Positions 1 to 36,147 of a DNA stretch of 36,147 bases are shown piece by piece. Position numbers and translations under genes: made by a program. The notes below the pieces were generated by a model. The model had not been told where the DNA came from and searched no databases. It saw only the letters and a list, made by a program, of their open reading frames with translations. The stretch lies in NCBI RefSeq assembly GCF_023256325.1, contig NZ_JAGDXI010000007.1, positions 1 to 36,147 of the forward strand, given 5' to 3'. How positions within the stretch are numbered: position 1 is the first letter of the stretch; every line of letters begins with the position of its first letter. Origin of the DNA: Caldisphaera sp. (lineage in GTDB: Archaea > Thermoproteota > Thermoprotei_A > Sulfolobales > Acidilobaceae).

Positions 1-1
1 C

Positions 2-115
2 GATGAAAATTGGTTAAAGCATACCATAGTAATAAGAAATGGAACTGATGATCTTAGATTCATGTATTGGCATGTAACAATTAATACGTGGAAACCTGTA
101 GAAAGGAAATATTAA
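2..115 (+). CDS. C-terminal end of an unidentified protein (5' end outside window)
   Basis: An open frame runs from the first bases of the window to a TAA at 113-115, giving 37 residues. It reads DENWLKHTIVIRNGTDD and ends WKPVERKY. There is no start codon in this frame near the window edge, and the composition (Trp, His, Arg, mixed beta-like pattern) looks like real protein, so I take it as the tail of a gene that begins upstream. The family cannot be told from so short a piece. Its stop is followed by about 175 bases of very AT-rich DNA before the next gene. Confidence 0.55.
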   Translation, partial: DENWLKHTIVIRNGTDDLRFMYWHVTINTWKPVERKY

Positions 116-195
116 TTAACAAAATTTATAAATTTTCAACCAAATCAATATTTGATTAATATTAAAACATTTTATATTTATATTATCTACTTTAG

Positions 196-224
196 TTCCA
201 AAATAAACATATACCCTTTTGGAA
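196..224. promoter_or_regulatory. Perfect 8-bp inverted repeat upstream of the first OFOR operon
   Basis: TTCCAAAA at 196-203 is matched by TTTTGGAA at 217-224, with a 13-base spacer. The pair lies about 25 bases upstream of the presumed TATA box of the OFOR a1 gene (249-259), where archaeal regulators often bind. No T-run follows it, so it does not look like a terminator for the upstream gene. An operator role is inference. Confidence 0.35.
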
Positions 225-248
225 TGTTATTATAAAATAATATGATTA

Positions 249-259
249 TATATAAAAAG
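249..259 (+). promoter_or_regulatory. TATA box (BoxA) of the OFOR a1-b1 operon
   Basis: TATATAAAAAG lies about 26 bases before the GGTG Shine-Dalgarno at 281-284 and 33 bases before the TTG start at 292. By usual archaeal spacing, transcription would begin near 280, giving a very short leader. Confidence 0.45.
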
Positions 260-291
260 TCTTTTTATTATACTATACAAGGTGCTATAAA

Positions 292-2229
292 TTGAGCGAC
301 GAAGTCGATATTTCAGTAATGATAGGAGGACCTCAAGGAGGTGGAATAGAGTCCTCTGGCCAAATGTTGGTAAGAACTTTTATGATTAAAGGCTATGATG
401 TTTTTGGTATTAGAGAATATCATAGTAATATAATGGGTGCTCATAGTTATTATAATGTTAGATTTAAAAAAAATAGGCCAAGAAGCGTAAAGTTACCTGT
501 AGATGGCTTAATTGCTTTAGACGCAGAAACTATATTTACACATTATAATGAAGTTTCGCCTAAAAGTTTTGTAGTTTATGATATTGATATACTAAATACG
601 CCTATGGAAAGAATATCCCCTATGGAGCCTGAGGTTAAAGAAAGGGTAGGGGATGAGCTTAAAAAATTAGGAGTTGAACCTATAGCCTCGGAAGTGATAA
701 AATATCTTTCTAACAATGGAATAAAAACAGTAGGATTACCTCTTAAAAATCTCTTAAAAACGACAGCTGAAAAATTAAAAACAAATGTCGTTTCAGTAGC
801 TAAAACCGTTAATACAATGAGCATAACAGCTTCAGCGGCGTTATTAGGAATTGATGTAGAAACAATAGAGAAATCTATTAACTATTATTTTTATGGTAAA
901 AAATCTGTAATAGATTCTAATGTAATGGCAGCAAAAGTAGCATATGATTATGTAAAGGAAAACTTCGGTATTGGTAACCCTATAGAAGACGGACCCAATA
1001 AAAATAAGAGTAGAATGGTTGCAACAGGTAATGATATAGTGGCTATGGGAAAACTTGCAGGAGGGCTAACTTTAGAAACCTATTATCCAATTACTCCTTC
1101 TCAAGATGAAGCTTTCTATCTAGGAGAACATAGATACTTTAAGCTAGATGAATGGGCTTCAAAAGAATTAGGAGTTGAAAAGCTAGGAGTATTAGTATTT
1201 CAAGCCGAAGATGAACTTGGAGCACTAAATATGGCTATTGGAGGGGCTTTAGCAGGAGCAAGAACAGCAACAACAACAAGTGGTCCAGGATTATCATTAA
1301 TGAATGAAGCAATCAGTTTTTCTGTTATGGCTGAAGTACCCGTAGTGATAACAGTGTGGATGAGAGCAGGACCAAGTACAGGAGAAGCAACGAGACAAGG
1401 ACAACAGGATTTACTTCATTCAGTATTTGCAGGTCACGGTGATACGCCAAAAATTGTTATAGCAAGTGGAGATCATATAGAAGCATATTATGATGCTATG
1501 AAGTCATTAAATTGGGCTGAAAAATACCAAACGCCAGTTATTCATTTAGTTGATAAATATATTGCTTCCAGCATGATGAGTTTCGATAGAGAAGATGTAG
1601 ATCCTCAACTAGTCCCGATTGATAGAGGAAAATATATTACCGAAACAAAGAATGAAGACTACAAAAGATATGAGCTAACAGATGATTATATAAGTCCTAG
1701 GTCGCCTTTAGGAAAAAGACTTATGTGGGTAAGCAGTCTAACTCACAACGAATATGGTATGGTTACGGAAGATCCTATTACTAGAGAAAAAATGTTATTA
1801 AAAATTGCTAAAAAGATAGAAAATGCTGGAAAAGAAATACCTTTAAGCGAAAAGGTATCATTATATGGAGATCAAGATGCAAAGATAACAATAGTTTCAT
1901 GGGGATCAGCGAAAGGACCAATATTAGATGCCATGGACCTTCTCAGGAAAGATGGTATAAAAACTAGATTCCTACATATAAGAATGATGTCTCCATTCCC
2001 ATCAGAATATGTTACAAATATTTTAAATTCATCAGAACTTGTAGTTGATGTAGAAGCTAACGCTCTTTCACAGCTCGCTATGCTAGTTAAAATGAACACA
2101 GGATACGATATAAAGAAGAAAATAATTAAATTAACTGGTAGAACCATTATGGAACATGAGGCCTATAATGCATTGAAAATGGTAATTCAAAATAACCAAG
2201 ATTTGGTGGTGATAAGAGATGGCGCGTAA
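292..2229 (+). CDS. 2-oxoacid:ferredoxin oxidoreductase, subunit a (gamma-alpha fusion), copy 1
   Basis: Large subunit of the two-subunit, Sulfolobus-type enzyme that oxidatively decarboxylates 2-oxoacids with CoA to acyl-CoA and reduces ferredoxin in the cytosol. Residues about 1-220 are the gamma domain (GGPQGGG near the N-terminus); the alpha domain follows, with the family's YPITP motif at 265-269 and a GPSTG motif preceded by Arg358, likely the substrate-carboxylate-binding arginine described for the Sulfolobus enzyme. Its 645 residues are close to the family norm. The start is TTG at 292, chosen because GGTG at 281-284 is well spaced and no ATG fits. The last 11 bases overlap the b subunit gene, which supplies the thiamine diphosphate and Fe-S site. 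A paralog lies at 5387-7309. The real substrate cannot be told from sequence. Confidence 0.93.
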   Translation: MSDEVDISVMIGGPQGGGIESSGQMLVRTFMIKGYDVFGIREYHSNIMGAHSYYNVRFKKNRPRSVKLPVDGLIALDAETIFTHYNEVSPKSFVVYDIDILNTPMERISPMEPEVKERVGDELKKLGVEPIASEVIKYLSNNGIKTVGLPLKNLLKTTAEKLKTNVVSVAKTVNTMSITASAALLGIDVETIEKSINYYFYGKKSVIDSNVMAAKVAYDYVKENFGIGNPIEDGPNKNKSRMVATGNDIVAMGKLAGGLTLETYYPITPSQDEAFYLGEHRYFKLDEWASKELGVEKLGVLVFQAEDELGALNMAIGGALAGARTATTTSGPGLSLMNEAISFSVMAEVPVVITVWMRAGPSTGEATRQGQQDLLHSVFAGHGDTPKIVIASGDHIEAYYDAMKSLNWAEKYQTPVIHLVDKYIASSMMSFDREDVDPQLVPIDRGKYITETKNEDYKRYELTDDYISPRSPLGKRLMWVSSLTHNEYGMVTEDPITREKMLLKIAKKIENAGKEIPLSEKVSLYGDQDAKITIVSWGSAKGPILDAMDLLRKDGIKTRFLHIRMMSPFPSEYVTNILNSSELVVDVEANALSQLAMLVKMNTGYDIKKKIIKLTGRTIMEHEAYNALKMVIQNNQDLVVIRDGA

Positions 2230-3151
2230 TTGGTCTGATTATAAAACGAATTCTTGGGTACAATGGTGCCCTGCATGTGGTAACTTTGGTATATTATTAG
2301 CGATGCAAAAAGCATTAGCTGAATTGGACTTACCGCCAGAAAAAACATCTATAGTTTCTGGAATAGGTTGCTCTAGTAGAATTCCTTACTATGTAAAAAC
2401 ATCGAATATACATACTTTGCACGGAAGACCGATACCTGTTGCAGAGGGCATAAAATTAGCTAATCCAGAGCAAACAGTAATTGTTGCAAGCGGAGATGGT
2501 GATTTGTTAGGTATTGGAGCTGGGCACTTCGTTGCATTGGGAAGAAGGAATATGCAGATTGCAATATTATTGCACGATAATGCTGTCTATGGATTAACAA
2601 AAGGTCAAGCAGCACCCACTCTTCCTTTATGGTTAAAAACTAAGGCATTAGATGCACCAAATATACAATCACAAATTAATCCGCTTCTATTAGCCTTTGC
2701 AAGCGGATATACTTTTATTGCAAGAGCATATGCCTATCATGTTGATCAATTAAAAGATCTAATAAAATTAGCAATAAATCATAAGGGAACAGCTTTAATA
2801 GACATATTGCAACCATGTCCAACATACAATGATATAATGTCAAAAGAATGGTATGAAAAGAGAATATATTATTTAACTTCTGCAGACCCTTCATGGGATC
2901 CAAATATTTCTTCACAAGAAGACTTTGATATGAAAGCACCTAAAATATTAGATAAGATGACTGAATGGGGAGAAAAGATACCACTGGGCATATTTTATAG
3001 GAACATATCAATCGAACCCCTTGAAACTAGAATAGAAAAAATATTGCCAGGATATTTGCAATATCCACCGGCTAAAAGACCTATTGATATCAAATCAAAA
3101 CCAATAGTTCATCCATTTACAGAATTTAAAGACAGAATAGTACAAACATAA
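2219..3151 (+). CDS. 2-oxoacid:ferredoxin oxidoreductase, subunit b, copy 1
   Basis: Thiamine-diphosphate subunit (310 residues), forming the active enzyme with the a subunit encoded just upstream (11-base overlap, translational coupling likely). The four Fe-S ligands of this type are visible: Cys17 and Cys20 in WCPACGNFG, Cys51 in GIGCSSR, and Cys200 in QPCPTYN. The diphosphate/Mg region [12 protein letters not shown] is at 92-103 and the GLTKGQ segment near 125-130. Position 54, equivalent to the specificity residue Lys49 of the Sulfolobus enzyme, is Arg here but Lys in the second copy. Bases 2264-2343 are almost identical to the second copy, unlike the rest of the gene. No separate delta (ferredoxin-domain) subunit is encoded nearby, as is usual for this type. 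Confidence 0.93.
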   Translation: MARNWSDYKTNSWVQWCPACGNFGILLAMQKALAELDLPPEKTSIVSGIGCSSRIPYYVKTSNIHTLHGRPIPVAEGIKLANPEQTVIVASGDGDLLGIGAGHFVALGRRNMQIAILLHDNAVYGLTKGQAAPTLPLWLKTKALDAPNIQSQINPLLLAFASGYTFIARAYAYHVDQLKDLIKLAINHKGTALIDILQPCPTYNDIMSKEWYEKRIYYLTSADPSWDPNISSQEDFDMKAPKILDKMTEWGEKIPLGIFYRNISIEPLETRIEKILPGYLQYPPAKRPIDIKSKPIVHPFTEFKDRIVQT

Positions 3152-3161
3152 CGTGAATACG

Positions 3162-3467
3162 ATGAGCTATTTCATTAACATAATTAATTTAGATACAGGA
3201 GAAATAATGATTTCAATAGCAGATAAAGAAATAATGGGCAAAAAATTTGAAGATAAAGATATCATAATTGATGTATCTCCAAATTTTTATGGTAATAAAT
3301 TAATTAACGAGGAAGAGGCTTTAATTTATTTGAAATCCGCTGATATACTTATATTAACAGGAAGCAATATAGTAAACAAAGCAATAAAAGAAGGTCTCGT
3401 TAATCCTGATTCCGTTTTAGAAATAAATGGAGTGAAACATGTACAGGTATTTAAGTTTTCATATTGA
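3162..3467 (+). CDS. DUF424 family protein
   Basis: A protein of about 101 residues matching the archaeal DUF424 pattern as I know it: an opening beta strand then GEIMISIADKEIMG, a central FYG...INEEEA segment, NIVNKAIKEGLVNP, and a closing INGVKHVQVF. No biochemical function is established for this family. It follows the OFOR b1 stop by ten bases and probably shares its transcript. GTG at 3153 is an alternative start adding three residues; I prefer ATG 3162 because GTGA sits five bases before it. In many archaea DUF424 genes lie near translation genes, so co-occurrence with a redox operon may be only incidental. Confidence 0.75.
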   Translation: MSYFINIINLDTGEIMISIADKEIMGKKFEDKDIIIDVSPNFYGNKLINEEEALIYLKSADILILTGSNIVNKAIKEGLVNPDSVLEINGVKHVQVFKFSY

Positions 3468-3558
3468 CTTATTAATTTTTCATTTTGTTTATATAATATA
3501 GCTTTTATATGTTTTGGTTTTTATTTCTCTTCTGTATAACTAAACAATGGTGAGTACA

Positions 3559-4359
3559 ATGGGAGATATAGTTGTGCTAATAAAACCAGCGTTAAACCCT
3601 GAGATGATAAGATCTTTACCTGACGGTGGAGTAGATTTTGATAACATACCACTAAAACTTTCAGATATAGATAGAAACGCAATTGAAGAAGCAAACAGGC
3701 TCAAAGAGACACTAAAAGGTAAAATATACTCTATTACGATATCAACTTGGGGCCCAATAAGCAAAAGAGACAAAGATATAAAAATGGCAATACAGGAAGG
3801 CTTAGCTAAGGGGGTTGATGAAGCGATATTATTAGAAGATGATTCAATAACGCCTGGAGATCAAGTCACTACGGCATCAGCCATTGTCTCTATTTTAAAT
3901 AAATTCAATATAAAACCCGATTTAATATTAGCAGGAGAAGCAACAATTGATGGTTTCTCAGGCCAAGTTGCAGGAAGAGTTGCAGCAAAGCTAAACTTGC
4001 CATATATCAGCTTTGCTAGGAAGATAGATATCAACGGAAATAAAGTTGTAATTGAAAGAGATTTAGAAGATTATGTAGAAGTTGTCGAAACATCATTGCC
4101 AGCAGTAATAAGTGTTACAAGAGAAATAAACTCACCCAAACCTCCAACATTAATACAAATTAGAATGGCATCCAAGAAACCACAGCAAATAGTGAAACTT
4201 TCTGATCTAACTGGTGTATCAACTCAAAAGAAAAAATTAGTAGAAGCAAAAGTGTTAGCTGTTAAAAGAAAACAAACTATGATAGAAGGAAAATCCTTAG
4301 AGGAGGTTGCCGATAAATTGATAGAAATATTAGAACAAGAGGGTGTGTTGAAACATTAA
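3559..4359 (+). CDS. etfB: Electron transfer flavoprotein beta subunit
   Basis: Beta (FixA-like) subunit of ETF, which with EtfA carries electrons between flavin dehydrogenases and other carriers. Family features: an opening IVVLIKPALNP, the ETF beta signature region with DQVTTASAIV and PDLILAGEATIDG, then VAGRVAAKLNLPYIS and VVETSLPAVISVTREIN, ending in a helical arm that normally wraps the alpha subunit. About 266 residues, a normal length. ATG 3559 is preferred over ATG 3547 because GGTGAG at 3549-3554 is correctly spaced only for 3559. The gap of about 90 bases after the DUF424 gene is T-rich and could hold a terminator and new promoter. Whether this ETF bifurcates electrons cannot be decided by eye. 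Confidence 0.92.
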   Translation: MGDIVVLIKPALNPEMIRSLPDGGVDFDNIPLKLSDIDRNAIEEANRLKETLKGKIYSITISTWGPISKRDKDIKMAIQEGLAKGVDEAILLEDDSITPGDQVTTASAIVSILNKFNIKPDLILAGEATIDGFSGQVAGRVAAKLNLPYISFARKIDINGNKVVIERDLEDYVEVVETSLPAVISVTREINSPKPPTLIQIRMASKKPQQIVKLSDLTGVSTQKKKLVEAKVLAVKRKQTMIEGKSLEEVADKLIEILEQEGVLKH

Positions 4360-4369
4360 GGTGATGATT

Positions 4370-5275
4370 ATGGTAGAAGTAATTGTTGTGGTACAAAAGG
4401 AATCTGACGGATCTGAACTATTAACTTTAGCTAAAAAAGTAGGAGAACCGGTTGCCTTAACTTATGGAACCAATGAGGCAGAAAGGCTTACAAAATATTT
4501 TAATAAAGTTTATAAAATAAAAGAAGACGATCCTGAAAGCATTTTTACCGCCCTTAAGAATCTATACGATAAGTTTAACCCAAAGTTAATAATAGGAATG
4601 TCGAGCAAAAATCTTAAAGATGCTTTTTCAAGGCTTGCAGGAATCTATGACCTACCATTCGCCACCGACATATTTGATTTTAATGTGTCAGGTTCAAAAG
4701 TTACATATAAGAGAAGTTTCCTAAGCGGTAGAGCAGTTGAGAGCGAAGAAGCACAAATGCCAGTTCTCCTTCTAGCTTTACCTAGAAGAACGCAAAAATC
4801 AGAAGGAAATGTAAATGGAAGCATAGAAGAATTAAGTATAGAAAAGAAATCACAAATTGCAATTAAAGAAAGAAAAGAGAAAGTTAAAGGAGGAGTTAAT
4901 TTAGAAACAGCAGAGTTTATTGTGAGCGTTGGTAGAGGATTCAAAAACAAAGAGGATCTTAAGCTTGCATTTGAATTAGCTGATCTTGTTGGAGCTCAAA
5001 TTGGGTGCTCTAGACCCATAGCAGCAGACCTAAAATGGTTAACTGAAGATCATTGGGTCGGTTTGAGCGGAAAGAAGGTTGCTCCAAAAGTATATCTAAT
5101 GTTTGGGATAAGTGGGGCACCTCAGCACCTAGCTGGAATTACTGATGCAAAAACAGTTATTGCCATTAATAATGATAAAACTGCACCAATATTTAAGAAT
5201 GCAGATTATGGAATTGTTGCAGACCTTTATCAATTTATACCCATATTAATTAAGAAATTAAAAGAAAGACATTAG
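4370..5275 (+). CDS. etfA: Electron transfer flavoprotein alpha subunit
   Basis: Alpha (FixB-like) subunit holding the FAD. The C-terminal half shows the classic FAD-binding run: VSVGRGF, then GCSRPIAAD, HWVGLSGKKVAPK, FGISGAPQHLAG, AINNDKTAPIF and ADYGIVADL. The N-terminal domain (about 1-125) is the Rossmann-like ETF fold, joined by a charged linker near residues 145-170. About 301 residues, normal for EtfA. Start: GGTGATGATT precedes ATG 4370, so the upstream GTG at 4361 belongs to the Shine-Dalgarno. It follows etfB by ten bases, one operon. In Sulfolobus, as I recall, the two subunits are fused and FixC/FixX lie beside them; here they are separate, and no FixC or FixX is present in the window. 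Confidence 0.93.
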   Translation: MVEVIVVVQKESDGSELLTLAKKVGEPVALTYGTNEAERLTKYFNKVYKIKEDDPESIFTALKNLYDKFNPKLIIGMSSKNLKDAFSRLAGIYDLPFATDIFDFNVSGSKVTYKRSFLSGRAVESEEAQMPVLLLALPRRTQKSEGNVNGSIEELSIEKKSQIAIKERKEKVKGGVNLETAEFIVSVGRGFKNKEDLKLAFELADLVGAQIGCSRPIAADLKWLTEDHWVGLSGKKVAPKVYLMFGISGAPQHLAGITDAKTVIAINNDKTAPIFKNADYGIVADLYQFIPILIKKLKERH

Positions 5276-5278
5276 TGT

Positions 5279-5328
5279 TTTTTAATAATTAAAATATTTT
5301 TAATATCTTTTTATTTAATTATTAAAAA
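5279..5328 (+). terminator. AT-only hairpin and T-rich tract after etfA (possible terminator)
   Basis: Bases 5279-5293 and 5314-5328 form a perfect 15-bp inverted repeat, with T-runs at 5297-5301 and 5308-5312 inside the loop. Archaeal terminators are mostly T-tracts, and this sits directly after the etfA stop, so termination here is plausible. In DNA this AT-rich such a repeat could also arise by chance. Confidence 0.3.
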
Positions 5329-5386
5329 TACATATTCAAATTTAAGAATACCTGAAATTAATTTTCATTTAGAAAAGGCGATAACA

Positions 5387-8255
<2,869 letters not shown>

Positions 8256-8297
8256 ACTTTTATTTTTTCCATATTATTTTATTTTGGTGCAATTAAA

Positions 8298-9062
8298 ATG
8301 AATGGCATGATAAAAATTTATTTTCATCCAACTTGCGCGACAAGCCATGAACTTATAGTAAATTTATATAATAAAGGATACTTAGATAAAGTTGAAATCT
8401 ATAATTTATTAAAACCATTAGAAAATAGATTTGTTTGGAGTGTACCGTGGTTAGTAAAAGATAATGAACCTGTAGGGACAGACCCTATATCTGATGATGA
8501 AGTAATTAATATAATAGAAAATAAAGATATCACCATAGAAAATCCAGTAGAATCCTTTATGATGAGCATATTGCATAGCTCATATGCTTCATCTATAGCT
8601 ATTTTACATAAAGACTTATCGTTACTAATAAGCGATTCTTTTATAAAAGCATCGATAAGATATGGTTACTCTGATGTTAATATAAGTGATTTAAAAAACG
8701 AATTAATAGAAAATAAAGATAAATTGTTCCAAGAATATAGAGACAAAATTAGAAGAGCTCTTTCAGTAAGTTTTGTAAGAGAGCTTTATTGGTCCAAATC
8801 GGGGAACATAGATTCAAATGATATAGTAAAATATTCCGATCCAACAATAGTTGGTCTATGGTTATTATCAAAAGGAAGTATAGGAAGAATAGGATTACCA
8901 AAGAAACCACTAATATTTGATGATATCGATGTAAAAGAAGTATCTGCGTTTGTCCAAAAAAGAGGTAAAGGATTACTAGAAAAAATAAAAGAAGAACAAG
9001 AAAATATATATAATGATAAATTATATTGGGAAATTCTAGAAAAATCTAAAAAAGATTTTTAA
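8298..9062 (+). CDS. Thioredoxin-fold-like protein with a CxxS motif (uncharacterised)
   Basis: 254 residues. The first 85 or so look like a glutaredoxin/thioredoxin fold: an opening strand IKIYFHPTC, a CATS motif (CxxS) in the active-site position, a helix, and WSVPWLV, where the Pro could be the cis-proline of the fold. The remainder is mostly charged helices and I do not recognise it. The gene follows OFOR b2 by 42 bases in the same direction, suggesting work with the oxidoreductases, for instance in thiol or cluster handling; that is guesswork. ATG 8298 is preceded by GGTG eight bases upstream. Its last four bases overlap the converging threonine dehydratase gene. Confidence 0.6.
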   Translation: MNGMIKIYFHPTCATSHELIVNLYNKGYLDKVEIYNLLKPLENRFVWSVPWLVKDNEPVGTDPISDDEVINIIENKDITIENPVESFMMSILHSSYASSIAILHKDLSLLISDSFIKASIRYGYSDVNISDLKNELIENKDKLFQEYRDKIRRALSVSFVRELYWSKSGNIDSNDIVKYSDPTIVGLWLLSKGSIGRIGLPKKPLIFDDIDVKEVSAFVQKRGKGLLEKIKEEQENIYNDKLYWEILEKSKKDF

Positions 9063-10288
9063 GGTAAAGCCTTTGAAAATTTAAGACCTATAGAATTAAG
9101 ATCACCAATAACTTCATCTATAACACTTGGTTCTGGAGTCTCTACTAATACTTCAATTAGTGCAGTTCCAGGGTCAATCAAAGGAGTGATCCTGTCATGC
9201 CTAATATCTATAACATTCAATTTAGCAGCAGCTAATTTTTCTAATACCTTATCTAGCCAACCTGGTAAATCAGGTATTATACCGGTTAGTTTTATTATTC
9301 TACCACTTTTAGCTAATTCATAGTTCAAAATATTAGATATCCTTGTTATATCGACGTTTCCACCACTTATTAGAACTACAACATTTTTATTTTCAACATC
9401 TATTTTATTTTCTAACACAGCAGCAAGAGATGCAGCCCCTGCACCTTCAGCTAAAGTTTTAGCTCTCTCTAATAGCAAAAACATAGATCTTGCAACCTCA
9501 GAATCATTAACTTTAACTATGTCATCAACATATTCTTTTATAAATTCAAAGGTATAGTTTCCAGAGCCTTTAACTATAAGCCCATCCATTAATCCTGGTG
9601 GAGCTTCTTTTATATTGATTGGCTTTCCTTCCTTTAAGCCTCTAGAATATTTAGCAACATAACTTGGTTCAACACCTATAACCTTTACTTTATTTCCAAG
9701 TCTTTTCTTTAATACAATGGCGTTTCCAGAAATTAATCCACCTCCACCTATTGGTATAACAACTATATCTGGTTTTACCGGCATCTGCTGTAGTATTTCA
9801 TGAGATATTGTACCTTGGCCCGATATAATTTTAAGATCATCATATGCGTGAATTAAATTATATCCTTTTTCTTTGCTTAATTCAACCGCCTTAGACATAG
9901 CGTCATCAAAATTCTTTCCATATAAAATAACTTCAGCTCCATATCCTTTTGTTGCATTTATTTTTGCTATAGGTGCAGTTTCAGGCATCACAATGATTGA
10001 TTTTGTTTTTTGTAGCGTTGCGGCTAGAGCAACGCCTTGAGCATGGTTTCCAGCACTTGCTGCAATAACTCCTTTAAACTTTTCATCTCCTAATGACCAT
10101 ATCTTATAGTACGCACCCCTAATCTTAAATGATCCTGTTTTTTGCAAATTTTCTAATTTTAAAAATATCTTGCCTTTCGATAATTCTGAAAATGTTCTAC
10201 TATAATCTAAAGGTGTTATATGAATTACATCCTTTAATATATCTAATGCTTTTATTGAATCCTGATATACTTGCTCTGAAACGTCCAT
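9059..10288 (-). CDS. ilvA: Threonine dehydratase (threonine ammonia-lyase) with C-terminal ACT domain
   Basis: PLP enzyme of fold type II converting L-threonine to 2-oxobutyrate and ammonia. The PLP lysine is in GSFKIRGAY near residue 55, the phosphate-binding loop is IGGGGLISGN, and an ASAGNHAQGVA segment is present. The last 80 or so residues form an ACT-type regulatory domain (KLTGIIPDLPGWL, VIDIRHDR), as in the catabolic/short biosynthetic class. About 409 residues, normal length. ATG 10288 is chosen over GTG 10297 because GGTGA lies five bases before it. Its product 2-oxobutyrate is a known substrate of Sulfolobus-type OFORs, encoded convergently next door, so a threonine-to-propionyl-CoA route is possible; it could also feed isoleucine synthesis. 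Confidence 0.92.
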   Translation of the reverse strand: MDVSEQVYQDSIKALDILKDVIHITPLDYSRTFSELSKGKIFLKLENLQKTGSFKIRGAYYKIWSLGDEKFKGVIAASAGNHAQGVALAATLQKTKSIIVMPETAPIAKINATKGYGAEVILYGKNFDDAMSKAVELSKEKGYNLIHAYDDLKIISGQGTISHEILQQMPVKPDIVVIPIGGGGLISGNAIVLKKRLGNKVKVIGVEPSYVAKYSRGLKEGKPINIKEAPPGLMDGLIVKGSGNYTFEFIKEYVDDIVKVNDSEVARSMFLLLERAKTLAEGAGAASLAAVLENKIDVENKNVVVLISGGNVDITRISNILNYELAKSGRIIKLTGIIPDLPGWLDKVLEKLAAAKLNVIDIRHDRITPLIDPGTALIEVLVETPEPSVIDEVIGDLNSIGLKFSKALP

Positions 10289-10411
10289 AAATTTCACCTA
10301 GTATTATATTCAATTTTTAAATATTTAACGTTATCATAAAATAAAAAGTGGTATTATAGTTTATTTTATCATTTATTATATTTTTTCATTAATAAAAATA
10401 GTAATACTTTT

Positions 10412-10834
10412 TTAAGCAACAGATACAAAAATTAGACTCTTATATTTTTTTAAAATTTTTAAAAACATTTCAACATCTAATTCTTCAATACCATCTAAGC
10501 TATATTGGCCCGTTAGTAAAATTTCAACAAACCTTCTTTGCCACAAGTCTCCTAGAACATTATACCAAGACCTTCCTTCAGAATCTTTATTATATCTAAA
10601 AAGTAATGGAAGTTTAATAAACTTCCAAAAATATTGTGGTACTATTTGAAGGACTTCTTTTATCTCCTCGTTATCAAATTCGTGGAGCTCATTACTTGCT
10701 AATAAAATATTAGTTTTTCCATTAAATACCTCATTTAAGTTTATTTGCTCTTTCGGCCATAATTTTTGAGACTCACTTATATTTTCTAAGATCTTTTTTT
10801 GAATAGTCTTAATAGATTTATCATCGTGCTCCAA
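10412..10834 (-). CDS. UPF0216 (DUF61) family protein
   Basis: 140 residues. The middle matches the archaeal UPF0216/DUF61 pattern: a LWPKEQINLNEV segment, a HEFDNEEIKEVLQIVP segment and IKLPLLFRYN followed by a Gly-rich turn. The function of the family is unknown. It is the third gene of the nop5-fibrillarin unit, eight bases after the fibrillarin stop, which suggests a role in RNA modification or translation, although context is the only support. Start is TTG, the only usable codon; the GGGTG at the fibrillarin stop serves as its Shine-Dalgarno, slightly far at about eleven bases. Confidence 0.72.
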   Translation of the reverse strand: MEHDDKSIKTIQKKILENISESQKLWPKEQINLNEVFNGKTNILLASNELHEFDNEEIKEVLQIVPQYFWKFIKLPLLFRYNKDSEGRSWYNVLGDLWQRRFVEILLTGQYSLDGIEELDVEMFLKILKKYKSLIFVSVA

Positions 10835-10842
10835 AGCTAGAA

Positions 10843-11535
10843 TTACACCCTATGATAAATACCATATATCATAGCATGATCTTTATCAAATGGATCTAGA
10901 TGAATTATATCTTTTATTTCAAACCCACCTTTTTCCAACTCTTGAGTTTCCATTTTATATATTTCTGTAGGTTCTTTAGTTACATCAATGCTTCTCGATT
11001 TTACTGCTAATAGCAAATATCCTCCTTCATTTAAGAAAAATTTTGCATTTCTTACGACTATTTGAGCTTGCTCTGGCTGCGCAACATCAGCATATAGACC
11101 ATTTACTGTTTCTATCATATGGCGATAATTTTCAGGGAATCTTGCATCAGCAAGTATAGGGAAAATATTTCTTCTATCGTTAACTATTAAAAGCAAATCT
11201 CTAATAACTCTTGGTGAAAATTCTATGCCAAAGATTACTCCTTCATTACCAATTATATCGCTCATGTGACTTGCTGTTGTGCCGCTTGCTATTCCCAAAT
11301 ACAAAATCTTATCTTTTTCTTTAACAGGTAATTCTTCTAATCCTTTTAGAAGGGCAGCCGCTAATTTGCTCCTATAAGCATTCCATTCTCTATATTCTAC
11401 TCCATTATATTGATAGAGTTTTTCTCCATAAACTCTTTGTCCTTTTACTAAATTTTTTGTTGCTAGCTTATATGTTCCATCTTCCTGCTCCACTATATAT
11501 ACGTTTTTCCAATTTTCATGTTCTTTAATTTCCAT
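10843..11535 (-). CDS. flpA: Fibrillarin-like rRNA/tRNA 2'-O-methyltransferase
   Basis: Catalytic subunit of archaeal C/D-box RNPs, which methylate ribose 2'-OH groups on rRNA and tRNA using SAM, guided by small RNAs. 230 residues with the typical fibrillarin order: KNLVKGQRVYGEK, EYREWNAYRSKLAAA, the SAM-binding ILYLGIASGTTASH, GVIFGIEFSPR, and VAQPEQAQI. It starts five bases after the nop5 stop, and its strong Shine-Dalgarno (GGAGGTGAT) overlaps the end of nop5, so the two are translated together, as expected for partners in one complex. Confidence 0.97.
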   Translation of the reverse strand: MEIKEHENWKNVYIVEQEDGTYKLATKNLVKGQRVYGEKLYQYNGVEYREWNAYRSKLAAALLKGLEELPVKEKDKILYLGIASGTTASHMSDIIGNEGVIFGIEFSPRVIRDLLLIVNDRRNIFPILADARFPENYRHMIETVNGLYADVAQPEQAQIVVRNAKFFLNEGGYLLLAVKSRSIDVTKEPTEIYKMETQELEKGGFEIKDIIHLDPFDKDHAMIYGIYHRV

Positions 11536-11540
11536 TTATA

Positions 11541-12782
11541 TCACCTCCAATTTCTTCCATGCTTGAATTTAGATTTCCTACCTTTATTAGACGATTTTTG
11601 GAATGATTGTTTAGGCGTTTCTTTCTTTTTTGGAGGAGATGCATATATTTTCTTAATTTCTTCTATTCTTTTTTCAAGTTCTTCTTTAAGTTTATCTCCT
11701 ATAAATCTTCCACTAAATGCATCTACCTTAGCTGCTATAGCTATTTTTGCTGCTAAAGCCCTTGCAATTTTACCCCTTTGCCATTTAGGACTTTTATAAA
11801 TTTCAGGATACTGGAATATTATCCCATGTTTAGGTGGTCTACCTCCAGTTTTTAATGCCCTGAATAACGCTTTTTCTGCACCCAAGACTTGTATGGTACT
11901 GGCCGGCATTGTCGCTAGTCTTTCTAAGCCTCCGGCTATACTTATTAATCTGGCTCCTAATAATGGACCAACAAGCTCTGTTACATTTGGGGCAACCTCT
12001 TTCATGACGCTCGTTGCATATAAATCTAAATCCTTTCTTAAATTATACATTTGATTTGTTATTTTTGCAAGAGTTAACATAGCCTCAAGGTCTTTATCAG
12101 AGACATCAGCACCTATACTTTTCTTTGCAGATTCTTCAATTTTTTTGCTTTTATTTTCACTTACTCCCAATTCAACAAGTTTTTCTTTGGTAAAATTATT
12201 CCTAGAACCTAACTCTGAAACTAGCATTGCATATAGTTCATGGTCTTCAACTAAATCATTTAACTCGGGAAAATGTACGCTGTACCATTCCCTAAGTCTA
12301 GTTGCATAAAGATTAACGCTTTTATCTAAATCATCTATAGCTCTTATTGCTTGCGCTACTAATAAATCACGCTTTTGAGCAGCACCTCTTAGCATTCTTC
12401 TTGTAAATTCATAAATTATATTAAAATACCATCCATAAAATTCAGTTTCATCCTTTGTAAATTCATATTTAACAGCTTTTTTACTTAAGTCCTTCCTAAA
12501 GTTAATACTTATGGGATTTGCAGGATCTAAAATAGCTTTTAATCCATTTTGATTAATTACTTTGGCTTCTGACTCTGATTCAACAACTACTTCATCAGGA
12601 TTTTTTTCTTTCAACTTGCCTAATAATTTTAAAAAAGTTTGGGATACTTCATTCTTATATATTTTAGTAATTTCATCTATTGCTTCATCATAATTTTTTG
12701 GAATAAGTTCATATAAAACAACGTCTCCTTTATCGTCTAATCCATAACTACCGTTAATCGTGTCGACGATATAAATTCTCAA
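11541..12782 (-). CDS. nop5: Nop5 (Nop56/58-like) C/D-box RNP scaffold protein
   Basis: Scaffold joining fibrillarin to L7Ae and the guide RNA. 413 residues: an N-terminal domain that binds fibrillarin, a helical coiled-coil middle (about 130-255), and the conserved Nop domain with GPLLGARLISIAGGL, LATMPASTIQVLGAEKA, KHGIIFQYP and GKIARALAAKIAIAA. It ends in a lysine/arginine-rich tail typical of these proteins. Start is TTG at 12782, with GGGGT eight bases upstream; an ATG slightly upstream is out of frame. First gene of the unit nop5-flpA-UPF0216. Confidence 0.96.
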   Translation of the reverse strand: MRIYIVDTINGSYGLDDKGDVVLYELIPKNYDEAIDEITKIYKNEVSQTFLKLLGKLKEKNPDEVVVESESEAKVINQNGLKAILDPANPISINFRKDLSKKAVKYEFTKDETEFYGWYFNIIYEFTRRMLRGAAQKRDLLVAQAIRAIDDLDKSVNLYATRLREWYSVHFPELNDLVEDHELYAMLVSELGSRNNFTKEKLVELGVSENKSKKIEESAKKSIGADVSDKDLEAMLTLAKITNQMYNLRKDLDLYATSVMKEVAPNVTELVGPLLGARLISIAGGLERLATMPASTIQVLGAEKALFRALKTGGRPPKHGIIFQYPEIYKSPKWQRGKIARALAAKIAIAAKVDAFSGRFIGDKLKEELEKRIEEIKKIYASPPKKKETPKQSFQKSSNKGRKSKFKHGRNWR

Positions 12783-13012
12783 CCTTTCATACCCCTGCTT
12801 ACTTCACTATTATTGATTACTTATTCATCCTAATAAATTCATAACTAACAACCACATTGAAATTTTTAATAAACTTTAAAAACAGATTTTCTGATAAAGA
12901 GAAAGGTTTTATCATCGTTTTTGCATACTTAACTATGCAATTAATTGAAATTTTTAAATTACATAATAATCAACGAGAAAGCATTTTCAATTCTATATAA
13001 AATAATATACCT

Positions 13013-13025
13013 AAAGCTTTTAAAT
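13013..13025 (+). promoter_or_regulatory. Probable TATA box of the S30e-gatD-gatE unit
   Basis: The run AAAGCTTTTAAAT lies about 35 bases before the S30e start at 13056, and transcription from about 13045 would include the GGGTG Shine-Dalgarno at 13046-13050. This was judged by eye; other AT-rich boxes at 12998-13008 are possible. Confidence 0.35.
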
Positions 13026-13055
13026 TTTTCAATAAACAATAAACTGGGTGAAAAA

Positions 13056-13208
13056 ATGCCTACACATGGATCTATGACAAAGGCAGGTAAAGTAAGAAAA
13101 GCAACACCAAAAATTGAACCTAAAGGAAAGAAAAATTTGTCTCCTAGAATTAAAAATAGAAAGGAATACATTAAAAGAGTAGAAAAAGCAGAAAAAGCAA
13201 GAAGCTAA
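13056..13208 (+). CDS. rps30e: 30S ribosomal protein S30e
   Basis: Fifty-residue basic protein beginning [14 protein letters not shown], the recognisable S30e opening, and ending in a Lys/Glu/Arg helix. It is a component of the small ribosomal subunit in eukaryotes and some archaea, including crenarchaea. ATG 13056 has GGGTG at 13046-13050. An in-frame opening extends upstream to 12945, but that extension is AT-rich, lacks a Shine-Dalgarno and does not fit the family. It precedes gatD by 26 bases. Confidence 0.92.
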
Positions 13209-13234
13209 ATTAAATCTTATTTTTGGTGCTTAAA

Positions 13235-14599
13235 TTGAAAAAAAATGAGTTTTATTATGGATATTATGGAGTAGTTGCTGATAAGCTAAAATCCGCCAAC
13301 GCTATTCCTGGAGATGTTATATCTATAGATGATAATGAATCTCATTACAAAGGTACTCTTATGCCTAAAAACGAATTTTCTAAAGAGGATATAATAGTTA
13401 TAAAATTAGATAATGGATATAACGTCGGAGTAAAAATAAAAGAGGATACAGAAGTAAAACTTTTAGAAAGAGGTCATTTAACATCTCATCCAGGAGAGCC
13501 AGTAAAGCTCATGGAAAATGAGATTGTACCACCTGAAGGAAAAAGGGTACTTATATTAGGAACAGGAGGAACAATAGCAAGCAGGGTTGATTATGAAACC
13601 GGCGCAGTGAAACCATATCTAGACCCTAATGAATTAATAGCTGCTGTTCCTGAAGTCTTAAACTACACAAGCATTGATGCTGAGGAAATTTTATCAATAT
13701 TTAGCGAAGATATGAATCCAAAATACTGGGAAACAATAACATATAACATTTTTAAAAAATTTGACGAATACGATGGAATAATAGTAGCCCATGGTACAGA
13801 TACAATGGCATATACTGCATCTGCTGTTGCATTTACATTTCATAAAGGTCTTAAAGGTCCTATAGTTTTTACAGGTTCGCAAAGGAGCAGTGACAGACCA
13901 AGTAGCGATTCTTCTTTTAATATAATATCTTCTGCAATTGTTGCATCTAAAGCACCTTTTGGAGAGGTCAGCGTTGTGATGCATGGAGAAACCTCTGATT
14001 CCTATGCCTTAGCACATAGAGCCACAAAGGTGAGAAAAATGCACACAAGTAGAAGAGATGCGTTTCAATCAATAAATGATATTCCATTAGCTCGAATTTA
14101 TCCATTTGATGGCAAGCTAGAAATACTAAATAAAAACTATAAGGAAAAGAGCCCTTTTAATAATCCAGAATTTGGATTTGATGAAAAAGTCGCTCTATTA
14201 AAATATTATCCTGGTATGAATAGCGATGTAATTGATTTTTTAATAGACAATAAATATCATGGCATAGTCATAGAAGGTACGGGCTTTGGTCATATTAGCA
14301 ACAGATTAATTTATTCCTTAGAGAGAGCATATGAATCTGACATCCCTGTTGTAATTACAAGTCAAACGATATTTGGTAGGGTTAACTTAAGTGTTTATAG
14401 TACAGGGAGAAAAATGTTACAAGCCGGTGTAATACCTGGGGAAGATATGTTAGCTGAAACAGCTTATGTAAAGCTTTCCTGGGTTTTATCAAGAACAAGA
14501 GATAAAGATGAAGTGAGAAGACTAATGCTAACGAATTTAGCAGGAGAGATCAACCCTAGGCATGAACTAAAATTATACCCAAGGTGGTATCATGGATGA
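13235..14599 (+). CDS. gatD: Archaeal Glu-tRNA(Gln) amidotransferase subunit D
   Basis: Glutaminase subunit of GatDE, which turns misacylated Glu-tRNA(Gln) into Gln-tRNA(Gln) in archaea. A beta-barrel N-terminal domain (about 1-80) is followed by a type I asparaginase-like domain with LILGTGGTIAS (first catalytic Thr), IVAHGTDTMAYTA (Thr-Asp pair) and MHGETSDSYALAHRATKVRKMH. Roughly 454 residues, normal. TTG 13235 is chosen since GGTG at 13225-13228 is six bases before it and few residues precede the conserved YYGYYG segment. The end overlaps gatE by eight bases. Confidence 0.95.
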   Translation: MKKNEFYYGYYGVVADKLKSANAIPGDVISIDDNESHYKGTLMPKNEFSKEDIIVIKLDNGYNVGVKIKEDTEVKLLERGHLTSHPGEPVKLMENEIVPPEGKRVLILGTGGTIASRVDYETGAVKPYLDPNELIAAVPEVLNYTSIDAEEILSIFSEDMNPKYWETITYNIFKKFDEYDGIIVAHGTDTMAYTASAVAFTFHKGLKGPIVFTGSQRSSDRPSSDSSFNIISSAIVASKAPFGEVSVVMHGETSDSYALAHRATKVRKMHTSRRDAFQSINDIPLARIYPFDGKLEILNKNYKEKSPFNNPEFGFDEKVALLKYYPGMNSDVIDFLIDNKYHGIVIEGTGFGHISNRLIYSLERAYESDIPVVITSQTIFGRVNLSVYSTGRKMLQAGVIPGEDMLAETAYVKLSWVLSRTRDKDEVRRLMLTNLAGEINPRHELKLYPRWYHG

Positions 14600-16523
14600 A
14601 ATAAATATTGATTATAATAAATTGGGATTAAAAGTTGGTTTAGAAATACACCAACAATTAAACACTAAAAGTAAATTATTCTGTAATTGTCCTACAGAAC
14701 TTACTGATGAGCCTGGAGAAGAATTTATAAGAAGATTGAGACCAACAAGAAGTGAAACTGGAGAAGTTGACATCGCTGCGTTATTTGAGTGGAGAAAAAA
14801 TAGAGCATATAGATACGAAGCTCCACAAAATCATTATTGTCTTGTTGAATCCGATGAGGAACCTCCTCACGAAATTAACAAAGAGGCAATAATAATTGCA
14901 TCATCTATTGCGCTTGCACTAAATTCCAACTTGGTTGGAGAAGTCCATACTATGAGAAAAATAGTCATAGATGGCAGCAATACCTCTGGATTTCAGAGAA
15001 CAGCAATAGTTGCATTAAACGGGTTTTTAGGAGTAAAAGGGAAAAAATATGGAATAGAAACTATAGCTGTAGAAGAAGATGCGGCAAGAAAAATAAAAGA
15101 AAGCGGAAAAGAAATAACATATAGATTAGATAGATTAGGTATACCTCTAATAGAAATATCAACTTCTCCAGATATTCATGATCCACAAGAAGCAAGAGAA
15201 GTAGCTTTAGCTATAGGCAGATTATTAAGACTTACAGGAAAAGTAAAAAGAGGATTAGGAACTATTAGGCAGGATTTAAATGTAAGCATTATTGGAGGTG
15301 CAAAAACTGAAATAAAAGGCGTACAAAAATTAGATCTAATAGAAAAAATAATTAGCTATGAGGCTCTTAGGCAACTAAATCTTTTAAAATTAAAAGATGA
15401 ACTAACTAAAAGAGAACTAACTAAAAATAATTTTGATAATATAAATATTGTAGACTTAACAAATATATTTATTAGCACGAAAAGTAAAATAATAAAGAAC
15501 AAAATAGAATCTGGTGGAAAAGTTTTAGGGATAAAGCTAGAAAAAATGAAAGGTCTGATTGGATTTGAGCTCATGCCTAATAGAAGGTTTGGAACAGAGC
15601 TTGCAGATTACGCAAGATTCTACGCTGGTATAGAAGGATTATTCCATAGTGATGAGTTACCAAACTATGGAATAACTGAGCAAGAAGTCGAAAAAGCGTA
15701 TGATTTATTAAAGGCCAATCGCGAATCTGATGCATTTATAATAATTGCAGATGAAGAAACAAAATGCATAAAAGCAATTAACACAATAATAGATCGAATT
15801 AAAGTAGCATTTGATGGAGTTCCTGAAGAGACAAGAGGAGCCAATGAAGATGGTACAACGAAATATTTAAGACCAAGACCTGGAAAAGAGAGAATGTATC
15901 CTGAAACAGATATAAAACCTCTTTACATTAATTATGATATAATAAAGGAGGCTGAAAAACTTAAACCCGAACCTGTAGAGAAAAAGCTAAAAATGCTTAT
16001 AGAGAAATATAAATTCAGTCAAGAGCTTGCAGAAAAAGTAATTAATGATATAAATTTAGGTTTTATAGAAGAATTAATTAATAAATACGGCAACAGGGTT
16101 CAACCATCATTTATCGCTTCATTATTTGTAAGTATATTCAAAGGGCTTAGGTCTAAAGGTATTGATGTCGACTTGCTAGATGAAAGCAAAATAGAAAGCA
16201 TCGTAAAATTATTAGCTGAAGGAAAAATTGCCAAAGAGGCTGTGGAAGAGATTATCGAGAGGGCAACAAAGCAACAAGATAAAAATATTGATGAGATTGT
16301 AAATGAGATGGGAATAAAAACAATTAGTATTGAAGAGGCCAAGAAAATAATTGATGAGATTGTAAATTCAAACAAAGATTTGATATTAACTAAAGGTGAG
16401 AGATCTATGAGTATTTTAATGGGAAGGGCTATGGAAAAATTAAGAGGTAAAATTGATGGGAAAACAGTATCTGAACTCTTAAAATCTAAAGTAGATAATA
16501 TTTTAAATAATTCAGAAAAATAA
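14592..16523 (+). CDS. gatE: Archaeal Glu-tRNA(Gln) amidotransferase subunit E
   Basis: tRNA-binding and amidotransferase subunit of GatDE, homologous to bacterial GatB. 643 residues, with the opening KVGLEIHQQLNTKSKLFC, then PTRSETGEVD, HYCLVESDEEPPHEIN, DGSNTSGFQRTAIVALNG, and EEDAARKI; the archaeal insertion domain with ADYARFYAGIEGLFHSDELP; RPRPGKERMYPETDI; and a C-terminal YqeY-like helical domain. ATG 14592 has GGTGG nine bases upstream inside gatD; the eight-base overlap implies coupled translation, as needed for a one-to-one complex. Confidence 0.97.
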   Translation: MDEINIDYNKLGLKVGLEIHQQLNTKSKLFCNCPTELTDEPGEEFIRRLRPTRSETGEVDIAALFEWRKNRAYRYEAPQNHYCLVESDEEPPHEINKEAIIIASSIALALNSNLVGEVHTMRKIVIDGSNTSGFQRTAIVALNGFLGVKGKKYGIETIAVEEDAARKIKESGKEITYRLDRLGIPLIEISTSPDIHDPQEAREVALAIGRLLRLTGKVKRGLGTIRQDLNVSIIGGAKTEIKGVQKLDLIEKIISYEALRQLNLLKLKDELTKRELTKNNFDNINIVDLTNIFISTKSKIIKNKIESGGKVLGIKLEKMKGLIGFELMPNRRFGTELADYARFYAGIEGLFHSDELPNYGITEQEVEKAYDLLKANRESDAFIIIADEETKCIKAINTIIDRIKVAFDGVPEETRGANEDGTTKYLRPRPGKERMYPETDIKPLYINYDIIKEAEKLKPEPVEKKLKMLIEKYKFSQELAEKVINDINLGFIEELINKYGNRVQPSFIASLFVSIFKGLRSKGIDVDLLDESKIESIVKLLAEGKIAKEAVEEIIERATKQQDKNIDEIVNEMGIKTISIEEAKKIIDEIVNSNKDLILTKGERSMSILMGRAMEKLRGKIDGKTVSELLKSKVDNILNNSEK

Positions 16524-16543
16524 TTATTAAAAGGAAAAACATA

Positions 16544-16550
16544 TTTTAAA
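16544..16550 (+). promoter_or_regulatory. Probable TATA box of the tRNA-Trp gene
   Basis: TTTTAAA is centred about 31 bases before the first tRNA base at 16578, the expected place for a Box A giving a leader of a few nucleotides. Confidence 0.45.
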
Positions 16551-16577
16551 CTCTGTATATTTAGATTACAATTAGAA

Positions 16578-16678
16578 GGGCCCGTAGCTCAGCTAGGATA
16601 GAGCGGCGGACCAGCATAGATGCTGGGTCGAGGCTCCAGACCCGTAGGTCGGGGGTTCGAGTCCCCTCGGGCCCACCA
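16578..16678 (+). tRNA. tRNA-Trp (anticodon CCA) with a 23-nt intron and encoded CCA end
   Basis: The 7-bp acceptor stem (GGGCCCG with CGGGCCC), D arm (GCTC/GAGC), variable loop AGGTC and T arm (GGGGG, TTCGAGT, CCCCT) all pair. The unspliced anticodon arm is 40 bases rather than 17. Removing 16610-16632 gives stem GCGGG/CCCGT around the loop CTCCAGA, so the anticodon is CCA at 16636-16638, and GGGCTCCAGACCC matches my memory of archaeal tRNA-Trp. A73 and the terminal CCA (16676-16678) are encoded. Without intron removal the stem has an A-C mismatch and position 33 is not T, supporting the splice. Confidence 0.9.
16610..16632 (+). other. tRNA-Trp intron between positions 30 and 31 (or 29/30)
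   Basis: A 23-base insert in the anticodon stem. It contains a self-complementary hairpin: CCAGCA at 16611-16616 and TGCTGG at 16621-16626 around a TAGA loop, extendable to GACC/GGTC with one bulged G. A shift by one base (16609-16631) gives the same mature tRNA. I could not draw a fully canonical bulge-helix-bulge motif by eye, so a relaxed motif cut by a crenarchaeal-type splicing endonuclease is inferred. Confidence 0.75.
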
Positions 16679-16699
16679 CATTTTATAAGGTGTTAAAGC

Positions 16700-17173
16700 A
16701 TGGGTAGGACATTCCCTAATAATCCGTTGGTAGGCGTTGGAACATTATTAATTAGAGGTTCTGAAATATTACTTATAAAAAGATTTAATAGTCCAGAAAA
16801 AGGAAAATGGGCAATTCCTGGGGGTCATGTGGAACTAGGAGAAAGATTATTAGATGCTGCAAAAAGAGAATTTCTTGAAGAAACTGGTATAGATACAGAG
16901 CCTTTAGGTGTTGTTAATGTTGATGAAATTATAACAAGAAATTCATTAAACGAAGTTCTATTTCATTATATATTAGTAACAATTTTAATGAAAGACAACG
17001 GTAAAATACCAGTTGCAGGAAGTGATGCTATGGATGCAAAATTCTTTAATATAAGACAAGCTGAATCGCTTGATGATATATCTATCACTACAAAAGGATT
17101 AATTAAAAAAATTTTATCTAACAAAATAAATTTAAATATGCCAATTCCAGTTATAACTTCATCACCATATTAA
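16700..17173 (+). CDS. Nudix hydrolase
   Basis: 157 residues with a complete Nudix box: G-HVELG-E-RLLDAAK-REFLEETG, i.e. GX5EX7REUXEEXG, at about residues 38-60, preceded by KWAIPGG. These enzymes hydrolyse nucleoside diphosphates linked to another group; the exact substrate (ADP-ribose, oxidised nucleotides, others) cannot be told. ATG 16700 has GGTG eight bases upstream. It starts 21 bases after the tRNA CCA, so it may be transcribed with it. The last 20 or so residues (NLNMPIPVITSSPY) are a short tail outside the fold. Confidence 0.88.
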   Translation: MGRTFPNNPLVGVGTLLIRGSEILLIKRFNSPEKGKWAIPGGHVELGERLLDAAKREFLEETGIDTEPLGVVNVDEIITRNSLNEVLFHYILVTILMKDNGKIPVAGSDAMDAKFFNIRQAESLDDISITTKGLIKKILSNKINLNMPIPVITSSPY

Positions 17174-17248
17174 AAATATTATACATAGCTCTCTACAAAA
17201 AAGGTTATAACTTCTATGGTCTTAAATATTTCAATACTTTATAAGTGA

Positions 17249-17818
17249 TCATTCAGAGCAATAAGAATATATTTCTGCTACATAATGAACTATCTTTCCT
17301 AGTCCATAATAGTCTGTATATACATAGTAAGCATCTTTGTCTAATGACAACAAATTATATCTATTATTTAAATCTTTTAATATAATTAATTGTATACCGT
17401 ATTTTTCCTCTTTATTTGAAACTTTAACTTCTCCATTCATACCATTTAATAACAGAAATATCCCTTTGCTTTCTAATGATATAGCTATTCCTTTTTTAAT
17501 AATATATTCTTGATCAACATAAATTACCTTCTTCTTATTACGATTAATTTTACAAGCATCTATCCATTCTGAACCAGCAATTTTATAGTATTGTATGGGC
17601 GGCTCAGAATCAACAACTTCTGAATTAACAACTACAGAACCTATGCCAAGGGTGTATCTAATTTTTTTATTTAAATCAATAATTACTATAGATGGTTGAG
17701 TTATTAAAAAACCTTCATTGTAAACAACCCAATTTATAAATTCTTTCATTTCATTATATTCTAGTTTTGCTATTTTGGATATGTCTATAGCATAATAATT
17801 GTTGTCAATTCTTGGCAT
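17249..17818 (-). CDS. Uncharacterised protein
   Basis: About 189 residues, not recognised. The sequence alternates short beta-rich stretches (FLITQPSIVIIDL, KKVIYVDQEYIIKKGIAISL, GIFLLLNGMNGEV) with turns, no membrane segment and no signal peptide, suggesting a small all-beta soluble protein. It contains an unusual number of Tyr residues, including DKDAYYVYTDYYG near the end. ATG 17818 is chosen because GGGAG lies six bases before it; ATG 17836 would add six residues. It is alone on its strand between a Nudix gene and a membrane protein gene. Confidence 0.6.
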   Translation of the reverse strand: MPRIDNNYYAIDISKIAKLEYNEMKEFINWVVYNEGFLITQPSIVIIDLNKKIRYTLGIGSVVVNSEVVDSEPPIQYYKIAGSEWIDACKINRNKKKVIYVDQEYIIKKGIAISLESKGIFLLLNGMNGEVKVSNKEEKYGIQLIILKDLNNRYNLLSLDKDAYYVYTDYYGLGKIVHYVAEIYSYCSE

Positions 17819-17938
17819 TTTTTCTCCCAATACCATAAATATCGCAGAGCGTATTATGCTTTTAATAACCTAATTCAAAAATCGCATTGCAATTCTTTAA
17901 TTGGAAAAATTGATTAATATTTATAACTTGTAAAATTA

Positions 17939-18790
17939 ATGAGAAAAAAGGAGAGGTTGAGGCTTACGGGTCTACTAAGCTATAAGGGCTTTAAGCTAGT
18001 TTTATCAGTTACGTTAGCTCTGATAACATATGCAGTAGGATTAAGCTTAGCTATAGCTTTGAAAGGCCCAATATATTTGCCAATAATAGCAGCATTAGTT
18101 GTGGGTTTTTTGACCTACAAATCATCTGACGCTGCATCAAAGGAACTAATGTACTATATAAATAATTTATATCAAAAAATAAACGAAATAAATAGTGAAT
18201 ATGATATCGAATTAACACAGGATAATGATGAGGAAAAAGAACTTATAAGCAATGATGAGGAAAATCTATTTATGGTCCATAACTTAATTAAAAGTATTAC
18301 AAACGAAATCAATAAAGACGTAAAAGAAGTTATCATGGAAATATATAGAGGTGATTTGGCTATGATCTACCCAGAAATTAATATCCTAGATAATGATAAC
18401 GATATTAGCAATGATCTTTCATACAATTATCCTCAGGAAGGGTCAACTGCAGATTATCTAAATGGAAATTTAATTATCAGGATGAGATATGAGGATTTTG
18501 ATAATTTATTATCAAGCCTTAAAAAAGGAGATGGAGAAATAGCAGTATTTTCTAATTTAAACGAATTAAGATCATTGTATAATATCACTAAAATAATTAC
18601 AAAAGCCACATTAGAAGAAGATTCTGATGAACTCGTTTCGTACATAACTTATAAAGCCATAATATCGTTGAAAAGGAAAGGAGCAATAAACATATCAGAT
18701 AATATAATCGAAGAAATACCGTTTGAAAGCAAAGAACTAAGAAAAAAGATCAAAGAGCAAATAAAAGAAGAGAGAGGAGCACTTTATTAA
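17939..18790 (+). CDS. Uncharacterised membrane-anchored protein
   Basis: 283 residues. A basic N-terminus (RKKERLRL) is followed by two close hydrophobic segments at about 19-41 and 44-60, i.e. a hairpin anchor, leaving the acidic remainder on one side, most likely the cytosol. The soluble part has a helical start (about 65-100), an Asp/Asn-rich loop near 155-180, and an alpha/beta-looking C-terminal half with many Lys/Glu pairs. I do not know the family. No Shine-Dalgarno precedes ATG 17939, but a TATA-like AATATTTATA lies close, so a leaderless start is possible; TTG 17957 after GGAGAGG is an alternative. It lies ten bases before pantoate kinase and is probably co-transcribed with the CoA genes. 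Confidence 0.6.
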   Translation: MRKKERLRLTGLLSYKGFKLVLSVTLALITYAVGLSLAIALKGPIYLPIIAALVVGFLTYKSSDAASKELMYYINNLYQKINEINSEYDIELTQDNDEEKELISNDEENLFMVHNLIKSITNEINKDVKEVIMEIYRGDLAMIYPEINILDNDNDISNDLSYNYPQEGSTADYLNGNLIIRMRYEDFDNLLSSLKKGDGEIAVFSNLNELRSLYNITKIITKATLEEDSDELVSYITYKAIISLKRKGAINISDNIIEEIPFESKELRKKIKEQIKEERGALY

Positions 18791-18800
18791 GGTGTATTTA

Positions 18801-19649
18801 ATGGTTTTTTGTTCATCCGTACCATATCACATAACAGCAGTTTTTATACCAAAAATAAATAATAACCCTTTAACATCGGGCTCTATAGGAGTAGGTATAA
18901 GTGTTGAACCTAGATTAAAGTTATGTGTCGGCCCAGAAATAGCCTATAACGAAAATAAAGAAGCAGAAGAAATCCCAATAACTGCTAAAAACGTATTTAA
19001 TAGATTTAATATTGACGAAAAATATATCTTAAATATGCCTCTTCCTATAAAAATTGGCTATGCAAGCAGTGCTTCTTCAACAATAGCAACTGAACTAATT
19101 AGTTTCCTTTACGGTAAAACTAGCTATATGAAGGCATTACAAGATGCCCATAAAATTGAGGTTGAAAACTCTACAGGTCTAGGAGACGTATTGGCTATTT
19201 CATGTGGAATTGGAATTGTTTTAAGAAAAAAGGAAGGCGCCCCAGGAATAGGCGAAGTAGATTGTATTTCCTTTCCAAAAGACGTATCCATTGTTACAGT
19301 AGAATTTGGCGCAATGAATACAAAAGATCTCCTAATAAATTATAATAAAACCATCCAAACAGAATCACAAAAAGTTTTAGATAAAATCTTAGAAGATTTT
19401 TCATTTGAGACGTTTTCCTATGAAATAAAAAGATTTACTGATAATGTCGGAAAAATTAAGCTACTTAACAAAGGAGATGAGGTCATAAAAACCCCAGGAT
19501 TAATAAGTTATTATATGAAAAAAATGATGGTTGTTTTGTTAATAGAAAGCAATAAAATAGAGGACGCACTAAAATATCTTAGAGATAAAAACTTAAATTT
19601 AAGAATTTTGAAACCTTCATCTCATGGACCGGAGGCATGGATAACATGA
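18801..19649 (+). CDS. Pantoate kinase (GHMP family)
   Basis: First enzyme of the archaeal CoA branch: ATP-dependent phosphorylation of pantoate to 4-phosphopantoate. About 282 residues. The opening VPYHITAVFIPKI and GSIGVGISVEPRL match archaeal pantoate kinases, with the ATP-loop region IGYASSASS near residue 88, a variant of the GHMP PxxxGLGSSAA motif, and ENSTGLGDVLAISCGIG. Identification is strengthened by the next gene, phosphopantothenate synthetase, the following step. ATG 18801 is preceded by GGTG; the upstream GTG at 18792 lies inside that Shine-Dalgarno. The stop overlaps the next start as ATGA. Confidence 0.87.
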   Translation: MVFCSSVPYHITAVFIPKINNNPLTSGSIGVGISVEPRLKLCVGPEIAYNENKEAEEIPITAKNVFNRFNIDEKYILNMPLPIKIGYASSASSTIATELISFLYGKTSYMKALQDAHKIEVENSTGLGDVLAISCGIGIVLRKKEGAPGIGEVDCISFPKDVSIVTVEFGAMNTKDLLINYNKTIQTESQKVLDKILEDFSFETFSYEIKRFTDNVGKIKLLNKGDEVIKTPGLISYYMKKMMVVLLIESNKIEDALKYLRDKNLNLRILKPSSHGPEAWIT

Positions 19650-20428
19650 ATATAGATGAAATACCTAAAACTCACCCGAGATATAAGTCTTTGGTTACAA
19701 GAGAAAAGCTAGTAGAGTTTTTTAACAAAGGTATTGTAGTCGCACATGGACTCGTTGCCCAAGGTAGAGGGGAAGCCTTTGATTATATCTTGGGAGAAAA
19801 ATCTCATGATTTTGCGTTAGAAGCTGAAAAAGTTAGTGTGGCATATTTGTTGATATCAAATTTTCCAATAATATCAGTAAATGGCAACTACGCTGCATTG
19901 GCAGGAGAAGATGTGGTAAAACTATCAAATAGTCTTAATATTCCAATAGAGGTAAATTTATTCCATAGATCCGAAGAAAGAATAAGGAAAATCGAGAGCT
20001 ATCTTAAAGATTTAGGTGCAAGACATGTTATGGGTAGCGAATGCAAAAAAGTAAAACTATCAAACCTAGAAGGGCCGAGAGGAATAGTATGTGAAGATGG
20101 AATTTATAAAGCTGATTTTGTTTTATTAGCCATAGAAGATGGAGATAGAACTCAAGCACTTAGAAATCTAGGCAAAAAAGTAGCGGCAATTGATCTTAAT
20201 CCATTTAGCAGAACAGCTCAATCAGCCCATATAACAATTGTAGACGAGGCTGAAAGAGCTACAAAAAACATGATAAAAATATCGGATGAACTTATGCAAT
20301 TAGATAAATGTGATCTACTAAAAATAACTGAGAGCTATGATAATAAGTCTATATTATCAAAAGCGTTTAATAAAATGCTTGCAAATTTAAAAGATGCTTA
20401 TGATAAAGGTATTTTAATCGATTTTTAA
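19646..20428 (+). CDS. 4-phosphopantoate--beta-alanine ligase (phosphopantothenate synthetase)
   Basis: Archaeal enzyme joining 4-phosphopantoate with beta-alanine to give phosphopantothenate, replacing bacterial PanC/CoaA order. About 260 residues with the family opening IPKTHPRYKSLVTREKL, GIVVAHGLVAQGRGEAFDYILGE, VNGNYAALAG, VNLFHRSEER, and DLNPFSRTAQSAHITIVDE. ATG 19646 is chosen since it overlaps the kinase stop as ATGA and GGAGG is ten bases upstream; ATG 19637 is only one base from GGAGG. Coupled with the kinase gene, a compact CoA unit. Confidence 0.93.
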   Translation: MNIDEIPKTHPRYKSLVTREKLVEFFNKGIVVAHGLVAQGRGEAFDYILGEKSHDFALEAEKVSVAYLLISNFPIISVNGNYAALAGEDVVKLSNSLNIPIEVNLFHRSEERIRKIESYLKDLGARHVMGSECKKVKLSNLEGPRGIVCEDGIYKADFVLLAIEDGDRTQALRNLGKKVAAIDLNPFSRTAQSAHITIVDEAERATKNMIKISDELMQLDKCDLLKITESYDNKSILSKAFNKMLANLKDAYDKGILIDF

Positions 20429-20507
20429 TTTATTTTAGATTTATCAGAAAATTAGAAACAAGATTATATTTTTTATTTTTTATTTTTACATATTAATTGT
20501 GAAAAAG

Positions 20508-21356
20508 ATGGAAATCGCAGCAATTATTTTAGCCGGCGGCAAATCAACAAGGTTCGCTGAAGATAAACTAATATATTTATATAATAACAAACCTATAATA
20601 AGTTATCCTATTAGTGAATCAAAAAAGATTACCGAAAACATTTTTATTGTAACAAATGAACTTGAATATGAGAAAATAAAAGACCTAGATAATGTTAAGT
20701 TTATTTTTGATGACCAATCTTTAAACTGCAAGGGTTCAGCTAGAGGTATTGCTACTGCTTTAGAAAAAATAGAATCAAATTATTATTTAATAATGCCTGG
20801 AGACATACCATGGATTAATAGTATTGCATTAAACAACCTAATAGAATACTCTATGAGAACCGAACTCTTAGTGTCACCTATAATTTATACTGGCATTGTT
20901 TCTCCATTATTTATGTCTGTACCCAAGAAGTACTCTAAAAAAATTATTGAGCTATGCAATGATTATTCTATTTTAGCATCTAGACCGAGTAACTTTATTA
21001 GGGGAAACGAGTCATTACTTATAGGATCGTATCATCTTATCAATAACCCTAAAGTTTTTTATGATGTAGATACCAAGCATGACTTAAATTTAAATGCAAA
21101 AGGATTGCCTAGGAAAATAATTCACCTTAAATCATACGAAAATTTTATTGAGGCAATTAAAAATTTTAAAAACGGAAATATTAATGAAGCCTCTAAAAAT
21201 TTTATAACAGAATCAAAAATATATAAAAAAAATAAACTATATTCTTTAGAGCTTTCTACTTTAATTGATGCATTTATAATAAACAAATCTGAAGTAATTC
21301 AAAAAAGAATAAATTGGCTCAGGAAAAAAATAGGTAGGAATCCAAAAGAAATTTAA
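20508..21356 (+). CDS. MobA-like nucleotidyltransferase with a C-terminal helical extension
   Basis: 282 residues. The first 190 or so look like a MobA/GTP-binding nucleotidyltransferase fold: the opening IILAGGKSTRF with the downstream Lys of EDKL, NIFIVTNE, FIFDDQS, and the metal-binding PGDIPWI. MobA-type enzymes attach a nucleotide to molybdopterin; related ones act on sugars, cobamides or phospholipids. The remaining 85 residues, Lys/Asn-rich and helical (NFIEAIKNFKNGNINEAS), are an extension not usual in MobA. The pairing of ATG 20508 with GTGA five bases upstream is preferred over GTG 20499. Substrate uncertain. Confidence 0.72.
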   Translation: MEIAAIILAGGKSTRFAEDKLIYLYNNKPIISYPISESKKITENIFIVTNELEYEKIKDLDNVKFIFDDQSLNCKGSARGIATALEKIESNYYLIMPGDIPWINSIALNNLIEYSMRTELLVSPIIYTGIVSPLFMSVPKKYSKKIIELCNDYSILASRPSNFIRGNESLLIGSYHLINNPKVFYDVDTKHDLNLNAKGLPRKIIHLKSYENFIEAIKNFKNGNINEASKNFITESKIYKKNKLYSLELSTLIDAFIINKSEVIQKRINWLRKKIGRNPKEI

Positions 21357-21417
21357 TATAATTATGAAATAAGAAAGCTTATTTTTAAAACTATTTACAA
21401 TTAAATGGGGATATATA

Positions 21418-22524
21418 ATGAAATCGGCCAAGGATGAAATATTTGAGATATTAAAGAAACTTACATATGATGTAGGAATTTCTGGTTATGAGGATAATAT
21501 AAGGGGCATGGTTATCGATGAACTTAAAAATTATGCTGACAGCCTAGAAGTAGATTCGCTAGGAAATGTCATAGCAGTCAAAAAAGGATCTAAATCTTCA
21601 AAAAAGCTGATGATAGCAGCTCATATGGATGAAATAGGATTAATGATAAGTTACATAGATGAAAGAGGATTTTTGAAATTTGCTCCAGTAGGAGGGATAA
21701 CAGAAAGAACTTTATTAGGGCAAAAAGTAAAAATCATTACAAAAGACAATAAAATTATAAAAGGTGTTATAGGTTTAAAGCCTCCTCATATCATGAAACC
21801 AGAAGAAGCTAAGCAAGTTCCTGATTTTTCAGATTTATATATTGATATAGGATTTTTTAGTAAAGATGAAGTTTTAAAAAATGGTATAGATATAGGAAGC
21901 ATAGTATCATTCGATAGAGAACTAGAAAGGATTGGTAATGGAGATATTGTTACTGGGAAATCATTAGATGATAGAGCTGGTTTAGCAGCTATGATTCAAG
22001 CATTTAAAAACATTGATAATAATGAAGTTAATATATATGCTGTTGCAACGGTTCAAGAAGAAGTTGGCCTAAAAGGAGCAAAGGTTTCAGCATTTAGGGT
22101 TGAACCAGATATAGCTATTGCTTTAGACGTGACCATAGCTAGCGATGTCCCTTCAATACCAGAAGGTAGTTGGGTATGTAAATTAAATCAAGGACCTGCG
22201 ATAAAGTTAATTGATGGACAAAAAGGCACAGGTCTAATAGCGAATAAAAAATTAGTGGATTTTGTTACAAATGTTGCTAATAAATACAATGTACCATATC
22301 AACTTGAAGTATTAACTGGAGGAACAACTGATGCTTCAGCAATGAATCTTAATAAAGAAGGAGTTCCGTCAATTGCCATTTCTATACCTGCAAGATATAT
22401 ACATTCTCCAGTTGAAGTTGTTTCCCTCAACGATTTAGAAAATACTTCTATCTTAGCAACAAAGGTCGCAAAAGAAATGAATGAAAAAACAATATTAAAT
22501 TTAATTAATCAAAAAATAAAATAA
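21418..22524 (+). CDS. M42 family metal-dependent aminopeptidase (tetrahedral/endoglucanase-like)
   Basis: Dinuclear metal peptidase trimming short peptides in the cytosol, usually as large multi-subunit shells. 368 residues. Metal and catalytic segments are in order: AAHMDEIGLM (His-x-Asp), KSLDDRAGL (bridging Asp), VQEEVGLKGA (Glu-Glu pair), ALDVTIASD (Asp) and ARYIHSPVEV (His), with TGGTTDASA before the last. The PDZ-like insertion of the family fits residues about 75-160. ATG 21418 follows GGGGAT. It fits with the peptide transporter further downstream as part of peptide use. Confidence 0.94.
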   Translation: MKSAKDEIFEILKKLTYDVGISGYEDNIRGMVIDELKNYADSLEVDSLGNVIAVKKGSKSSKKLMIAAHMDEIGLMISYIDERGFLKFAPVGGITERTLLGQKVKIITKDNKIIKGVIGLKPPHIMKPEEAKQVPDFSDLYIDIGFFSKDEVLKNGIDIGSIVSFDRELERIGNGDIVTGKSLDDRAGLAAMIQAFKNIDNNEVNIYAVATVQEEVGLKGAKVSAFRVEPDIAIALDVTIASDVPSIPEGSWVCKLNQGPAIKLIDGQKGTGLIANKKLVDFVTNVANKYNVPYQLEVLTGGTTDASAMNLNKEGVPSIAISIPARYIHSPVEVVSLNDLENTSILATKVAKEMNEKTILNLINQKIK

Positions 22525-22576
22525 TCATAAATAAAAATATAAATTCACTAAATACTTAAATAATAGATGATAACTA

Positions 22577-23221
22577 ATGAAAATTAAAGGAATTATAAGC
22601 GATCTTGATGGAACTCTTGCAGATACAAAAAATCTACATTTTGAAGCTTGGAAAAAAACCGCCGAAAAATTTGGAGTAAAAGTTAATTTAAAAATTAACA
22701 ACCTAGAAAAATTTTGGGGATTAAAGGATTTAGATTTTCTAATAAAATATACAAAAGAATTAAATATAAAGTTAGATAGTAACATGATTAAACATATACT
22801 TTCACTAAAAAGTCAAGAATATCAGCAACTAGCTAGGTCTATTAAACCTGATAAATGTCTTGAAAATTTTTTAAGTCTAATAAGTAAATATAAATTAAAA
22901 TTTGCAATAGTGACATCAAGCATGAAAAGTGATGCAAGGGCTATATTAGAAGCCCTAAATATAAAGTATGATCTCCTTATAAGCAGTGACGATGTAAAAA
23001 ATGTTAAACCTGATCCAGAACCAATAATTTTAGCCATTGAAAAATTAGGATTAAAAAAAGAAGAAATAATAGGACTAGGAGATAGTATATATGATATAAT
23101 AGCATATAAGAAAGCAGGACTAGATAAAATATTCCTCATAAACCAAGATTATGCAGATGCGATCAAAATACATTCATTATGCGATATCTCAAATATGTTA
23201 TTTAAAGAATTGATTTCATGA
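22577..23221 (+). CDS. HAD-superfamily phosphatase (phosphoglycolate phosphatase/beta-phosphoglucomutase-like)
   Basis: 214 residues with the four HAD motifs: SDLDGTLADT at about 8-17 (nucleophile Asp), IVTSSM (Thr/Ser), KPDPEPI (Lys), and GLGDSIYDI (Asp). A helical cap of the C1 type lies between motifs one and two. The substrate cannot be told from sequence. It begins with no Shine-Dalgarno, and TACTTAAATA sits about 20 bases upstream, consistent with a leaderless transcript. Its last 20 bases overlap the converging GTP cyclohydrolase III gene. Confidence 0.85.
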   Translation: MKIKGIISDLDGTLADTKNLHFEAWKKTAEKFGVKVNLKINNLEKFWGLKDLDFLIKYTKELNIKLDSNMIKHILSLKSQEYQQLARSIKPDKCLENFLSLISKYKLKFAIVTSSMKSDARAILEALNIKYDLLISSDDVKNVKPDPEPIILAIEKLGLKKEEIIGLGDSIYDIIAYKKAGLDKIFLINQDYADAIKIHSLCDISNMLFKELIS

Positions 23222-23909
23222 TTATTTTTGAGTTTCTCGTTGATCTAATTTCATGTAGAGCTTCTGCAGCTAATTTCATAGCATCCCTTGCTTTACTTGC
23301 TAACGCAATACCTGCCTTTAAATCATCAATAGAAATCATCTTTGAAACTAAATCTTCATAGTTCTTATTTGGTAAAAGAACTAATATATTATCGCCTCCC
23401 AGATATTGGGCTAATCCTCCATTTTCCTGAGCAATATAATTGATCTTTTCCAATATTTGTATTATTTTTGTATAGGTTCTGAAGGTGCCTATTTTTTGAG
23501 TTATTGGAGTTAATCCATTTAGATCTATATGGCTAACAATAACATATTCTTTACCTGATCCAAAATGACCTACTTTACCTGGTTCTACCTTAGCTATATG
23601 GGACCAAGCATTAGTTTCAGACTCCAATGGTGTATTTCCTAAATCACTTGATAGCCTAACAGCAACTGGAGATAACGATGATGTAACTTCCAATATATCT
23701 TTTTCATTATCTTCAGTTAAATTACTTGATACTATGATCATATAATCATATCTTAATGGTAATACAAATCCTCCAAACTTTGTCGCTATTCTTTGCGTTT
23801 CTTGATAAATCTTTGCTTGTGTTTCCTGAATTTTCCACTCTCTATCTGTGCCTATAGTTTCAGTCCATTCTCTATAACCTATTTGTTCAATTACAGATAT
23901 TCTTATCAT
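23202..23909 (-). CDS. gch3: GTP cyclohydrolase III
   Basis: Archaeal enzyme that converts GTP to a formylamino-pyrimidine phosphate, the first step towards riboflavin and F420 in archaea. 235 residues: opening MIRISVIEQIGYREWTET, then LPLRYDYMIIVSSN, a HIDLNGLTPITQKIG segment and YLGGDNILVLLP, where GGDN recalls the GGDEF-like fold, then LKAGIALASKARDAM. Length and order agree with the Methanocaldococcus enzyme as I know it. GGGAG lies before ATG 23909. It follows ribH by 21 bases, and both serve flavin synthesis. Its 3' end overlaps the HAD gene by 20 bases. Confidence 0.93.
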   Translation of the reverse strand: MIRISVIEQIGYREWTETIGTDREWKIQETQAKIYQETQRIATKFGGFVLPLRYDYMIIVSSNLTEDNEKDILEVTSSLSPVAVRLSSDLGNTPLESETNAWSHIAKVEPGKVGHFGSGKEYVIVSHIDLNGLTPITQKIGTFRTYTKIIQILEKINYIAQENGGLAQYLGGDNILVLLPNKNYEDLVSKMISIDDLKAGIALASKARDAMKLAAEALHEIRSTRNSKIIMKSIL

Positions 23910-23930
23910 CTTTTACTCCCTATAATACTT

Positions 23931-24386
23931 TTACTCGATGTTTAAAACTTTTCCTTCATATTTTAATGAGCTTAATTTTATAGATCTTAATGAAAGCTTA
24001 ATAGCTGCTTCTACTGCTCTTCTAGAATATTCTTCCGCCCTCTCCATAGCTTGCATTCTAGATGCTCCAGGTCCAATTATACCTAATGCAACTGGCTTAT
24101 CATATTTCTGGCTTAGATCCAATAAAACTCTAGCTGCTTGATTTGCAACCAGCTCATCATGTTTTGTTTCTCCTTGAATTACTGCTCCTAATACAACAAC
24201 AGCATCAATGTATTCAAGTTTTAATAACTTTGATACAGCAAATGGAGAGTCGAAGACTCCAGGAACTTTAAAAACTATCGGCACTTCTGCATTCAGAAAT
24301 TTTGCATGACTTAGAGCCTTTTCTTCCATGATTTTTGTAATATCATAGTTAAATTCTGATACTACTAATCCTATTTTAACGCTCAA
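23931..24386 (-). CDS. ribH: 6,7-dimethyl-8-ribityllumazine synthase
   Basis: Penultimate riboflavin step: condenses the ribitylamino-pyrimidine with dihydroxybutanone phosphate. 151 residues: [46 protein letters not shown] (with the catalytic-region His), and [20 protein letters not shown]. Start is TTG at 24386 with GGTGA five bases upstream. It leads a two-gene flavin unit with GTP cyclohydrolase III. The upstream 67 bases contain TATA-like repeats (TATAAATA twice) serving as promoter. Confidence 0.94.
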
Positions 24387-24453
24387 CTATTTCACCACAA
24401 TATTTTTTATAAATAGTCACTTATAAATACTATAATAATAAATGTTAATAAAA

Positions 24454-25188
24454 TTAATAATCATAAGCCATTAATCTTTTTCTAAAAAATTGGTTACGTT
24501 TTATTAAAAATTTAATGCTTTCATCAAGAGGCTCATTATATGGTACTTCATATTTTAAAAAAACCCCTGTTCTTCCTAATTCTTTTCTCCTTGATAAAAC
24601 TCTTTCTCTTTCCATTACTGTTTCTATCTTAACATTTAATATTCTTGATACCTCTGCCTCTCTATCAAATATGTGATATTCTAAATGGCCCCTTTCTGTA
24701 GGAATTATTAATTTTAAGCTTTTATTTACGCCAGGAACTCTTTTATCTTTTAAAATATCATCTTTATTTATTTGCCCTCCCCAAAAATAAAATTCTATTT
24801 CATTTGAATTTAATTTTGCTAATGGAAAACTTATAACTTCTTTAAAATTACTATCCAAATAAACATACGCCTTTGGTGCATAATTTGGCGTGGCTTGAAT
24901 TATTTCTTTTTTAAAAATGCTATAACCGTTTTTTTCTAAAATATACTCTAATTTATAAGGTTGTATTAAATCTAATATCATAACATCTATATCGCTTGAT
25001 TCCTTAACATCACCTCTAGCAACACTACCAATAACTACAATAGAATTACTTATACCTTGCAAAGAAGAAATTATATTTAGAGCTCTCTTTCTTTTATTTT
25101 TATATATTTTCCATCTTGTATCATCATAAATTATTTCTTGCCCAGCATTTTCTAAATTATTGTTAATATAGTCAAAATTATTAACCAT
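24454..25188 (-). CDS. Nucleotidyltransferase-domain protein
   Basis: 244 residues. The minimal nucleotidyltransferase motif is clear: VVIGSVARGDVKESSDIDVMI at about 51-71, i.e. GSxxRG...SDxDV, followed later by ATPNYAPKAYVYLD where the third acidic residue could be. The C-terminal half (about 150-244) is rich in Arg/Lys/Glu, including SRILNVKIETVMERERVL, and may be a DNA- or RNA-binding segment. It is full length for a conserved archaeal family, not the short MNT antitoxin type. No HEPN partner is adjacent. ATG 25188 follows GGTG. The reaction and target are unknown. Confidence 0.72.
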   Translation of the reverse strand: MVNNFDYINNNLENAGQEIIYDDTRWKIYKNKRKRALNIISSLQGISNSIVVIGSVARGDVKESSDIDVMILDLIQPYKLEYILEKNGYSIFKKEIIQATPNYAPKAYVYLDSNFKEVISFPLAKLNSNEIEFYFWGGQINKDDILKDKRVPGVNKSLKLIIPTERGHLEYHIFDREAEVSRILNVKIETVMERERVLSRRKELGRTGVFLKYEVPYNEPLDESIKFLIKRNQFFRKRLMAYDY

Positions 25189-25331
25189 AGTTTACACCTT
25201 TAAGTATAAATTAAAATTGCCTTGTTCAGTTTTAAATAAATATTATTTATGATTTCATTTATTTTCAATACTGTCATCATCTTACATCTATTAATTAAAG
25301 AAATTTTAACATTTAAAAAGATTTTTATTGT

Positions 25332-25409
25332 ATGATTGGCTTCGATAATAATAAAAAGAAGGCTATTTTACCCGAAAAATACGAGATGAACTATGAAGAA
25401 TATAGATAA
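25332..25409 (+). CDS. Possible tiny ORF or N-terminal gene remnant
   Basis: Twenty-five codons beginning MIGFDNNKKKAILPE and ending NYEEYR, then TAA. Composition is protein-like, and a TATA-like TTTAAAAAG lies at 25312-25320, close enough for a leaderless start. The LPEKYEMNYEEYR end looks like the opening of a longer protein cut short. No family can be assigned. Confidence 0.2.
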   Translation: MIGFDNNKKKAILPEKYEMNYEEYR

Positions 25410-25688
25410 TGGAGCAGAATCTTGCTCTTTCTTGCTCTGAAGGGCTAGGTTTATTGAAGTCTCAAGGATTAATTTTCTTTAATGGAAACCATTTTTATTC
25501 TTTCCTTAGGTATTTGAAAGTAAAATCATTTCAACTCCTTATACTTAAATTTAACCTGGAGGAGGCATTTCAACTCCCCTCTTTTTTTAATTTGGTAGGA
25601 ATAGAGTCTTATTTCACTTTTCAGTAAAAAACGTATCCCTCATTTGACTGCTATATTTTCTAATCATTTAGAACAACACTTAAAGACA

Positions 25689-25805
25689 TTACCACCTTAA
25701 AAGACAAAGTTTGAGGTCTATTTTATCATCTAAATCGATATAATTCTTAAGATCTAAGGGAACTGCTTTTCTAAGCGTGGAGAAGGATTTGCTCTCAATA
25801 AACAT
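25689..25805 (-). CDS. Possible small AbrB/SpoVT-like remnant
   Basis: Thirty-eight codons starting MFIESKSFSTLRKAVP. The stretch LRKAVPLDLKNYIDLDDKI resembles the swapped-hairpin opening of crenarchaeal AbrB-type antitoxins/regulators (typically R-x-x-IP-x-x-L...L-x-L-x-x-GD), though the usual Gly-Asp is Asp-Lys here. An AGGTAAAG lies just upstream of the ATG as a weak Shine-Dalgarno. It could be a genuine small protein or a truncated gene; evidence is weak. Confidence 0.22.
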   Translation of the reverse strand: MFIESKSFSTLRKAVPLDLKNYIDLDDKIDLKLCLLRW

Positions 25806-25845
25806 CTTTACCTTTTTTTAACTTTTAAAAATAGAATATATTAAA

Positions 25846-27603
25846 CTATGAAAAATACGCTAAATTAATAGAATCATTGGTTAAATTGTTAAAGCAAATA
25901 TATGCATATATCCCATTATTTAAGTTAGCAGTGAAATTTCTATCAAATAAATATTCGTTTTCCAATAAAAATTCTCCATTGCTTTTTATTAAATTAAAGA
26001 AAATGTTTTGATTACAATTAGTATCGTAAGTAATTCCATCAATGAATTTATAAATGATGCTCTGATTAGTATTTAATTTTGAATAATAGACTTCTGGGTT
26101 ATAATTATCATTAGAAGTGAAGTATAAATAATTATCTATATTAGCAAATATAATGGGATTCAATATAAATGGGGATACATTTATTGGATGCAAAGTTAAA
26201 TAATATGTTAGCTCATTTACATTTTTCAAGGTAAAACCAGGTATAGAATTGTAATATTGGATTAAATAAGGGAAATAAACAAGATACGAATTGTAATATT
26301 GTGCCTGAAAAATCTGAACATTATTGTTTAAGACCCTTGATACATTTCCTAGATTAGTATTAAATAATACTTCAGGATATTGGAAATGTACGGCAGAAAT
26401 TGCTTTGTATAAACTATATGCAATACTAGGACTTTCATTTGCAAATAATAATTTATACTCTATATAATTGTCGTAAGGCAGTAAAAAATATGATTTTTCA
26501 TAATTATATTTGTAGATTTTTTCCAATTTAAGAGATATGCTTATATTAAATGATTGAGAAGATCCTATATTAGAGTAATAAAAAACGAGAGGGCCAGATG
26601 TAATGCTATATCCACTTATTTTTCCTGAACCAACATATGTAGCCTGATTGTTATTTCCGTTAATTAGAGTATTAGTATAATTTAAAGTGCCACTATAATT
26701 ATTAATGTTACCATACAAAGATAATATAGGGGTATTATTAGCAATTATAGGCATTAAAAATACTGATGCAGTAAAAGTAATATATCCTTTAACAAGCCCG
26801 TTAATGAGATAAAATGCAGTATCATTAGAATAAAAATATAAATAAATAACACAATTTTGATTACTATAATAAGCTCCTGCATACATGTCTATCTTTGTAT
26901 TATTTATATAATAACTATAAAGAAATACCACACCATTATTATTAATATCTATTTGATTTCCATTAATACTGAATATAATATTCAAATTGCTGTTGATGTT
27001 ACCGTTTACACTAATGTTTAATTGATCTGTTGTGTTGATATAATAGTATTTCATTTTTGGTGGATTAAAAGATATAAAATAGGAATCATTATATAGTATG
27101 TCATATTTCTGGCTATAAGTTTTTTTCAAAGATGTATTATTTATTAAAAATTTACAAGAAAAATAATTAAGACTGGGGTTTATTGATGTTTTATTAAGGT
27201 TTGGATCATAATAAGGATTATATGTTAAAATTGCGCCATAACTAGTAATTAAAGATACAGTAACATTCTGAGTACAATTGTAATCTTTCACTAAAGGAAT
27301 AACTATATACCTTATACTCGAGTTAATTGTTCTTATTATTCCTTGGTTTCCTAAAGTAACAACTATATAAGATAAACTCAGTGAATAATCGCTGGTAACT
27401 AATAAATATAGGCCACTACCGTTATAAATCATACTCATCAATGGAGGATTATATGTTTCAAAAACTCTTTTTTGATATGTGCCTATAATTTGGGATGACT
27501 CTTTAATTTCATTCAGGTAGAAGCTATAAAGCGTTGTTGCAGATACTAAAACTATGGTTATAACTATAATGCTTCCAACCATTTCACTTAGATTCCTTTT
27601 CAA
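25846..27603 (-). CDS. Large pilin-like, probably glycosylated cell-surface protein
   Basis: About 585 residues. With TTG 27603 as start (GGTG six bases upstream) the protein opens MKRNLSEMVGSIIVITIVL, the layout of archaeal type IV pilin-like class III signal peptides: short basic head, a prepilin-peptidase site before LSE, then a hydrophobic helix. The remainder is extracellular in style: Asn-, Tyr-, Ser- and Ile-rich, few charges, and more than twenty N-x-S/T sequons, so heavy N-glycosylation is likely. It is much larger than normal pilins (100-200 residues). No pilus ATPase or membrane platform gene is nearby. Role (adhesin, surface filament tip or other) is unknown; it is a single-gene unit with its own promoter. 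Confidence 0.65.
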   Translation of the reverse strand: MKRNLSEMVGSIIVITIVLVSATTLYSFYLNEIKESSQIIGTYQKRVFETYNPPLMSMIYNGSGLYLLVTSDYSLSLSYIVVTLGNQGIIRTINSSIRYIVIPLVKDYNCTQNVTVSLITSYGAILTYNPYYDPNLNKTSINPSLNYFSCKFLINNTSLKKTYSQKYDILYNDSYFISFNPPKMKYYYINTTDQLNISVNGNINSNLNIIFSINGNQIDINNNGVVFLYSYYINNTKIDMYAGAYYSNQNCVIYLYFYSNDTAFYLINGLVKGYITFTASVFLMPIIANNTPILSLYGNINNYSGTLNYTNTLINGNNNQATYVGSGKISGYSITSGPLVFYYSNIGSSQSFNISISLKLEKIYKYNYEKSYFLLPYDNYIEYKLLFANESPSIAYSLYKAISAVHFQYPEVLFNTNLGNVSRVLNNNVQIFQAQYYNSYLVYFPYLIQYYNSIPGFTLKNVNELTYYLTLHPINVSPFILNPIIFANIDNYLYFTSNDNYNPEVYYSKLNTNQSIIYKFIDGITYDTNCNQNIFFNLIKSNGEFLLENEYLFDRNFTANLNNGIYAYICFNNLTNDSINLAYFS

Positions 27604-27610
27604 TTTGTAC

Positions 27611-27626
27611 ACCTAATATTTTAGGT
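27611..27626. promoter_or_regulatory. Palindrome between TATA box and start of the pilin-like gene
   Basis: ACCTAA-N4-TTAGGT, perfect 6-bp arms, lies just upstream of the TTG start at 27603 and overlaps its GGTG Shine-Dalgarno. A TATA-like CTTTTTAAA (minus strand) lies at about 27631-27639, so the palindrome covers the transcription start region. It could be a repressor site or an RNA hairpin hiding the ribosome site. Confidence 0.4.
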
Positions 27627-27726
27627 AAATTTAAAAAGAGACAGACCTAAAAAACTATATTTATGCGGGACTGATTAATTTTTGCCAAGAAAAAAGGATT
27701 ATTTCCGTATAAAAATACTATCTAAG

Positions 27727-27732
27727 TATAAA
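27727..27732 (+). promoter_or_regulatory. TATA box for a leaderless transcript of the DUF309 gene
   Basis: TATAAA lies about 28 bases before ATG 27757 and no Shine-Dalgarno precedes that ATG, the classic picture of a leaderless archaeal mRNA. Confidence 0.45.
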
Positions 27733-27756
27733 TTAAAATTAATATAAAGACTATAG

Positions 27757-28341
27757 ATGCATATAATTATAGGGATAAAATTGGATAGAGTGCTATATAT
27801 AATAGAAAACAATGGATATAGCATTAAAGATCTAGATAATTTAAAAGAAAAACTAAATAATTTAGGGTGTGCTCATACAATAAGGGTTTCTATTACTCAT
27901 TTAGAAATTGTAGCATTTTGTAAAGATTCAAAAACATTAAGAGACAAAATTACAAAGTCTATTGGATCAAGAATATTAGATATTTTTATTGGAGAACCTG
28001 AAGTCAAAAAAGGTAAAGAATTATCTGATTTTATGTCATTTCTTGATAATGAACTCTTTTGGCTTGCTCATACATTTATGGAAAATCCTTGGAAATCTTA
28101 CAACGATAAAAAGTTGCAATCGCTTGTTTTATATGCTGGAGCATTAGCTAAAGCCCAAGAAGGAGATAAAAAAGCTGCAATTAACTTAATTCAAATGGCT
28201 AAAGATCTTGGAGGAGATGAACTTATAGATATGGATTGTGCAATAAAACAAATAGATTTGATTTTCCAAAATCAAAGAACTTCTGCATCAAGATGCCTTA
28301 ATATTGAACAAATAACAAAACATATGAGGCCAAAAACATGA
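27757..28341 (+). CDS. DUF309-like domain protein
   Basis: 194 residues. The C-terminal half resembles DUF309 helical proteins: DNELFWLAHTFMENPWK, matching the F/W-x-x-H-x-x-x-E-x-x-W pattern, then LQSLVLYAGALAKAQEGDKKAAINLIQMAKDLG. The N-terminal 95 residues are alpha/beta in character and not recognised (HTIRVSITHLEIVAFCK). No function is known for DUF309. The stop overlaps the next ATG as ATGA, so the two genes are translated together. Confidence 0.65.
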   Translation: MHIIIGIKLDRVLYIIENNGYSIKDLDNLKEKLNNLGCAHTIRVSITHLEIVAFCKDSKTLRDKITKSIGSRILDIFIGEPEVKKGKELSDFMSFLDNELFWLAHTFMENPWKSYNDKKLQSLVLYAGALAKAQEGDKKAAINLIQMAKDLGGDELIDMDCAIKQIDLIFQNQRTSASRCLNIEQITKHMRPKT

Positions 28342-29435
28342 AAATAGGCCTAATAGTAAACCCTATAGCAGGAATGGGTGGAAAGGTAGGTCTAAAAGGT
28401 ACTGACGGGAATTTATATGAAAAAGCAATAGCTTTAGGAGCAACCCCGATATCTGCTAATAGAACAATAGAATTTCTAAATAGTATACATCTATATGATA
28501 AATTTACTTTTCTTGTACCTAATGGCGTTATGGGAGAATATGTAATAAGGCAAAGTAAGATAAAAAATTATTTAATTATTAATTGTGCACATGATAATTT
28601 TAGCACTAATAAATTTGATACTATTAATTGTGCAAAATTAATTAGCGGCCAAGTTGATGTTTTGGTATTTTCAGGAGGCGATGGAACTGCAAGAGACATT
28701 TATGACGCAATAAAAGAGTCAATACCAGTTATTGGAATACCCTCTGGAGTCAAAATGTACAGCGCTATTTTTGCTAAGAGCCCAAAAGATGCTGCTATAA
28801 CCCTTGAAGATTATTATTATAAAAACACAGATATAAAATTAAAAGAAATTCTCGATATTGATGAGGACGAATATCGAAAAAACAAATTATCAATAAGGCT
28901 ATATGGTTATATGAAATCTTTTTCAGCTGAAGGAATGATTTCATCAGGTAAACAAGCCTTTTTCGGTATTGACGAGGACGAAATAGAAGGAATATCAAAT
29001 TATCTTAAAGAACTAATAAACCCTGAGTTCATTTATATAGTGGGTCCTGGCTCTACGACTTATTACGTTTTTAAAAAAATTGGTATAGAAAAAACATTAT
29101 TGGGAGTAGATATTATTAAAAACAATAAAATCATTAAAAGTGATGCGAATGAAAAAGATATCTTAATCTCATTAAGTAATGAAAGGTCTAAGATAATAGT
29201 AACTCCTATAGGTGGGCAAGGCTTTTTATTCGGGAGAGGAAATCAACAAATAAGCTCAGAAGTTATCAGGCTTGTTGGAAAAGAAAACATTATAGTTATA
29301 TCAACTAAATCTAAGATTTCATCACTCAAGTATCTTTTAGTCGATACAGGAGACCCAAAAGTTAATGAAATGCTTAAAGGATATATAAAAATCATTATTG
29401 GTTATAGACAAGAAAAAATAATGAAGATAGTTTAA
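28338..29435 (+). CDS. ATP-NAD/AcoX-type NAD-kinase-like protein
   Basis: 365 residues of the archaeal COG3199 type: opening KIGLIVNPIAGMGGKVGLKGTDG, the phosphate-binding LVFSGGDGTARDI (GGDGT as in NAD kinases and diacylglycerol kinases), GIPSGVKMYSAIFA, a VGPGSTTYYVF segment, and VTPIGGQGFLFGRGNQQ. Members are predicted to phosphorylate NAD with ATP or polyphosphate, but many are untested. Its first four bases overlap the DUF309 gene, and its end overlaps the converging transporter gene by four bases. Confidence 0.83.
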   Translation: MKIGLIVNPIAGMGGKVGLKGTDGNLYEKAIALGATPISANRTIEFLNSIHLYDKFTFLVPNGVMGEYVIRQSKIKNYLIINCAHDNFSTNKFDTINCAKLISGQVDVLVFSGGDGTARDIYDAIKESIPVIGIPSGVKMYSAIFAKSPKDAAITLEDYYYKNTDIKLKEILDIDEDEYRKNKLSIRLYGYMKSFSAEGMISSGKQAFFGIDEDEIEGISNYLKELINPEFIYIVGPGSTTYYVFKKIGIEKTLLGVDIIKNNKIIKSDANEKDILISLSNERSKIIVTPIGGQGFLFGRGNQQISSEVIRLVGKENIIVISTKSKISSLKYLLVDTGDPKVNEMLKGYIKIIIGYRQEKIMKIV

Positions 29436-30703
29436 CTTGCTTTATTTTTTGGCGAAAATAATAAGCATTCTACTTCTCTTCCATTTTCTAGTTCAATTAG
29501 TTCTGGTGTCTCATATTGATATAATTTTAATGCTACACGACCATTTTCTTGGACAATATCTTTTATAGACAATAATGGCTTATAGTTCTCTTTTTCTATG
29601 TTTATTATTTCCTTTAATTTGTTAATATCAACATTATTTGCAATTAATTCTAACTCATTTTTAATTTCAACATTTGCATTAGTAAATTCTGTAAAATATT
29701 TAGTGTCAATTAAATAATCTAATGTTGGTTTAACTTCATCTGCTGTCCAACCACATGTTGGCAAAGCTACGGGACATCTCGGATGGAACCTGCATCCTTT
29801 TGGTGGGTTGATTAAATTAGGCGGATCACCTTTTAATATAATCCTTGCCTTAATTCTCTTTATTTGCGGGACTGCAGATATCAATGCTTGAGTATATGGA
29901 TGTTCTGGATTTTTAATAATATCGTTTTTAGAACCTTTTTCCATAATTTTACCCGCATACATAACAAAGACCCTATCTGCCATATAGGAAACGACAGATA
30001 TATTGTGAGTTATTAATAACATGGATATATTATACTTTTCTCTTAATTCTTTGAGAAGTTCCAAAATTTCTGCCTGTATAGACACATCTAAAGCGCTAGT
30101 AGGTTCATCAAGTATAACTAATTTAGGATTTGTTGCTATTCCTCTAGCCAATGCGACTCTCTGTCTTTGTCCCCCACTTAACTCATGAGGATATCTATAA
30201 CTAAACTCTCTTGGCAATTGAACTTCGTCTAATAACTCTAATACTCTTTCTTTAGCTTCATTACCCTTTAAATAACCAGTTTCTATAATTGGCTCAGCAA
30301 TTATATCTTCTATTTTTAACCTTGGATTTAATGATGAATATGGATCCTGAAATACTATCCCAACATTTCTTCTAAATTTCTTCAACTCATTTCCATGCAA
30401 TTTAGTAATAGAATATTTATCAACAATTTTTTTAATTGCATTATCATCTTTGTTTTTTAACGCTATATCGAATTCATCTAATTCTTTATCAGGTATATTA
30501 TAAAGAATTTCTCCTGAAGTTGGTTCTATAAGTCTAATCAAAAGTCTACCAAGGGTTGATTTCCCTGAACCGCTTTCTCCAACTAAGCCAACTATTTCTC
30601 CTTCTTTTATCTCAATGTTAACATCTTCCACTGCTCTAATCTTAGCGTTTTTTACCCCTTTAACATCAAAAAATTTGCTTAAGTTTCTAGCTGCTATTAT
30701 CAT
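29432..30703 (-). CDS. Peptide-type ABC transporter ATPase (OppF/DppF-like)
   Basis: 423 residues. Walker A GESGSGKST at 42-50, Q-loop VFQDPYSSLNP, signature LSGGQRQRVALARG, Walker B KLVILDEPTSALD and switch His (LLITHN) are all present. An Asp/Lys-rich insertion of about 35 residues lies between Walker A and the Q-loop. The C-terminal oligopeptide domain has GCRFHPRCPVALPTC, the Cys-rich region seen in this class and reported to hold an Fe-S cluster in some members, followed by a long tail ending at ECLLF. The ATG overlaps the stop of the upstream ATPase gene as ATGA. It powers import with the other ATPase. Confidence 0.93.
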   Translation of the reverse strand: MIIAARNLSKFFDVKGVKNAKIRAVEDVNIEIKEGEIVGLVGESGSGKSTLGRLLIRLIEPTSGEILYNIPDKELDEFDIALKNKDDNAIKKIVDKYSITKLHGNELKKFRRNVGIVFQDPYSSLNPRLKIEDIIAEPIIETGYLKGNEAKERVLELLDEVQLPREFSYRYPHELSGGQRQRVALARGIATNPKLVILDEPTSALDVSIQAEILELLKELREKYNISMLLITHNISVVSYMADRVFVMYAGKIMEKGSKNDIIKNPEHPYTQALISAVPQIKRIKARIILKGDPPNLINPPKGCRFHPRCPVALPTCGWTADEVKPTLDYLIDTKYFTEFTNANVEIKNELELIANNVDINKLKEIINIEKENYKPLLSIKDIVQENGRVALKLYQYETPELIELENGREVECLLFSPKNKAS

Positions 30704-32085
30704 GATTTACCACCTTCGTATAGAAAACATGAAACATAATGATCTTCACCGACTTTTATTAAATCGGGCCTTTTTTCTGCACATATTGGCATAGCATAAG
30801 GACATCTATCCCTAAACATACAGCCTTTTGGAGGATTCCTCATATCAGGAACTTCTCCCTTTATACCCTTTAGTTCATGAGCCTCAATAGTTGGTATAGC
30901 TTCCATTAGCATTTGAGTATAAGGATGCTTTGGTTGATCAAATATTGCATCTTTGTTGCCAACTTCAACAACTTGGCCTGCATACATTATTGCAATTCTA
31001 TCAGATACTTCTGCCAAAACTGACAAGTCATGTGATATAAACATATATGATGAATTTATGCTCTCTTTTAATTCTTTTATTAGTTCAAGAATTTGTGCTT
31101 GAATTGTTACATCTAAAGCGCTTGTAGGTTCATCAAGTATAACTAATTGGGGACTATTAATCATAGCAGTAGCTATAACTATTCTCTGTCTTTGTCCCCC
31201 ACTTAACTCATGAGGATACATATATACCATTTTATCAGAATTAGGAATTCCTAACAGACCTAAAAATTCGGATGCTTTCTTATAACCTTCTTTAATTAAT
31301 TCTCTTTTAACGATCCTTCCAAATATTGGTATTTTTGAGAAATTAGGTAACTTATTTTCTTTCTCAATTGTTTCTAAATAATTTTTAGCAAAAGAATTTA
31401 TTGGTTCACAGCATAGCTTTTCTATCATTTGCTCTTTTTTCAAGTCATGCAAATCCTTCCTTCTCCATATAGCTAATATTTGATCCTCCAAACCCATAAT
31501 ATTTTTCTCTTTTAAATATTCCCTAAATTTCTCATTAGGTCCGTTCTCATTTAATATTTTTACTAAAGCCTTTGTATCTTCTTTTTTAGCTCTTGACCTT
31601 GATAATCTTCTGCTTGCTAATAAACCTGGACTATGGTATAATAAAACTTCAGCAATTTGATACCCAACTTGAAGTAATGGGTTTAATGTTGTCATAGGTT
31701 CTTGAAATACCATAGAAATTTCTTGACCTCTTATTTTAGACATTTCATTGTTAACCTTTTTTAATACATCTGCATTTTTAGATGGCTTGAATTTTTTAGT
31801 GTTTTTATAATAATCTTTTAATGGCTTTAAATAATCCCTTCCATTTATTAATATTCTACCATCAACGACCGCAGCATTTCTAGGAATTAAACCCATAATT
31901 GCTCTTCCTAATGTACTTTTCCCACAACCACTTTCTCCTGCTATTCCTAAGACTTCTCCCTTCCTTATTTCTAGATTAACTCCATTTAATGCTTTATAAA
32001 CTCCTCTCCTAGTATAATAATGTAAGTGAAAGTTCTCAACCTTAACTATAGGAGCTAAATTGCTTTTTAATTGATCAGATTCCAC
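30700..32085 (-). CDS. Peptide-type ABC transporter ATPase (OppD/DppD-like) with a central insertion
   Basis: 461 residues, longer than the usual 320-340. Walker A GESGCGKST at 50-58, Q-loop VFQEPMTTLNP, signature LSGGQRQRIVIA, Walker B LVILDEPTSALD and switch His (FISHD) are intact. About 110 extra, charged, helical residues lie between the Q-loop and the signature (from about LASRRLSRSRAK to GRIVKRELIKEG), including CCEP. The C-terminal region GCMFRDRCPYAMPIC plus a later VSCFLY gives four Cys as in Fe-S-bearing members. GTG start at 32085 overlaps the permease stop by one base (TAGTG). Confidence 0.92.
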   Translation of the reverse strand: MESDQLKSNLAPIVKVENFHLHYYTRRGVYKALNGVNLEIRKGEVLGIAGESGCGKSTLGRAIMGLIPRNAAVVDGRILINGRDYLKPLKDYYKNTKKFKPSKNADVLKKVNNEMSKIRGQEISMVFQEPMTTLNPLLQVGYQIAEVLLYHSPGLLASRRLSRSRAKKEDTKALVKILNENGPNEKFREYLKEKNIMGLEDQILAIWRRKDLHDLKKEQMIEKLCCEPINSFAKNYLETIEKENKLPNFSKIPIFGRIVKRELIKEGYKKASEFLGLLGIPNSDKMVYMYPHELSGGQRQRIVIATAMINSPQLVILDEPTSALDVTIQAQILELIKELKESINSSYMFISHDLSVLAEVSDRIAIMYAGQVVEVGNKDAIFDQPKHPYTQMLMEAIPTIEAHELKGIKGEVPDMRNPPKGCMFRDRCPYAMPICAEKRPDLIKVGEDHYVSCFLYEGGKS

Positions 32086-32981
32086 TATAGCTCACTCCTC
32101 CTCCTGGGATCGATAACATCCCTAAACCCATCACCCATAAGATTTACTGCCAATGCAAATAAAACTATAAATAAACCCGGTATTATCATAGCCCAAGGAG
32201 CAGTTTGAATGTAGTTATATCCTAAGCTAGTTAAATATCCTAATTCAGGTAAGTTAGCTGCAGGCAAGAAACCTATAAACGCTAACGCTGATATAGTAAG
32301 CATTATAGTGCCTAAATCCAATGAGATTTGAACAAATACTGGAGGCAATGAATTAGGAAGAATGTGTTTAAACATTATCTTTAAGTTACTAGTTCCAGCA
32401 GCTCTTGCCGCCTCTATAAAAGTTAATTCCTTTGTTTCCAAAGTAACACTCCTTGCATACCTTGCATATAATGGCCACCAAACTAATATTAAAGCTATCA
32501 TCATACTTTGTAAAGTTCTACCCAAAACATAACCTATAGCTATTGCCAACACCAAATAAGGTATACTGAATACTATATCAGTTACTCTCATTAAAACCTC
32601 ATCAATCCATCCACCAAAATAAGTTGCTATTATCCCTACTACCAATCCTATAATTGCACCAGGTATAACTATTTCAAGGGATAACCAAAAGTCAAGTCTT
32701 ATAGATTTTATAATAGCATTTAATAAATCTACTCCGGGATAAGTAGTTCCAAAAGGATGCTTAAATGAAGGTGGTTGTGGTATTGGATTTGCATAATTTG
32801 GTGTTAATTGATAAGGATGCTTAAATGGTAAAATTTGAGGGAAAAATTGTAGTATTAAAGCATCAAAGAAATAGAATAGAAAAATTATTAGCCCAGCAAC
32901 AGCGGATTTATTTGAAAAAAATACCTGCAAAGAAAGCTTTAATTCTCTGAAGCGATCGGGTTTAGCATTACTTTTACTCAT
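32085..32981 (-). CDS. Peptide-type ABC transporter permease (OppC/DppC-like)
   Basis: 298 residues. About six hydrophobic segments: one near 23-47 after a basic head, then five between about 105 and 280. The ATPase-docking EAA loop is clear: EAARAAGTSNLKIMFKHILPNS. The periplasm-like first loop contains HPFGTTYPGVDLLNAI, typical of DppC. It ends GDGFRDVIDPRRRSEL, the family ending. It starts 15 bases after the other permease gene's stop, with a GAGGTGGG-type ribosome site in the gap. Confidence 0.93.
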   Translation of the reverse strand: MSKSNAKPDRFRELKLSLQVFFSNKSAVAGLIIFLFYFFDALILQFFPQILPFKHPYQLTPNYANPIPQPPSFKHPFGTTYPGVDLLNAIIKSIRLDFWLSLEIVIPGAIIGLVVGIIATYFGGWIDEVLMRVTDIVFSIPYLVLAIAIGYVLGRTLQSMMIALILVWWPLYARYARSVTLETKELTFIEAARAAGTSNLKIMFKHILPNSLPPVFVQISLDLGTIMLTISALAFIGFLPAANLPELGYLTSLGYNYIQTAPWAMIIPGLFIVLFALAVNLMGDGFRDVIDPRRRSEL

Positions 32982-32996
32982 CTTTCATTACCCACC

Positions 32997-34055
32997 TCAA
33001 TATCTTATTCTTGGATCAATCTTAGCGTAGATTAAATCTAGCGCTAAACTTGTTACAACTAATATTATTCCAAATAACAATGTACCGCCCATAATTCCTC
33101 CCATATCATTATTTATCATGGCATCTGTTAACCACATTCCTATACCAGGATAGGAAAAAACATCTTCAATTACAACAACTCCGCCTAAAAGACCTGCTAC
33201 CAAATATCCAAAGTTTGTTATTACCGGAAGCAATGCATTATTTTTTGCGTGCAAATTTATCACAACTTTTTCTGGAACACCCTTGGCTCTGGCAAAGTTA
33301 ACAAAATCTTGATCTAGAGTTTCAAGCATTGTACCTCTCATTAACCTTACAAGGGCTGCCATAACTCCTAATGCTAATGTTACAGATGGCATTATTAGAT
33401 GTAAGAATGCATTTCCAGCAACAACAAGATTACCATGTATTAATGCATCTATTAATAATATATGGGTTGGATATGATATACCATTGTGATACCATGAAAG
33501 ATCTGCAACTAAACTTGGATTAACAGTTCCATTTATTGGCAATATTTTTAACCATACTGCAAAAATTATTATAAGTATTATTCCTATTAAATACCATGGC
33601 ATTGCATAAAATGTAAGACTACCAACTCTAATAACATTATCAGAAGGTTTGTCTCTATTAACTGCTGTGTGTACCCCTAATGGAATTGAGATTAACCATA
33701 TTAATATAGCAGCAAATATAGTAAGCATTAAAGTATTTGGAAAGAATAATTCTATTGCCTGTGTAACTGGCCCACTAAATATTGGGGTGTTTGTTATTCC
33801 CCAATTACCTTGAAATATTTGTGCTAACCAATAAAAGTATTGTATATAAATTGGGTCATTAAAATGGAATTTTTGATCTAGTTCAGCTATTATTTGCTGT
33901 CTTGCAGCACCTGTTAACCTTGGGCTAAGATACATAGCTAGAAGCTTATTAGTGCCTCCAATGTGTATCAGAACAAATACTATTACAGTCAATCCTAACA
34001 ATGTAGGTATAAACAGTAACACTCTTCTTAAAGCGTACTGCCAGAGCTTTATAAT
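32997..34055 (-). CDS. Peptide-type ABC transporter permease (OppB/DppB-like) with a non-standard start
   Basis: About 352 residues if translation starts at ATT 34053-34055 (or ATA 34050-34052). In-frame residues upstream of GTG 34022 read IIKLWQYALRR and join VLLFIPTLLGLT, the normal N-terminus of these permeases, while GTG 34022 would cut into the first membrane helix and has no Shine-Dalgarno. A strong GGAGG lies six bases before the ATT. Six membrane segments follow, with the EAA-type loop FVNFARAKGVPEKVVINLHAKN and the closing DLIYAKIDPRIRY. It forms the channel with the DppC-like permease. Confidence 0.9.
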   Translation of the reverse strand: MIKLWQYALRRVLLFIPTLLGLTVIVFVLIHIGGTNKLLAMYLSPRLTGAARQQIIAELDQKFHFNDPIYIQYFYWLAQIFQGNWGITNTPIFSGPVTQAIELFFPNTLMLTIFAAILIWLISIPLGVHTAVNRDKPSDNVIRVGSLTFYAMPWYLIGIILIIIFAVWLKILPINGTVNPSLVADLSWYHNGISYPTHILLIDALIHGNLVVAGNAFLHLIMPSVTLALGVMAALVRLMRGTMLETLDQDFVNFARAKGVPEKVVINLHAKNNALLPVITNFGYLVAGLLGGVVVIEDVFSYPGIGMWLTDAMINNDMGGIMGGTLLFGIILVVTSLALDLIYAKIDPRIRY

Positions 34056-34079
34056 TCATCCCCTCCGCTATTACAAACT

Positions 34080-34098
34080 AACTCTAGAGTTTAAAAAG
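34080..34098 (-). promoter_or_regulatory. TATA box and adjoining 12-bp palindrome of the permease operon
   Basis: On the minus strand CTTTTTAA (34091-34098) is a TATA candidate about 40 bases before the ATT start, and AACTCTAGAGTT (34080-34091) is a perfect palindrome right next to it, between TATA and the expected transcription start near 34068. The position suits a repressor. So transport genes may be expressed from here as well as by read-through from the binding-protein gene. Confidence 0.4.
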
Positions 34099-34156
34099 AG
34101 ATTGAAAAGAAAAAAAGTTATCGTTTAGATTTAAAAAGTTTTATTTATATTGGTAT

Positions 34157-36147
34157 TTATCCTTTAACCCACCAGTAATATAATGAGTCTCCGCCCCCTC
34201 CAATCATTGGATTTTCTTCATAGCTTATTTGATTATTAAATCCATGCATATATGGCTTTATTATCCAATATGCATTTGGCATTTGTGTGTATACATATAG
34301 ATAGAGATTGATTGCTATTTGTTCTGCTTGTTTATAGTATTGTTGAGCTGCAGTTGTATTACCTGATTCAGCTGCATTGTCTGCCATTAATATTAAATTA
34401 TTTAATTCATTATACTGTTGTGATTCATTTGCATATAGTTGTGATAAAAATGTATTTCCTTGTGAAGCGTAGTATTTACTCAAATTCTCGAAATAAGAAA
34501 CTGTCCATCCATTAGGTGCTGGGTAAGTTCCTCCTTGTAAGTACATTGCATTAACGAAGTCGCTTGCCAATGGATAATCAGCTATCCAACCTAGATAATA
34601 AATCGGCATTGGATTTGCTCCGGGAACTTCATAGCTTATTATGGTTGAAAATGGTACATATAAAGGTGTTGCAGTTATGTGTGGATCCATTTCATTCAAT
34701 AATGATGCCCACATAGCAGCTGCAGTGAAATCAACAGTATCACCGCTTGATACTATTATTGGGAAGTTAACTGTTATATTGTAATATCCTGATTCTTCCA
34801 TTAATTGCTTTGCATAAGTTAAATTAAATGTTGGGCAGCCTGTTAATTCTGATGGAGGTATGTAATAAGGTAAACCAGGTATTATAACTCCACAATATGG
34901 ACTTGCAAAATTAAAATGATATTTTACATTACCAACTATATCATTTAAATATTCTGTGTAATTAAATGCGTAAGCGAATGCTTTCCTAACTAATGGGTTT
35001 GCAAAATAATATGATGGTATATTATAATTCGGATTGATGCTTTTAAGTATAGATGTATTAACATTTAATGTGAATGCAAAGAAGTTTTCTGTAAACGTCG
35101 GGTAAACATATATTGACGCTTGTCCATTAGATTCTAGGTTTAATAGAAGCGGTACATAATCAGGAGGTATGTTAGTTAATATATCTGCTTGACCAGATGC
35201 GAACATTTCATATGCAGTATTTGGATCTTTAACCCAATAAATTATAACTGTATTATTTGGTTTTGGTATATCAGGTATATTATTAGGCCAATAGGGATTT
35301 GGAACTAAAACAATGCTTTGGCCAGGTGTATATGATTTTATCATATATGGTCCTGATGTTACAGGTGACCATTGAACTTTTGTATTATAATTGCCTTCGT
35401 TTGCTTGCTGTTCATATTGGTAAAAACCTGCAGGCGTGAAATTAATGCCTGCACCAACTTGTTCTAACCATTTAGCATCATATACAGATGCCTCAGACTC
35501 TGTTAAGATACTGAAGAATAGTTGAGGATTAACTCTTTCAGATAAGTTAAAAGTTACCGTATCTGTTTGATTATTGTATGTTATTGAATTCATAATTTCA
35601 TTGAACCCTAGTGTATCATTTGGCGAAGTAACTATTGGCATGAATTCACTATAATTGGGTATTAAGTATTGTGCTAATTCATATCCTGGAGTGGGTGGAA
35701 CACCTCCGGAACATAATAATGATCTTACTATAGAATACCAAACGTCGTATGCTGTTAAATTGTCGCCATTAGCAGCTTTAAGATTGGGCCTAATTTTAAA
35801 TGTATACATTGTATAGTTAGGCGAAATACCACCATATAAGTTTCTTTGAGACCAATTACCAACTGTTGGTATGTATTCTGCAGCCATTGGTAGGAATTTA
35901 GACGTGCTTGAACCATTATATATCACTAGAGTAGAATATATGTTTCTGATGATTTCTTCTCCAACAACTTCTAGATCTATATCTGCGTCAAAAGAATAAG
36001 GTCCTCCAGGTACATTTTCCGCAACTATTATTGTACCAGGATTAGGTATGTTTAAGCTTGATGTAAAAATTTTAAATACCAAACTGCTATTAGATACTGC
36101 AACTGTTTGATATGTTGTATAATTATATGTTTTTCCTGATGATACGT
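34157..36147 (-). CDS. ABC transporter substrate-binding protein, family 5 (partial, N-terminus outside window)
   Basis: The frame is open from the window end to a TAA at 34157, at least 663 codons; no start or signal peptide is visible, so the N-terminus lies beyond 36147. Extracytoplasmic peptide/oligosaccharide-binding protein: AADGDNLTAYDVWYS-like segment (here AANGDNLTAYDVWYSIVRSL), TSGPYMIKSYTPGQSIVLVPNP, the FASGQADILTNIPP region, VRKAFAYAFNYTEY, and GWIADYPLASDFVNAMY near the end. Many N-x-S/T sites fit a glycosylated surface protein. It ends without a membrane helix, so the anchor is presumably N-terminal. It is 101 bases upstream of the permease genes, same strand. Confidence 0.93.
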   Translation of the reverse strand, partial: VSSGKTYNYTTYQTVAVSNSSLVFKIFTSSLNIPNPGTIIVAENVPGGPYSFDADIDLEVVGEEIIRNIYSTLVIYNGSSTSKFLPMAAEYIPTVGNWSQRNLYGGISPNYTMYTFKIRPNLKAANGDNLTAYDVWYSIVRSLLCSGGVPPTPGYELAQYLIPNYSEFMPIVTSPNDTLGFNEIMNSITYNNQTDTVTFNLSERVNPQLFFSILTESEASVYDAKWLEQVGAGINFTPAGFYQYEQQANEGNYNTKVQWSPVTSGPYMIKSYTPGQSIVLVPNPYWPNNIPDIPKPNNTVIIYWVKDPNTAYEMFASGQADILTNIPPDYVPLLLNLESNGQASIYVYPTFTENFFAFTLNVNTSILKSINPNYNIPSYYFANPLVRKAFAYAFNYTEYLNDIVGNVKYHFNFASPYCGVIIPGLPYYIPPSELTGCPTFNLTYAKQLMEESGYYNITVNFPIIVSSGDTVDFTAAAMWASLLNEMDPHITATPLYVPFSTIISYEVPGANPMPIYYLGWIADYPLASDFVNAMYLQGGTYPAPNGWTVSYFENLSKYYASQGNTFLSQLYANESQQYNELNNLILMADNAAESGNTTAAQQYYKQAEQIAINLYLYVYTQMPNAYWIIKPYMHGFNNQISYEENPMIGGGGDSLYYWWVKG

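Follow-up and report, generated by a model that had tools for sequence, protein, structure and literature searches.

Which codon begins translation of a permease gene that lacks ATG, GTG and TTG where its protein family begins, and why would such a start be kept? The gene lies in a stretch of 36,147 nucleotides, here called the window, which corresponds to contig C28 in the 1.52 Mb genome (G000) of an archaeon from the genus Candidatus Hestiella (Acidilobaceae). The minus strand of the window encodes a peptide-type ABC transporter composed of a substrate-binding protein, two permeases (B and C) and two ATPases. AUH denotes AUA, AUU or AUC throughout.

The transporter genes and the start region

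34157..36145, minus strand: substrate-binding protein (SBP_bac_5), cut by the contig end; PF00496, E 1.1e-45
32997..34052 (stop included), minus strand: DppB/OppB-type ABC permease, 351 aa if read from AUA; PF00528, E 7.7e-34
32085..32981, minus strand: DppC/OppC-type permease, ATG start; PF00528, E 7.3e-32
30700..32085, minus strand: DppD/OppD-type ATPase, GTG start; PF00005 and PF08352
29432..30703, minus strand: DppF/OppF-type ATPase, ATG start; PF00005 and PF08352

The first permease is assigned to the DppB/OppB type by its PF00528 (BPD_transp_1) score of 117.5, compared to a cut-off of 26.4, and by its neighbors on the same strand, namely a family 5 substrate-binding protein, a second permease and two oligo_HPY ATPases. 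Its best solved chain is that of E. coli DppB (8z1v_A, E 1.3e-49), and E. coli DppB (PDB 8z1v) and Mycobacterium Rv1283c (PDB 8j5q) belong to the same protein family. The best NCBIfam match, Opp2B, scored 236.7 bits and falls short of the equivalog cut-off of 350 at which a named transporter, and with it a substrate, would be assigned. Elsewhere, the window holds two pyruvate-type ferredoxin oxidoreductase loci at 292-3151 and 5387-8255, with Pfam matches for 292-2226, 2219-3148 and 5387-7306.

Read on the minus strand from 34058, the start region of the permease is TGA ATT ATA AAG CTC TGG CAG TAC GCT TTA AGA AGA GTG. A first-pass annotation had described 11 codons free of ATG, GTG and TTG between this TGA and the GTG at 34022, a GGAGG six bases before ATT, a TATA box, and a nearby ATG in another frame. 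Each of these is present in the sequence, and the elements are listed below from the promoter inward. The Hestiella genomes are five, namely G000 (the window genome), G001, G002, G003 and G004.

34090..34098, minus strand: TATA-like box CTTTTTAAA, within an A/T box that aligns across the five Hestiella upstream regions
34062..34066, minus strand: Shine-Dalgarno (SD) motif GGAGG, 9 nt before ATA and 6 nt before ATT; duplex energy -10.5 kcal/mol
34057..34059, minus strand: out-of-frame ATG, predicted not to be used; 2 nt after GGAGG, while orthologues have AUH or ATG directly before K/N/R-L-W
34056..34058, minus strand: in-frame TGA stop, read from the sequence, which closes the frame upstream
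34053..34055, minus strand: ATT codon, the next best start, not conserved as such; orthologues conserve only the codon adjoining K/N-L-W
34050..34052, minus strand: AUA, the predicted start codon of the permease; other lineages have ATG/GTG starts at the aligned position, and 12 more genomes of the order have ATA/ATT/ATC there
34020..34022, minus strand: first in-frame GTG, rejected as a start; nine conserved residues precede it

With transcription directed by the TATA-like box, the leader would be about 16 nt long. A second AT-rich block, TTTTTAAATCTAAACGATA (34119-34137), is conserved upstream of the gene in G000, G003 and G004, not in G001 or G002, and could be an alternative promoter.

The start codon across orthologues

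The start codons described for archaea are AUG, GUG and UUG (PMC7531240). Close orthologues of the permease, defined by an E value of 1e-80 or better, were found in 17 of the 214 genomes of the order that were searched, and in all 17 the codon directly before K/N/R-L-W is ATN (13 AUH, 4 ATG). Among the Hestiella genomes it is ATA in G000, G001, G002 and G004 and ATT in G003; in the sister genus, G013, G022 and G045 have ATA and G044 has ATC. The genus that holds Metallosphaera yellowstonensis has ATT in G184, G185 and G189, ATC in G187 and ATG in G188, and the codon is ATG in G200, G201 and G202. Among other archaeal records, six homologues (L034, L038, L039, L040, L041, L045) have ATG at this position and two (L042, L043) have GTG. 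Two homologues from a distant lineage, Methanomassiliicoccales (L046 and L047), have CTG at the permease start codon before position 3001, with strong SD motifs (-12.9 and -11.3). Start codons of these other records were taken from part of 80 loci, leaving out mostly the more distant ones. L032, L033, L035, L036, L037 and L044 duplicate contigs in G001, G002, G200, G189, G044 and G004 and were counted once, and L048, L049 and L051 (ATG at the aligned codon) and L052 and L053 (ATG two codons on) stand outside the counts.

The comparisons place the start of translation at the AUH codon, since the ATG starts found elsewhere match it, seven of the first nine permease codons vary synonymously among the five Hestiella genomes, and the DNA just upstream of it in the same genomes has indels and stops. 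The N-terminus of E. coli DppB falls at the same place, within two residues of the window AUA. These comparisons support a start at the codon before K-L-W, which in the window is the ATA at 34052-34050. The first-pass annotation had left the choice at ATT or ATA; a non-canonical start is backed by the orthologues, and the choice goes to ATA, because it is there that coding conservation begins, which argues against both the ATT and the GTG at 34022. Although the 6-nt spacing from GGAGG to ATT is acceptable, a start at ATT 34055 in the window genome is very unlikely, as AUH stands directly before K/N-L-W in the other 12 AUH genomes, with an SD-to-AUH spacing, read by eye where the SD core is clear, of about 8-10 nt, like that of ATA.

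Still less probable is a shorter permease translated from the GTG at 34022, the first canonical in-frame codon in the window, or from some other canonical codon in relatives. Some support for it comes from G184 and G187, which have ATG at codon 4, three codons past AUH, so AUH is not the sole nearby choice in those two genomes; K-L-W is nevertheless kept in both. In the window, the residues KLWQYALRR upstream of the GTG are conserved with synonymous change, and the SD lies 39 nt from the GTG, compared to 9 nt from AUA. The first canonical codon in G013 and G022 is number 28 or 39, and a start there would, judged by eye, remove most of the first membrane helix. The position of the E. coli DppB N-terminus also argues against a downstream start.

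The out-of-frame ATG at 34059-34057 had raised the concern that a sequencing or assembly slip hides an in-frame ATG, an explanation of negligible probability that is refuted by the comparison with relatives suggested at the time, in which AUH stands at the homologous codon in twelve other genomes of the order, including four other Hestiella and four sister-genus genomes. In nine of the 13 AUH genomes, the stretch from the upstream stop to AUH is free of canonical codons. The other four have an in-frame GTG upstream (at -6 in G003 and at -4 in G185, G187 and G189), which we rejected as a start given its position in or at the edge of the SD and its absence from the nine. An mRNA intron supplying an upstream ATG was judged improbable, given that in homologues an ATG occupies the very codon in question.

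In a tree of 24 rows, AUH occurs in all eight Acidilobaceae rows and in four of the five rows of the Metallosphaera yellowstonensis genus, both groups being well supported. The two AUH groups are not sisters in the best tree, which has at least three changes of start-codon class and seven codon changes, counts that cannot tell gain from loss of AUH; since the backbone is unresolved, a single origin of AUH would also fit. Because of a broken reading frame in its orthologue, G004 was omitted from the tree and from the third-base test described below; its start codon and SD were included in the counts. This G004 orthologue (L008/L044, 553-1573) is split in two frames with two TAA, either by an assembly error or as a pseudogene.

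Shine-Dalgarno strength and other genes with AUH starts

The SD motifs of the 13 AUH orthologues have duplex energies of -6.9 to -13.1 kcal/mol (median -10.5), compared to 0.7 to -8.9 (median -4.6) for 12 homologues with AUG or GUG, both calculated with the 16S tail AUCACCUCC; the one-sided p of 4e-05 comes from a test that ignores relatedness. Three other 16S tails gave a difference in the same direction, and the end of the 16S gene of G003 is GGATCACCTCCT. The CTG homologues L046 and L047 were set apart in this comparison; with them placed among the non-AUH homologues (n=14), the medians are -10.5 and -4.7 (p 0.0008). When kinship is taken into account, two to three independent pairs are available, the usable pairs nearly always agree, and p is 0.5. 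As a background, 277 ATG-first ORFs of G003 have a median SD energy of -5.2, which all 13 AUH orthologues surpass; 5.4% of these ORFs reach the SD strength of the window permease and 10.1% that of the G003 permease. Within the Metallosphaera group, the sole ATG (G188) is accompanied by the weakest SD, -5.4 versus -10.6 to -12.7 in its four congeners. Exceptions to the pattern are G202, with ATG and a fair SD (-8.9), and G013, with ATA and a modest one (-6.9). In this gene, then, a strong SD appears to go together with a weak start codon, with perhaps two or three independent events behind the link.

Three further Hestiella genes, encoding DUF1614, MscS and EamA proteins, repeat the combination of AUH and a strong SD. 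DUF1614 has ATT in G000, G003 and G004 and, one codon on, ATG in G001 and GTG in G002; its SD energies are -11.5 to -11.7 with AUH versus -6.8 and -7.0 in the two relatives with canonical starts. MscS has ATT in the same three genomes and GTG at the same codon in G001 and G002 (-7.2 to -8.1 with AUH versus -3.6 and -3.9 in the two relatives). EamA has ATT in G000 and G003, ATA in G004 and ATG at that codon in G030 (-7.4 to -8.3 versus -6.8 in this one canonical relative); G002 has neither AUH nor a canonical codon at the start position, and G001 gave no match. A DUF1614 gene of another genome (L169, G007) has a frame that opens right after TGA, contains no ATG, GTG or TTG in its first 29 codons and is preceded closely by TTGAGGTG, and is perhaps another unusual start.

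Other candidates are less uniform. An NTP transferase gene (G003 C1:684068; L265-L267) has AUH codons at its N-terminus in three Hestiella genomes, with several candidate starts and no canonical codon there except a TTG a few codons on in two genomes. GH15 has AUH in G003 only; in relatives the codon is GTG, or an ATG lies no more than two codons away from it. In Sulfolobaceae, a Rossmann FAD protein (L292-L299) has ATC at its N-terminus in seven of eight genomes, one codon after an in-frame stop; G200 has TGAATG instead, and G185 also has a GTG a few codons on. The ATC overlaps the 3' end of an apparent upstream reading frame, as read from the sequence, and this overlap confounds the AUH call. 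The idea that all AUH genes encode membrane proteins was ruled out, as the NTP transferase and the FAD oxidoreductase belong to families of soluble proteins.

These genes come from scans for an SD followed by an AUH that lies six or more codons ahead of the first canonical start, which retrieved 12 of 917 ORFs (673 in 760 kb of G003 and 244 in 250 kb of G000, including the window). The scan misses true cases, as the G003 permease orthologue escaped it because of its upstream GTG. Six of the 12 ORFs were compared with orthologues (permease, MscS, EamA, DUF1614, GH15 and NTP transferase), and the first four of these hold AUH in at least three congeners; in G187, one of six scan matches, the FAD protein, was compared in this way. 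An earlier and looser scan of 581 ORFs, the source of the first three candidates, gave 80 matches, many of them internal to ORFs, and a pairing of G003 and G000 ORFs (69 pairs) flagged the permease together with many non-coding frames and was not used for counts. Replacing AUH by other codon sets gave no AUH excess in G003 (AUH 11, AAH 14, GAH 7, ACH 6, CTH 5, TTH 4, GTH 3) or in G187 (AUH 12, AAH 11, GAH 10, ACH 4, CTH 6, TTH 5, GTH 6), and for this reason only the orthologue comparisons count, the scan giving no genome-wide frequency.

How an AUH start may be read and kept

The permease start is homologous in position to AUG, is conserved across species and lies behind a strong SD (-10.5 in the window), the features expected of an attenuating AUH start. 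The reading that we regard as probable is that the initiator Met-tRNAi, with anticodon CAU, would read the AUA at 34052-34050 with a third-base mismatch, while the strong SD 9 nt upstream would keep the 30S subunit positioned. Selection would then maintain the pair of weak codon and strong SD for a low or moderate initiation rate of the membrane subunit. The binding protein, the partner of the permease, is usually needed in excess, and the AUH start could act as a set-point, a brake on the membrane subunit. Both the initiation efficiency and the selection for low output are what we infer from the sequence comparisons. An initiator tRNA is marked by A1-U72 and a G-C anticodon stem. Inspection by eye of the 46 tRNA matches in G003 gave one initiator-like tRNA, with the anticodon CAT, and no special initiator with another anticodon, so that reading AUA, AUU and AUC would require a mismatch at the third base. 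A1-U72 is also present in two tRNA-Gln genes, but these carry Gln anticodons. A dependence on the SD has a precedent in Sulfolobus acidocaldarius, where removing the SD from a leadered reporter abolished protein production, although, according to the authors, it is uncertain what part SD motifs play in archaea generally (PMC11627041).

An alternative, possible but a good deal less likely, is that the AUH start is tolerated and not tuned: with a very strong SD the codon would matter little, and AUG would have decayed to AUH and drifted among A, T and C without selection. The interchange of AUA, AUU and AUC between relatives fits this, as do SD motifs that in every AUH case exceed the G003 median. 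In the third-base test, G is absent from all eight Acidilobaceae at 16 of 67 four-fold sites, so the missing AUG could be chance; yet at each of the nine conserved Lys/Glu/Gln sites one or more of the eight genomes has G, indicating that third-position G is common. The absence of an ATG start from the eight Acidilobaceae is therefore only suggestive. Further points against drift are that AUG is normally favored, yet AUH has been retained throughout two genera and in most members of a third, and that the only ATG in the Metallosphaera group pairs with a weak SD.

The first-pass annotation had also linked AUU/AUA starts to regulated translation, a tie that is plausible, with low fixed expression being as good a reading of the same sequences. 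As a specific proposal, that output follows start-codon stringency, set by the aIF1 level or by 16S dimethylation, as an archaeal parallel of infC autocontrol, seems to us rather improbable. aIF1 of S. solfataricus favors discrimination against non-canonical starts (PMC6237735, PMC8211752), non-AUG starts are over-represented among proteins whose levels rise in KsgA/Dim1 deletion strains of H. volcanii and E. coli (PMC7897474), and the AUA start of S. aureus ccpN is medium-dependent, but the AUU start of cvfC1 shows no medium effect (PMC13009471). All five Hestiella genomes have a KsgA/Dim1-family match; this also discounts loss of the enzyme as the cause of the AUH starts. Against regulation, no regulator was found, the AUH genes have no obvious common function, and in four sequences the permease leader formed no hairpin that clearly outdid shuffled controls (z-scores -0.74 to 1.02).

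In bacteria, infC encodes the factor that judges start codons, IF3, and so controls itself; archaea use aIF1. The permease resembles infC in its AUH start, and in infC the weakness of the codon is the point, but a permease does not judge start codons and cannot control itself as infC does. The AUU/AUA start of infC is treated in PMC13009471, with reference entries in PMC9845219. We speculate, with considerable doubt, that Sulfolobales keep a small class of genes with AUH starts behind strong SD motifs, which would form a stringency-sensitive switch read by aIF1 and the 16S modification state and would be the first such class to be described in archaea. Its members would be the permease, DUF1614, MscS and EamA genes, and perhaps those of the NTP transferase, the secreted GH15 and the overlapping FAD oxidoreductase.

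A literature search, with most subscription papers outside its reach, turned up no previous account of AUH starts being conserved within Sulfolobales or Acidilobaceae. The nearest archaeal case that it found appears to be the Asgard tubulin AtubA of Kariarchaeaceae, for which, as here, an ATT start was proposed from N-terminal homology and spacing to the ribosome-binding site; unlike the permease, AtubA is one gene, and conservation of its start codon is not described in the available part of PMC13394414. AUH starts kept in two archaeal families, including in Metallosphaera yellowstonensis, would offer a natural substrate for asking how aIF1, aIF1A and the SD judge near-cognate codons, and gene finders limited to ATG, GTG and TTG would truncate or misplace such N-termini. 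The closest functional parallel is in S. aureus, where cvfC1 (AUU) and ccpN (AUA), with extended SD motifs, have attenuating non-canonical starts; in poor medium, output from three non-canonical reporters was about 10% of that from AUG, and for ccpN it reached up to 30% in rich medium (PMC13009471). Like these genes, the permease combines a conserved AUA/AUU start with a strong or extended SD. The S. aureus starts are bacterial and were established by Ribo-Ret and reporters, compared to the genomic evidence from archaea presented here, and in the permease, unlike in S. aureus, the third base of the start codon interchanges among A, U and C between species.
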